From Tricholomella constricta (lineage: Eukaryota > Basidiomycota > Agaricomycetes > Agaricales > Lyophyllaceae): a DNA stretch of 64,000 nt. The position numbers were made by a program, and so were the translations under genes. The stretch lies in the NCBI GenBank assembly GCA_013368375.1, contig JAACJP010000007.1:682001-746000 (forward strand), given 5' to 3'. The notes beneath the pieces are model-generated. The model was not told the DNA's origin, ran no database searches, and saw only the letters and a program-made list of their open reading frames with translations. Shown piece after piece: positions 1-64,000 of this stretch. Within the stretch, counting starts at the first letter, position 1, and each line of letters opens with the position of its first letter.

Positions 1-1845
1 ACTCAGTGCATTTAATGGCTGACGCGAGCTTGAGGGTAAGGGAACCACAGGAAGAGTTGGTCCCTGTAGCGGCCAAAGTTCAGCATCACTACTGTAGAAT
101 GTGTCAGTACAGATTAGTTTTGAATGTTAGAACATACCGAAGACTAAGTTGCGAAACAGGGATCCGTTCTTTTCGCATGGTTGCTTGGAATTCAACAAGG
201 ACATGCTCATCGTCTAGACCCGATTTCACAATGCCTACATAGTCTTTCCACCGGCTACCCCTTATGACCCGGACATGTTTTCCATACAGGTGGAGGTGTG
301 GATCTCGTTTGAACTTTACTTTCTGGGCTACCGTTGTACTACCCGAGGCTCTGACAAAGTCGGCCTCAAAAAAGTCGACGCAGTGGGCAGCAACTACTAT
401 CTAAAAGTACATCAATACCTCTCGGTCGAAAAATAAATGAAGTGACGAACCTCCTGTGCATGTTCACGATCATAAATAACCAAGCCTTCTCCACTGACTG
501 CTATCACCCAACCAACAGTACCTGCCTTGGGGCCATCTCTAACAATGATCTCATCTCCGATTGAGAGGTCCTTGCGCAGCGCGTCAAGAGCTACAGAGAG
601 ACGTAATGATCCGTTCCTTAGGATCAGGCTAGCCTCATTCCCTGAAATGCTCTCAATCGTTCCAAGAGAACCTTGAGCCTGCCCAGTCGTTACCTTGACA
701 TGATCACCAATACGTAGACGCTTGGCAGCTGCCACTTCCAAGGAGTGCTCGAGGAAACCTTTCGGAATTTCCTGAGCATGTTGGAAGCGGTCAAATTCTG
801 CAGGTGTCGGTGTCGCCTCCTGAGGATAAAAAAGGTCGGTGTCCGTCTGTAGGTAACCATCTTGATAAACTTGTCCTTTGAAGACAAACACTTGATTGCG
901 TGTCTCTACCGAACCGTCACCATAAATTGATCTCACAAAGTTGGCATCGAAAAGGGCCTGGGGAGGGCGTCCTGTACGCTTGCGCTTACCAGCAGAAACT
1001 GAGGATGGTGGTTGGAGTTTGAGACGTGGCACGACAAGGATCCTTGCCTGCCCAGGCCACATCTCGCCGAAGTGTTGGACGTAGGCAAGATCGCCTTTTG
1101 TGATAATTTGTCAGATCGAGACTTGAATTGAAATTATAAAAACACCTTTATATGGGTACTTTGTTAAGCGAATCCACGATTGCGAGCGAGGAGTAAATGC
1201 AGGAGTTTCCTGGAGCCAGGCCGGTGCGTCCGATGGCTCAACGAAATGGACACGCTGGGGGAAAATGTTTGATACATTTTGACATAGTTCCCGGACATCG
1301 CTGAGCTGAGTGGCTTCTACCACTATCCAGCCGGGTCGAGAAGCTCTGCCAACAATGGATGCCACAGACAAATATTGACCTGCTGAACGGAAGACCTTTT
1401 CCATCAATATGGGAACTATGGTTTCCTCACAGCCGGGCTATAATATGATTAGTTTTTTTTCCACAATGTTCTGGCATGTGGCGCACCTTGACAGCGACAC
1501 GCCACAGACGTGCATTCTCAGCGAACGGTCGCTCATCATCCGTTGGTTGTGAAGGCACTGGTATCCTGTCGTGCTGTGCTCGTTCACGTGCACGGAGTAC
1601 CAGTTCATCCCAATCATCCGAGGTCTCTACTATGCGCTGGTACTCCCGAAAGAGACGGCGGTGTGACGTTGATCGGTCAGCTGCAGCAGACTCCCCTTCG
1701 TCAATGAATTCTGCAAGGATATGTGTCATTATACAAATTATAACAAAAGAGAAGATAGTAAACCTAAATCACTGTCGTCCTCATCGTCGTCGGTCTCATT
1801 GCCGCCGTCCACCGTGGCCTCTATGTCCAGAAATTGATGGGCACT
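1..1845 (-). CDS. SPT5-like transcription elongation factor paralogue (3' end outside window)
   Basis: Proposed exons on the minus strand are about 1845-1764, 1710-1487, 1437-1146, 1094-419, 364-138 and 91-<1, joined by short GT-AG introns. The first exon is acidic (FLDIEATVDGG, then a D/E run ending in FIDEGE), like the SPT5 N-terminus. The third exon carries an NGN-like segment (PGWIVVEA ... WIRLTKYPYKG, continuing DLAYVQ after the intron). Downstream come KOW-like stretches: RIGDHVKVTTGQAQGSLGTI, SIGDEIIVRDGPKAGTVGWV and, in exon 364-138, YGKHVRVIRGSRWKDYVGIV. SPT5 pairs with SPT4 on RNA polymerase II. I see no convincing start codon upstream of 1845, so the N-terminus may be missing or on an unseen exon. 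It could be a diverged paralogue or pseudogene rather than the essential copy. Confidence 0.7.
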
Positions 1846-1859
1846 ATTTCTCTGGAATT

Positions 1860-2200
1860 TATTTAACTGACATTAGGCATCTACGACAGTGGTTCAAGGC
1901 GAGATCTATGTATTTACCTCAAGCCGTGGACGTTTCAGGTTGTTTCGTTGTGATGCGGGAGTTTGCACATTTGCCTGTAGAAGGCACCATCAGGCGTGAC
2001 AAAATCTTAGAAGCAGCGAGGAGTACTGTACTCCTCGCTCATGCTCGGGCAGATCTTCATTCAAATTATACATATGTAAGCTACTCTAAGCGACATAATA
2101 ACAAATATTGTAGAGAGGGAAGAAAACTAGTTAATCTATGGTGACCTAAGGACAGCAAAGATCAATCAGCGGCAATACATACTGGTATAGTCATGTTGAA
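1860..2200. other. Spacer without recognisable gene
   Basis: AT-rich sequence between the SPT5-like gene and the repeat field. I see no convincing coding exon, RNA gene or repeat. A plus-strand open frame here runs antisense to the SPT5-like exons. Confidence 0.4.
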
Positions 2201-2399
2201 ACTTACCTACAAATCAAATCAAGATTGAGAACTAACCTAAAGTAATTCAAGTCAACATTGGAATGAAGAGGACAGTTATGGCAAGGCTTACCGAGGGCAA
2301 CGGCGGGCAGAGCAGGCAATAATGAGCAGGTGACGGGCAAGGAGGAGCCTGCAAAATAGCGTACAGAAACATTAACAGGTGATAAGTACACAAAGAAGA

Positions 2400-2900
2400 A
2401 GATACTCACTTTAAACAGGGATTGCGGCAGGGCGACGAGCAGGGAAGGGAACGAGCAGGGAGGGCGACGAGCAACCTGGAAAACAAGAATTAGCCAGAGG
2501 TGTACTCGATAAAGAAAAGACTTACATGGACATGGACACGAGCAGGGAGGGCGACGGGCAGGGAGAGAGGGCGACGAGCAGGGAGGGCGACGAGCAACCT
2601 GGAAAACAAGAATTAGCCAGAGGTGTACTAGACAAAGACGGGACTTACATGGACATGGACACGAGCAGGGAGCGCGACGGGCAGGGAGCGCAATGGGCAG
2701 GGACAGGACGATGAGCAGGGAGGGCGATGAGCAGGGAGGGCGACGGGCAGGGAGGGCGACGGGCAGGGAGGGCGACGGGCAGGGAGGGCGACGGGCAGGG
2801 AGGGCGACGGGCAGGGAGGGCGACGAGCAACCTGGAAAACAAGAATTAGCCAGAGGTGTACTAGACAAAGACGGGACTTACATGGGCGCAGGCGACGACA
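2400..2900 (-). repeat. Tandem GC-rich units with repeated exon/intron-like blocks
   Basis: The plus strand is made of short units such as GGGCGACGGGCAGGGA. On the minus strand these read as repeated GCTCGTCGCCCTCCC blocks. A longer block recurs three times (about 2470-2530, 2585-2650 and 2819-2885). On the minus strand it starts GTAAGTCC and ends TTTTCCAG, which is exactly an intron with consensus splice sites followed by another GCTCGTC exon-like block. The region mirrors the one at 3560-4140 across the palindrome centre. I do not call a protein here because the frame is low complexity. Confidence 0.6.
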
Positions 2901-2972
2901 ACGAGCAGAAGAAGATGAGAGTGGGGCAGGTGGGCAGTGTACAGAATTGTCAGCAGGTGGTAGAAAACATAT

Positions 2973-3590
2973 GAATGGAAAAAAAAAAACTTACAAGAGG
3001 CAGAAGGGGCGGGCGACGACGAGCAGAGGGCAGGCGACGACGAGCAGAGGCCAACAGACGACGAGCAGAGAGGGCCGAGACGACGAGCAGAGGGGCAGGT
3101 GATGAGATGGTGGAAGAACGGGAAAGAAAACAATAATTACAAGTGCACGCTCTTGCAGGGGGGATGTTTAGGGCAGGCCATAGCCACCCGTTACATAAAC
3201 TGTACAGTTGCGGAACTTGCCGCACTTTGACCTGCGGATGAGCAAGAGCCCGTCAACCGGATGCAAGGCACGTGCACTGGTCTGGGCCACATCCGGTTGA
3301 CGGGCTCTTGCTCGTCCGAACCCAGGCCAAAGCGCGGCAAATTCCGCGACTGTACAGTTTATGTAACGGGTGGCTATGGCCTGCCCTAAACATCCCCCCT
3401 GCAAGAGTGTGCACTTGTAATTATTGTTTTCTTTCCCGTTCTTCCACCATCTCATCACCTGCCCCTCTGCTCGTCGTCTCGGCCCTCTCTGCTCGTCGTC
3501 TGTTGGCCTCTGCTCGTCGTCGCCTGCCCTCTGCTCATCGTTACACCCTCTCTGCTCCTCGTCGTCGCGGTAAGTTTTTTTTTTATTCGT
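2973..3590. repeat. Large palindrome (inverted repeat arms near 270-300 bp, 26-bp spacer)
   Basis: The left arm ends at 3263 and the right arm starts at 3290. The inner 24 bp on each side are perfect reverse complements, including GAGCAAGAGCCCGTCAAC and its mirror. Similarity continues outward through a TGTACAGTTTATGTAACGGG block, a CATCCCCCCTGCAAGAG block, the repeated CTCTGCTCGTCGTC motif and finally a GTAAGTTTTTTTTTT donor-like stretch on each side. The arms carry small differences, so this is an aged head-to-head duplication of one promoter/5'-exon region. Confidence 0.85.
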
Positions 3591-4140
3591 TTCCTTCGTC
3601 TCCTGTTGATGCACGCTATTTTCCAGGCTGCTCGTCACCCTCTCCCCATCGCGATTGCCGTTGCCCTGCTCGTCATCGCCGCCCGCCCCCCAGGTAAGCA
3701 TTCCCCCGTTCTCATTATGTTCCCGACAATTCTGAACGCCTTTCTCAGGCTCGTCACCCTCCCCGCCTATCGCCTTCCCCGCCCATCGCCCTCTCTGCCT
3801 GCCTGCAGCTGTGTTTGCTTCCCCCCAAGTAAGTATCTCATTCATCCATCTACCACCTACTGACAAGTTTGCATGGATACCCGTCGACTTCGCTGCCCAT
3901 TGCCGGCCGGCCCCCCTCTGCTCGTCATCGTCGGCCACGGTGCTCGTCATCATTACCCCCCTCCCCCCTGTTCATCGTCATTGCCTGCCCTACGTATGTG
4001 CCAGCTGTGAGTGCTGCCCCACTGGTAAGTCTCGTCCATTTTATGTTTTTACGCGCTTCTGACAACCCCGCCTGCCGTTTTCAGGTAAAGTCAACCCAAT
4101 TTCTGTACCCCGTCGTCGCCTGCCTCGTCATCACTTGCCC
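3560..4140 (+). repeat. Series of short exon-like GCTCGTC blocks separated by consensus introns
   Basis: Reading right from the palindrome I see GTAAG...CAG segments at about 3570-3627, 3694-3749 and 4024-4084, plus a further GTAAGT donor at 3831. They separate CT-rich blocks starting with GCTCGTC or TGCTCGTC. It may be a multi-exon leader of the gene at 4575, or tandemly amplified exon/intron units. There is no good continuous protein. The stretch 4140-4574 after it is AT-rich and shows nothing further. Confidence 0.45.
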
Positions 4141-4574
4141 TCTGTGCTGAAAGCTGTGTGCTCTGCCCTGGGGCCTTCTGGTAGTTTTCTTGTGTTGACC
4201 GCTTTCGTCGTATATTACATGAGCCAGGTTACCTTTACGCAATGTAGACCATTATTACTTTGAATTTGGACACATTGGATAGAATAGAATAGTTCGTTAT
4301 AATGATTGTAAGTTTGATTGAATCAGCCTGAATTGACGACAATATTACACATATAAATAAGACTGAAGTTATGAGTTCCAAATAATTGCCTTCATATATA
4401 TGTAAACAGTACTTACTGACAGTTGTATTCCCGGATTGATGGATTTCAAGACTAATCTTGTGCGGTTTAGATCTTGCTTGTAAGGCCAATCTGACATTTT
4501 CGCTTTCAATAAGTATGTTACAAGTTGTTCATTCTACGTCTACGTGTTCTAACAAATGTATCGTCCCTTTGTAG

Positions 4575-7500
4575 TTGAAACTACCAATGCGTACTACTCG
4601 TTCGAAACCATCGGGTACATTTCATCAGCTGCCTCTGGGTAGTCGGTCATCAGGCAAACGCAAAAAACCTGATACTCCGCACTCTGCCTCATCGTTAGCT
4701 ACTGCCGGTCTGGAAAATGCGTTGAATGCAGCATTTGGTGCCAACTCTGCACCTCCTGAGAATGCAGCATTTGCGCCAGGGAATTCGGAGACAGCACTCG
4801 AGACTCCTGCTATTCCTGACACATCTGGCAGCACCAATTCCCTTCCACCTGATGCTCAGAGTATTCCTGACGCATCTTCTGCTACCGACACTCCTTCTCA
4901 TCCATGCTCGCCTCCAAATGCGGCTGCGTCTGTGTTGGCCCCTTCCTTGGACCGTCCACGTCCACGTCATTTGAAGACCTACAGATCCTCTGCACTACGC
5001 GACAACGACGAGAATCAGTTCATTTCTAATCGGGTATGGGGATCCGGGTTGAAGGACACGTTTGGATCCATTGATGAGGTCGAGTTACAAGAGCCCAGTT
5101 CTCCGTTGACCCTGATGCTCCCTGCCGAATTGGAGCTTGACGACGAACTCAACAATTATGATATAGATGGCAATGGTGGCGGCGGGGATGTAGATGGTAT
5201 GAGTGGTGGCGACAAGGATAGTGCAGAGCATCAGAATGAGGGTGGCGGAAATGAGGGTGGCGGGAATGAGGGTGACGGGAATGAGGGTGGCGGGAATGAG
5301 GGTGGCAGGGATGATGGTGGTGGAAATGAGAGTGGCGGGGATGATGGTGGCAGGGATGAGGGTGGCAGGGATGAGGATGGCGGGGATGAGAATAGTGGCG
5401 GCAGAGGTCAGGGTAGTGGTGGCGAAGGCAAGGGCACAGGTGGTGGAGATGAGGACTCTGCCAGCGGTGAAAACAATGATGAGGAGGAATGGGGAGGCAT
5501 CGCAGATTCTTCCTCACTGGAGAGCCCCGCGCCGGAGAGTGATCTTAGTGCATCAGACTTTGAGGAGGCGGCAGCATTGCAAACAGCTGCTCTTGCTCGT
5601 GAACGCAAACGCGGACGCGTGACAACCCCCACCATCGAAGAACAGGACCAAGAAGACGAGGAAGCATTCCTGAAGGAGGCAAATATGTCTCCTGAGCGCT
5701 TGACTGCTCAACAGAAAGGCAAGCAGCGGGCTCAGTCTCAGATTGCTCTGCAGGCGCCTGATGACGAGCAGGGAGGCAGGGATAGTATCAGAGAGGGAGA
5801 AGTAGAGGGAGAGGGATGGGACAGGGCAGGAGGGAACAGTGACCGAGGGGAGGGTGATCTCACCTCTGGTCCTCTGCCCAAAGAAGCAGTCGCTGCTGCG
5901 TTGGCGAGTTACCAGGTCTACCGCGACAGCCTGGAAGAGCTTTCTGTCAAGTACAGAAAGTCAGTGCTTGTTTTACAGCGAGCTGTGGGCGAGGACGTGA
6001 AGCGTCCTCGCCGTCTAAATCCTTGGAACACGTTTCAAGCCTGGTACGGCGAGCATGGGAAGACAAAGCGCAGCGATGATGGTACATTTTTCAGAACCTT
6101 TAGGCTTCGCCGTCACTAACACGAATACGCTACAGTCACAGCACGCGACTGGCAGTCTTTTGTCAAAGAGGAGTACAACAAGCACCTCCAAGAACTCGAT
6201 GGCTCGCACGGTGCCGATGCACGGGAAGCACACTTCAAGGAGCAGTTAGACTGGTACAAGGAGCGTCTGTCTGTCTATGTTGAAGGTAAACGGGATACAG
6301 GGAATTTTAAGGCAGTTATGAGCCGGATACTTGAACCGTTCATCAACTTGGTAAGTAAACACCTTGTATTCTCAACATAGTGACGTGTCTGATGACCTAA
6401 AATCAGAGCATTCAAGCCTGGGATCAATACGGCGTCCATGTCTTTGGCTTTGGTGTCGACACGGAGCGAGATCTTCGAGGAGCAAGTGCCAGTGTTGCAT
6501 GGGGTGGTTCACCTGGATACGTAGCAGTACGAAACGAATACAAGACGTCGATCAACTCGCAACTCGGTGACTACGAAGGAATGTTCAAGTACGTCGCATA
6601 TAAATGCCTCCTAATGTTAGCCTAACATAGATAATTTCTAGAAATGCTGAAGTACGCAGTCGCCACGTCGCAGTTGCAAGAAGTCGGTTCCCCGTCAACT
6701 GGGAACAAACCAAAGGGACGGCCTTGAGAGACCACCATCGCCGCCTTTTGGGGGAGATTATGCGAAGTGACATAGGTATGTTGTTACCTCTGTACACACC
6801 ACAATATCCTGACACTGTCTTGACTTCAGGTCATATTATTGGTCACAAACTCTCGGACAGAGAGGCCAACAGTCTCACCATGCAGTGGAAGCACTGGGCC
6901 GACATGGCATATACCCATCAAATGCGCCTCGAAGGCTGGCCCATCGATCTTGTCTCTCCAGGCCTTGATTGCGAGCCAAAGAACTTCGGGAGTAAGCAAC
7001 TGAAGGCCATGATTGATAACCGAGTCAAGTCAACAGAGGACGAGGACTTTGATGAGATTGTGAGGATTGTTTCTTGGGATGATGGTATGTTGTCACATTT
7101 CTGACCGTTAAGATGTAAACTAACGGCAGCCTTCAGAGGAAAAGGCATTGCCTCTGCGTGAGCAAGAGAATGTTCCACTGGTGATCAATACCGATGGAGT
7201 AGTGCTCTTGACGCTCCTGGATTCTAAGAAGTACAAGCGAGAGCTTTCCAAAACTAAGGAGCACCGTTTAGATCCTGAAGACCGTTCAGAATCAGAAGAT
7301 GACACCAGTGGCCACCCTGCTCAGCACTCCCAGACACTAAACAAGCCCCGTGTTGGTCGCCCCCCTGGCGAGAGCCATCAGTCCGAACGTCCGCCACCCC
7401 TGCAAAAGTCACATGCAGAACACCCACATCTTGATCTCCGAGCACCATCCCGCGGTAGACATCACCACTCATGGAATCGGACTGCGAAGTCTGCTCGACG

Positions 7501-7873
7501 TCACCAGTACACCAGTGACAGGGATCCACGCAATCACTATGACCAAGCCCCGCTACATCGCCAACCATACCCTGAAGATGAAGATGCTGATCTGGAGATA
7601 GCCGATGGTCGCGCTCACCACTTTGGTGCCCATCGTGCTCGGGATTCTCAAGGCATGGAGCCTCCAGTGAAGAAACGAAAGCTTCGCGACATACAACAGG
7701 ACCCTCGTGTAATTGCTCCAATTCCACAACGAGCACGTGCACAGCATGGCAGTAGGGAACCTGTAGCTGGCCCATCACGTGGAGGTGCAGAAAGAGGGTA
7801 TGTGATGCAACATCAGCCTCCCACTTATCAAAACCAATATGATGCTGATGATGATGATGAGTATGAGTACTAG
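4575..7873 (+). CDS. Six-exon gene, uncharacterised protein (about 1009 residues)
   Basis: I join 4575-6081, 6136-6350, 6407-6588, 6642-6775, 6830-7084 and 7137-7873. All introns are GT-AG, 52-56 bp, and phases agree at every junction. Residues 1-500 are low complexity: Ser/Pro-rich, then an N-E-G-G-G tandem repeat, then acidic. A conserved-looking core follows: LNPWNTFQAWYGEHGK, RDWQSFVKEEYNKHLQEL, VHVFGFGVDTERDLRG, INWEQ-type and W-rich helical segments up to the DEIVRIVSWDD region. The tail is basic and His/Pro-rich and ends in an acidic DDDDEYEY. I do not recognise a catalytic domain. W-x-x-F helical stretches could suit a DNA- or protein-binding module, but that is a guess. A start at 4587 is also possible. 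It may be host-derived or an accessory gene of a mobile element. Confidence 0.7.
5230..5410 (+). repeat. 15-bp tandem repeat in coding sequence (NEGGG/DEGGR units)
   Basis: About twelve units of GGGAATGAGGGTGGC with variants encode Asn/Asp-Glu-Gly-Gly-Gly/Arg in frame inside the 1009-residue protein. The degeneracy increases to the right (DDGGR, DEDGG). Confidence 0.85.
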
Positions 7874-8084
7874 TTTCTTAGCCTTTTCAGAACTTATGCC
7901 CATAGATTATATGTGCTCCTTTATATCATATTTTTATACCCATACATGGACTGTGCTTGACATTTTAAATGCATTCATGAACTATATCTGTTTGAATGTC
8001 AATTCTCCCAAGACTGTAAAAACTGAATACTGGGACTCCCATTTGAGCTAAGGTCTTGCCCAGGTAGTGTGGAACACCCCAATT

Positions 8085-8425
8085 GGGACTCCCACCAAAC
8101 ATATTTGTGAGGTGTGGTCTTGCCCAACTGGTCTAGGACCATCAAAGATGGGAGTACCAAAAGAAGTTGCACCTGTATTGGGACTCCCACTCACCACATT
8201 TGTGAGGTGTGGTCTTGCCCAACTGGTCTAGGACCATCAAAGATGGGAGTACCAAAAGAAGTTGCATCTGAATTGGGACTCCCACCTACCACATTTGTGA
8301 GGTGTGGTCTTGCCCAACTGGTCTAGGACCATCAAAGATGGGATTACCAAAAGAAGTTGCATCTGTATTGGGACTCCCAACTACCACATTTGTGAGGTGT
8401 GGTCTTGCCTAACGGTCTGTAATTC
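8085..8425. repeat. 95-bp tandem repeat, about 3.5 copies
   Basis: The block opening with TTGGGACTCCCAC, followed by TTTGTGAGGTGTGGTCTTGC, CCAACTGGTCTAGGACC and AAAGATGGGAGTACC, recurs near 8086, 8178, 8273 and 8368 with only scattered substitutions. The open frames within it are an effect of the repeat. Confidence 0.9.
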
Positions 8426-8429
8426 AGCA

Positions 8430-9087
8430 CTACTAAAGTTGCTGAGTGGTTCAAATATAGTTGCTCGCATATAAACTTGGCCCTCCTTTATATGTTATTA
8501 AATACAAATAGTACAATATGCTACCAAATACACAGTGAACATGCAAATACACTTCAAATTGACTGGATGGATGTTGCTCTGCCCAAGGTGAAGAGCATGG
8601 AGTGTAAGTTTTGAATGTACAAAATATATGCTGGTCAAAAGATATTTTACTAACTGACAAGATATTTTTTGTTAACCTAATTATTCCAATAAGACACCTT
8701 ATTCTTCTACTTGCTTTCATTTTTTTGTATCTAATCAAATTTTCATTTGTTTGTCCAGAAAACTGACATGATGCTCATTGAAACTTTCCAAGTGCTTAGA
8801 TGAACCATGTTTTATTGTGTATAGTCTTGGCGATAAGTGTGACGTGACATGCTGGGCTTGCTCATATTTCTTGGGCAGCCCCACATTACAGTTGGACAAG
8901 ATTACAATACTTGGCACTCCCTGGGCATGGTCGGGAAAGACCAATATGGGAAGACCATGCCTAATTATGGGATTCCCAGGGGGGGTGGTCCTGAACCATG
9001 GTCTAGGGCCTAGTTAGGGTAGTCTTTCACAGTGGGACTGACTACCCTAATAAGGGGTCTCCAGGGGGTTGACTGAAGTGGCGGGCG
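8430..9087. other. AT-rich spacer with degenerate relatives of the 95-bp repeat
   Basis: I find no gene. Between about 8900 and 9080 words such as GGCACTCCC, GGTCTAGGGCC and GGGACTGACTACCC resemble the 95-bp repeat upstream, so this may be a decayed edge of the same repeat or an unrelated element. Homology to KDZ starts abruptly at about 9088. Confidence 0.4.
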
Positions 9088-9094
9088 TCGCGGA

Positions 9095-9711
9095 GTTACT
9101 CACTTGCGCTGCTCCTCAGGAGGATAGCCCTTGGTGCTCCACTCACGGGCGGTGGCCTCTGCCTCTTGAAGTTGTTGTGGAGTAAGTTTATTCATCACCT
9201 GTGCCAAAGCTTTGGTGCGTTGCTGAAAGGCCGCGGGGGCCGATTCGTCGACCTCCTCGAGCCCCAGTATCTCTTTCAACTCTTCGGTAATCAAGCTGCG
9301 CATTGTCCGATTGACTACCTGCCGCGCAGTAACCTTTAATTTACCCGATGACTGGTTGACCATTGGGTAGGGCCTCCAGTTGTTCCTTACCCAGTCTGCC
9401 AGTTTCTGTGTGCTGATCAGTGTGATGACTCAGGGATACTCCCCAACCTGACAGATCGTGGTGGCAGACGCGGACTTCTTGTCGGTCTTTGGTTCTGTTC
9501 CCTTTGCCTTCCAGTAGTTGAATATATCAACAAGGACTTTGTCTTTGAAAATGGCCGCCCTTTTGTCCTTGTCTGACTCTGATCGGTACTCCTCTCGGTA
9601 CTTGTTGAGGACCGCGCGCTCGTCAGCCGGGTACTGGGGCTGCTTGCTTGTCTTCTTCAGGGCCGCGGGGGCATGTGGGACTGTTTCCGGTGTGAAAATA
9701 TTTTCGGACAT
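9095..9711 (-). pseudogene. KDZ1 gene B fragment (KDZ-associated protein, N-terminal part)
   Basis: The start codon is at 9711 and the protein begins MSENIFTPETVPHAPAA. After an intron it resumes with the VTARQVVNRTMR...EILGLEEVDESAP segment and stops being homologous to KDZ2 right after the next donor site (GTGAGTAACTCCGCG). It matches residues 1 to about 185 of the complete KDZ2 copy. Its first intron reads ATCTGTCAG where KDZ2 has GTCTGTCAG, so the donor may be broken or shifted. It is divergently arranged with the transposase, 253 bp away. Confidence 0.8.
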
Positions 9712-9964
9712 GGTGGAGCTCCGTTGAAAATTTCCTATTTGGGTCACAAAGGGTTGAACTCCGTGTTTGACAGTTGTCCCACAGTCCCGCATTTGGCAAA
9801 GAAGTTTCCAGTTTGGGTAATGTAAGGCATGGGTGCATTGATGGCCCCGATTGTAAGTGCAGCTGACCTTGCACAACCATGAGGACATGTCCGAGAGTAA
9901 TCAGTGATCCATCAGTAGACAGGTTCTGATTTTTCCACCATATCAGATCTCACCCTTATCCACC
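9712..9964. promoter_or_regulatory. Shared divergent promoter of KDZ1 genes A and B
   Basis: This 253-bp spacer lies between two start codons pointing away from each other. The same layout and much of the sequence recur in KDZ2 (23886-24140). Inverted-looking words are present (TTACCCAAACTGGAAA and CCTATTTGGGTCACAAAG, both on the minus strand). The promoter role is inferred from position. Confidence 0.5.
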
Positions 9965-12824
9965 ATGTTGCGTGCAGTAAAGCGCACACGTCGCAAGAAG
10001 GATGAAGTCCTTCAGGAAAGTTCTCGTTCACATGCCATGGATGTCGAGACAACAGTCAGGCATACCCAGAGGGGTGACATCGTGGAATCCAGGAGTGTCC
10101 CTTTGCGCAAGAGGTCACCGGACCCTGCTACATCTGCCCCTCAGGGTGTGCAAACACATGTCCAACCCTTTGAGCATTCGGACATTCACTCAACAGAGCT
10201 GGATGACACCACTGATGAGGTTGCCTCCAAACGGGCCAAGGTGAATTGTTCTTTGATGTATTGTGTACATGTAACTGAATCAAAGCACAGACACAAGCTG
10301 ATTACCTTCAAGAGTTTGTGAACCATGTTCCAGAGCTGTTGGAGGGGCTCCTTGGGAGAGAGCACATTGAGAATCAAACTCAATGTTCTGATTGTCCCAA
10401 GGCCAACTATGGACGTTGGCGTTGCCGAGATTGTCTCAGTGACAGGATACTCTGCCGGGGTTGCATGCGGACAACTCACAGGGACAATCCTCTCCATCGC
10501 ATTGAGTTCTGGACAGGTCAATACTTCCAGGCAGCTCAGCTGCAGGAGGTCGGTACCTACTTGCTGGTCCCTCACTCCTCCAGGAAAGCACTCTGTGATA
10601 CGCTACAGCTGCAACAGGAGCAGTTGGAGAGATACCAGGTGGAATATGACAATGAAGAACAGAAGAATCACCACACAGAGCAGCGGAACGACCCCGCGGG
10701 TCGACATGTCCACCCCGCGGACGCCGCGGACATGACTGAGCAGACTTCCTATGATGCACAGGATAACAATTATATGGCCCGTTTGAGCCGCGCTTATGGT
10801 CAACAGCCAGAATTTCATCCGATTGCTCAGGCAGGGTCTACTCTGGACACAGTTGAAGTCGAAGTGGACGAGGAAGATGACGATGACACTGGTCTCGATG
10901 ATGACCTTCCGGCGAGAATGCCACGGCACGACACATTCAACAATCGTTATGTGCGCATTGTCCATGTCAATGGAATTCACTACATTCCACTTGTCTTCTG
11001 TTCATGCTGCGGAGTCAGCCAGGTCAATACAGACCTGATGCACAAACGATTGGTGCCTGCTAGCTTCACACGATACAATACGCTCTTCACCACTGCAGTC
11101 CTCGATGATTATCGTCTTGCGAACCTGGAATGCAAGGCATCTGCATTTCAGTATTGGCACAAACTCAGCCGGACTACCGCTGCAGCAACGAGCTCCGCGG
11201 ACATCGACAACTTTTATCGCGAACTCCGCCGGCTCTCGCGTTCATGGAGATGGCTCAAGAAGCTCAAATGGGGTGGATTTGGCAGCAATAACAGAGATCC
11301 AATGCAGACCACTGCAGGGGAGCTCGCCATTTTTTGTCCCACATGTCCGCAGCCAGGTGTGAATCTTCCCACGGGGTGGACTGCGGACCCGAATAAGTGA
11401 GTGCATTTAGTGACGATTGATCATTGCTATTGACATGAGATGCAGAAAAGTATACATGAGGTCTTTTGTGGCAGATGGCAATTTCAAAGCCGATCATGTT
11501 CGCCAAAAGAACAATGCCATGGATGTTTGGCTGTCGGAAGGGTCAGGTATGATGGCTAACCGGGCCAATTATAATGAGTTCCTGAAGGAAGCATTCAATG
11601 TGATGACAGTGAGTCAAGTCGATTACCTCCGCGGTGACGGCCGCGGTGTTCATCAACTCCGCGGTGTTCTGTAATAACGTCCATTTTAGAAAGCCCCTTG
11701 CGAGAATCAGTTCCGCGCTGTTGAGCAGGCAATGCTTGTGTCCAAGGCCTGTGATGTTAAAGGAATTGTAGCCATTGCATGTGCGCGGCATGGCTGTTTT
11801 GCCCCCAACAGCCTGTCGGACCTCCACGCGGGTGAGCAGCAAAAGAATGTGGACTGGGCATTCCTCCAGGCGCTTAAAACAACAAATGTGGAAGACATTG
11901 ACCAGGTGTTATTGATCTATGATATTGCCTGCCAATACATGGTACACTTTCTAAAGCGCATCGGCCACCTACTCCCCCCAGGAATGACTATTGCTCAGGC
12001 CATCGGACTACTCCATGTTCACGGTCACAAAGATGATTGCTTTAACCGCTTTGCAACTTCATTCATTCCAGGCGCTGCTATAGTTGCGGGTGAAATTCTG
12101 GAGAGTTTGTGGGCCGTGTTGAACACTGTGTCACCAATGACCAGAACCGCAACGTTGGCACACCGAGCGGAGATCCTGGACGACCATATGAATGATTCTA
12201 ACTGGAAGAAACTCCTGCAGATGCGTTAGTAAAATTTCATCTATTCCATAACAATAACTGACCATGTCCGCGGCCGCGGAGTAGCGGTCACATTGTGTCG
12301 GACATACGAAAAGGCGACGGAGATGTTGGAGACTGCCCAAGAATATTTCAAAGGAGTTGCCCAGGGAATAAGCCGCACACAAACCGCAATTTGGGAGGCG
12401 GAGATCCAGGAGGCCGAGCGGAGGAGGGTTCATGATGTCAAGGCTATGAACATCCTCAAAGCGCGCACCGCGGACATCGGGCAGCCAGGAGATTCCAATG
12501 GACATGTGCAGCACTCAACAGCTGAAGAGGAGTAGATACAATCAGGCCTTGATCTTGAGGAGCGCCAGTAAGCATTTTATCTCTATTTGGCTTCCGGAGC
12601 TAAACAGTTTCCACCTAGAATTGGCCTTCAAGGCAAAGTCCGCCAACTTGCGCGCGAGCCGCGGGAAGATGTCCGCAAGGCCGTCGAAACTGAAAGGCAA
12701 AGCCTACTACGTGCACAAATTGATGTGTTCACATCAAAACAGCTGAGCATAAACTTCATTCCTTCGGCCTCCGCGGAGGAAGTGCCAGTGAACGTCGAAG
12801 CCTTTGACAACCTAGACGAGAACC
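9965..12824 (+). pseudogene. KDZ1 transposase, 5' part (KDZ family with CxC2 cluster)
   Basis: Exons parallel those of the KDZ2 transposase: 9965-10240, 10291-11396, then about 11446-11608, 11691-12225, 12283-12568 and 12620 onward. The protein has the CxC2-type cluster (CSDCP...WRCRDC...CRGC..THRDNPLH), the DGNF, YDIACQY and GEILESLW motifs expected around a KDZ DDE core, and HxxxDDCFNRF. TAG at 12533-12535 replaces the TGG (Trp) of KDZ2. The last exon is cut by Gypsy-1 after ...AFDNLDEN and continues at 37456. Confidence 0.9.
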
Positions 12825-13182
12825 TGTTAGGACCTGTGTAGCACGCCGGTTACATAGTTATTCTGGAACCACCGAAGCGGACAGGCCTGACGTTCGTCAA
12901 GGAAGACGGCCTACGAAGGAGTATTCGGAGGTCGTGAGCGTTGATGAAGGTGTTCACCGGGGCTGATTCGAACGAACGAGCTCAGGCGATACGAGTGTGA
13001 AGCCGAATGTATTGAGAGAGAGAGAGAGAAACGAGAACGAGAACGAGAACTAGTCTTAACAATAGGTAATATCGAGGTAAAGAGTCCAACAGAGAAGTGG
13101 TGCCATATATATACAGTGGTCGTGCGTGGGAAAACGTAGTGGATGTGAGTTTTAGGGGTGGTCGTTAGGGGCGGTCGTGACA
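12825..13182 (-). repeat. Gypsy-1 3' LTR
   Basis: 358 bp, TG...CA ends on both strands (TGTTAGGACC ... GGTCGTGACA). It contains a GA microsatellite and a GAGAAC repeat near 13015-13050 and a TATATATA stretch near 13110 that could be part of the promoter. Nearly identical to 37098-37455. Confidence 0.95.
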
Positions 13183-13403
13183 TTACCCCCTCCTCAAGCA
13201 TCGAGCCACTGAGACGCGGGGAAGCCTTCGAGTGCAAGGGTAATAAAGTCTTGTGTTTCGTTTTAGCGTGTGCGCGGTCACGTGAGGGGCACGTGTGGTC
13301 TAGATCGCTTGTGGGTCCTTGTGGGTGTTTTGAGGATCTCGGAGATCGAATAGAAGAAAAACTTTGGCTGTTTTTCTTTTCAATCTTCTTCTCATCCTCC
13401 TCA

Positions 13404-15445
13404 ATGTCGACCCCTAACCAAGGTACCACGTCCTCCGCCTCTGTCGCCCGAGTTGTACGCGATCCGGAGTTGGCGCGATTGTCCGTCGAAGATCGGGCGC
13501 GTGTGGCGTTTCTGGATGCGCCCCAATCCGTCTCCCCGACTCCTTCTCTTCCCGGGATCGCTGTTCTCCCAGATGAGAGTGTCGAAGTCATTCCTAGGTC
13601 TTCCCCTGCTTCCCCTACGCCCCCCCTCCCTCGACTGGTTATCCGTCTTCCCGTCCGGGCTCCGCAGGTCCGTCGTTCTCGTTCGACTACTCCGGAGGCC
13701 CTCTTCAAATCTTCCAGTGATCCCGTGTCGCGTCCGGCAGCGACTTCATTGTCTTGGGGGCCTCTCCTGACCGATGCGGTTCTGGCGGAGGTGATGCGTA
13801 CCGCTGTGCGGGTTCCTCCCTCTTTGGCCTGGTGTGAGGCGCACGGACCGGTAAGTGTCGTCTTTCATTTGCGATCGGGCTAGATCTTTCAGCTGATTCT
13901 TCTTTTTTTTTTTTTTTTGGGGTCTTTTGCTAGTGTGATCGATGTCGGGAACGTCGGCAGCCTTGTCGTTTCCAGGAGGTTTGTCTCCGCGGGACCCTGC
14001 CCTGCGTCGATTGTTGCGCTGCGCACTCCCTATGCTCACTCTCGTTTGACCATGGTCTGGAGGTGGCGTCTAGGGAGTTGACGATCCCCTTGGCGTGGTT
14101 GCGGTCCCGTACCGAGGGTTTTACCTTCTCCCGCACCGGTGTCGCCATGTCCTTCTCCGCTATTCGTAGCATTTTGCATGTGGCGCCCCCTTCCCTCGAA
14201 CCTTCCCTTACCTCCGTGTTTTCTGAGGCAGTCATTTCCCCGCCGTCGTCTTCTGGGGATGAGGCCGTCGTCAGTATTAGCCGTGCTCCGCCTGCGCGTG
14301 CTATTTTTCGTGGTACCCGAGGACAGGGTCGGAAATTAGCGCCTGTTAGTCGTGGGGTTATGCGATCTGGGCCTGCTAGTCATGGGGGTATGCAATCTGG
14401 TCTGCAGGGGTTTAGGGGACGTCCTTCGTCTGTGCCTCGTTCCCCCTCCCTTTCCCCCGCGGCGTCGACTTCTCCCCCTCTGGCCTCTCCTTTGTTGGAC
14501 GCTATGCGTGTGGCGTCTCCCGATATTCCCCCTGTCGAGCCTCTTTTCTTAAGGAGCCCGTCTACTTCGGTTTCTCCCTCGCCCGTTTTGCAATCCTGCC
14601 CCCCCGCTATGTTGCTGTCGTCCCCCCTTGCTACCCCTGCTCCTTCTGTTCCTTCGCCGGAGGCGTTCCTCCGTCTCCAGCGTCTTTACGACCAGGAGGT
14701 CGCGCGTGCGCAGGCCCTTTCGACTCAGGTCGAGCGTCTCGAGGTCGAGGGTGAACGTTACAAGAATCGTCTTCGCGGAGCCCTATCCGAGCTCGCCGAC
14801 GAGCGTGACCGTGCCGTGGAGGTCGTGGACGTCGATCATGAAGCTGAGGTCGAGGATTTTCGGATGGTGATTATGGGTCTTCGAGATGAGGTAGCTGGCC
14901 TGCAGGGGCACGTCGTACATCTTCAGGAGGTCCGGGACCATTGGCGTGGTCATGCCTTGGACCTTCGACTTCGCGTTCATGGTGAGTTTTATTCCATTCT
15001 TTTTGTCTTTTTCTTTCCCTTTTTCTGAAAACTTGTCGTATCCCTCGACCTCCTGCGTACTGCCTTCGCTTCTGACATGTACATTGCGGATGGTGCTCTG
15101 CGTCGTGCCCTCGTCGAGCTGGAGGCGTCGCCGGTCCGAACTATCATCGCTGGCGCTCATCGGATCCTTGAGCGGCACTCGCTCCTCGAGCTTTTCCGTC
15201 CCCCTGTTGATCCCGAGGTTCCTTTCCCGGCGTTCGAGCACTTCCTTGCTCTTCACCGCGCCTCGCTCACTCATGAAGACGCTCTCGCCGAGTTCGTGTC
15301 TCGATCTCAATTAATCGCCGACGACGAGCAGGATATTGCTTCGATGCGTCCGTTGGAGGGAAATTTGGGTGGGGAGGTCGGGGTTGGTCGCGGGGAGGGT
15401 TCCACTTCGAGCGCGGGTCCTTCTAAACGTCGTCGCATTGACTAG
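13404..15445 (+). CDS. Antisense gene in Gypsy-1: six-cysteine (Zn2Cys6-like) coiled-coil protein
   Basis: The gene lies between pol and the 3' LTR and is transcribed against them. Exon 13404-13850 (149 codons, MSTPNQGTTSS) is joined by a GTAAGT...TAG intron to an exon at 13934. That exon opens with a CX2CX6C block (CDRCRERRQPC) and, 12 residues later, a second CX2CX6C block (CVDCCAAHSLC). A Pro/Ser-rich region follows, then a coiled coil (LRLQRLYDQEVARAQALSTQVERL...) to 14981, where there is a GTGAGT donor. The last exon reads ...DMYIADGALRRALVELEASP... and ends with a basic KRRRID at 15445. Its acceptor is unclear: an AG is expected near 15032, where I read AC, so this copy may be damaged. 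Function unknown. The pattern suggests nucleic-acid binding. Confidence 0.72.
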
Positions 15446-15652
15446 TCGGTCTTCTTGGTGGTGTCTTGGGCTTTCTCTGCTTTCTCTTTGTTGAATATTT
15501 ACATCTGAAGTTCGTTAATTCTTTTTTCCTTGGTGTTTTCTTTTTCTTGTAGTGTCGTTGTCCCGGTGTTCGAAATACATTTGGTGATAGAAATCGTTTT
15601 CTTGAAGGGGTTTTTTCATAAATTTCGTGAAGTGCGTGAATTTCGTCGGATT

Positions 15653-16593
15653 CTAGATTGTGGGGTCTCGTGGTTTCCTTGGGAATAGACGATGGAATTC
15701 GAGGGCCATGTCTTTTGCTCCCTCTATGTTTCCTGCTGGTTCCCATGTGTCGTCCTCGGGGCCATATCCTTCCCATCGTACCAAGTAGAGCACGTGTTTC
15801 CCTCGTGTTCGGGAGTCTAGGATTCGTTCTACTTCGTAGTGCTCCTCGCCCTCGATTTCGATTGTCTGCGGAGGTGGCTTTGATCGTCCTGGGAAGTTCT
15901 CGTGTTCGTGTTTTTCGAGTAACTTGACGTGGAACACAGTGTGAATTCCCTTCAGTGTCGGAGGTAGTTCCAGTCGATACGCGTGGCTGGAGATCTTCTG
16001 TAGGATTTTGAAGGGGCCCAGTCTCCGGTGGTCCAGCTTTTTGGAGGGGCGTTTCGTTTTGATGTTCCGGCAATCGAGCCATACCTCCGTTCCTACGGCC
16101 CAATCTGGTGTAGGGTCCCGTTTCTTGTCCGCGAATCGTTTGTAGGCTTCGTTTGCGATCTCTATCTCTTGGCGGAGGTAGTCCTGGAGGGTCCGGAGGT
16201 CTACGGCTACCTCCTGGGCTTCCTTTGCCGGTATGTCTTTTATAGAAATTGTCAGGCAGGGGTGATAACCCTTGTTCGCAAAGAAAGGAGAGACTCCCGT
16301 GGTCGAATGGGTCGTATTGTTATACGTGAATTCCGCCAGTGGGAGCTGTGTTCGCCAGTTGGTCTGGAGGTAGTTCACGTATATCCGGAGGTACTGTTCC
16401 AGTGTCTGGTTTACTCGTTCCGTCTGGCCGTCGGTCTCCGGGTGATACGCGGTCGAAAGGTTCAATTTGATGTCCAGGGCTTTACATAGCGAGCTCCAGA
16501 AACGGGAGACGAAGAGGGTGCCTCTGTCGGAGATGATGTCATCGGGCAGTCCGTGCTTGGAGAAGACATGTTCCAAGAATAGCTGAGCAAGTT
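15653..16593 (-). CDS. Gypsy-1 pol, 3' part: integrase core end and chromodomain
   Basis: It begins at the KDZ2 target site with AKELAQLFLEHVFSKHGLP and holds the second catalytic Asp (ISDRG) and the Glu (TDGQTERVNQTLEQYLR) of the integrase. The GPY/F-like region follows (KLDHRRLGPFKIL), then a chromodomain (YEVERILDSRTRGKHVLYLVRWEGYGPEDDTWEP), which marks chromoviruses and can direct integration to modified chromatin. The 5' part of the same gene ends at 30686. Confidence 0.95.
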
Positions 16594-16600
16594 CCTTTGC

Positions 16601-16824
16601 CAGGTAGGGGCATTACAATGTAGCGTGTCCCACTGTCCAGCGGGGCCATACATTGTACCGTACTTGACGGCACCAGCGGGGCCGCTGGATCGCCAGCGGG
16701 GCCCCTACATGTAGCCGTTTGGCACGGTGCCAGCGGGGCCCCTACATGTAGCCGTGTGGCACTGTACCAGCGGCCCCGCTGGTGCTGCAGCGGGCCTATA
16801 CAGTGCTGTGGGGGGGGGGGGGGG
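16601..16824. repeat. KDZ2 left terminal inverted repeat
   Basis: Reads inward as TACAATGTAGCGTGTCCC, then blocks of CCAGCGGGGCC and two copies of CCTACATGTAGCCGT, to a poly-G run of about 14. It matches the reverse complement of 30470-30678 almost base for base. Internally it contains several smaller palindromes (CTACATGTAG, CCAGCGGCCCCGCTGG). Confidence 0.9.
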
Positions 16825-17760
16825 CAGGGTGGTGGGGGATCTGCGGACCTCCGCGGATCGTTGTCCGTGGACACACCCAGCACTGCAGCGGGGTGGGGGA
16901 TCTGCGGACCCCCGCGGATCATTGTCCGTGGCCATACCCAGCACTGCAGCGGGCCTATATGGTGCGTTGGGGTGGGGGGCAGCTAGCGGGGGGTCTGCGG
17001 ACATCCGCGGATCGTTGTCCGTGGGCACACCCTGCAGCGGGCCTATATGGTGCCGTTGGGGTGGCAGCGCGGCTAGCGGGGGATCTGCGGACATCCGCGG
17101 ATCGTTGTCCACACCCAGCACTGCAGTGGGTGGGGGATCTGCAGACCCCCGCGGATCATTGGGCACACAGCACTGCAGCGGGGTGGGGGACCTGCGGACC
17201 CCCGCGGATCATTGTCTGTGGGCACACCCAGCAGCGGGCCGTGCCGTTGGGGGGGCTAGCGGGGGATCTGCGGACCTCCGCGGTTTGCGCCTATATGGTG
17301 CCGTTGGGGCAGTGGGGTGGGATCTGCAGACCTCCGCTGGAATGAGGTAGCCGTGTGGCACGGTGCTAGCGGGGTCGCTACATGTAGCGTACTTGATGGC
17401 ACCAGCGGGGCCGCTCTACATGTAGCCGTTTGGCACGGTGCCAGCGGGGCCCCTACATGTAGCCGTTTGGCACGGTGCCAGCGGGGCCCCTACATGTAGC
17501 CGTGTGGCACTGTACCAGCGGCCCCGCTGGTGCTGCAGCGGGCCTATACAGTGCTGTGGGGGGGGGGGGGGGGCAGGGTGGTGGGGGATCTGCGGACCTC
17601 CGCGGATCGTTGTCCGTGGGCACACCCAGCACTGCAGCGGGGTGGGGGATCTGCGGACCCCCGCGGATCATTGCCTGTGGGCACACCCAGCAGCGGGCCG
17701 TGCCGTTGGGGGCTAGCGGGGGATCTGCGGACCTCCGCGGGGCTCATTGCTGATACCCTG
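16825..17760. repeat. KDZ2 left subterminal array
   Basis: Imperfect tandem units built from GATCTGCGGACCTCCGCGG, CGTTGTCCGTGGGCACACC, CAGCACTGCAGCGGG and GCCTATATGGTGCC. At about 17340-17580 a second copy of the TIR inner part, including the poly-G run, is embedded. Long open frames here only mirror the repeat. Confidence 0.88.
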
Positions 17761-17925
17761 ATGCGCCAATCTGTTCCCTTTTTAAAACGACCACAAATGC
17801 GGACATGCATCAAAGCCAGAGCTCTCTCTTCCAACCTTAATTTACCAACTATTTCTGGGGTGTCCCTGCTCATTATTCATGTTTCATTTATAGGACTCAT
17901 AAATGCATGATATTTATTTCCATTA

Positions 17926-19713
17926 TCAGCAAAAAGAAAACAAGAAAGTGTCCAAGATAAAGCTTCCACCCCTAATCATCTCTGCAATTGCAAGCTCCTC
18001 ATTGATTTCATTGTCTGAAAATTGCAATAAGCCCTCAAGCATTTCGATGGGTGGTCTCCTAGGGTTTCGGGTCCTGACTCTAACCCCCTCCTCACCTGAG
18101 TCATCCGAAAGAGACATGACCTCCGCGGGGCTATCATCATCCGAAAAGGTGATGTCTTCACGTGTTGCCAACTCCGCGGGGTCCTCCTCGTCAGAAAATT
18201 CAATGTCGGGTTCAGCAGGGTGCTCCACAACGACATTGGGTTCAGGTGCCTCGGGGTCCTCATCATCTGAAAAGGTGACATGTGCCTCAGGGTCCTCATC
18301 ATCTGAAAAAGTGATGCTGGGTTGACGTGTCGGCGACTCCGCGGGATCCTCCTCGTCAGAAGAGAATATCTCGGGTTCTGCAGCATCGTCATTGGGACCT
18401 GGTGACTCCGCGGGCTCATCCTCACTCTCAGAACCAGGTGCTGTTTGGCCTTGAATGAGTTTAATCAACAATGGACAAGGGTAGATAAGTAATTGTGTTA
18501 CCTTCAATGTCCGCGGAGCCTGTGTACACGGGAATGTTGTACTCGTTGTGAAACTCACGTTCTGTGGGTTGCTGGTAATAACTTCTATATTCAACTTCCG
18601 CACCTTCGAATGGCGGCCTGCGGAAGTGATCAGGAAATTCGTGGGGTAGCAGCTCCCTGGGCTGGTGAACATCGTTTCCAAGCGGGTCATATCTTGCAGG
18701 GCTGTCGGAGCCCTCCCTCGACTCCTCCTCGTCCGAATAATCTCCCATGTTCTCCTCTGATGGAAGACCCCCCCCAAAGTCCGATGCCAGTGGTCCGTCT
18801 GTTGCCTCTGGGTGAAATATGGCAAAGAGCTCGGAGGGGCTCATTTCAACATTGGGCCCCGCGGGCTCCGCGGCATCCGTCCCCGCAGCATCCGTCCCCG
18901 CAGCATCCGTACTTGCAGCATCTGTCCTCTCGGCGTCCGGCTCCGCGGCGTCCGGCTCCACGTTCTCGGCCTCCACCTTCTTGTCCTTCGCCTTCGGGGC
19001 GTCCTCCTTTTGTACTGTGGCCTCATATATGGTGTGAAATGCCGCAGCGCGGCGGGCGCTCTGGTATCCATGGGCCTCGAATATTGTCTCGAACCCTTGT
19101 ACTCGAGTCCGGCACTGCTGTAAGGCTTCCAGAGTTCCTAGTGTCCGCGGCACTCGAAGTGGCGGCGCTTTCTGTTGATGAAACCGGTGAAGGATAAGGC
19201 ATTCCTCCAACGTGTCGTGACTGAGCGGCTCGCGAAGCTCATTGTCTTCATGCTCCTTCCACCAGTCACAGGCATATTCAGGGGCAGCGGCCGCGGGATG
19301 CTCGAGTGGAATGGCGCCCTCCAGTGCAAGAATGAGTGTGTTTGAGAGAACAAGTGGGCCTTGAGGTTGGGGCTGCCCATAGAAATGGTTGGCGAGAAGT
19401 CGGAGAAAATTCGGCACCTCGCATGCGACCATCATGCTCGTAGCAGCACCGACAAACACCAATGCAAAATCCTATGTGGGGAAAATTATATCATGGTCCA
19501 AGGTCAAAAGGCGGTACATACAAGCTCCGCGGCCAGGTGGCGCTGCATGGAAGCGCGGACCTCCGCACTCTTCACACCGGCATACTTCACTAGCGCAACA
19601 CGAAAGCGGGATTCACAGTAATACAGCACCTCCTGGATTTCAACTGCGGCCCCGCCCGGCATCGGATGCAAGAAGCTCTCCGATTCAATGAAGTTGAGCG
19701 TCGAGGAAGGCAT
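17926..19713 (-). CDS. KDZ2 gene D: acidic protein with repeated FSDD motifs (561 residues)
   Basis: Exons 19713-19522, 19471-18502 and 18449-17926; phases 0 and 1 fit and all introns are GT-AG. The N-terminal half is a helical conserved region (ESESFLHP, VLYYCESRFRVALVKYAG, DFALVFVGAATSMMVACEVPNFLRLL, ACDWWKEHEDNELREPLS). A low-complexity DAA/TDAAG stretch follows. The last exon carries at least five copies of a short hydrophobic-acidic motif (IFSSDEED, ITFSDDED, VTFSDDED, IEFSDEED, ITFSDDD). The C-terminus PPIEMLEGLLQFSDNEINEELAI is shared with KDZ1. No catalytic domain recognised. The acidic motifs look like SUMO-interacting or phospho-dependent binding motifs, by appearance only. The start was chosen to match the paralogue at 38870. 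Confidence 0.8.
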
Positions 19714-19857
19714 TGCTTTGCTCGGATGTGGGTGCGATGAAGGATCAGATAACAGGAGAAGAAAAGTCTCTTGCCACAGCCACATGGATGGTTCTTTACA
19801 TTTCGCACCATCATGTGACCAGGGCATGTGACAACAAAGTCCGCGGACATGACCCAT

Positions 19858-20153
19858 ATTGTCCGCGGATGTTACCTTGAATGATGGGTTGACACCTCTT
19901 AAATTGCTGAGGAGCTAGATGGCTAAACAGTGGACATGAAACGAGTCAGGTCCGCGGACATTGTAATCATGATCATTCTACTGAACCAATGAATGTCCGT
20001 AGAAGGCAGCGTCAATAATCTGTAAAATTGCTGCATAGACAAAGCTTTTAAGCAACCTTGAAGACTTTGCATCTGCGGACATGGTTCGTGTACTTGGTTT
20101 GGTGTGCATAGTCATGTCCGCGGACATGTTAATCATGATTATTTTATTCCATT
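19858..20153. other. Spacer between KDZ2 genes A and D with CCGCGG palindromes
   Basis: About 300 bp with four CCGCGG sites. Three (19845, 19952 and 20118 regions) are followed by ACAT, giving TCCGCGGACAT. I see no coding exon. The equivalent KDZ1 spacer (38329-38869) is longer. Confidence 0.6.
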
Positions 20154-23100
20154 CTACTCAACCAATGCTACATATGAGTGATTTACTTCTTTAAATCGTT
20201 GCTCCGCCAACCAAGCAAGTTCCCTCCACATGGCGGTCTTCCGCCGTGCATATGCTGTCGGGCCCAGTTGTCCAGCAGCCGCGGCCTCCGCACCGCGCTC
20301 TACCCAGATCTGGGCCTGATGAAGGAAATATCGGGTGGTCCAAGTCATTTCATATTGAACAAGAGTGAATTCTTCTGTCCATCGATCCTTTTGTGCCCTT
20401 GCCCTCAAGAAATGAATATGTTGGACTATTGGTATCATGTCAGTAACAGCTCCGCGGAGTTGACACCAAAGACATACACTCCAGCACAGCCTCTGGACTA
20501 TCTGTCGCTTGACCAGGTATTTGCCAAATCCAGGAAAGACTGGTACTTCGGATATCAGTTGAGCCCGGAGTGTTGGGATCCAGTATGGCGGTGCTCGATT
20601 TCACATGCTTCTTGTCAAGAATTTTGTACCTTTCCAGTGTGCCTTCATCCGCACCCAGACGGACAAGCTTTGCTCTGCATTTGTCATACACCCGGCAGAG
20701 GGTGGTGATTGTGTTATTGAGGGTGGCAATGTTACCCCGCGCGCGCGTCACCACACCCTTCCGCGGAGCAACTCGGATGACGTGGGAGTACAAAAATGAT
20801 TTCTCCGCAATTGCATTACGGAGGTTCTGCAGATGGCGCTCCGCTTGAACCTTGCGCAATGCAAGCTCGAGTTTAGCCAGATGTGTCTCAGTTTCCCCAG
20901 CCGCGGATGGCAGGCAAATAGGTGTCTGCTCTGGTGGTAGGGGTCCGTCTGTTGCACTGACAGGCGCAGGACGGGAGCGTGTTTGGGCCGGCGCCGCGGC
21001 ATGGCCGGAGGGTGGCAGGTCCGCGGGGTTCTCGTCTAGGTTGTCAAAGGCTTCGACGTTCCCTGGCACATCCTCCGCGGAGGCCGAAGGAATGAAGTTT
21101 ATGCTCAGCTGTTTTGATGTGAACACATCAATTTGTGCACGTAGGCTTTGTCTTTCAGTTTCGACGGCCTTGCGGACATCTTCCCGCGGCTCGCGTGCAA
21201 GTTGGCGGACTTTGTCTTGAAGGCCAATTCTAGATGGAAACAGTTCAGTTCCGGAAGCCAAATAGAGATAAAATGTCTTACTGGCGCTCCTCAAGATCAA
21301 GGCCTGATTGTATCCACTCCTCTTCAGCTGTTGAGTGCTGCACAGGTCCATTGGAATCTCCCGGCTGCCCGATGTCCGCGGTGCGGGCTTTGAGGATGTC
21401 CATGGCCTTGACATCATGAACCCTCCTCCGCTCGGCCTCCTGGATCTCCGCCTCCCAAGTTGCGGTTTGTCTGCGGCTTATTCCTGAAGCGACACCTCTG
21501 AAATATTCCTGAGCGGTCTCCAACATCTCCGTCGCCTTTTCGTATGTCCGACACAATGTGACCGCTACTCCGCGGCCGCGGACATTGTCAGTTATCGTAA
21601 CGGAATGGATGAAATTTTACTAACGCATCTGCAGGAGTTTCTTCCAGTTAGAATCATTCATATGATCGTCCAGGATCTCCGCTCGGTGTGCCAATGTTGC
21701 GGTTCTGGTCATTGGTGACACAGTGTTCAATACGGCCCACAAACTCTCCAGAATTTCACCCGCAACTATAGCAGCGCCTGGAATGAAAGAAGTTGCAAAG
21801 CGGTTAAAGCAATCATCTTTGTGACCGTGAACATGGAGTAGTCCGATGGCCTGAGCGATAGTCATTCCTGGGGGGAGTAGGTGACCGATGCGCTTTAGAA
21901 AGTGTACCATGTATTGGCAGGCAATATCGTAGATCAACAACACCTCGTCGATTTTTTCCACATTTGTCGTTTTAAGCGCCTGGAGGAATGCCCAGTCCAC
22001 ATTCTTTTGCTGCTCCCCCGCGTGGAGGTCCGACAGGCTGTTGGGGGCAAAACAGCCATGCCGCGCACATGCAATGGCCACAATTCCTTTAACATCACAG
22101 GCCTTGGACACAAGCATTGCCTGCTCAACAGCGCGGAACTGATTCTCGCAAGGGGCTTTCTAAAATGGACGTTAGTAGAGAACGCCGCGGAGGTGATGGA
22201 ACACCGCGGCCTACGCCGCGGAGGTAATCGACTTGACTCACTGTCATCACGTTGAAGGCCTCCTTCAAAAACTCGTTATAATTGGCACGGTTAGCCATCA
22301 TGCCTGACCCTTCCGACAGCCAAACATCCATTGCACTGTTCTTTTGGCGAACATGATCCGCTTTGAAATTGCCATCTGCCACAAAAGACCTCATGTATAC
22401 TTTTCTGCATATAATGTCAATAACAATGATCAATCGTCACCAAATGCACTCACTTATTTGGGTCCGCGGCCCACCCCGCGGGGAGATTCACACCCGGCTG
22501 CGGACATGTGGGGCAAAAAATGGCGAGCTCCCCTGCGGTGGTCTGCATTGGATCTCTGTTATTGCTGCCAAACCCACCCCATTTGAGCTTCTTGAGCCAT
22601 CTCCATGAACGCGAGAGCCGGCGGAGTTCGCAGTAAAAATTGTCGATGTCCGCGGAGCTTGTTGCTGCAGCGGTTGTCCGGCTGAGTTTGTGCCAATACT
22701 GAAATGCAGATGCCTTGCATTCCAGGTTCGCAAGGCGATAATCATCGAGGACTGCAGTGGTGAAGAGCGTATTGTATCGTGTGAAGCTAGCAGGCACCAA
22801 TCGTTTGTGCATCAGGTCTGTATTGACCTGGCTGACTCCGCGGCATGAACAGAAGACAAGTGGAATGTAGTGAATTCCATTGACATGTACAATGCGCACA
22901 TAACGATTGTTGAATGCGTCGTGCCGTGGCATTCTCGCCGGAAGGTCATCATCGAGACCAGTGTCATCGTCATCTTCCTCGTCCACTTCGACTTCAACTG
23001 TGTCCAGAGTAGACCCTGCCTCAGCAATTGGATGAAATTCTGGCTGTAGACCATAAGCACGGCTCAAGCGCGCCATATAACCATTGTCCTCCGCATCATA

Positions 23101-23885
23101 GGAAGGCTGCTCCGTCATGTCCGCGGCGTCCGCGGGATTGGCCTGTCGACCCGCGGGGTCATTTTGCTGCTCTGTGCGGTGGTTCTTCTGTTCTTTATCA
23201 TCGTATTCCACCTGGTAATTCTCCAACTGCTCCTGTTGCAGCTGCAGCGTATCACAGAGTGCTTTCCCGGAGGAGTGAGGGACCAGCAAGTAGGTACCAA
23301 CCTCCTGCAGCTGAGCTGTCTGGAAGTATCGACCTGTCCAGAACTCAATGCGATGGAGAGGATTGTCCCTGTGAGTTGTCCGCATGCAACCCCGGCAGAG
23401 TATCCTGTCACTGAGACAGTCTCGACAACGCCAACGTCCATAGTTGCCCTTGGGACAATCAGAACATTGAGTTTGATTCTCAATGTGCTCTCTCCCAAGT
23501 AGCCCCTTCAACAGCTCTGGAACATGGTTCACAAATTCTTGGAGGTAATCACCTTGTGTCTGTGCTGTGATTCAATTACATGTACACACTACTTCAAAGA
23601 ACAATTCACCTTGCTTTGTTTGGGGGCCACCTCATCAGTGGTGTCATTCAGCTCTGTTGAGTGAATGTCCGAATGTTCAAAGGGTTGGACACGGGCCTGC
23701 ACACCCCGACGGACAGATGTAGCAGGGTCCGGTGACCTATTGCGCAAAGGGACACTCCTGGATTCCACAATGTCACCCCTCCGGGTATGCCTGACTGTTG
23801 TCTCGACATCCATGGCATGTGAGTGAGAACTTTCCTCATAGACTTCATCCTTCTTGCGACGTGTGCGCTTTACTGCACGCAACAT
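20154..23885 (-). CDS. KDZ2 gene A: KDZ transposase with CxC2 cysteine cluster (1129 residues)
   Basis: Exons 23885-23610, 23559-22454, 22404-22242, 22159-21625, 21567-21282, 21229-20478 and 20425-20154; all introns GT-AG and every phase fits. The N-terminus is basic (VKRTRRKK). Exon 2 holds the cysteine cluster CSDCP-x-CRDC-x-CRGC-x-H of the CxC2 type known from KDZ transposases, then the VHVNGIHYIPLVFCSCRG segment. Catalytic-like motifs follow: FVADGNFKADHV (Asp), LIYDIACQYMVHF (Asp) and GEILESLWAVLN (Glu), with the HGHKDDCFNRF motif between. The C-terminal third is helical. KDZ enzymes are inferred RNase-H-fold DDE transposases. A splice choice of 3 nt at the fifth exon (21567 or 21564) is open. 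Confidence 0.93.
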
Positions 23886-24140
23886 GGTGGGTACGGGTGA
23901 GATCTGATAAGGTGGAAAAACCAGAACCTGTCTACTGATGGGTCACTGATTACTCACGGACATGTCCTCATGGTTGTGCAAGGTCAGCTGCCCTCACAAT
24001 CGGGGCCATCGATGCACCCGTGCCTCATATTACCCAAACTGGAAACTTCTTTGCCAAATGCGGATACTGTGGGACAACTGTCAAGCGTGAAGTTCAACCC
24101 TTTGTGACCCAAATAGGAAATTTCTTAACGGAGCTCCACC
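23886..24140. promoter_or_regulatory. Shared divergent promoter of KDZ2 genes A and B
   Basis: A 255-bp spacer between the opposed starts at 23885 and 24141, conserved in layout with KDZ1. It contains TTACCCAAACTGGAAA and CCCAAATAGGAAA words. The role is inferred from position. Confidence 0.5.
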
Positions 24141-26387
24141 ATGTCCGAAAATATTTTCACACCGGAAACAGTCCCACATGCCCCCGCGGCCCTGAAGAAG
24201 ACAAGCAAGCAGCCCCAGTACCCGGCTGACGAGCGCGCGGTCCTCAACAAGTACCGAGAGGAGTACCGGTCAGAGTCGGACAAGGCAAAAAGGGTGGCCA
24301 TTTTTAGGGACAAAGTCTTGGTTGATATTTTTAACTTCTGGAAGGCAAAGGGAACAGAGCCAAAGACCGACAAGAAGTCCGCATCAGCTACCACGGTCTG
24401 TCAGGCTAGAGTGTGTATCTCTGAGTCATCACGCTGATCAGCACACAGAAACTGGCAGACTATGTAAGGAACAACTGGAGGCCCTACCCGACGGTCAACC
24501 AGTCATCGGGTAAATTGAAGGTTACTGCACGCCAGGTAGTCAATCGGACAATGCGCGGCTTGATTACCGAAGAGTTGAAAGAGATACTGGGGCTCGAGGA
24601 GGTCGATGAATCGGCCCCCGCGGCCTTTCAGCAACGCACCAAGGCTTTGGCACAGGTGATGAATAAACTTACTCCACAACAACTCCAGGAGGCAGAGGCC
24701 ACTGCCCGTGAGTGGAGCACCAAGGGCTATCCTCCTGAGGAGCAGCGCAAGTGAGTAACTCCGCGGTGTCCGCGGACATGGCAGAGTTGATACTTTCTTA
24801 TCTTAGGAACGCAGATAAGCGGGGCTTTCAACGAGTACAGAATGAGGATGCAAACAGGTGGCGAGAGATGGGCATGCTGTCCCTTACATTTGTGGCATGG
24901 AAAGCGCAAGATGGGCAACTGAAAATCCGGACGTGAGTTGTTGTTCATCGACGCCGCGGACTTGCACTGATGTCCGCCGCGGAGCAGTCATGACAGGATT
25001 GCTGCAAATGCAGGAGCGATCAGTAAAACTTTCATTGAAACCTTTCCGCACATAGTGAAGGACATCAAAAGAAAGCTTATGGACTATGTCCTTTCACTCC
25101 AAGAATCCATTGCACCAGACCCCCTGCATCGGACTAATCCAGTAGTCAAGCCACGTCCAGATCTACAGCTGGATCAACAAAATGATGGTTTTCCAATTCT
25201 ACCGGAGTTGGTAGAAGGTGTGCAACAGAGCAAAGATGACCTTGAGCTTCTGGTCCGCGCATTCCTGAAACAGCATTACAGTACGTGATAATCCTTTGCT
25301 ATCATATCAGGCCTATCCTAATTTCCTTACAGAACTAGCATCGGGACACCTCTACTCATCCCCTCCATTCACTTCCATAAAGGCGGACAATGGAATGTTC
25401 ATCTCCGCGGAGTACATACCCGCGGACATCCGAATGCAAGACCCACGGAACCTCCGACTAACTGAACTCCAGGAGTTGCTCGACTTCTGGCGCTCTCGCC
25501 AGAAAAGGCTTGGACCCTCAGAGGCCTTTCGCTGGTCCAGTTACTTGACCAAGAAAAAGGAGAGAATGGAGGCGGTCTATGGGCTGCGAAAGGACCAGGA
25601 AGCTTTGGCTGCCGCGGCAGCAGCAAAGAAAGCAAGGCGGAAGAAGGGCAAAAACAAAGCACCAGCTCCAGACCCCTTAGAAGACCTTATTTCAATGCCC
25701 GACCTAGAAGGCAGTCATCCACCATCAAACGAAAATCAAAACCACCCCTGTCCGTCACCAGAGAGCGAAGCCCGCGGACAGGAAAATCACATCCATCACA
25801 ATGAACTTCAAGACAATAATGCTGCAGATAACGAACCTCACGAACCCCGCGGGCTAGTAAATCAAGTCGAATTCAATGACCAACAGAGTCCAGCGCCAAA
25901 TAACAGATCAATGAATCAGCCCCGCGGGCCACCGAACTCCACCCGCGGTCATGGGAGACAGAGTTCTGAACCAGACCCCACGACCAATGGAGGCCTGGTC
26001 ACCATTGATGAAACCACCATGCACCGCTTAAATGCCCGCGGACTTCCGACACAGGCACCCATCAATGGGCCTGGCGAAGGGCTGCCACTGTATATGGTGC
26101 CGGCAACTGCAATGCAGCTCCTCAACAAGTTAACTCCGCCGCCCGGCACTCCTACTCCCTCTCCGCCGGGTACACCAACTCCGCCCCCACCTCCGGTTAC
26201 ACGCAAGCGCAAGCAGATTGAAGGACAGACTAAGCGAAAGAAATCAAAGCAGGATTTACTGCTTGCGGAGGCCGCGGACTTTGGTGCCAGTGCCAATACC
26301 AGGGGCAGCCGCACACGCAATGGGGCTGCGCGAGCTACAACATCAAGGTCTGCGGGGGTTGGCACCAGCAGATCAAAGTGCCGCTAG
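24141..26387 (+). CDS. KDZ2 gene B: KDZ-associated protein of unknown function (673 residues)
   Basis: Exons 24141-24395, 24449-24750, 24807-24932, 24997-25280 and 25333-26387; phases agree throughout. The N-terminal third is helical and charged (ADERAVLNKYREEYRSESDK, VTARQVVNRTMRGLITEELKEILGLEEV). The middle is conserved-looking (FQRVQNEDANRWREMGMLSLTF, SKTFIETFPHIVKDIKRKLMDYV). Then comes LQELLDFWRSRQKRLGPSEAFRW and a Lys/Ala stretch (AAAKKARRKKGKNK) that could be a nuclear signal. The rest is Pro/Asn-rich and ends in a basic tail. It is divergent to the transposase in both KDZ copies, so it is probably part of the element. I recognise no enzyme fold. Confidence 0.85.
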
Positions 26388-26389
26388 CT

Positions 26390-26928
26390 TTGTTGGGTGA
26401 TAATGATTTTTCAATGGTTCACAACATGGCTTGATTGTTTGTATATACTTGATCTTCTGTATATACTTTTGGAATGGTGATGATGATTTACAGTGGTTCA
26501 CAATGTTGGTCATCAATTCTTTGAATGTTTGTATATACTTGATTGTTTGTATATACTTTTGAAAGTCATAGGAGTATATACAGATATGTCTATGGTACAC
26601 CTGTGTCAACATTTGCCATTGATTGTATGTACTTGTCTAATATAACAATATATACAAGTGTACTTTGTGTGTTCAAAAAAAAGGAGAAGGTCCGCGGGAT
26701 GTCCGCGGAATGTCCGAAAGCCCTACGTCAATCACAAATTGCAAGAAAAAAGAAGTCCGCGGAATGTCCGAGAATGTGCATAATTACAAAGTGCAAGAAA
26801 GAAAAAGTCCGCGGGATGTCCGAAACTATACATTATCTACAAAGTGCAAGAAAAGAAAAAGCCGCGGCATGTCCGACAGTGTACGTCAACTTCAAGATTT
26901 CAAGAAACAGCCCCCGAGCCAAGTCCAA
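26390..26928. repeat. Spacer between convergent genes B and C with two repeat types
   Basis: Left part: AT-rich words such as TTGTATATACTTGATTGTTTG repeated about four times. Right part (about 26660-26890): four imperfect units of roughly 55-60 bp built from AAGTGCAAGAAA, then GTCCGCGG(G/A)ATGTCCGAAA. No gene seen. It may hold the 3' ends of both transcripts. Confidence 0.6.
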
Positions 26929-28894
26929 TTAGGCTGCATGTTTTTTGAAGGGCCTCTCGCCCTGGTCCGCGGCCTTGCGCTTGACGCCTCGAGGACCACT
27001 CTCCGAGTCCTCTGGCGTGCTTGTGGGGCTGGGCGCAGGTGCGCCAGTGGGGCTCCAAGCTGGAGCTTGTGAGGTGGCAGGCGGGGTGGATGGGGGCGGA
27101 GGTGGAGTGATGGTGGCAGACAGTCTGCCAACGTCCGCGGCCTCCGCATGAGGGGGTGAGCTGGGCAGTGGCGGAGGGGCAGAGCTGGGCGGTGGCGGTG
27201 GCGGAGGGGGAGAGGTGGGCGGTGGCGGAGGGGGAGAGGTGGGCGGTGGCGGAGGGAGAGAGATGGGCGGTGGGGGTGGGGGAGAGTCCATGTCCTCATG
27301 AGCAGGAGAGGCCGTGGGGGTGTCCGCGGGGGTGTCCGCGGGGGTGTCCGCGGGGGTGTCCGCGGGGGTGTCCGCGGGGGTGTCCGCGGGGGTGTCCGCG
27401 GGGGTGTCCGCGGGGGTGTCCGCGGGGGTGTCCGCGGGGCCCGCCACGGGGTTCACCTCCTCCACCGCAATCAGCCGCTCATTCAAATTCTTCAACCCCC
27501 TGCGGTGGCGATCCAGCTGCCCAGACCAGTTCCACGACTGGGACTCCAACTCCCGCTCTTGCGCCTCAAGCTCCAAGACCCTCAGATTGAGGGCCTTGTA
27601 CTCCGCGGCCCTTTTTGCATCCTGCTTCCTCAACCGCTTCAGGTTGATCTGCAATCCTGCGACGGCGGTCTGCAGGTCTGCAATCAAGGCGGCGGCGTCC
27701 GCGGTTGTGGGCTGGGCAGCGGGAGTTGCTGCAAAGGGTCAATGATAAGGTCAATGAGATAGAAAAGGGAACTCACTTGAAGGCGCGCCAGCGTCGTCCT
27801 CAATTGGAAAGACGCAGGACTGCTTTGCGAGCCTGCATGGGGTGCAGGCCGCGGCCCTTCCGCCATGCACCCTGCACTCCAATCCCTTTCGGGTGCACCG
27901 TCCGCAGGGGGGGTCATGAAGGCGTCGAGGGGCAGGCGGCGGTGTGTCCTCCCTGGCCAGCTCCTGGAACGATGGCCCCGCCTTGGGAAGGGGGTCCACC
28001 GCGCGGATACGAGGCTGGACTGGAAAAGAAAACTGTCAGTGTAGCAATAGTAAGAAAAGAAATACAACTCACCGGGGTTTACCCCCGCGGACGTTCCGAC
28101 TTCCCAATCCTTACCCTTCTCCTTCCTCCGCCGCTCCCTCTCTGCCTCCTGCACCCTCCGCTCGCCCTCCGCGGCGTTTTCCTTGGTGGCCCTCTTGCGG
28201 GCGGCCTTCTCCGCCTGCGCCTTCTCCTTCGCCCTTTCCGCCCTCGCCCTCTCCTCCTCCTCCAAAATCTTCCTCTCCCTCTCTGCCTCCTTCCTCTCCC
28301 TCTCTGCCTCCTTCCTCTCCCTCTCCGCCTCCCTATCTGCCTCCTTGTCCATCCGCTTTGCCTTCTTCTTGCCCCTCCGCGCCTTCTCCGCCTCCGCCTC
28401 CGCCGCCCTCTTCTTCTCTGCCTCCGCCTCCGCCTCCGCGGCCCTCCTCTTCTCCTCCTCCGCAGCCCTCGCCTTCTCCTTCAGCTCCCTGTCCATCTCA
28501 GCCGCTTTCCTTTTGGCCAAGTCCGCGGCCATTTTCCTTGCCTTCTCCACTGCGGTGCGCCCCGCGGATGCCGGTGCCGGTTGGTGGGCGTCCACCGCTT
28601 TTTGGAGCCCTTCGAAGGCGCTGTTGTCCTCTTTGTCCCGGGCGAGTTTTTGCACCAGTCCCATGGTGGCCCAGAGGAGCGATGACGAGCTGGCCTTAAC
28701 GACATCGGCCTCCGTACTGGCCTTGGCCTGCCTATAAACAATTTTCTGAAAAAATAATTAGTGGGGGATGAAGAATAGTTTGTTGAAAAACATACCGCTC
28801 TGTCATACAATGCCCTAAAGGCGCTCCTATCGCCGATTTGCACTGCCTGGCGGATGTCCGCGTCAATGCTGGTGAGTGCGGTGGTGTCGGACAT
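26929..28894 (-). CDS. KDZ2 gene C: coiled-coil protein with Zn2Cys6-like cluster and PADT repeat (604 residues)
   Basis: Exons 28894-28796, 28745-28073, 28019-27777 and 27728-26929; GT-AG introns and fitting phases. Exon 1 encodes MSDTTALTSIDADIRQAVQIG. Exon 2 is a long Arg/Glu/Ala-rich coiled coil (AERERKEAERERKEAE...). Exon 3 holds two CX2CX6C blocks nine residues apart (CGRCTRKGLEC and CTPCRLAKQSC), the spacing style of fungal Zn2Cys6 binuclear clusters. Exon 4 has a second coiled coil (LIADLQTAVAGLQINLKRLRKQ), ten PADT tetrapeptides, a proline tract and a basic end (GVKRKAADQGERPFKKHAA). Likely nuclear and DNA-binding by motif, possibly acting on the element itself; this is inference. 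No cluster in KDZ1 can be compared because that part is missing. Confidence 0.82.
27318..27440 (-). repeat. 12-bp tandem repeat, ten copies, encoding PADT
   Basis: GTCCGCGGGGGT is repeated ten times with almost no change in gene C. Each unit contains one CCGCGG. The near identity of copies suggests recent slippage or homogenisation. Confidence 0.95.
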
Positions 28895-29174
28895 GATGTG
28901 TATGCGTGGAGTGATCGGAAAGGAGCGGTTTTAGGTGGCAGAAGTTGGGAGAAGAGGGATCAACAGAGTTGTGTGTATTCTCTCACGCTAGTTCTGACCT
29001 AATTGTTCCCATGCTAGTTCTGACCTAATTGTTCCCACGCTAGTTCTGACCAAATTGTTCCCACGCTAGTTCTGACCAATCATTCCCGCGCTAGTTCTGA
29101 CCAAATTGTTCCCGCGCTAGTTCTGACTAATCATTCCCGCGCTAGTTCAAGTCTGTCCAGACCATAAAATTCCC
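28895..29174. promoter_or_regulatory. Divergent promoter of KDZ2 genes C and E with about seven 26-bp iterons
   Basis: From 28985 to 29155 the unit CGCTAGTTCTGACC(A/T)AATTGTTCCC is repeated about seven times with small changes (ATCATTCCCG variants). It lies between the starts of gene C (28894, minus) and gene E (plus). The regular spacing suggests binding sites for one regulator. Confidence 0.7.
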
Positions 29175-29816
29175 ATGCTTGAAGAAATGTTCCCACGCTC
29201 GGTCCAAGCCACCATAAAGGTCCAGGCTCCTGTTCAGGCACTGCGCGGACCCCCACAAATGAACACCGCCAACACATCCCAAACCGACCCTGCGGACATC
29301 CCGTCCGCTCCCCTCCGCGGACACGTAGTGATCAAATCCGGCAGTCAGAATTATCTTGTTCCACAGTATCTGGCCACTGTAACAGAGCAGAAGCTGCTCA
29401 ATGAGGCAGAGAAGGAGAAGGAGTTGATGAAAGCCAAGGAACCTCCTGGTGTAAGTGAAGCATTTGTCATTGTGGGCTCAGCTAAAATAATTTATTAGCC
29501 AAAGCAGCACCTAGATGGGAATTGCCTGAGTCTAGCCTCGGGTTCTGTTACGATCCCTCCAGACCCGGTAAGATATTTGAGCTCAACATTTGTCGAACAT
29601 TACTTAACAATTCATCAGCCAATGACTCAGCGCGAGCTACTTGGTCTCCACGCCGAGATCAAAGCCTTTCAGCAAATCCACAATGTAACCTATGCCTCCG
29701 CGGCTCGTCAGCTTTACCTGGCGGAGGTTGCCAAGCTCCAAAGCGAGCAAGTTGCTCTGAATGCTTTCCGCACCGTACGCAAAGAAATTGATGAGCCTGA
29801 GGAGGACAATGTATAG
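29175..29816 (+). CDS. KDZ2 gene E: small protein of unknown function
   Basis: Exons 29175-29450, 29499-29567 and 29619-29816; introns of 48 and 51 bp with GT-AG ends and phase 0 throughout, giving 180 residues. A second start at 29262 (MNTANTSQTDPAD) would give 151. It has a helical charged segment (QKLLNEAEKEKELMKAKE) and a helical C-terminus (QRELLGLHAEIKAFQQIHNVTYASAARQLYLAEVAKLQSEQVALNAF) ending in acidic DEPEEDNV. No known domain seen. It lies closest to the right subterminal array. Confidence 0.7.
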
Positions 29817-29859
29817 ACATGGTTGTGTGTAGTTCAATAGCTTTTGAGATAAAGGATTG

Positions 29860-30469
29860 TTGCAAGTCGGCGACGTGTGCATTCCCGCGGGTCCCGCGGA
29901 CATGTCAGTTTTGAGAGTCTTATCAGTGCAACTACAGACAATCAAGTGCTCATCGCTATCAGAACTAGGCTGTGGATGGCCAGCGGGCTTGCATGAGTAT
30001 GTCCGCGGACATACCTCAAAGCCCCAACGGCACCATATAGGCCCGCTGCAGTGCTGGGTATGCCCACAGACAATGATCCGCGGGGGTCCGCAGATCCGCT
30101 GGCCACCCCGCTGCAGTGCTGGGTGTACCCACAGACAACGATCCGCGGGGGTCCGCAGATCCCCCACCCCGCTGCAGTGCTGGGTATGCCCACAGACAAT
30201 GATCCGCGGGGGTCCGCAGATCCGCTGGCCACCCCGCTGCAGTGCTGGGTGTGCCCACGGACAACGATCCGCGGAGGTCCGCAGATCCCCCACCCACTGC
30301 AGTGCTGGATGTGCCCACGGACAACGATCCGCGGATGTCCGCAGACCCCCCGCTAGCTGCCCCCCACCCTAACGGCACCATATAGGCCCGCTGCAGTGCT
30401 GGGTGTGCCCACGGACAACGATCCGCGGAGGTCCGCATATCCCCCGCCACCCTGCCCCCCCCCCCCCCC
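29860..30469. repeat. KDZ2 right subterminal array
   Basis: Units of about 60-65 bp (GCTGCAGTGCTGGGTGTGCC, CACAGACAACGATCCGCGG, GGTCCGCAGATCC) in five to six copies from about 30045, ending in a poly-C run. It is the inverted counterpart of 16825-17760 but shorter. The stretch 29860-30040 before it is unique and holds three CCGCGG sites. Confidence 0.85.
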
Positions 30470-30678
30470 ACAGCACTGTATAGGCCCGCTGCAGCACCAG
30501 CGGGGCCGCTGGTACAGTGCCACACGGCTACATGTAGGGGCCCCGCTGGCACCGTGCCAAACGGCTACATGTAGGGGCCCCGCTGGCGATCCAGCGGCCC
30601 CGCTGGTGCCGTCAAGTACGGTACAATGTATGGCCCCGCTGGACAGTGGGACACGCTACATTGTAGTGCCTGTATGTG
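30470..30678. repeat. KDZ2 right terminal inverted repeat
   Basis: Reverse complement of 16601-16824 with very few changes. It ends CTACATTGTAGTGCCTGTATGTG, written here in two parts: CTACATTGTA and GTGCCTGTATGTG. The CCTTTGC duplication follows at 30679. Confidence 0.9.
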
Positions 30679-30685
30679 CCTTTGC

Positions 30686-33600
30686 TGTGTCCGTTGTGTG
30701 ACAGGGTATGAAGATGCCTTGCTTGGTGAGGCGGCATACTACGACCAGTATGGCGTCGTACCCATCCGATTCCGGTAATTCTACGATGTGGTCCATGGAT
30801 ATGGAGGCCCACGCCCTTCGCCCAATCTGGAGTGGTTTCAATAATCCGTATGGGCTATGGCGTGGGACCTTCGCTCTTTTACAGGTATGACAGCTTCGGA
30901 CGTATCGAGTGACCTCCTTCCGTAATCCGGGCCAGAAATAAGTCCTCATGATGAGTTGTGTGGTCTTTCTGATCCCTGGATGTCCGCGCATTTTGTGATC
31001 GTGGTGTTGCTGTAGGATGTCGAGTCGTAATCTGGACTGGTCCGGTACATAGATTCTTCCGTCGCGAAGGAGTAGTTTGTGATCATCGGATAGGGAGAAT
31101 GCGGAGGTCTCTTCTCCGGGTTTGGGTGCATGCCTTTCGAAGAAATCGTCTCGGGGTGCGTTCCGGACATTGTTTAGTAGGAGCTCCTCGTTCAGTATTA
31201 GGGCCGCGTTCAATCGTTCGGCGGGTATGATGATGCGGTTGTTGAAGGAGTTGTGATCCTGCTCGAAACCCTTCTTTGGATACACGTCCGCTCTTCGCGT
31301 AAGGGCATCTGGCTTCGCTCCCAGCCTTCCGGGTCGATAGTTTATCTGGAAGTCGAAGTTCGCCAGGCATTCCGACCATCGTGCTTGTCTGCGACTGAGT
31401 TGTTTGGTCGTGGAGAAGTACTGTAGGTTGTTGTGGTCGGAGTACACTTGAATGCGGTGGGGAGATCCCTCTAGGTAGGCCCTCCATTGCTTAAACGCTT
31501 CCACGATTGCTAGGAGCTCCTTGTCATAGATGTCGTAGTTGAGCTCCGCGTCTATCATAGTTCTCGCGTAGAAGGCGACCGGACGTAAGTCTTGTGATGT
31601 CTCGTCAAATTGGGAGATGATCCCCGCTATGGCGAAATCGGAAGCGTCGCACTCTAATATCACCGGTAGTTGAGGATCGAAGTGTCGTAGGATGGGTGCG
31701 GAGGAGAATGCTTTCTTCAATAGCTCGAAGACTCCTTTGCATTCGGAATCCCATTTCCAGATTGTGTCCTTTTGCGTGAGTTTGTTTAACCTCTTCGTTA
31801 TGCCCGAGTAATTGTCGATAAACCGCCGATAGAAGTTTGCAAAGCCTAGGAAAGATTGGAGTTCCTTGACCTTCGTCGGTCTAGGCCACTTCCGGATCGC
31901 GTCGACTTTTCCTGGATCCATCTTTACTCCGCCAGGGGATACGATGACGCCTAGGTATTCGATCTCCGTAGTGTGAAACGTGCATTTCTCCGGTTTCGCA
32001 TGAAGGTTGTGTTTCCGGAGCCTCTCGAGGACCTTCCGAACGTGTCCGTGATGTTCCTCTAAGGTCTCCGAGAAAACCAGAATGTCGTCGAGGTAGATCA
32101 CTACGAACACGTCGTTCATGTCGTGGAAGATGTCGTTCATGAAGTGTTGGAACGTCGCGGGTGAGTTTGTCATGCCGAAGGGCATTACCAGGTATTCGAA
32201 AAGTCCATAATGAGTGCGGAAGGCTGTCTTCCATTCGTGTCCCGGAGCTATGCGGACGTTGTTGTAGCCCACTCGGAGGTCGATCTTCGAGTATACTTTT
32301 GCTTTTTGAAGTCGGTCTATGAGGTCTCCGATCAGGGGTAGAGGGTAACGGTTCTTCTTGGTGATCCGATTTAGTCCTCTATAGTCCACGCATAGCCGGA
32401 GTGATCCGTCCTTCTTCTTTGCGAACAGTACCGGAGCTCCCGCTGATGAACTCGAAGGTCGGATGAACCCTTTACCGAGCATCTCGTCGATGTAATCCTT
32501 CAATGCTTTCAACTCCAGTTCGGACATGTTGTATATCTTTCCGAAAGGAGGGGTAGTGTTTTCGTCGAGTTCCACTGTGTGATCGTAAGGTCGGTGTGGG
32601 GGGATGGTTTTCGCTTCGCCCGCTGAGAATACGTCTTCGAAGTCCCTGTACTCCGGAGGTACGACTTCCTCAAAGATTTCCTTTTCTGTCTTTGGTTGCT
32701 TGGGTTCGTCGTCGGAGGTGTTATTGGCATGGAGGTGTTCTTCCTGTTCGGTGGGGGAGATGTGTAGTTGGAATGCTGTGGCTCCGTCCCTGATGAGGTT
32801 CGCGAATGGCGCCGCTCTGATCAGGCGGATGCTTTGTGTTTCGACATCCTCTTCTCCCTCTCCGGTTTCGTCTTCGACCTTCGTTTCCGGGTTGGTTTCC
32901 TCTTCTTCCTGTGTTTCTGTCGTTGGGGACGTTGCGGGTTTCCGTTTGGGGTGGGGTTTGAATTTGGACCTAGGAACGTTTGGAGGGAAGTAGTTGGGTG
33001 GAGGTGGTTTTCGGGTGTGTTTCCGTCCCGTTACCTCCTCTGGCGACTCGGTTGTCGGTGTTGGTACTTCCTCTTGGGGTTCGTTGGTGTTTGGGCGGGT
33101 GTCTTCCTCCTTCATGTGGTCGCTGGAGGTGTCGTTCTGATCGTTGTCGTCGTCCAGGAGGTCCCTGAGGAGGGGTTGTTTTTCCGAAAGGGGGTTGGCT
33201 GGTTTCGGAGCTTCGACGTCTTCCTCCTCCTCAAGGGTCACGGTTCCCCATTGCGTCTTCTGGGAAAGCGATATCGCGGCTAGTCCTGCTCCTTGTTCCA
33301 TGGTCATGGACATTTCCTGCCAGTCGATGTCCGGATTTGCTTCCCGTAACCAAGGTAATCCGAGCACTAATGGTGTGGCTGGATGTAACTGTGTTATGAG
33401 GAGGTCGACCTTATACTCTAGTCCGTTCTCGAGTTTGATCATTTCGGGACTATGGTGTGAAATGGCTCCGCCTCCGCTGGGGTTTCCGTCAAACAGTTGT
33501 AGGGTCATGGGGTTGGCGAGAGGTTCCGGCTTCGTACACGAGGATTTTGTTATGAAGTTGCCCGCCGCCCCACTATCAATAAGTGCCCGTAGACGTGTTG

Positions 33601-34150
33601 CAGATCCCTCCAACTGTACTTCGATCGTGAAGGAGCGAGCCGACCGCGAGGGTAAGCGTTGAGCTCCTGTGCCTGTTGTTGTTGGAGCGACTTCCTTTTT
33701 CCTTCGGAGGTCCGGTAGTGATCCTTCGATTTTGCCGTTTGACCCCCGTCGTAGCGTGATGCAGAGGTCTTTCCAATTTATGTGGGGATTGACCTCCTTC
33801 AGCCATGATAGTCCCAGTACTATCGTCGCTGTCTCGTGGAGTTTCGTTATGAGGAATCTTATCCTCTGAGTGGTGCCGTCACTGAATTTGACGTCGTTGG
33901 TGGTATAGTGTGTGATTTTGCCTGATGCGGAGAGTTCTCCGTCGAATAGGCAGAGGTTTATTGGGGGGTTGAGCTCCTCAAGGTGGAGCCCACGTGATGT
34001 CGCCATGACGGAGTCCATGAAGTTGTCGGTAGCTCCGCTGTCGATGAGCGTGTTTTCGGGGTCTTCTCCTCCTCCGTTTGGCGTGAGGTGTATTAGGAAT
34101 GCCAGTGACGAATGGGAGGAGAGAGTTACTGTGCGGGTGTCCGTTGTCAA
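30686..34150 (-). CDS. Gypsy-1 pol, 5' part: two protease-like domains, RT, RNase H, integrase N-terminus
   Basis: The frame is open from 34150 down to the KDZ2 insertion. Two retropepsin-like domains come in tandem: LIDSGATDNFMDS...VLGLSWLKEVNP (about residues 35-130) and LIDSGAAGNFITKS...VLGLPWLREANP (about 185-275). The reverse transcriptase has the VIYLDDILVF active site. RNase H has ILECDASDFAIAG, YDKELLAIVEAF and VYSDHNNL. The integrase zinc finger (HHDHKMRGHPG...CHTCKRAK) and the first catalytic Asp (SMDHIVELP) follow. The remaining core lies at 15653-16593. Confidence 0.95.
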
Positions 34151-34203
34151 TAATGCCGTTGCGCGTAGTTTAGTGTCAAGGTCCGGTTTTAGGTCTTCGC
34201 GAT

Positions 34204-37068
34204 TCAGAGCCCGGGCAAGTCCTGAATCGCCCCCGCGTTTCCCTCTTCTGTCTTGTGATGGAATTCGAAGATGTCGTCGCCGATGAGGTAGGTGGCTCTG
34301 CCCATGGCGTTTGCTGTTGGGCAGTCGCGCATCCAGTGTTCCAGGTCACCGCATAGGATGCAGGCCTTGTCTCGAATTCGTTGTTGCTTTACGTCTTCGT
34401 CAATCTTTACCCAGGGGCGTGTTGACTTCTTGAAACCGAAGTTGTTGGCTTGTAGGGCCTCCTCGTCGTCCCATGCGATTTCCTGGTCTTGCGCCTTGCC
34501 TTCCCTACCTGAGTCCGGGTCCTGATCATGACTTTCGGCGTTCAAGCGTGCGTTCCTGTTCCCTTGAGCCGTTTGCGGCGTCGTGCGGCTTGCTGGTCCG
34601 GCCGAAGGTCCCATCGGAGGTCGTGCGGAGGTGTTGGGGGTGTTCGCGTTATTTGCCCAGAGGGGTTTGTAGGACTCTGGATTTTCTATGCGATGTTCCC
34701 AGTACCTCCGATCGATTTGAGTGACCAGATCTCGGTAACCTTCGTAGGTTTCGGGGCTTGGTGCGATGGCCAGGACGTTAAGGATTCGCTGGGGGAGCGC
34801 TTTCCGGAGTGTGAACTGTAGTGCTACCCAGTTCCAGCCTGTTTCGTACGCTTCTTGTTCGAACTTGACGATGAATGCTGTGAACTTTTCCCATTCCTTC
34901 ATTTTCAGTCGCGAAATGTTGTTCTCGGCTTCCACTCTCGAGTTCGGTATTCCGAAGCGTGATCCTAATTCGTGTACGAATCCTTCCCAATTCGTGAACA
35001 TTGGGTGTTGGGGGTTGTACGTGAGTTGCAGCCGAAAGTAGTCCATAGCTCCGTCCTTTAAGTAGGAGCTCGCGAATGACACCTTCAGGTGATCCTGTTC
35101 GTAGGTGATCGCCTTGGCTTGAAACATTACTAGGCATTCCGTGACGAAGGTTTTCCATCTCCTCGGTTCTTTTCCAGTGAAGGGGTCCGGTTTCCTGATG
35201 TCGATTTTCGATTCCAGGTTTAGGAGGTGTCGGTACTGTTCCGGGGTCAGGTTTTGGTTTGGGCCTAAGAGCTGTTGCGGTGGAGGTGGGGGTCGTTGAG
35301 GGTTTGCGAATTGGCCTCCTCCCGGATTTCCGGGTGGGCCTCCTCCTCCTCCTCCTCCGTGGCCTCCTCCTCCCCCTCCGGGACCTCCGTGGCCTCCCGG
35401 GCCTCCTGGTCCTTGTGGTGGTCCGTATCCTCCGTGACCTCCCCCTCCTCCAGGACCTCCTGTTCCTCCGGGGCCGTTTCCCCAATAACCTCCTCCTCCC
35501 CCTCCTGGTCCTCCGGGGCCGTTTCCCCATTGAGTTCCTCTCGGGGTAGGTGGTCCCGAAGATCCCGGAGGTGGTTGGGGCTGTGGAGGCGGTCCGCTGT
35601 ACTGGGGGTTTGGTCGTCCGCCGGGTATGGGTGGGGCTGGTCCGGGGTTGTAGCCAGTTCTGTATTGTTCGAACTGATGGAATTGTTGTTGGGTCTCTTG
35701 CCTTCCGTCGAGGATGTCTACGTTTTGACCGGGGCCGGGGTCCGCTCCGATTCCACGTCGTTCTCTTGGGGAGATTGGGCGTGGGCCTTGCGGTGACCTC
35801 CTGTTCTGACTTGCCAGATGAGGTGGTGTTTGGCGCCAGTCTTCTCGTGCCCTAGGGGGTGCTCCCTCCCTTCTTTCCGAGTTTTCTTCGCGTAGTTCGT
35901 AGCTGTGGGCATACGACAGTGGCGTTGGGATTCCCCGTTCCGACGGAGGTAGGGGAATGTTCTCAGGTTCCCTCGGAGGTACTCCTTCTTGGTTTGCGAA
36001 GGTCCTCTGTGGGCCCTGAAAACCCGAATTTGGCCTGGAAAACGGTCCTTCGACAGGGGGGTTCTCTTCGGGGATTCTTTGTAAGTTGTGGGCTCCCCAG
36101 AACCCGAACGTCGGAGCTCTTCGAGCGTCTGTCCCTGGTGTGACGGTAGGCTCGAACCCTTCTTGGCTGGGGGGAGCGTTCCCTTGGTTCATCCTCCTGA
36201 GTAGAGCCGAAGCTGTCTGCGTATTGACCGTGCTTGTCGCTCGTGGAGGTTCTTCGAATCTAGTTTCGATTCTGGAGGGAACGGGCTCCTGAATTGGCAT
36301 GTGGAAGGAACGTCCCGCGCTTTGGGGGTCGGAGAATCTTCTTCCCTCGTTGGACGTCTGGATTTCTCCAGCCAGAGCGCGTAATCTTCTTTCGTTTCCC
36401 CCCATTTGTAGCAACACCGTCAGTTGTGGGGGTAATCGATGGGCTTCGTGCAGTTGCATGGTCGACAACACGAGGTTGGCCCATTGTTCCGGTGTTCGGG
36501 GTTGATGATCCATCCCCATGGTTTCGACTAGGAGCTCGTGCGCTTGTCGTGAAAACTCTTCTCGCGTCATACGGAGCTCGTAGAGTATCCTTTCGTGGTC
36601 TGAACCGTGTAGAAAGGGGTTTTGTTGACGAGCGAACTGTCCCTGTCCCTCCTCTCGAGCCCTATCCCTCCTCTGGAACATCTCCGGGTGCCTCAACCTT
36701 TCGTAGTACGACCCGGGAGTCTGGTTACTTGAAGGCGGAGGTCCGGAGGTCGTTGCGGATGGTGGTAAGGGGGGATAGTTGGGGGTGACGAGTTGGTAAG
36801 AGGGGTTGAATACGTTTGAGGGGGTCCGGGGTAGGGGTCGTCGTGGGTCCTGACTGACTGAGGAAAAATCCCCCTCATGTTGGCCAGGTTGGAAGATCTG
36901 GTGTTCCAACCTGGACCTGTTGGATCCAAAAGTCCCTTGCATCGGAGGTCCTGTTGAGGCAGGGGAGGTTTCGAAGGGTGGTGGTGAAGGTCTCCTTTGA
37001 GTGAAGGAGGGACCTTCGAAGTTTTGATAGCGGATGGTTGTGTTAGGCTCCACTATCGTCGAGGACAT
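34204..37068 (-). CDS. Gypsy-1 gag (954 residues)
   Basis: A long Pro/Arg/Gly-rich N-terminal half includes a Gly-rich run near residues 520-610. The capsid-like region follows (DPFTGKEPRRWKTFVTECLVMFQ...YFRLQLTYNPQHPMFTNWEGFVHELGSRFG), then one CX2CX4HX4C zinc knuckle (CILCGDLEHWMRDC) near residue 915. The pol start is 54 bp downstream in another frame, so pol needs frameshifting, reinitiation or a spliced message. Confidence 0.93.
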   Translation of the reverse strand: MSSTIVEPNTTIRYQNFEGPSFTQRRPSPPPFETSPASTGPPMQGTFGSNRSRLEHQIFQPGQHEGDFSSVSQDPRRPLPRTPSNVFNPSYQLVTPNYPPLPPSATTSGPPPSSNQTPGSYYERLRHPEMFQRRDRAREEGQGQFARQQNPFLHGSDHERILYELRMTREEFSRQAHELLVETMGMDHQPRTPEQWANLVLSTMQLHEAHRLPPQLTVLLQMGGNERRLRALAGEIQTSNEGRRFSDPQSAGRSFHMPIQEPVPSRIETRFEEPPRATSTVNTQTASALLRRMNQGNAPPSQEGFEPTVTPGTDARRAPTFGFWGAHNLQRIPEENPPVEGPFSRPNSGFQGPQRTFANQEGVPPREPENIPLPPSERGIPTPLSYAHSYELREENSERREGAPPRAREDWRQTPPHLASQNRRSPQGPRPISPRERRGIGADPGPGQNVDILDGRQETQQQFHQFEQYRTGYNPGPAPPIPGGRPNPQYSGPPPQPQPPPGSSGPPTPRGTQWGNGPGGPGGGGGGYWGNGPGGTGGPGGGGGHGGYGPPQGPGGPGGHGGPGGGGGGHGGGGGGGPPGNPGGGQFANPQRPPPPPQQLLGPNQNLTPEQYRHLLNLESKIDIRKPDPFTGKEPRRWKTFVTECLVMFQAKAITYEQDHLKVSFASSYLKDGAMDYFRLQLTYNPQHPMFTNWEGFVHELGSRFGIPNSRVEAENNISRLKMKEWEKFTAFIVKFEQEAYETGWNWVALQFTLRKALPQRILNVLAIAPSPETYEGYRDLVTQIDRRYWEHRIENPESYKPLWANNANTPNTSARPPMGPSAGPASRTTPQTAQGNRNARLNAESHDQDPDSGREGKAQDQEIAWDDEEALQANNFGFKKSTRPWVKIDEDVKQQRIRDKACILCGDLEHWMRDCPTANAMGRATYLIGDDIFEFHHKTEEGNAGAIQDLPGL

Positions 37069-37097
37069 GTCCGGTGGGTGGGAGGACCTCGATATTA

Positions 37098-37455
37098 TGT
37101 TAGGACCTGTGTAGCACGCCGGTTACAGAGTTATTCTGGAACCACCGAAGCGGACAGGCCTGACGTTCGTCAAGGAAGACGGCCTACGAAGGAGTATTCG
37201 GAGGTCGTGAGCGTTGATGAAGGTGTTCACCGGGGCTGATTCGAACGAACGAGCTCAGGCGATACGAGTGTGAAGCCGAATGTATTGAGAGAGAGAGAGA
37301 GAAACGAGAACGAGAACGAGAACTGATCTTAACAATAGGTAATATCGAGGTAAAGAGTCCAACAGAGAAGTGGTGCCATATATATACAGTGGTCGTGCGT
37401 GGGAAAACATAGTGGATGTGAGTTTTAGGGGTGGTCGTTAGGGGCGGTCGTGACA
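37098..37455 (-). repeat. Gypsy-1 5' LTR
   Basis: 358 bp and the same layout as 12825-13182, with a few substitutions (for example CAGAG for CATAG near the outer end, and ACATAG for ACGTAG). It is followed on the minus strand by the untranslated leader before the gag start at 37068. Confidence 0.95.
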
Positions 37456-38328
37456 GAACCCCGCGGACCTGCCACCCTCCGGAAACGCCGCGGCACCTGC
37501 ACAAACACGCTCCCGTCCTGTCAGTGCAACAGACGGACCCCTGCCACCAGAGCAGACACCTATTTGCCTGCCATCCTCGGCTGGGGAAACTGAGACACAT
37601 CTGGCTAAACTCGAGCTTGCATTGCGCAAGGTTCAAGCGGAGCGCCATCTGCAGAACCTCCGAAATGCAATTGCGGAGAAATCCTTTTTGTACTCACACG
37701 TCATCCGAGTTGCTCCGCGGAAGGGTGTGCGGACACGCACGTGAGCTAATATCACCACCCTCAATCACTCGATCACCACCCTCTGCCGGGTGTATGACAA
37801 ATGCAGAACAAAGCTTGTCCATCTGGGTGCGGATGAAGGCACACTGGAAAGGTACAAAATTCTTGACAAGAAGCATGTGAAATCGAGCACCGCCATACTG
37901 GATCCCAACACTCCGGGCTCAACTGATATCCGAAGTACCAGTCTTTCTTGGATTTGGCAAATACTTGGTCAAGCGACAGATAGTCCGGAGGCTGTGCTGG
38001 AGTGTATGTCCTTTGGCGTCAACTCCGCGGGCTTGTTACTGACATGATATCAATAGTTCAACGTGTTCATTTCTTGAGGGCAAGGGCACAAAAGGATCGA
38101 TGGACAGAAGAATTCACTCTTGTTCAATATGAAATGACTTGGACCACCCGATATTTCCTTCATCAGACCCAGATCTGGATAGAGCGCGGTGCGGAGGCGG
38201 CGGCTGCAGGACAACTGGGCCCGACAGCATATGCACGGCGGAAGACAGCCATGTGGAGGGAACTTGCTTGGTTGGCGGAGCAACGATTTAAAACTGTCAA
38301 TACATCACATGTAACATTGCTTGCATAG
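37456..38328 (+). pseudogene. KDZ1 transposase, 3' part
   Basis: This continues the interrupted exon (PADLPPSG...ETHLAKLELALRKVQAERHLQNL) and ends with the HFLRARAQKDRW...AYARRKTAMWRELAWLAEQRF exon. A TGA at 37742-37744 falls where KDZ2 encodes Gly (RARGN), and there is a short deletion around the Pro-rich linker. The C-terminal region is helical and charged and lies outside the DDE core. Confidence 0.88.
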
Positions 38329-38869
38329 AATAGAATAATCATCAATACCACCACACAGTGAGCATTGTACAATGGTCAGCAGGTCATGCCCGCGGACATG
38401 GTTGTCCGCGCTGCATGCATTAAATATAATAATCATCACTGAGCAATGTACAATGGTCAGCAGGATATTGCCGCCGACATGGCTGTTCCCGCAGCTTGCA
38501 TAGAATGGAATAATCATCAATACCACCGATGTGTGTCCGCGGGGTGATCACAATATCCGCAGATGAGCAACAGGACACGCCATACCTCTGGGCATTAATT
38601 GCACAGTGCCCAACGGGTCATGTCCGCGGACATTGTTGTCCCCACAGCATGCCCTGATCACATGAAAGTAACCTTCTCCGTCAATCATACATATCTAGCC
38701 TGTATACCGGTTCAAACAATGTCCGCGGGGTTGATCTTTGGCCGCGGGCAGTGATCAGGATACTCCTGCCACATGACTGTGTGAAAGCCTGACCAATCAG
38801 GTGGCTGTGGCAACTGGCTTTTTTTCTCTCCTTATCTGATTCTTATCAAATACTCATCTCCAAGCAAAG
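38329..38869. repeat. KDZ1 spacer between genes A and D with imperfect ~75-bp repeats
   Basis: Words such as AATAATCATCAATACC, TGTACAATGGTCAGCAGG and CCGCGGACATGGTTGTCCGC recur two to three times. There are five CCGCGG sites and several near-palindromes around them. I see no coding exon. Confidence 0.6.
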
Positions 38870-40534
38870 ATGGCCTTCTCCGCGCTCTATGCGATAGAAT
38901 CCGAAAGCTTCTTGCCTCCGACACTCGGCGCCTCGGCAGTTCACCTCCAAGAGGTGCTATATTACTGTGAATCCCGCTTCCGCGTTGCCTTGGCCAAGTA
39001 TGCCAGTATCAAGGATGTGGAGGTCCAAGCTTCCATGCACAAGCGCTTGGCCGCGGAGCTTGTATGTATTACATAGCCCTTGAATCTCGGACCTCAACTC
39101 AGTTTTCCTACCATAGGATTTTGTATTAGCATTTGTTGGCGCCGCCACGAGCATGATGACCGCGTGCGAGGTCCCAAATTTTATCCGCCTTCTTGGTTGC
39201 CACTTTTATGGGCAGCCCAAACCCCACGGCCCACTTGTGCTTTCCAATGCACTGATCCTTGCGCTAGAGGCCTCCATGCCGCTTGAGCATCCCGCGGCCA
39301 TTGTAGCCGAGTATGCCTGTGATTGGTGGCTGGAGCATGAAGACCAGGAGCTCCGTGAGCCACTGAGCCATGCCACATTGGAGAATTGCCTGGAGTTCCA
39401 TCGTCATCAACGGCGTGCACCGGCCCTTCGTGTTCCGCAGACCAACGGCAATCTGGAAGTCCTCCACCAATACCGGACTCGAGCTCAAGGCTTTTCAACA
39501 ATTTACGAAGCCAAGATAGTGCAGAGTGCCCGCCGCGCAGCAGGCTTCCACACCATCTTTGAGGCCGCGACGCAAGCCGCAGAGCCCGCAGGGCACGACA
39601 TCGACATGAGCCCCCGTGCGCTCTTCAGAATATTTCACCCGGAGGCAACGGAGGGACCGCTGGCATCAGACTTTGGAGAGGATCTGCCATCCGGAGACAA
39701 CATGGGGTCATATTCAGAATCAGACGATGAGTTGGGGGCAGGCTCTGATGCAAGGTATGAGTCACTGGGACATGATGTTATCGAGCCCAGGGAGCTGCAT
39801 CCCGAGGAGTTCCCGGACCACTTCTACCAGCCGCCACTTCGAGCTGTTGATGTGGAGTACAAGAGTTACTACCAGCAGCCGTCCAAAGGGTCCGATGAGA
39901 ATGCCGCGGGCCCCGCGGTCATGGAAGGTAAGAAGAAATCTTTTCATCCCCACACTTATATCCATCCCTTCAATGTCTCCAGATTATGTTCCATCCGCTG
40001 GTGTCGACCCAGACGTGGTATTTTCTGATGACGACGCGCCCGCAGAGGTGGAAGCCGACATCGAGCCCGCGGAGCTGGGGGCATGTGGATATAGTGTTTT
40101 CGGATGATGACGGTTCGCATGATGACAGGCCCGCGGAGCTGGAAGGGCATGACCCCGACCTTGTGTTTTCGGATGACGACAATTCGGACGACCCAAATCC
40201 TGTGGAGTTGGGGCCACAAGACCCGGACCTTGTATTCTCGGATGACGATGACGAGTCCGCGGAGTTGGCGCAACACGACCCAGATGTTGTATTCTCAGAC
40301 GATGCAACCATCCCGGAAGTTGTGTCCCTTTCAGATGACTCAGGTGAGGAAGAGTTCAGAGTCAGGCGCCGGCGCCGACTTTCTAGAAGACCTCCCGTTG
40401 AGATGCTCGAAGGCTTATTACAATTTTCAGACAATGAGATTAATCAGGAGCTTGCAATTCGAGTACCCCGCGGCCCTTACACTCCGGCCTCCTTTGCTCA
40501 TATACCATCAAATATTCTAGATGACGAGGAATGA
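38870..40534 (+). pseudogene. KDZ1 gene D (acidic FSDD-repeat protein), frameshifted
   Basis: Exons 38870-39061 and 39117-39927 match gene D of KDZ2 closely (ESESFLPP, VLYYCESRFRVALAKYA, VGAATSMMTACEVPNF). The third exon starts near 39984 (DYVPSAGVDPDVVFSDDD). An extra G in the G-run near 40077-40081 shifts the frame into a stop at about 40108, while the original frame continues to 40534 with DIVFSDDD, DLVFSDDD twice and DVVFSDDA. The C-terminus PPVEMLEGLLQFSDNEINQELAI is conserved. The FSDD motif number and spacing differ from KDZ2. Confidence 0.85.
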
Positions 40535-40849
40535 TAGTTCTGAATTAACATTTTGTTTATAATGAATTCTTCTTCACACATAAATAATATACAGCCTTGT
40601 GTTTGGACCTATATTCAAGCCCCGCGGATATGATACATTTGTAACTTTGTATGTCCGGGCATGTCCGCGGGCACGCGCCCCGCGCCACAGATGACCACAA
40701 CTACAGGTAACAGTCCTACTGGCATGTAGTGCCTGTGCTGTGACCATGGCTGGATATGTCCGCGGACAGTAGGCCATGGAACTCATATAGCACAGCCACA
40801 TGTACTGTGACCCTCGGACAGGCATTAAAGCCGACTCAATTGCGGACCT
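40535..40849. other. KDZ1 spacer before the right array
   Basis: Unique sequence with four CCGCGG sites and no coding signal that I can see. Confidence 0.5.
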
Positions 40850-41768
40850 GCATTGCCCCGCGGCTATGGAAGCCCGCTGCAGTGCTGAATGTTACGTGCC
40901 CCAAAAACAACGACCCGCGGAGGGCCGCAGACGTGGGCAACTCCCCGCTGCTAGGCTGCTGCAGTGCTAGGTGCCCCAGAAGGGTGAACCGCGGAGATCC
41001 GCAACCCCGCGCTGCAGTGCTGGTGCAGCGCAAAACAACGACCCGCGGAGGTCCAGACGTGTGCAACCCCCTGCTGCTGTGCCTGCTGCAGTGCTGGGTG
41101 TGCCCCCAAAACAACGACCCGCGGAGGTCCGGGGGTCCGCAGATCCCCCGCCGGCTGGGTGTGCCCATGGATAACGATCTGCGGAGGTCCGCAGTTCCCT
41201 GCTAGCCATCCCGCTGCCCCCCACCCCAATGCATATAAGCCCGCTGCAGTGCTGGGTGTGCCCACAGACAACGATCTGCAGAGGTCCGCAGATCCCCCGC
41301 TAGCCACCCCGCTGCCCCCCACCCCAACGCATATACAGTGCTGGGTGTGCCCACGGTCAACGATCCGCGGAGGTCCGCAGATCCCCCGCTAGCCACCCCA
41401 CTGCCCCCCACCCCAACGCATATAAGCCCGCTGCAGTGCTGGGTGTGCCCACAGACAACGATCCGCGGAGGTCCGCAGATCCCCCGCTAGCCACCCCGCT
41501 GCCCCCACCCCAACGCATATACAGTGCTGGGTGTGCCCACGGTCAACGATCCGCGGAGGTCCGCAGATCCCCCGCTAGCCACCCCACTGCCCCCCACCCC
41601 AACGCATATAAGCCCGCTGCAGTGCTGGGTGTGCCCACAGACAACGATCCGCGGAGGTCCGCAGATCCCCCGCTAGCCACCCCGCTACCCCCCACCCCAA
41701 CGCATATACAGTGCTGGGTGTGCCCACGGTCAACGATCCGCGGAGGTCCGCAGATCCCTGCCACCCTG
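40850..41768. repeat. KDZ1 right subterminal array
   Basis: Left part (40850-41160) has diverged units. The right part (41200-41750) has nearly perfect units of alternating lengths, with TGCTGGGTGTGCCCAC, CAACGATCCGCGGAGG, TCCGCAGATCCCCCGCTAGC and CCCCACCCCAACGCATATA. The higher-order period is about 190 bp. It is homologous to the KDZ2 arrays. Confidence 0.88.
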
Positions 41769-41987
41769 CCCCCCCCTCACAGCACTGTATAGGCCCGCTG
41801 CAGCACCAGCGGGCCCGCTGGTACAGTGCCACACGGCTACGTGTAGGGGCCCCGCTGGCACCGTGCCAAACGGCTACATGTAGGGGCCCCGCTGGCGATC
41901 CAGCGGCCCCGCTGGTGCCGTCAAGTACGCTACAATGTATTGCCCCGCTGGACAGTGGGACACGCTACATTGTAGTGTCTGTATGTG
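41769..41987. repeat. KDZ1 right terminal inverted repeat
   Basis: Matches 30470-30678 with a few changes (GTGTCTGTATGTG at the tip). The matching left terminus is missing from KDZ1. Confidence 0.88.
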
Positions 41988-42086
41988 GCCGTCTCGGGTC
42001 TCCGAGCAATGGGAACAGCGAATCCTGATGCAAACGACGAGCAGTGTAGTTGCTAAGACCTATGGAGTAACCTTTGAGCATAACGT

Positions 42087-42288
42087 TGGAATAGCGCGCC
42101 CGCGCTGCTCCAAACGCACGAAGAGCGCACGCAGGCATTATTTGTACTTGTTTGGCATGAGCTTCTGGGCATTTGTAAGCAGTAGATAGATATCCGGGGA
42201 GATCAGATAAGGATCTCCTCGAGCAACAAGAACATACCAAAGCACAAGAGCAGAGCAGAGCAAAGCAGAGCGAACCGAGACTACTCCA
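42087..42288 (+). repeat. LTR-A 5' LTR
   Basis: 202 bp, TGGAATAGCGCG ... GACTACTCCA. It contains a repeated AGAGCAGAGCA stretch. About three differences from the 3' copy. Confidence 0.93.
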
Positions 42289-42496
42289 TCTAGTGACGAC
42301 GGCAGATTCCTTACCACGATCACACGCGACGAAGCAACCGGCACAACCGGAGCGCACGAATCGAGATCAGAGAACCTCAGGGAGCATCTAAAAAAAGAAA
42401 CTGGCACCGCGGAACCGAAAAGCTATTCCCAGAGACGCGCACGGCCGATTCCAGGCCTTCATCGAGACCACTACCGCACTGTCGCCCACACCATCT

Positions 42497-43885
42497 GTGA
42501 CAGACTCATCGCGCTCCAGCAGCCCCGACTCTTACAGCTTCCGAGGACGCAGCCCCACAGCACCTACATCCCCACTCCCAATACCCACCAACGCTCAGAC
42601 TGAATCAGACGACGACATGGCCGCGAGCATCGAACCCTTTTGGGGTGATCGACCAGACAAGAACGCGCAGGACTTCTTCCGCGCGTTCAACCGCGCGATG
42701 GGAGACAAGACGGACGAAGTCAAGCGTAAGCTCTTCGTCAATTACCTACACGCGGACGGTGAAGCTGATGAATGGTACGCGGCACTGCCGGGGGCCACAC
42801 GAGGCGATTGGGGTGCGATCGAGACCGCGTTCCATACACGCTGGCTGAGGGCGGCGGTGGCGCGGAAGACGGCGATGGAGTATGAGGAGGAAATCCTCGC
42901 CCTGCAGTTGAAGGAAGAGGCTCTGAAGGAGACGGTGGCGGGACGAGAGGTGTATACCCACATCGCGTGGGCGGACAGGATGGGGGTGCTCGTAGCCAGG
43001 GCGGGCCACGCCACAGGATCGACATACGTCGGGTTGGTGCGTCGTGCGCTGCCCAGCCTCATACTTGAGCGGATCGTCGGCACGCCCGCTGACTGGATGG
43101 CATTCCTCGCGACCGTACGCGCGATCGACATCGATCACATCCGTGATGGCGCCGCCACACTACGGACGGAGAGGGAGCGGCAGAAGCGACTGGACGACCG
43201 CATGAGAACGTTGGAGGCGCTGAACTCGCCCACACGCGCCATCCGAATGCACCTCGCCCAAACCAGCATCACAGCGCAGGCACCCAGGCAACAGCAAGGC
43301 GCGACGAGTGCGAACGTCAACCCATTCCTCTCGAGCAGCAGCGGGCAGGGCAACCTGCTGTATGGACCAGCGGCAACGGGCGGCGGGAGAGGAACGGGAT
43401 TCAGGCGTGGAGGAGGGGGAACAGGAGCCCGGACAGCCTGGCCTCCGCCCACAGAGGCTGACCGCGAGGCGTTGCGCGCTCGTATCGCCGGGATGATCCA
43501 CCATCCAGACACCGAAGCTGGGTGTAACGCACACCGCGCCCAGCAGCAAACCTGGGTGGAGAAGCACGGCGCGGAAACCAAGGTCACCGAGTTCACGCCA
43601 TACCCATTGCGCCCGGGAACGCTACCTGTGAACTCCAACGAATACTTTGGCTGCGGATTAGCCGGACACATTGCGCCGCGATGCCCTCTGCCAACGGAAC
43701 AGAAGCTCAACATCTGGGAGGCGGACTGGCGTGCCATCTGCAGGAACGTCCTGCGTGTCGTGTTCGCGACACCGGTTCGATATGTCGTCATTGACGACTA
43801 CGGCGGCATCGCGGCAGTGGGACCCACTGCCTACATCGAGGAGGTCAGCGACGAGCAGGGAAATGGGGAAGGGCCGTCCGAATGA
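42497..43885 (+). CDS. LTR-A gag-like protein (462 residues)
   Basis: Capsid-like region: FWGDRPDKNAQDFFRAFNRAMGD, EADEWYAALPG, AIETAFHTRW. A Gly/Arg-rich linker follows, then a zinc-knuckle remnant YFGCGLAGHIAPRC in which the first Cys of CX2CX4HX4C is replaced by Tyr. The reading frame is otherwise intact. The start at 42497 is the first ATG of the frame, 208 bp after the LTR. Confidence 0.85.
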   Translation: MTDSSRSSSPDSYSFRGRSPTAPTSPLPIPTNAQTESDDDMAASIEPFWGDRPDKNAQDFFRAFNRAMGDKTDEVKRKLFVNYLHADGEADEWYAALPGATRGDWGAIETAFHTRWLRAAVARKTAMEYEEEILALQLKEEALKETVAGREVYTHIAWADRMGVLVARAGHATGSTYVGLVRRALPSLILERIVGTPADWMAFLATVRAIDIDHIRDGAATLRTERERQKRLDDRMRTLEALNSPTRAIRMHLAQTSITAQAPRQQQGATSANVNPFLSSSSGQGNLLYGPAATGGGRGTGFRRGGGGTGARTAWPPPTEADREALRARIAGMIHHPDTEAGCNAHRAQQQTWVEKHGAETKVTEFTPYPLRPGTLPVNSNEYFGCGLAGHIAPRCPLPTEQKLNIWEADWRAICRNVLRVVFATPVRYVVIDDYGGIAAVGPTAYIEEVSDEQGNGEGPSE

Positions 43886-44112
43886 ACGCCCAACGGACGG
43901 CCCTACGACACGAGGTGGTGGACGCAGGGGTCCCCGCCCAGCGACGAGAGGTGGACGGGGACAGGGCAGACGCTCGTGCCGTAGAATCAGTTCAACATGT
44001 AACTCGAGACAATGCGAACATCGTTGACATCTACGCTGTGGGCCGCCAGCCAGCCATTACAAGCACAGGGGAGAACGCGACCCCCTTCCAGTACACAATA
44101 AAGCTCTTGGGG

Positions 44113-46043
44113 ATCGGGGAGTGACAATACCGGTCGTCGCAACGTTCGACAACGGCGCAATGGTCGGGGCCATGTGCAGTCGAGTGTTTGCAATGGTAAA
44201 GACCCAGCTTAGCGATTGGGGCCCTTCGACATGACGCCTACGCATGGCGGACGGGAAAGTGGTACAGGCAGAGGCAGTGTGGCGCAGCCACATCAAAATC
44301 GACGGTGTCACAGCGGAGGGCGCATTCGAGGTGTTCGACAGCGGAGGCAGCTGGGACTTCCTCTTCGGGAAGCCGCTTATGCTGGCGTTCGACGCCGTAC
44401 ACCACTACCGCCCTGACGAAGTTGAGATCGGGGGGCGGGGCGTCACCACCATACTCCACAACAAGAACGGGGGCCTTAAGGGGGCAAGGCAGGGAGAGGA
44501 AAGGGCGGCAGACCACGCCAGACAAGCGCAAGGGAACCAGAAGGGGGGGCAGTCAGAGACTGTGGGTCAACCCCCCTCGAGGCAAGTCCCACACAGCCCA
44601 AGCACGCAAGGAGACCAGCCTAACCAGACAGAGCCCCAGCACCAGCAGGACGGAGAAGGCGGCGCGCCAGACTCACCCACACACATCAGGCGACGGAAAG
44701 CATGGGTGGAGGACGAGGTCGACGAAGAGGAACGGGAGGCGGCGGCCGACAGCACAGAAAGCATGGAGCAGGAGAGAAACACGGGGGCAAGTGATCAGCC
44801 CCCGGCAAGGCGAGTACCCTCAACCCAAACCAAAGAACCTGAACCCACTGCACAGATCGCCGAAGATCAACACGCTGGCGAACAGGAGGGAGATTGCACA
44901 ACAAAGGGGAGCACGATTCAGGCTGACAAGGTCGCAAGAGGGGGCAACACCACCGCATGGCGAGGCGCCGGCCAGCGAAGGTACCGACGGTTCCACAGCA
45001 GGACAAGAAACATACCGATGGTGCCACGCGCAAGGAAAGGAGGGCGAGCTGCCAACAGCCACTGGAGTTTGCGCAACACATGCAAGACGCGGCGCCGGTG
45101 ATGAACGTGAGTGACGCCGACAATGGCGAGCACGATAACGGGGCCGATATACCGGTGGATGACTTACGCCGAGATCGGGAGGGCATCTTTACGCGCTGAA
45201 CAGACCCGTTCAAGCCGGAACGGGTGGAGGAGATACTACGGAGCATGAAGATCGGCGACGACCGATGCTAACCGCGTGCCTTGATAGCGGAGTACGCCGA
45301 CGTGTTTGCATTGTCGGTCGGGGAGGTACTCACGGTGGAAGGCGCTGTGCATAAACTGAACATACCACCCAATGCTAAGTTCTCCTCGAAAGTACAACAG
45401 AAGCCACTGACGCCACCCCAGCGGCAGTACCTCCACGAGAAGATCGACGAGATGTTGGCGGCGGGCATTATCGAGGCCTGCAGCCCCAACGACGTGAAGT
45501 GTGTGTCGCTGACTACACTCCCGCAGAAAGCACACCAGGGCGCCGGCTTAACGCTTGAGGAGCTCCAGTAACGCGTCAATGAACAATGTATCGCCAATGG
45601 ATTCGATCCACAGTTCCAACTTGCACCACGCAGCGAACCTACGCCAGACGACAGGGAACTGCAGGGAACACCAAAGTGGCGCATATGCCAGAACTTTGGG
45701 GAGGTCAACAAAGTGACCGAGATCGTGCCAATGCCTCAGGGCGATATCCGGATGAAACAACAGAAGCTGAGTTGTCATTGTTGGATTTCGCTCTTCGACT
45801 TTGCTTCCGGGTTCTACGCCGTAGAGATGGCTGAAGAATCCAAACCCTACACGGCGTTCTACGTCGAAGGGAGGGGTTACTTCTGGTACCGCAGAATGCC
45901 TTTCGGCTTGACGGGGGCACCGTCAACGTTTGCGAACGTAACTGCCAATTGCCTGCATGACTTGCTTGTGCAGGAGGTCATCGAATTGTTTGTCGACGAT
46001 GGCGGGATGGCAGCGAACGAGTTTGGGGAGATGATTCGAAAGC
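44113..46043 (+). pseudogene. LTR-A pol, 5' part: protease and first half of RT, several frameshifts
   Basis: At 44120-44480 a protease-like stretch is broken by a frameshift near 44225. VATFDNGAMV then ADGKVVQAEAVWRS...GSWDFLFGKPLM resembles the retropepsin-like domain of this clade, with FDNGA in place of DSGA. A Gln/Glu-rich linker follows. RT parts include VHKLNIPPNAKFSSKVQQKPLTPPQ, the DMLAAGIIEACS region and FASGFYAVEMAEESKPYTAF...YRRMPFGLTGAPSTF, then the active-site-like FVDDGG. Frames change at least three times. The RT is cut at 46043. Confidence 0.82.
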
Positions 46044-46237
46044 TGTAAGGACGCAGGTCCATACTGGTCACCTGTGGTGGCATTGTTTGGCAACGCCTTC
46101 GGCGTTGCCTATATCTATTGTTTATATCTATTATTTTAAGCAGATCTTCGCAACTTCATGTACAACTAGCAGAAAATGACATCTGGTCAAGCTCGGTTGT
46201 AGTGTGAAACGCGAGGTCGTCCTGTAGCATTGCTACA
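46044..46237 (+). repeat. 5' LTR of the hairpin-rich element
   Basis: 194 bp, identical to the 3' copy as far as I can compare. Contains a perfect 9-bp-arm hairpin (46089-46109, loop 3) and ends in a 6-bp-arm hairpin (46223-46237) that includes the terminal CA. Confidence 0.95.
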
Positions 46238-46357
46238 TTTTTTTGAGCTATCCAGCTCTACTGCTATATCCAGCTATATCCCGCTATATCCCGCTATACT
46301 GCTTCTTTTCTTATTCTGGCCAATCAAACCCCTTTTGGCCAACACCGACATCTTGAT

Positions 46358-49090
46358 ATGACATCGAGAACCACCCAGGACCATGCGACACGCGCATGGA
46401 CACACGAGGCCGCGGACACGCGGCCACGTCACTCGTCGGAACCGCAGCTTGCGGCTCCGAGAGATTTTTCGATGCTCGAAGCATCGAAATTGATGCCACG
46501 TCACCTGGCAGAACCGCCGGCGGCGGTTCCTTCGAGCAAACTCGAACCGTTTCTATGGAACGGCACAGGCGAATCTTCGTCGCCTGTGCACGAAGACTGG
46601 ATCGAGCTCGCCCTTTTACGGCGCGAGCTACAGCTCTTTTGGTTGGCTACTAGGATAACCGATGACAGTCAGCGACGCAGGCTCGAAGCCTGCGCTGAAA
46701 ACGATGTATCTGAGTATTTCGGACGAATATACATTGATGTAGGACATACAGAGTACCTACAACGATACATGAACGCGCTACGCGCACGCTATCGCGAATG
46801 GTGCGGTCAAGGAACCGCACCGACTAAAAGCACTACACCTTCCGCTTGGGAGGTAAAAATGGAAGCGTTCTGGGCGACGACGGACGTCCAGAGCCAGTAC
46901 CGGCGTCGGAGGGTGCTAGAGAAAACCGACAACATGTACCGGAAGTATGGGGTAAAATGCATGCACCATACGGCGGTCGGCGATTCGTACGCCGACAAAA
47001 CTATAGGAACACTGCGTGATATCGTGGACCTATACAGGAAGCGGCGTCCGAAGGACGCAAAACTAGGGATATCGCAATCGTGCGATGCAAGTACGATGGT
47101 GCCGCAGGCGCCATCGCCAATAAAGTCGACGAGACCATCAACTGATGGTCTTAAAAACGAACGCTCGGACGGCTTGAGTGCCGCCCCCTTCAAATCGATC
47201 GTGAAGCGATCCGAAAGACGCGAGAGCAATGGTCTCGCATCGGTGAACGTCACATATAGTGGCGGACACGACGACCGCAACTGGCGAGCACCGTCGCCGA
47301 CGCACGAGCAAAGTGGGCGACGGAGGTCAACGCCCAAGCAGGAGGCCTTTCAATCGGGCAACGTAGAGGGTATCGTCGAGCATCGGAGGATGCTCAAGGA
47401 GACACGAACCGAGGAGAACGTCGTATCCGAACGACGTTCTGGTGGAGGGGAGAGGTACCAGAGCAGTAGCCGCCACCCCACAAACGAGAAGATGAAGGAA
47501 ACGTCGCAGAGCGACGTGTTACGATTCATGGGGCCCAGCAAGGGCGCAACAGATGCTGGCAAGAAAGGTGCCAGCGATACAACGTCGGAGGTGTCGAACA
47601 TACGACATTCGGAGGCCGAGACACGTCGGGAAGGCGCAGGGAACAAGCACCGACGGAGTATGGTCCGGACAGACCATGCTACAGATAAGGGCGCGCGGCA
47701 AGGTCGTGCGCATCAAGTCGAACCGCACCGAGAAGGTGTACCGGAGGACAGCAAGCGTCCTCCCACCAAGCCTAGGAACAGGCTTGCATCAGCGCGTTCA
47801 GTAACACGCGCCTACTCGTCATATAGGTACGCTACACCTAGACCCTACAGTGGCGCTATGGCCGCCACATCGGTGTCGGAGAGCGCCAGCGTGCGCCCTC
47901 AACCGGAACGACCACCGGAGCACCCAAGAAGAGGTGCCGTCATCGATGGCGGAGAAGCAACTGCAAACGCATCCCAGATAACGGGGAGGCACACGAGCGG
48001 ACCAAGGAGCTTACCTGGTCTGCAAAACGCTGGGCAGAGCCCAGCAGCAAAACCGAGCACAGCACGTCTAGTTAAAGACGTGCGAGACAAGCATCCGGCA
48101 TTACCGGAGGTGTGGACAAAAGTCCGCAAGGGAGAAGATGGGGGTGGTGAACGCCCATCGAAGAAGACTGAACGCCACGGGACGACGACCGCAAATGTGC
48201 AGACGCCGGCATACCCGGAGGTGGACTTCCACATTGCGTGGTGGATAGCACGACGCATCGACGATGGAAGCGAATGGAACGAGACGTTCCGGGAGCTAAT
48301 GCACGATCGGCCGGAAGACAATGTGCGCCGAGTCTGGAGGTGGGTGAGGTACCACCTCCGGCATCACAGAGAGGAACTCCGTGCGGACACGGGGTTAATG
48401 GGCATCAAGCCTGTTGCGGAGACGGCGTCAAGCGCTGTATCCGATGGTGGATCTAGTGACCGACCCAGTGAAGCGGGAAGGTCAAGATCGAGTTCGCAAA
48501 TTGGACAGGAGCGAACACGTACCCCCGACCATGTCCTAGACTGGGTAGAGGGTAATTCGAGAACCTACTCGCGCAGTATGAGCGCGATTAGGGGCAATTA
48601 CGACATGGTGGTATCGACACCATCGGCAGCTCGGAATGAAATGTCCACCGAGCGATTGGCGTGTATGCGCCAAATTGTTCATCGCACATATGGCGATGAA
48701 CCGGAAGGGGAAGACGACGGGAATGGTGAGCGGTCCGAAGGTCATTCGGAACGCTCAGAAGCATGGCATGTCCGAACATATGAATGTGAGGACGCATGCC
48801 ACGAGTACCAGTACCTCGATGAAGACGGGAAGGAAATTCACGTCTACGAAGTGGAGAGCAATGGGGAAACCAACGCTCTCGAGGCGGAATATGATAGCTA
48901 CCGTGAACGTGGTAGCTATCAAGAGGAGGAGGAGAGTGGCGCTGAGCATAGCGGCTCGGAAGACGCTCGGTCTAACGACGAGCAGGAGAATGGCGCTGCA
49001 CATAGCGGCCCAGAAGACGCTCGTTCGAACGACGAGCAAAGCGACGAAAGCGCTCGTTATGATGATAATGAGTGCACCGACTCCGATTGA
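46358..49090 (+). CDS. Unknown 910-residue protein of the hairpin-rich element
   Basis: The start at 46358 is the first ATG after the LTR in this frame, and the frame is uninterrupted to 49090. An N-terminal region (residues 1-80) precedes a helical stretch (DWIELALLRRELQLFWLATRI, EYLQRYMNALRARYREW, WEVKMEAFWATTDVQSQYRRRRVLEKTDNMYRKYG) that could be a capsid-like gag domain. The middle is Arg/Ser/Glu-rich and disordered. A second ordered patch is VDFHIAWWIARRIDDGSEWNETFRELMHDR...RRVWRWVRYHLRHH. The acidic C-terminus has a two-fold repeat (SGAEHSGSEDARSNDEQ and NGAAHSGPEDARSNDEQ). No zinc knuckle or protease motif seen. A highly divergent gag is possible but unproven. Confidence 0.7.
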   Translation: MTSRTTQDHATRAWTHEAADTRPRHSSEPQLAAPRDFSMLEASKLMPRHLAEPPAAVPSSKLEPFLWNGTGESSSPVHEDWIELALLRRELQLFWLATRITDDSQRRRLEACAENDVSEYFGRIYIDVGHTEYLQRYMNALRARYREWCGQGTAPTKSTTPSAWEVKMEAFWATTDVQSQYRRRRVLEKTDNMYRKYGVKCMHHTAVGDSYADKTIGTLRDIVDLYRKRRPKDAKLGISQSCDASTMVPQAPSPIKSTRPSTDGLKNERSDGLSAAPFKSIVKRSERRESNGLASVNVTYSGGHDDRNWRAPSPTHEQSGRRRSTPKQEAFQSGNVEGIVEHRRMLKETRTEENVVSERRSGGGERYQSSSRHPTNEKMKETSQSDVLRFMGPSKGATDAGKKGASDTTSEVSNIRHSEAETRREGAGNKHRRSMVRTDHATDKGARQGRAHQVEPHREGVPEDSKRPPTKPRNRLASARSVTRAYSSYRYATPRPYSGAMAATSVSESASVRPQPERPPEHPRRGAVIDGGEATANASQITGRHTSGPRSLPGLQNAGQSPAAKPSTARLVKDVRDKHPALPEVWTKVRKGEDGGGERPSKKTERHGTTTANVQTPAYPEVDFHIAWWIARRIDDGSEWNETFRELMHDRPEDNVRRVWRWVRYHLRHHREELRADTGLMGIKPVAETASSAVSDGGSSDRPSEAGRSRSSSQIGQERTRTPDHVLDWVEGNSRTYSRSMSAIRGNYDMVVSTPSAARNEMSTERLACMRQIVHRTYGDEPEGEDDGNGERSEGHSERSEAWHVRTYECEDACHEYQYLDEDGKEIHVYEVESNGETNALEAEYDSYRERGSYQEEEESGAEHSGSEDARSNDEQENGAAHSGPEDARSNDEQSDESARYDDNECTDSD

Positions 49091-49747
49091 GCGTGTTGGG
49101 CTCGTTGTGCCCAACAGTTCCTATCCAGGTCTTTGAGATGCGATATGAGACGCATCAGTCCGGCAGCCGTATCGGTTATGTGTCGACGTTGATAAACGTC
49201 GAGGTGGCAGCCTACGCGACTTTAACCACAGTCGCAGCGATATCCATCGCTGAAATCCTTGTGGCGTATACGTCGGCGCGATAAATAGCGCCTCAGTCTT
49301 CTGCGGTGGTTCAACCAGCCCTGGTCTGGCAGTTGCAATAGCTGTCGACGAGGAGTCGAAGACGGAGCCAAAAAATCGATGAAGCCATAAATCACCGGCT
49401 AACGACTCGATTGGCGACTATCAAACCAACTCAGGCGCGAAAGTCATCGTTGGGCATTAGGTGTCCAACCCTAGCCAGTACGTCCGCGGAACATGGACGC
49501 CAATCTCTCAGAGACTGGAGGAACAAGTCGCGGTCGACAGAATCGACACTACGTTAGGGCCATGACCTAACATTATCATTATTCCATATCGTCGGGGTAC
49601 CAATACCCAGACGCGACAACTGTGGCGCATAAAATATGCGCAATACATTCGACTATTGTTGCGCGTACTGTACGCGCAATATATACGACATTCCCTCGAC
49701 ATCTGCCCGGGTGTAAAGATTGCTGAGTGCAATCTTAAAGGGGGGTA
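49091..49747. other. 3' untranslated part of the hairpin-rich element
   Basis: About 650 bp without a gene but with at least nine perfect inverted repeats, for example 49094-49116 (8-bp arms), 49183-49202 (8), 49625-49641 (7), 49659-49679 (9) and 49716-49736 (8). It ends in the polypurine tract. Confidence 0.8.
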
Positions 49748-49941
49748 TGTAAGGACGCAGGTCCATACTGGTCACCTGTGGTGGCATTGTTTGGCAACGC
49801 CTTCGGCGTTGCCTATATCTATTGTTTATATCTATTATTTTAAGCAGATCTTCGCAACTTCATGTACAACTAGCAGAAAATGACATCTGGTCAAGCTCGG
49901 TTGTAGTGTGAAACGCGAGGTCGTCCTGTAGCATTGCTACA
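49748..49941 (+). repeat. 3' LTR of the hairpin-rich element
   Basis: Same 194 bp as 46044-46237. The AAAGC duplication follows at 49942. Confidence 0.95.
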
Positions 49942-51355
49942 AAAGCTGACGCTGCTGTTCTCCAGGGCCCGCGAAAAGAAGTTGTCTATTTCGGCGGCGA
50001 AGTCGGAATTCTTTGTCTCAACAGGCATATTCGCAGGGGCCTCCGTCAGGCAGGCCGGCGTACAGCCCGACCCAACCAAGCTCACAGCGATCGTCAACTG
50101 GAAGACGCCTGAGGACGCCTTGAACCTAGCGGCATTCTTGGGTTTAACGGGCTGGTTTCGCAACCTCATCAAGGGGTATGCGCTGGTAGAGAAGCCTCTG
50201 CGAGGCTTGTTGCGAGATGTGGAGATGCAACCGGGGTGCTCGAAGACGGTTTACCGACGGACGATGTGCGGTTGGACCTTGGCTGACAAGTGGACAGCAG
50301 AACACAATAGGGCTTTCATAGAGCTCAAGCGACTGCTAACATCGGAACCCATCCTGCGCGCGCCGAAATGGGACGGCACACATTTTATAATAACAAGCGA
50401 TGGCTGCCAGGACGCTTTCGGTGCCGTGCTCGCGCAGCGGTTTACAACGGAATTGAAAGGGGGGAAGACAGTAACGAAGTTGCACCCACTAGGCTTCGCG
50501 TCCAAACGCACCTCGCGGGCAGAAGGGAAGTACAAACCCTTCCTACTCGAGTTTGCAGCGCTGAAATTCGCGCTCGATAAGTTTTCGGACATTGTGTGGA
50601 GGTTTCCAGTGGAAGTGGTAACAGACTGCCAGGCGCTACGCGATGTGCTCACTAACGACAAGCTGAGCGCGACGCACGCACGATGGCACGACGGGATCCT
50701 CGCCCATCAAATCGTGGATGTACGACATGTACCGGGGCGCACCAACGTCGTAGCAGATGGGCTCAGCAGGGCGATGGAGGGCCAACCGAATGAGCCGGGG
50801 GATGGCAGCGACTGGGCAGTGAGTGAAGACTGGGAGGCGGCAACAGGACTCACGCACGACATATTCCGAGTAGCGGAGTATTCGGACATAGACGCGCTAC
50901 GCCACCGTTTCGCAAATGAACCCATATTCCTAGAGGTGATCGACTCGCTGCACGAGCTGGATTCAGGCAAGTCGACGAAGGAAAGGAGGAAAGCGAAGCA
51001 CAGAGCGATGGATTACATGGTCGAGGGGGACGGGCTGTACAAGGTCGGTGGCGGGCCGCGCGCAAGGGCATGAGCAAGGGTGGAATGCATCACACGCGGG
51101 GAAGCAATCAAGATGGCACGGAAGGAGCATCGCAAAGGGGGGCACTGGGGACGGGACACAATCAAACGCAGGCTCATGGACACGGTTTGGAGCCCGGGGC
51201 TCGACGCATCGATCATGGAAGGGATCAAGGATTGCGGGAAATGCAAGAATTTTGGTGGTACGCACCTGCATTCACTCTTGAACCCGATGACGCGCAGGCA
51301 TCCCTTCGAGCTGCTGGTCGGCGACTATCTGTCGTTGCCGACGGGCATGGGTGGG
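49942..51355 (+). pseudogene. LTR-A pol, middle: end of RT, RNase H, integrase zinc finger
   Basis: Continues RT after the insertion (KSEFFVSTGIFAGASVRQAGVQPDP, LAAFLGLTGWFRNLIKGYA). Then RNase H: HFIITSDGCQDAFGAVLAQ, FLLEFAALKFALDKFSD and VVTDCQALRDVL, followed by HVPGRTNVVADGLSRA. The frame ends at 51073. After a shift the HHCC-like integrase domain follows (EHRKGGHWGRDTIKRRLMDTVW...CGKCK) and the first integrase Asp (VGDYLSLP). Gypsy-3 cuts it at 51355. Confidence 0.85.
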
Positions 51356-51689
51356 TGTTATGACTTGATTGAGAACGACGAACGAAGCAAGCAGGAATTG
51401 AACTTAATCAATCAAGTATGATAACACTGAGTTGATTTGACAAAGTAAACGAAGTACATGTAGGGTTTTTATAGTATAGTTTTTAGGGGTTTGAAAAGGA
51501 GTAATTGAAATAAGTCTATCATATGTAAAGTAAAGTAAGTGGGTCAAATAAAGTAAGTGGGTCGAAGAATATAGTCTGTGATTTTGGGCAATTAAGTCTA
51601 GGATTCAATGAAGAATGTGATAACAAGAAAAAGGAGAAAATATAGGAGATAAAATATAGGACTTAGCATATGTTTATTGATTTGTTACA
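51356..51689 (-). repeat. Gypsy-3 3' LTR
   Basis: 334 bp, AT-rich, TGTTATGACT...TTTGTTACA on the plus strand. Contains AAAGTAAGTGGGTC repeats. Identical to 57142-57475 by eye. Confidence 0.95.
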
Positions 51690-54600
51690 CTACCCCTTCT
51701 TTTAGGATCGAGTTAGAGTAGTCTTTGGATTTCGGTGGATGAACGACTCGTCCAGATCTGGTAGTGGTTTGAATGGGTGGTTCGTAGTCACGTTGCCAAG
51801 GACCGGGGGGCGGTGACGATGAACGCTGTGTTGGTTCGCTGGTAAGGGATGATTTGTGGGTCGCGGGATCTAAGTGGAAACGCGGCGGATGTGGGCGTCG
51901 CGGATTTGCACGGTGGAATTTTTCGAGTATTTCGTAGAGTTGAGTAGGAATTTCTGATAAGGGTACCCACGAGTTTTCGGATTCTGCTAAGCTTTGCCAC
52001 TGGACGAAGTAATCATAGCGTCGTCCAACTTTGCGTGAGTCTATGACGAATTTGATATTTCGTGGTTGATCGGTCTCGATGTTAATTGGCGGAGGCTGAT
52101 CCGTTGAGACTCGATCTGAGATCTCGGCAGGAGAAATGTATGGTTCAAGTAAGGAGACGTGGAATACTGGGTGAAGTCGCGAGAGGGATTGCGGTAATTG
52201 GAGTTTGAAAGCCGAGGGACCGTGTTTGGAGACTATGGGGAATGGTCCCAATTTTCGGTAGTCGAGTTTGTCACTTGGCCTTGTGGTCTTGATATTTCGG
52301 CGTAGTAACCAAACGAGATCGCAGGGTTTAAAGTCGGGTGCATCGGCATGTCGAGCATTGTAATATTTGGACATATACTGTTGTGAATGAAGGATTTCGG
52401 TTTGAAGTTCACCTTGGATAGTTTTGAGGCGATCGGCCAATTCGGTCGCTGAGGGGTTCGTAGTGCGATCGGAAATGCGAATTTCAAAATCAGGGTGATA
52501 ACCGAGGTTGGCGTAAAACGGAGTTTGATGAGTGGAGGTATTCGTAGTATTATTGAAAGAGAATTCGGCGAGTGCGAGATAATCGACCCAATCGTCCTGT
52601 TGATACGAGCAAACACTTCTAAGGTAAGTTTCGAGCGTTTGATTGGTTCGTTCGGTAAGTCCATCGGTTTGAGGGTGATACGCTGTAGAGGGCTTCATCT
52701 TCGTGCCGCATAGTTTCATGAGCTCGGTGAGGAAGGACGAAATGAATATTGAACCCCGATCGGAAATGATAGATTGTGGAAAACCGTGGAGACGGAAGAT
52801 TCTATCAAGGTAAATGCGCGCGAATTCAGGCGCACCCATGGACTCATTACAAGGGATGAAATGAGCAGCGCGTGTCATGCGGTCGCATACGACCCAAATG
52901 GAGTCGTATCCATGGGATTGAGGAAGTTTGGTAATAAAATCCATGGAGATAGACTTCCATGGTCGGTCGGGGATGTCCAGAGGTTGGAGTAATCCGTACG
53001 GTTTGTGTGTGGCGTGCTTGATACGTTGACAAGTGTCGCAGGAACGGACGTAATTGCGGATGTATCTTCGCATATTGGGCCACGAATAATCGCGTTCGAT
53101 GTTGTCAATGGTTTTCGCTCGTCCTGGATGTCCACCGATGCAAGAATCGTGGCGCGAGTGCAGGATTTGGGCCCGGAACGAAGGTGGAATGTAAAGTCGT
53201 CCGTTGTGGTAAACAAGATCGTCCTGTGTTGTGAACGAAGTGTCGCCGGTTGTTGATAGGTGACGCCATTCGGTGTCGAGACGATAAGCTTCTTTGAATT
53301 GTTGAAGGAGTTCGGAATTGTCTAGAGTATAGGTAGTGAGGGAATTTATTGAGACGGGTTCTGGTACGAAGTCTTGAGGATAAATGTGTTCCGTATGATA
53401 CGGAGTGAGGAGCGCTTTCCTTTGATTGGCGATGACTTCGTCGTCCTTTTGAGGAGAATAGTCTGGACGGTGCGATGGAGCGTCAGCGGGGTTCTTGTGT
53501 CCGGGAGAATAATCCAATTTAAAATCGAATTCGGACAAGAACATCGCCCATCGAGCTTGGCGGCGGTTAAGGATTTGGGTTTGCATAAAGTAGCGAAGGT
53601 TCGCATGGTCAGAGACGACTGAAATGGTATGGGGAGAACCAATAAGCCAGGCTCTGTGTTCGCGGAAAGATTCGACGATGGACAAGAGTTCTTTGTCGTG
53701 TATTTCGTAGTTGATTTCCGCGGGAGTAAATTTGCGAGAGTTGTAGGCGACGGGATGTAACAGTCCGGTGTCGTCAGGTTGAAGAATAATTGAGGCGATT
53801 GCGAAGTCCGAAGTGTCGGTGATTATTGTAGAGGGTAACGAGGGATCGAAGTGTTTGAGTACGGGGGAGGTGGTGAATAGGAGCTTTAGTTTATTGAAGG
53901 CGTCGAGGGCTTCTTGATTAAGTCCCGAAAAGGTCTGTTTGGACGCCTTGGTGGTAAGGGCGTGTAACGGTAAGCAAATGTCGGAATAGCGATGGATAAA
54001 TCGTCGATAAAAGTTTGTAAATCCGAGGAATTGTTGAATTTGTTTGACGGAGGTCGGTACTGGCCAATTCGCAAGGGTTTCTAGTTTCTTGGGGTTCATT
54101 TGGACACCTTTCGCCGATATTATAAAGCCTAGGTATTCGACTTGGGATAGACCGAATTCGCATTTCTTGGCGTTAGCGAATAGATTGTTGGCTCTCAATC
54201 GGTCGAGGATTTGTTTAACGGCGGCGTCGTGGTCTTGATTTGGTTTGGTGAAGATAAGGATATCGTCGAGATAGACGACACAAATAATGTCTAGGACGTC
54301 GCGGAGTGAGTCTTGTATAAATGCTTGAAAAGTCGCCGGGGTGTTTGTCAGACCGAAAGGCATAACGGTGTATTCGAATAGCCCGAGGTGCGTTCTGAAA
54401 GCGGTTTTCCATTCGTCCCCTTCTTTTATGCGGATGAGATTGAAGGCGTTCTTCAGATCGATGACGGTAAATTTGTCGCAACCTTGAACTCGATCTAGGA
54501 GGTCCGATGTAAGTGGCAACGGGTATCGATTTTTCTTGGTTATGGCATTGAGGCCACGATAATCGACACAGAGACGCAGATCTCCTGTTTTACGGCGAAT

Positions 54601-55812
54601 AAAAAGGATAGGAGATGAAGCGGAGGAAGTAGAACGTCGAATATACCCCTTTTTAAGTTGTTCTTCGATGTATTCGAAAAGGGCTTTGCGTTCGTCTTGT
54701 GAGAGTGAATATATGGGTCCGAAAGGCGGCGTTTTCTCCTCCTCAATATCGATGTTGATATCGAAAGGTCGATGGTCAGGAAGTTTCTTCACTTCGACTG
54801 CATCGAAAACGTCGAGGTAAGCGTGATATTTTTGAGGAACGAGACGGCGAATTTCTTCTTCGGTTTCCGTAATGAACGCAGGAGGGGGTTGAGGTGGAGG
54901 AGTTTCGGGAGGATGATGTTGAGGTTCAGGATCGTTTTTGACATAGCTTGAAAGAGCGTTGATACGAAGTTGGAGTTCGTCATTTGATGTATACCAGATA
55001 CACGAGATAGATTGATTTTTAGAGTATTTTTTGAAGCGCTGGGGAGTAACTGTTCGGATATCAAGGGGTTTGTTTGGGGGACCGAAAAACGGAGGAGACG
55101 GAGTCGGTGGACAAGACCATATGGACAGAAGTTCCGCGCGACTAAGGCCGTTACGGACTGGAGGACGGAGAATCAAAGCAGTAGACGAAGGCAGAGTAGT
55201 CTTTACATCTGGAAACATCGGTAGGGATTTGTTATAAGGTTCGAGGATCGTTTGGATATCTGAGGCAGGTTTGGCTTTTAGACGAAGGCCTAAGCCCATA
55301 GAAAAGACAGAGTTTGCATGGTCGGCAGCTGGCGTTAGGAGACTATAGCCTCTTCCAAAAGCCGAGATGGGGAAGTCGTGATTGGCGCCGCAGCAGGACA
55401 GAGTAAGTTGCCCACGAGCCCAATCCACGGATGGATTGTGTTGTCTGAGCCAATCTAGGCCCAGTAGAACAGGATATGGCATGGATACAACGCCCAGACG
55501 AATTGTTTCCGAATGGTCGCGGACTTTCAAGTGCGCGATGACGTCGTGAGTTAGAAGACCGGATGTGATCGGGCGATCGTCGATGGTGAATATAGGGACA
55601 GGGGAGGACTTAGCAGAGCGGGGAAGCGAATGACGGTGAGCGAATGATTCAGATATGTGGGAGTTGGTAGCACCGCTGTCGATGAATGCGTATGTTTTGA
55701 TGCTCTCTCGTTTGGGGAATGACAATGTGATGGAGATGAAAAAATGAGATCTATTAAGGGGATCTAGTTGCACATGTCGAGATAGTCTGAAGGACGGAGA
55801 CTGAGAGGACAA
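51690..55812 (-). CDS. Gypsy-3 pol polyprotein (1375 residues)
   Basis: Protease with AFIDSGATNSHIS and VLLGLDWLRQHNP, a single copy unlike Gypsy-1. RT with VVYLDDILIF. RNase H with IITDTSDFAIASI, HDKELLSIVESFREHRAW and VVSDHANLRYF. Integrase with GGHPGRAKT...CDTCQRIK, SMDFITKLP (Asp), IISDRGSIF (Asp) and TDGLTERTNQTLE (Glu). A C-terminal chromodomain-like segment follows (NIKFVIDSRKVGRRYDYFVQWQSLAESENSWVP). The stop is at 51685-51687 within the LTR border. The gap to gag is 92 bp and the frame differs. Confidence 0.95.
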
Positions 55813-55904
55813 AGCGATCCATTCACCAGTAGTAGTCTTGGCGAATGAACCGACGCGACGACGGGGAATGGTGCTGGTTCCTTCCGTCGCCGAGGAGGAC
55901 GGAA

Positions 55905-57116
55905 CTAATTGCTCCTCGGCTCCGCTTTTCCCGATTTAACGTTCGCGGCCTTTTTCTTGCAGTCGTTGGCGTGATGACCAGGATTCCCGCAATAAAGGCA
56001 GAGGTTGTTGTCGAAGCGCCGTTTCTTTTCTTCGGGGGTGAGTTTGCTACGAGGTCCAGAGGTTTTTGGAACGGTAGTAACGGCGTCAACCTCCATGGGG
56101 ACGACATCGGCGGTCGAGATAGGATTCGGTTGAGTTGCGGAGGAGGAGTTAGCTTGTTTCGAATTAGGGGGAACGTACGTGGCGCTATTCGAGGTATTGT
56201 AGTTCCAATCCTTCTTTTTCTTTCCTCCACTCAACTTCTCCTCGATCCGGCGCTCGACTTCTCGTTGGTGAAGGTTCGTATCGATGGAGATGACCAAGGG
56301 CTCCCATTCCTCGAGAGTAGTAGGGCGATTGACGACCATTACTAGTGCGTCCTTGACGATCGGTTTGAGGCCCTTCATGAATCGAGATATCTTGGTTTGT
56401 TCGGTCATGTCGAGGTGGCTGGCGATCTCCATGAACGACGTGAGATAGTAGTGGACGGATCCAGTCTGCTTCAGTTGATCTAAGCGTTGGTCGGCGGTAG
56501 TGATAAGTGAGGGGTCGGCGAATTTTTTGCGGAATGCAGCCAGGAAGTTGTTGAAGTTCCAAAGTAAGGACGACCCTGAATGTTCAAGGTGATTAAACCA
56601 TTCAATTGGAATCCCATCTTTGAGGTTCAGCCCGACGAATAAAACCTTGGTGTGATCATCGGGGAAAGAGGGGGCATTGAATTCGATTAAGCGTTTAATT
56701 TCAGAGATGAACGGGGTGACTTCGGAGTGTTTGCCGTTGAAGATTCTGGCATTCCTGAGTTTAATTGTGTTACCGCGGGGAGGGGGATTGGCAAGAGCGG
56801 GGGGAGCAGCTTGAACAACAGGGCGACGGGCTACTTCGGCCATGACATCAAGAATAGTCGCCTGAAGTGTAGACTGGTTCTGAGCGAGCATGTTGATGAC
56901 GCCAGAGAAGTCGGTGTTCGGAGCGGGTTGAATGATCGGAACGGGATCAATTTGGCCAGGCACAGGATTCGGTCCCGGAATGGACGCGGGATCAAATGTG
57001 CCCGGGAGATGTGCGTAATCGATTCCATAGGTGGGGACAGGATTGTAGATATCAGGATTGGTGGGCGGGGGGATTGCGGGGAAATTGTAATCAGGAGCAA
57101 CTGAGGTAGTAGCCAT
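55905..57116 (-). CDS. Gypsy-3 gag (403 residues)
   Basis: Capsid-like domain: NARIFNGKHSEVTPFISEIKRLIEF, IEWFNHLEHSG, NFLAAFRKKFADPSLITTADQRLDQLKQTGSVHYYLTSFMEIASHLD. It has one zinc knuckle, CLYCGNPGHHANDC (CX2CX4HX4C), near residue 380. The start at 57116 lies 25 bp from the 5' LTR, so the untranslated leader is very short. Confidence 0.93.
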   Translation of the reverse strand: MATTSVAPDYNFPAIPPPTNPDIYNPVPTYGIDYAHLPGTFDPASIPGPNPVPGQIDPVPIIQPAPNTDFSGVINMLAQNQSTLQATILDVMAEVARRPVVQAAPPALANPPPRGNTIKLRNARIFNGKHSEVTPFISEIKRLIEFNAPSFPDDHTKVLFVGLNLKDGIPIEWFNHLEHSGSSLLWNFNNFLAAFRKKFADPSLITTADQRLDQLKQTGSVHYYLTSFMEIASHLDMTEQTKISRFMKGLKPIVKDALVMVVNRPTTLEEWEPLVISIDTNLHQREVERRIEEKLSGGKKKKDWNYNTSNSATYVPPNSKQANSSSATQPNPISTADVVPMEVDAVTTVPKTSGPRSKLTPEEKKRRFDNNLCLYCGNPGHHANDCKKKAANVKSGKAEPRSN

Positions 57117-57141
57117 GGAGTAGAGATGGTCAAATCAAACT

Positions 57142-57475
57142 TGTTATGACTTGATTGAGAACGACGAACGAAGCAAGCAGGAATTGAACTTAATCAATCA
57201 AGTATGATAACACTGAGTTGATTTGACAAAGTAAACGAAGTACATGTAGGGTTTTTATAGTATAGTTTTTAGGGGTTTGAAAAGGAGTAATTGAAATAAG
57301 TCTATCATATGTAAAGTAAAGTAAGTGGGTCAAATAAAGTAAGTGGGTCGAAGAATATAGTCTGTGATTTTGGGCAATTAAGTCTAGGATTCAATGAAGA
57401 ATGTGATAACAAGAAAAAGGAGAAAATATAGGAGATAAAATATAGGACTTAGCATATGTTTATTGATTTGTTACA
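57142..57475 (-). repeat. Gypsy-3 5' LTR
   Basis: 334 bp and the promoter-side copy. The next bases on the minus strand (AGTTTGATTTGACCATC) would hold the primer site; I do not recognise a tRNA match. Confidence 0.95.
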
Positions 57476-58515
57476 GTGGGTACCAGACACTCGGGGTGTA
57501 TCTCGACACTTACTCGCAACATGTGTGGGCGCACAAGTACAAGTCGGCGGGTACTGGGCGAACGACGGTCGAGTCGCTCGACCGCATATTCCAGGACTAC
57601 GCTCCCGCTGAAGCGTTCATGGTCGATGGCGGGAAGCACTTCGATAATAAGGAGGTCAGAGATTTCTGCAGGAAGTGGGGGACAGAGACGCATGTTGTGG
57701 CGGCCTATTCACCCTGGGTGAACGGGCTGGTAGAAGGTACGAATAAGATTCTTCTCCACATCTTGAAGCGACTCTGCGCCCCCGACCTAGGTGAAGACGA
57801 ATGCGAAGCTATGTCGACGCAGGACCTACCCAAGACATGGCCGAAATACCTTAACGAGGCCATCCGGATTCTCAACTGGCGCATGCTGCCTGCCTTCAAC
57901 CACACACCGAAGGAGCTCTTACTGGGGCTCGTGATAGGAACACCGAAGACAAATGCGGAGGAGGGAACGTCGATACTCCGAGCAGCCGACGTAAACACAC
58001 AACTCGCCTACACAGCGCAGCAGAGGCTGGATGGCTACGCCGCAGCCGTGGCCCACGCAACGAAATGGAAGGCAGTGTTTGACCGGAAAGTGCGCGCGAA
58101 AGGACCCGGGGAGGTAATATTTCAGACCGGACAACTAGTACAGGTGTACAGGAGCGACTTGGACTACACATTCCGAACAGACCGCAAACTCCTACCGAAA
58201 TGGTCAGTACCACGAAGGGTGACGGAGCGCGCCACCAATTCCTACAAGTTGGAAACGCTAGAAGGGAAGGCATTAGATGGAAATTTTAGCGCGAGGCAGC
58301 TGCGGGAGTTCGTACCGCGAGAGGGAACGGAGCTGGCAGTGGCACAGCAGAGGGTGATGGAGCGGATGGTGGGGGAGGAGTTGGCGAGGGCCAAGGGAGA
58401 TGCGGAGGCCGTAGCGAGGGAACGGCAGCGGGACGAGGATGAGGGATGGGAGACGGAGGAGGAGGATGAGGAGGCCGCGGAAGGTCGGGCGGAACGCGAC
58501 GGGGACATCGCTTAG
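57476..58515 (+). CDS. LTR-A integrase, C-terminal part
   Basis: Continues the LTR-A integrase after Gypsy-3. GYQTLGVYLDTYSQHVWAHKYKS leads to the second Asp (FMVDGGKHFDN) and the Glu (SPWVNGLVEGTNKILLH), then LNWRMLPAFNHTPKELLLG. A C-terminal region follows with QLVQVYRSDLDYTFRTDRKLLPKWSVPRRV, ending in an acidic/basic helix and a GDIA stop. No chromodomain seen, which separates this family from the two chromoviruses. Confidence 0.88.
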
Positions 58516-58530
58516 TTCGGGGGGGGGACA

Positions 58531-58732
58531 TGGAGTAGCGCGCCCGCGCTGCTCCAAACGCACGAAGAGCGCACGCAGGCATTATTTGTACTTGTTTGGC
58601 ATGAGCTTCTGGGCATTTGTAAGCAGTAGATAGATATCCGGGGAGATCAGATAAGGATCTCCTCGAGCAACGAGAACATACCAAAGCACAAGAGCAGAGC
58701 AGAGCAAAGCAGAGCGAACCGAGACTACTTCA
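58531..58732 (+). repeat. LTR-A 3' LTR
   Basis: 202 bp, TGGAGTAGCGCG ... GACTACTTCA, preceded by a G-run polypurine tract at 58519-58527. The flanking 58733-59149 shows no gene. Confidence 0.93.
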
Positions 58733-59149
58733 ACATCATCAGTAGCTCGCGAGTGTTCGAGTGTCGAACAGGTAGAGGTACCTTGGACGACATCGGTGCT
58801 GGGGTCTCCAAACCTCCCAATTCCGGCCCCATACACCCCTGGATCTTCATCCCTGCCTCTAGCCAACTCCCACTCAATTCTCCAGTCGATTCTGACGGGT
58901 TGAAGCTCGGCGCTAACGTGCAGAGAGCAGGTTGGACGCGTTAGTTTGGGTAGTGTCACGTGGGGGAGACGTAGCGATTACATAATCACAAAAGTCATTA
59001 CCAATCTGTGGATTGAAACTCCGACCGTCGATCGATTTCTCCTATTGCGATGAACCACCTCCTGCAATCCAACCGTGCCACTACTCCTTCCAATACAACG
59101 TATTTACCCTATCAGAAGGCCTTACCGTTATTCACTTCCACCACCCATA

Positions 59150-61548
59150 ATGCCTGAAGAGAAGATCATGACAATTTGGTGCTCTGTCGACCTTGATGAC
59201 GCTCCAGCTCAGGTCAGATTTCCTGAGAGCGCCAACATCGACTACTTGAAGGAGGTTATCAAGGAGAAATTTGAACTTAATGTCCGCGCCTCTCGGCTAG
59301 TGCTTTGGAAGGTGAGGATCTTCCACACGTAAGCATAATGATTCTGGTTGACCTGCTCCTGACTCCATCGTTTTGAAGGTGTGTTTGTATTCACGGGTTC
59401 CAAGTTTCTGTTGCGGCTAACTCTGTCCTGAAAGCTCATCAAACCAGAACCTGTTGGCCCGGACACTACTTTCGCTGATCGCATTAGGTCGCGAGGCAAC
59501 AATGTAAAGGAGTTTGCGATAAGGTTGAGCACCGAAGAGATGGTGTCGGAGGTCTTTCTGGAACTTCGTAAACGAGAGGTCCAGGTTCTGGTGGAAGTTC
59601 CATCCACAAGTAAGGCCGTGCCTTGACATGTCAGTTGACCATTGCTAATCAAAGCTGCGTTCATTACCTGTATCACTCTACCCTTCCCCATCTTCCTCAA
59701 CCCTCGCCCTTTCTCCTCATCGTTTGGTATTGCCTGATCGATGATTGGTTTGCCATTCAAATCTCGCTCACCATCAATACTCCACCTCTATGTCATATTT
59801 TTGCTCTACAATAATCCATGCCGGGTCCTCTTCACTTCAGCCTCTCGAAAGCGTTCAGCTTCGCCAGCGGAAATGGATGGTCGCACATCTGGGCCGAAGC
59901 GGAGTGGTGAGTAAAGCCAGTCGTTTGTTCCATCCCGTCCTTCCTCTGCTTATGGTCAACACTTCCATTTCATTGGTTCTTTGCTGTCGCTCTCAGACAC
60001 CTTCAAACACCTTCACTCCCCCTACACCTCGGATGACGCAGATCTCCCTTCTGATGCCTGGTTAGTGGAAGTTCACTCGAAGATCTGGGATCGCCAGGAC
60101 CTTTCGTCAAAACTTTTCCACAAAGTCGATGTTACTCTTGCGCACTACGATGCATTGCAAGAACGTCTTAGGAAGCTACATCCCGATCGCGACTCATCAG
60201 ATTATATCGCCGGTGCGAACGAGGTCCTATCCATCAAACTTGAGATCCTTCAACGCTATCAGCCCATTCCTGTTTCGGCCCCGTCGCCATTCTTGCAACG
60301 AGCCCATTCCGGTAACGAACAAATTCCAGTAAACGATCGCGAGGACTTGGAGGAAAGCGACGGTAACAATGCAGAACTTAGCTCGTTCTTCCCAGCCACT
60401 CTCGAGTTCTTGGATCTCTCAAGTTTGGGACTCCAGAATCAGCCGCCCCGCTTACCTTTGCCGCTTTTCCTCCGTCAAGAGTACAGCCTCATCTCTCGGC
60501 TACTCGAGGCGCGACCTGCAACCAGCAGTGGCTGTACGATTGTCAGTGGTCAACCCGGAACGGGTGAGGTCGATGTCTTTCTTGTCACATTAGATCTAAT
60601 TAGGCTTGGGGTTTAAGGCAAGACCGCTTTTCTTCACCTTAAGGTCATCGAGTCTATGATTTCTGGCCGCGCATTCCTGTATCAAACCGTCAACGGAGTC
60701 GTCTATCACGTCTCTCGGACGGTTAAAGAGATCAAATCATGGCCATCAGATGAACCCATTGTGGCTTTCGTTGACGCAGATAGTGGGACAATCATGCCGG
60801 CATCATTCCTCCGCCGTCACTCTGTGCAGATTATTGCAGCATCGTCACCTGGAGGCACAGAACAAAGTTGGCTGAAACAAGGAGATAGTCTTGGGTTCGT
60901 GGCCACACTTGCAGCTGATCTGTGGTCGCCTGACGAGCTCTTCCTAACTGGGTCCGTCATACTATTGTGTGCTTAATGATTCTACTGATGCACTCCTTCA
61001 GTATATTCCTTCATCCCCACGATCTCTCTTTCAAGCGCCTCAAGGAGTCTGTCTCCTATTTCGGCTTGAATCCTCGCCGTTGCTTTGGTGCTTCCCAGTC
61101 TGAAAACAACTTGCTTCAACTTACGCGAGAAATCGAAAACAAAATCCGCTCCGTTTCAGTGAAGATCGATATTCTAACCCTTCTGAACTCGGCTTACACG
61201 TCGAGGGGCGTGTCCCACGCAATATTTGAACTTGCCCCATCTGATGGTAGGCGGTTGCTGGGTGATGCTCGAATAGGAGCAGTGTCCCCGTGGGCTTTGG
61301 ATATGTTGCTGAAGGAGTATGAAACCCGGCAAGCGAATGCTGCCGCTGACTTCTACATATCAATCGCTGGCATGCCTTCTGCAGGATCACTCCGAGGCCG
61401 TCTGATGGAAAGGCAAGTGTTGAAGTACTTCGACACTCTTCACGGCCCACAGGATTTCTCCATCCGCTCCTTGGCTAGCTCCACCATCTCCGAATGGACT
61501 TATCCTGGTCCCGCTGTGCCATCACCTAACATCCTTCATATGGAATGA
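59150..61548 (+). CDS. Crinkler-like protein: CRN N-terminal domain plus P-loop NTPase, truncated C-terminus
   Basis: The start at 59150 gives MPEEKIMTIWCSVDLDDAPAQVRF...LKEVIKEKFEL...LVLWK, the ubiquitin-like Crinkler N-terminus. After an intron, LIKPEPVGPDTTFADRI continues it. A short exon near 59845 has PSRKRSASPAEMDG, a possible nuclear signal. Then SDAWLVEVHSKIWDRQDLSSKLF leads to a Walker A (SGQPGTGKT) split by the intron at about 60564-60623, a Walker B-like PIVAFVDADSG, and LWSPDELFLTG. A further exon (about 61012-61548) ends with ISEWTYPGPAVPSPNILHME. In fungal relatives a nuclease-like domain often follows; here it is absent and the 3' end overlaps an opposed F-box gene. Fungal Crinklers are thought to act in cell-cell conflict; that is inference. 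Introns in the middle (59612 to about 59843) are uncertain. Confidence 0.75.
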
Positions 61549-61890
61549 GAGGCTGTGAAGAGAGTTCTCCTTGGCGATTCGATAGAGAAGGGGGACGCAG
61601 GTGCGTTCATTCATCATCCAGTGACCTCCCTCTATACGAATATTTCGAATGAGGGCGATAGTTTCCGGTTTGTCTGAAATAAGGCGGAAAATTACTGCGC
61701 AGTGGGGATGTTTCCTCCAATTATCCACGTAGCCCAACTTGACGTAGCGAAAGAGGTGTTTTCGGCTGAGAAATAGGAACGCAGGCGACACCATCGTACA
61801 TCGCAAAAGTGATTGACGATCTTTGGCATCGGCAAGCTCGTCAAAGATGGTCTCGATGATATCCAGAGGAATTGATAAAGAAGAGGCCAT
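61522..61890 (-). pseudogene. F-box-like protein, N-terminal fragment (122 residues)
   Basis: The start at 61890 gives MASSLSIPLDIIETIFDELADAKDRQSLLRCTMVSPAFLFLSRKHLFRYVKL, a typical basidiomycete F-box opening (P-x-D-I-I-E-x-I-x-D, then L..C..VS..F....R..LF). Such proteins usually continue for several hundred residues of leucine-rich repeats. This one stops after HMKDVR inside the 3' end of the Crinkler-like gene, so it looks broken by a rearrangement. F-box proteins link substrates to SCF ubiquitin ligases. Confidence 0.7.
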
Positions 61891-62265
61891 GGCGGCTAGT
61901 CTATATAAAATTGGAATGGGAGATTTACGCGTGAGGAAGCCGAGGAATATCTCACAAGTTCAATGATCGGTGTCTGGACAAGCCAGTAATTCGTCTGGCG
62001 TTATGCTTCGCTGTCAGGCCACCGGGGAGCTCAGCTCGTAAAGATGGATTGTGAGGTTGATCAATTTGAATCAGCATGCATCCGTCATTTGTGCATGTTG
62101 TGTGTTTGACGGAGTAGTTCACAAAGTCGATCACAAGACAAATCTCAAGCAATGCATGCAATGTGAGCGAAAAAAAGGTCGAGGCACAAACACGAATACT
62201 GTAGCGAACGTCTGAGATAGTGGCAAGGAACAGCATCTATCCGATGCTTACGACTTGAACGGCCT
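61891..62265. other. Spacer between F-box fragment and FAP1-like gene
   Basis: No convincing gene, repeat or RNA seen. It probably holds the upstream region of the F-box fragment and the 3' region of the FAP1-like gene. Confidence 0.4.
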
Positions 62266-64000
62266 CTATAGATCGTCCTCCCAATTTTCCGGCACAGCAG
62301 TCGGCGTCGCCGGAGGCTCTACTGCACTCAAAGACGGCGCCAGTGGAGCACGCACAGGGGCAGGGCTCGACGCACGCGTGGCGTTCGCGCCCGCTGGCGG
62401 ACGGGTAGACTGCAACGACGGCTGAGGTTGAGGGTGAGTCGTCGCCGCCGCCGATGTCGGACGGGACGTTCCCCAGCCCACTGTATTTTGTTTGAGCACT
62501 GACGGGGTAGGACTGGCACGCCACGAGGGGGCTGCGGCTATGCGTAGATCTGCCAGTTTGCCGAGATTCGATGGAGTGGGAGTTGAGGCTGCGATGGTGC
62601 TGGATAGAAGGGGGGTGGGGATACGTGTATCAAGGCGACGGAGGAGGAGAACACTGATCACGCGTTGTGAGTGGGCTGAGATCAAACGTGGATTGGAATA
62701 TGAATCACTAACCTTCGGTGGGGCTCCTGGTCTACCATCTGAGTGTCCATCCTATAGACGGCTGCAAGCTGCGAGAAGGTTGTCAAAAAAAATGTTCATA
62801 AAGATAACCTCGAAAATCATACATCGTGAACAAACTTCCTTCGTTCAGGAGGCATATGCGGCAGTACCTGCGTCTTCTTCTGCGATGTAACAAACCTAAA
62901 CGAAACGACACCATGAGAATGACCGAAACGATTACCAACCAAACTGAGAACATACTCATCAAACGCCTTCTCCACCACAACCAAGAATTTGGAGCTCGCA
63001 CGAGCGAACCCAGCAACCTCATCATGGTACGTCACCAGAGCCGTCTTCTCCCTCGACTCAGCGGTGATGCCTAGGGCATCCGCCAGCCGTGCATTTCGCT
63101 TGGCAACTGCACACTCATTGTTGCATTTGGGCGCGGCCTGTTGGCGCCCGCCGGGCGTTTTCGAGCTGCGACCACAATGGACGGACTGACGAAGGCGCCC
63201 GCATGGGCAGGCGAGGGTGACGAGAGCTGTGCACGGTTCGTCTTCTGGGCAGCTCGATGGAGCATGACAAGGGTGATTGCAGGTATGGTGTGCCGGGAGA
63301 CTAGACAGTGCAAAGATAAAAACGTTAAGCAAGCTGTGAAGGGGAAACAAATTGTGTGTTTAACATACCAAAGTTTTCGCGACTTGCCACAAGGCGCGGT
63401 GCACAGGCCACAATTATCACCATGACAAGAACGTTCGCAGTGGTGAAAACCACAGTCCAATAATCTTTCAAGGCGGGTTTTTGTCAGTCTCTCATCTTCC
63501 AGGGCAAGGAAATATACACACTTGCCACAGACGGTCCCGCATGACACCTTCTCCGTCTCCAGAGAGCATCGCACGTTGTTCACAACCTTCTTGCCACACG
63601 CGCACTGTTTCGTTACAAGGAAAGGACACGGTGGGCACGGTGTCGGGTCTTCGTGGCACTGATGATAACTGCCAGAATGACCGCACGGCAGTGGACGAGG
63701 GCATCGGTATGTGCACTGCATCTGTGTCCCGCATGGGATCGGGGGCTCAAATACCGTACGACCACAGAAGCACACCATCTACAATGACGCAGTGACATCA
63801 GCAACGAAAAGGAGAATGAAAAGCGAATCGAATACCAACCTCCTCGAATGAGCTCCTCAAGCACGGCGGACATGCGCCCTTATGGTCCCTCTCCTCGCAC
63901 CGATGCAGCCCGCACCCCAGCATTTTCGGACACACCAAATCGCACTCATGAAGCCCGCCCCGTTCCTCCCCTACGCCCACCTCCGAGACAATCGGCCCCG
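62266..64000 (-). CDS. NFX1/FAP1-type zinc-finger protein, C-terminal part (5' end outside window)
   Basis: The minus strand reads from beyond 64000. It shows ECDLVCPKMLGCGLHRCEERDHKGACPPC, an intron near 63779-63836, then CGRTVFEPPIPCG...CPRPLPCGHSGSYHQCHEDPTPCPPCP...CACGKKVVNNVRC, and further Cys/His-rich repeats (CGFHHCERSCHGDNCGLCTAPCG; CNHPCHAPSSCPEDEPCTALVTLACPCGRLRQSVHCG). These are NF-X1 type zinc-finger repeats. After CNNECAVAKRNARLADALGI an R3H-like region follows (VLPHMPPERRKFVHDV, then LAAVYRMDTQMVDQEPHR across an intron) and a Pro/Ser-rich tail ending VPENWEDDL at 62266. Yeast FAP1 binds FKBP12; NFX1 proteins act in transcription or as E3 ligases. Ordinary host gene. Confidence 0.88.

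Follow-up and report, generated by a model that had tools for sequence, protein, structure and literature searches.

Chains of short perfect hairpins along a non-autonomous LTR retrotransposon and its Ty3/Gypsy relative in Tricholomella constricta

RNA structure spanning whole genomes is a known feature of RNA viruses and phages. The nearest type of satellite to the element described here we take to be TR-GAG and similar elements, non-autonomous LTR satellites with one protein. For yeast Ty3, the RNA is reported to be a mosaic in which some regions are stable and others dynamic, rather than a hairpin chain (PMC11381356). For Qbeta-replicated RNAs, a rule of 'fewer unpaired GC' is proposed in the section of the work drawn on here (PMC6913131). 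Among open-licence PMC papers we found no prior report of a perfect-hairpin chain in a retroelement, in line with a first-pass annotation of this DNA, which knew of no described family like it.

We analysed a window of 64,000 nt from T. constricta (contig JAACJP010000007.1, positions 682,001–746,000). It contains a recent, non-autonomous LTR retrotransposon of 3,898 bp (46044–49941). Dozens of copies of F1, an autonomous Ty3/Gypsy relative ∼11 kb long, are likewise present in the host genome; F1 has a sister family, F2. Judging by sequence comparison, we infer that the window element is a satellite of F1, mobilised in trans by it. Ten satellite copies have the entire ORF open. An assembly accident was rejected, as there are many copies at different places. 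The parts of the window element are as follows.

46039–46043, no strand: left copy of the target-site duplication (AAAGC); the same five bases lie at 49942–49946, directly flanking the LTRs
46044–46237, plus strand: 5′ LTR, 194 bp, TG...CA, identical to 49748–49941
46089–46109, plus strand: LTR hairpin (arm 9, loop 3); satellite, F1 and F2 each have a different paired stem here
46089–49941, no strand: hairpin chain, 45 perfect hairpins, arm 6–11, loop 3–8, from an inverted-repeat count, a codon-shuffle control and comparison with other copies
46223–46237, plus strand: hairpin ending the LTR (arm 6, loop 3); F1 retains the stem with altered letters
46238–46258, plus strand: T-run and small hairpin right after the 5′ LTR, at the primer-binding-site position, common to F1 and F2
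46358–49090, plus strand: single ORF, 910 aa, with no Pfam match and no protein relative at E ≤ 0.001 among 7,992 scored candidates
46853–47149, plus strand: ORF stretch related to F1 Gag in its N-terminal part, with 36 identities over 100 aligned positions
49737–49747, plus strand: polypurine tract adjoining the 3′ LTR; its context recurs in F1
49748–49941, plus strand: 3′ LTR, 194 bp, identical to the 5′ LTR
49942–49946, no strand: right copy of the target-site duplication (AAAGC), matching 46039–46043

The satellite and F1 have their LTR-end, post-LTR and polypurine-tract signals in common. As raw pattern matches, their post-LTR pattern occurred 152 times in the genome and the pattern for the junction of polypurine tract and 3′ LTR 137 times, compared with no match for the reversed-pattern control in either case. 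The T-run and hairpin at 46238–46258 lack the TGG start typical of a tRNA-end complement, and no TGG-type tRNA primer site was seen in F1. The LTR hairpin at 46089–46109 comprises 9, 9 and 8 pairs in the satellite, F1 and F2, with a TTC-type loop in each. No Pfam match was obtained for the window ORF, hence neither a reverse transcriptase or integrase nor a recognisable Gag capsid domain was found. Queried with its first Met left out, the protein had no relative at E ≤ 0.001 among 7,992 scored candidates from a database of 5.8 billion proteins. At Rfam's gathering threshold, the whole 64,000-nt window gave no match to the hammerhead ribozyme, the mark of retrozymes, or to any other RNA family. 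F1 has LTRs, a polypurine tract, a gag with a CCHC knuckle, a Tf2-1-like SH3 domain and, after pol, a third ORF of ∼1,000 codons; its copy L033 encodes reverse transcriptase, RNase H and integrase in Gypsy order, and a candidate chromodomain at the end of its Pol scored 19.5 bits, under the Pfam cut-off of 25.1. A protein relative of ORF3, the third ORF, is listed for Lyophyllum shimeji at 52% identity. Pattern searches for relatives in viral contigs gave 2 matches for the F1 reverse transcriptase and 20 for the ORF3 alignment, none of which was confirmed.

Globally, the window element held 45 hairpins (arm ≥6, loop 3–10), compared with a mean of 6.06 and a maximum of 16 in 50 dinucleotide shuffles. 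For arms of at least 7, 8 and 9 bp, the counts were 28, 17 and 8, against shuffle means of 1.7 (maximum 6), 0.44 (maximum 3) and 0.1 (maximum 1). The ORF contained 38 hairpins (loop 3–12) compared with 6.3 in 20 codon shuffles that preserved both the protein and the codon set; since same-protein shuffling abolished the excess, the hairpins depend on codon choice. The first-pass annotation had listed 34 hairpins, in coding and noncoding parts alike, and had judged their density far above a rough chance estimate and, by eye, unequalled in neighbouring elements. All 34 are present where it placed them, the one at 46467–46489 merely splitting 10/3 instead of 9/5, and its judgement on density was borne out by the shuffles. 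Counting along the element likewise placed hairpins in both coding and noncoding parts, and three neighbouring Gypsy stretches had 0.9, 1.1 and 2.5 hairpins per kb versus 11.5 for the element. The density stops at the LTRs, with 3 per kb before and 2 after. In the four 1-kb windows with the element we counted 11, 13, 10 and 11 hairpins (arm ≥6), or 9, 7, 5 and 7 with arms of at least 7 bp; the remaining 60 windows had 0–10 and 0–4, respectively. The non-element maximum of 10 belongs to a repeat-rich stretch (27001–28000).

Arms were mostly 6–9 bp long. The inverted-repeat excess was found at loops of ∼3–12 nt, being smaller at 0–2 nt, strong from 3–4 nt and vanished by ∼17–20 nt. Long-range folding was rejected, because inverted repeats at 21–120 nt were at background. 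F1a showed a slight excess tail at loops of 13–16 nt. Hairpins were spread as in random placement in the satellite, F1a and F2, with no even spacing; in F1b there was a weak hint of it (0.074 of random placements equally even). A test for codon-phase preference was uninformative (p = 0.33). Between 0.45 and 0.51 of all 21-nt windows were free of stem bases and, with about half of such windows lacking one, the chain is an incomplete shield.

The chain proved real in the satellite, as the first-pass annotation had it, but not satellite-only, being common to the multi-copy autonomous F1. Two F1 copies, followed from LTR to LTR in overlapping 1-kb windows, had 7–17 hairpins per kb, and only 0–2 per kb beyond their 3′ LTRs. 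In the flanks counted for four satellite copies, L007 had 8 hairpins in 1.2 kb of 5′ flank, and L007 and L010 each had 4 within ∼0.6 kb of 3′ flank. F2 had far fewer hairpins than F1. At the places of F1 stems, the F2 sequence paired at ∼0.50–0.51 in pol and 0.38–0.41 in gag (slid controls ∼0.2–0.3), which by our reckoning would be no more than identities of 66% and 57% pass on by inheritance. Since F2 has far fewer hairpins and keeps F1 stems no better than inherited identity gives, the chain is not required throughout the lineage.

Where two copies had stems in common, the number still intact in a third exceeded the neutral mean in every comparison, nine in the satellite and twelve in F1 gag; one example is 13 intact stems versus 3.1 expected neutrally, a value that none of 300 simulations reached. 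In five of the nine satellite tests, over 5% of simulations equalled the observed value, and four of the twelve F1 gag tests were likewise weak. Stem retention is clear in F1 gag and moderate in the satellite. Third codon positions of F1 gag changed less in stems in all seven comparisons, with p < 0.05 in five (for example 0.132 in stems versus 0.293 elsewhere, p = 5e-5); in the satellite they did so in six of seven, significantly in none. Where both sides of a pair had changed, Watson–Crick pairing was regained in 21 of 25 cells in three young satellite lineages and in 24 of 35 in F1 gag (slid controls 0.06–0.31). Stems were thus conserved with compensatory changes in further genomic copies. 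The derived rate in the three satellite subfamilies hardly differed between all stem columns, newly gained stems included (52 of 2,231), and columns elsewhere (181 of 6,669). Loops varied across copies while stems stayed, and no common loop motif was apparent by eye. Among the six satellite representatives, L012, L013 and L015 carried stop codons, as did both extra F1 gag copies (L041 and L042), so change in these is partly decay.

Folding of 200-nt windows gave mean z-scores of −4.06 for the satellite (19 windows) and −3.06 for the first 6 kb of F1a (30 windows), where phage MS2 scored −4.90 and a neighbouring Gypsy −0.53. The antisense strands scored −2.94 in the satellite and −3.21 in F1. 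Perfect 8-bp stems were enriched 46–83-fold and one-mismatch stems 2.5–10-fold. Among 8-bp stems with one mismatch, G·U and A·C were enriched 8.5- and 6.5-fold in satellite A, 7.3- and 9.7-fold in F1a and 9.0- and 8.8-fold in MS2, versus 3.9- and 0.8-fold in rRNA (only 7 and 2 stems). This near equality is not clearly that of an RNA constraint on the sense strand only. We dropped it as proof against any RNA role, because MS2, a true RNA genome, shows the same. Strand symmetry appears less clean in the satellite. At 6–7 bp, satellite A favoured G·U over A·C (2.4- versus 1.2-fold and 5.4- versus 3.1-fold), whereas F1 had no G·U tilt at any length tested. Derived changes within satellite stems went 28 to 15 towards the G·U-making side, compared with 68 to 59 outside stems. 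Loop G+C was 0.410 in F1a versus 0.519 in shuffles (s.d. 0.036); satellite loops (0.462 versus 0.515, s.d. 0.058) were not clearly GC-poor.

Selection for base pairing of some kind quite probably maintains the hairpins in both the satellite and F1, given what the copies retain and restore. Chance, base composition or codon usage can practically be dismissed as the source, being refuted by the dinucleotide and codon shuffles, the neighbouring elements and the sequence past the F1 3′ LTRs. The first-pass annotation had proposed either selection or a copying mechanism, and only its former half fared well. If reverse transcriptase or a nascent cDNA folding back copied arm onto arm, the hairpins would be functionless by-products; such a DNA-level process is naturally strand-symmetric, would account for perfect 8-bp stems far exceeding one-mismatch ones, and fits the hairpin richness of F1 and the satellite, which probably use the same enzyme, as opposed to the sequence beyond the F1 3′ LTRs. 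Derived changes at hairpin gains, however, fell on both arms (18 on one, 16 on the other), and nine of ten multi-change gains touched both. Mismatches also persisted through the young satellite subfamilies, mismatched pairs numbering 901 versus 104 compensated ones, and the slower third positions in F1 gag stems are unexpected from unbiased arm-to-arm conversion. A mutational origin is therefore unlikely, and one-shot hairpin-templated copying as the main cause was rejected because of the two-armed gains and those third positions.

The annotation's other suggestions, RNA packaging and protection of the transcript, would confine the role to the sense transcript, through dispersed packaging signals for a Gag common to F1 and the satellite or through RNA compaction or stability. 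Hairpin densities are similar in the two elements although their proteins have just ∼100 residues at 36% identity in common, so that form, not sequence, seems important; the folding scores, set against those of MS2 and the neighbouring Gypsy, the better folding of the satellite sense strand, the G·U preference of 6–7-bp stems in satellite A and the persistence of stems around varying loops all agree with such a role. A sense-only constraint should nevertheless tolerate G·U above A·C as rRNA does, and this was clear in none of four elements at 8 bp. With G·U not clearly preferred, a function in the transcript only is weakened; F1 also folds about equally well in antisense and has no G·U tilt, and packaging signals with a common loop motif were not apparent by eye. 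We consider this role rather doubtful. Still less probable is a role in double-stranded DNA, in which small cruciforms or inverted repeats of the integrated copy would serve chromatin, replication or recombination: the repeats are perfectly Watson–Crick and nearly strand-symmetric, as it would have them, but arms of 6–9 bp are short for cruciforms, the loop-size profile is the signature of fold-back hairpins, and local DNA sites poorly explain placement throughout the codons.

Our own, tentative reading of the purpose, the likeliest of those considered, is that strands of both polarities are kept self-folded and so resist duplex formation and silencing. Each local hairpin would keep single strands of the element folded back, the genomic RNA as well as antisense RNA and/or minus-strand cDNA, and strands in this state would anneal poorly with complementary ones. 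Less annealing would mean less dsRNA and hence less RNA silencing, or fewer dead-end duplexes during copying. It is conceivable, and we put this more tentatively still, that an LTR retrotransposon lineage has turned its whole genome into a hairpin chain through synonymous codons, guarding both strands from annealing and silencing, and that its satellite, probably using the lineage's machinery, had to evolve that same chain within mostly unrelated sequence.

That a single genome contains hairpin-rich F1 and satellite alongside a weaker F2 and Gypsies poor in hairpins offers a natural experiment on the structure's role. As F1 gag shows, synonymous sites in a transposon gene can be clearly constrained, and such constraint would distort dN/dS values and dates derived from silent sites.

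As to known systems, F1 resembles chromovirus-type Ty3/Gypsy elements in its LTRs, polypurine tract, CCHC gag, reverse transcriptase, RNase H, integrase and Tf2-1-like SH3 domain, but differs in being hairpin-dense throughout, in its extra ORF of ∼1,000 codons and in that no TGG-type primer site was seen. The window element is like the TR-GAG type in having LTRs, a polypurine tract, one ORF and no reverse transcriptase that we found, and in probably being mobilised in trans; unlike that type, it has no recognised Gag domain, ∼100 residues resembling the N-terminal part of F1 Gag. With some RNA viruses that have genome-scale ordered RNA structure (GORS), so far as the portion of that literature considered here describes them, the satellite and F1 share a coding-wide folding excess over shuffles, here dependent on codon choice; they differ in being retroelements and in their strictly local perfect hairpins with no clear strand preference. 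Like MS2, the one phage genome compared, they have many local stems and G·U about equal to A·C. In MS2, however, 8-bp stems with one G·U or A·C (9-fold) were enriched at least as much as perfect ones (5.9-fold), versus 46–83-fold for perfect stems in the satellite and F1. The GC-poor loops of F1 agree with the 'fewer unpaired GC' rule as set out for Qbeta-replicated RNAs in the section cited (PMC6913131), and the duplex avoidance that we propose as the purpose would rest on reasoning already put forward for the RNAs that phage Qbeta replicase copies.

The LTR element at 46044–49941 (3,898 bp; hereafter, with its genomic copies, the satellite) contains 45 perfect hairpins with arms of at least 6 bp and loops of 3–10 nt, compared with a mean of 6.06 and a maximum of 16 in 50 dinucleotide shuffles; with arms of at least 7 bp, there are 28 versus 1.7. 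All 34 hairpins in the first-pass annotation were recovered at identical coordinates, and the higher density it had noted relative to neighbouring elements was confirmed (11.5 per kb versus 0.9–2.5 per kb in three adjacent Gypsy stretches). Codon shuffling that kept the protein and the codon set reduced the hairpins in the satellite ORF from 38 to 6.3, near background, and those in F1a, a copy of a related ∼11-kb Ty3/Gypsy family (F1) of the same genome, from 44 to 7.2 (gag) and from 49 to 8.3 (pol). The inverted-repeat excess spans loops of 3–12 nt, with a peak up to about 8 nt; it is weaker at 0–2 nt, has a slight tail at 13–16 nt in F1a and is at background level at 21–120 nt. Arm lengths fall steadily from 6 to 11 bp, plus one of 12 bp, and hairpin centres are spaced much as in random placement. 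Folding z-scores per 200 nt (sense/antisense) were −4.06/−2.94 for the satellite, −3.06/−3.21 for the first 6 kb of F1a, −2.56/−2.00 for the first 6 kb of the sister family F2 and −4.90/−3.38 for the RNA phage MS2, versus −0.53/−0.28 for neighbouring Gypsy sequence.

The window element lies inside another Gypsy element, flanked by matches to RT and to RNase H on opposite sides, and has the following parts:
LTRs: 194 bp each, an identical pair with ends TG...CA
Target duplication: 5 bp, AAAGC
Polypurine tract (PPT): upstream of the 3′ LTR
ORF: a single frame of 910 codons
The ORF had no Pfam match, and none of the 7,992 candidates scored, drawn from 5.8 billion proteins, was related to it at E ≤ 0.001. 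Since neither RT nor integrase was found in it, the element is a non-autonomous LTR retrotransposon. A T-run plus a small hairpin follows the 5′ LTR at 46238–46258 and at the same place in F1 and F2 copies (L033, L034, L035); the letters of this hairpin vary between families, and the region does not start with TGG. Elsewhere in the window, two nearly identical 373-codon ORFs lie in opposite orientation (10279–11400, plus strand; 22450–23571, minus strand), possibly the KDZ-type elements mentioned in the first-pass annotation.

In the host genome (44 Mb, 118 contigs), the ORF has at least 58 matches (50 of 128 candidates scored), copy counts being lower bounds. At least 10 places match it whole and without internal stop (78–100% protein identity), and one further copy consists of two adjoining matched pieces (97–99% identity). 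DNA identity among 14 aligned copies is 76–99.8%, the lowest values involving L005 and L012, for which at least one end was not anchored to an LTR. These 14 copies hold 25–46 hairpins each (arm ≥6, loop 3–10), with the fewest in L015, which carries a stop codon. The flanks of four copies contain 2, 3, 8 and 3 hairpins on the 5′ side (1,180 bp each) and 1, 1, 4 and 4 on the 3′ side (∼640 bp each); the richer flanks, at L007 (8 before, 4 after) and L010 (4 after), may lie in other hairpin-rich sequence. Within an old copy, an antisense F1-type LTR hairpin (L013:4147–4170, minus strand) suggests a nested insertion. Short G-rich repeat arrays adjoin two copies (L003:1–582; L008:74–254, 836–1007 and 5096–5721) and may hint at a target preference.

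Eighteen weak ORF matches (33–38% identity, within residues ∼162–256) led to the gag ORFs of F1, which comprises:
LTRs: roughly 220 bp
gag: an open frame of 1,041 codons with a CCHC knuckle
pol: 1,299 codons with RT, RNase H, integrase and a Tf2-1-like SH3
Third ORF: L033:8110–9900 and L036:2–1306, overlapping pieces, ∼1,000 codons, after pol
A chromodomain match in pol scored below the cut-off. The third ORF, which had no Pfam match, occupies the position where env would lie; its C-terminal part (435 aa searched) gave five hits, including Lyophyllum shimeji (52% identity) and Psilocybe cubensis (32%). F1 RT was scored at 78 places (of 910 candidates), 65 of them 91–100% identical and 13, assigned to F2, 78–79% identical. 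The two F1 copies examined (L033/L036 and L035/L038, ∼11 kb each) hold 156 and 157 hairpins, versus about 20 and 22 in shuffles, with a density of 7–17 per kb inside the element (arm ≥6, overlapping 1-kb windows) and 0–2 per kb beyond the 3′ LTR. In the one F2 copy examined, 9.7 kb of L034 contain 47 hairpins (loop 3–12), versus 16.0 in shuffles. This is about one third of the F1 density, and the stems are not clearly common to both families, despite the RT identity of 78–79%, so the chain was strengthened or lost within one lineage. Patterns for the post-LTR and PPT–LTR signals common to the satellite, F1 and F2 matched 152 and 137 places in the genome, respectively, and none when reversed. 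As both signals are shared by F1 and the satellite, whose PPT–LTR junction is closer to that of F1 than to that of F2, we infer that F1 may mobilise the satellite in trans.

Comparison of copies showed that the stems are held, but not rigidly. For stems perfect in one copy and intact in a second, we counted those intact in a third, the neutral model being a random redistribution of the derived changes specific to that third copy. Retention exceeded the neutral mean in 9/9 satellite comparisons (12, 0, 94, 162, 10, 28, 45, 2 and 79 of 500 simulations reached the observed value) and in 12/12 comparisons of F1 gag (0, 126, 7, 84, 1, 0, 17, 93, 0, 0, 4 and 2 of 300), the comparisons having copies in common and not being independent. 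Third codon positions changed less in stems in 7/7 F1 gag comparisons (p < 0.05 in five) and in 6/7 satellite comparisons (none significant). Where both sides of a pair differed, Watson–Crick pairing was mostly restored, as expected of compensatory change: in the satellite in 21/25 cells (three young lineages) and 109/186 (six lineages), in F1 gag in 24/35 and pol in 2/2, and in the ORF3 part in 8/12 and the 3′ part in 13/17, against 0.06–0.31 in slid controls (cells count every copy pair in both directions). One LTR hairpin, with a TTC-type loop, has a different paired stem in each of the satellite, F1 and F2. It is from retention, third-position constraint, re-pairing and this hairpin that we conclude that stems are held. 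Across six satellite lineages, both sides had changed with pairing kept in 104 pairs, versus 901 mismatched; in three subfamilies, derived changes affected 52/2,231 stem columns, newly gained stems included, versus 181/6,669 elsewhere.

A mutational origin of the hairpins remains a rival to selection. If one arm were copied onto the other in a single event, the changes would be expected to cluster in one arm. By comparison with the other two subfamilies and three older copies, 17 hairpins arose in single young subfamilies; 10 required at least two derived changes, and both arms had changed in 9 of these, which argues against such copying and against the hairpin-templated synthesis suggested in the first-pass annotation. 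For 8-bp stems with one mismatch, G·U and A·C enrichments were similar in satellite A (8.5× and 6.5×), satellite C (6.2× and 5.3×), F1a (7.3× and 9.7×) and the second F1 copy, F1b (5.4× and 5.9×); G·U was preferred in the rRNA control (3.9× versus 0.8×; 7 and 2 stems) but not in MS2 (9.0× versus 8.8×). At 6–7 bp, G·U was favoured over A·C in satellite A (2.4× versus 1.2× and 5.4× versus 3.1×), hardly in satellite C and not in F1. In satellite stems, derived changes leaned towards those that create G·U (28 versus 15), compared with 68 versus 59 elsewhere. Perfect 8-bp stems were enriched 46–83× in the satellite and F1, versus 5.9× in MS2. The near-equal G·U and A·C values at 8 bp and this excess of perfect stems show that the constraint has no strand preference in F1 and a mild one at most in the satellite, and that it is unusually strict on perfect pairing.

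Our preferred reading is that selection favours local folding of each of the two complementary strands on itself, so that they would anneal more slowly to complementary RNA or cDNA. It fits both the missing strand preference and the low GC content of F1 loops (F1a, 0.410 versus 0.519 in shuffles, sd 0.036; F1b, 0.423 versus 0.501, sd 0.039); satellite loops, at 0.462 versus 0.515 (sd 0.058), are within about one sd. About half of the 21-nt windows lack any stem, which counts against it, and packaging of the sense RNA only and a role of the hairpins in double-stranded DNA both remain as rivals. One study reports, for RNAs copied by Qβ replicase, that strong intramolecular structure and few unpaired G and C lessen double-strand formation (PMC6913131).

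Searches covering open-licence PMC papers turned up no retroelement described as a hairpin chain. The nearest known likenesses are GORS in RNA viruses, the mosaic RNA structure of Ty3 (PMC11381356) and RNA phages.
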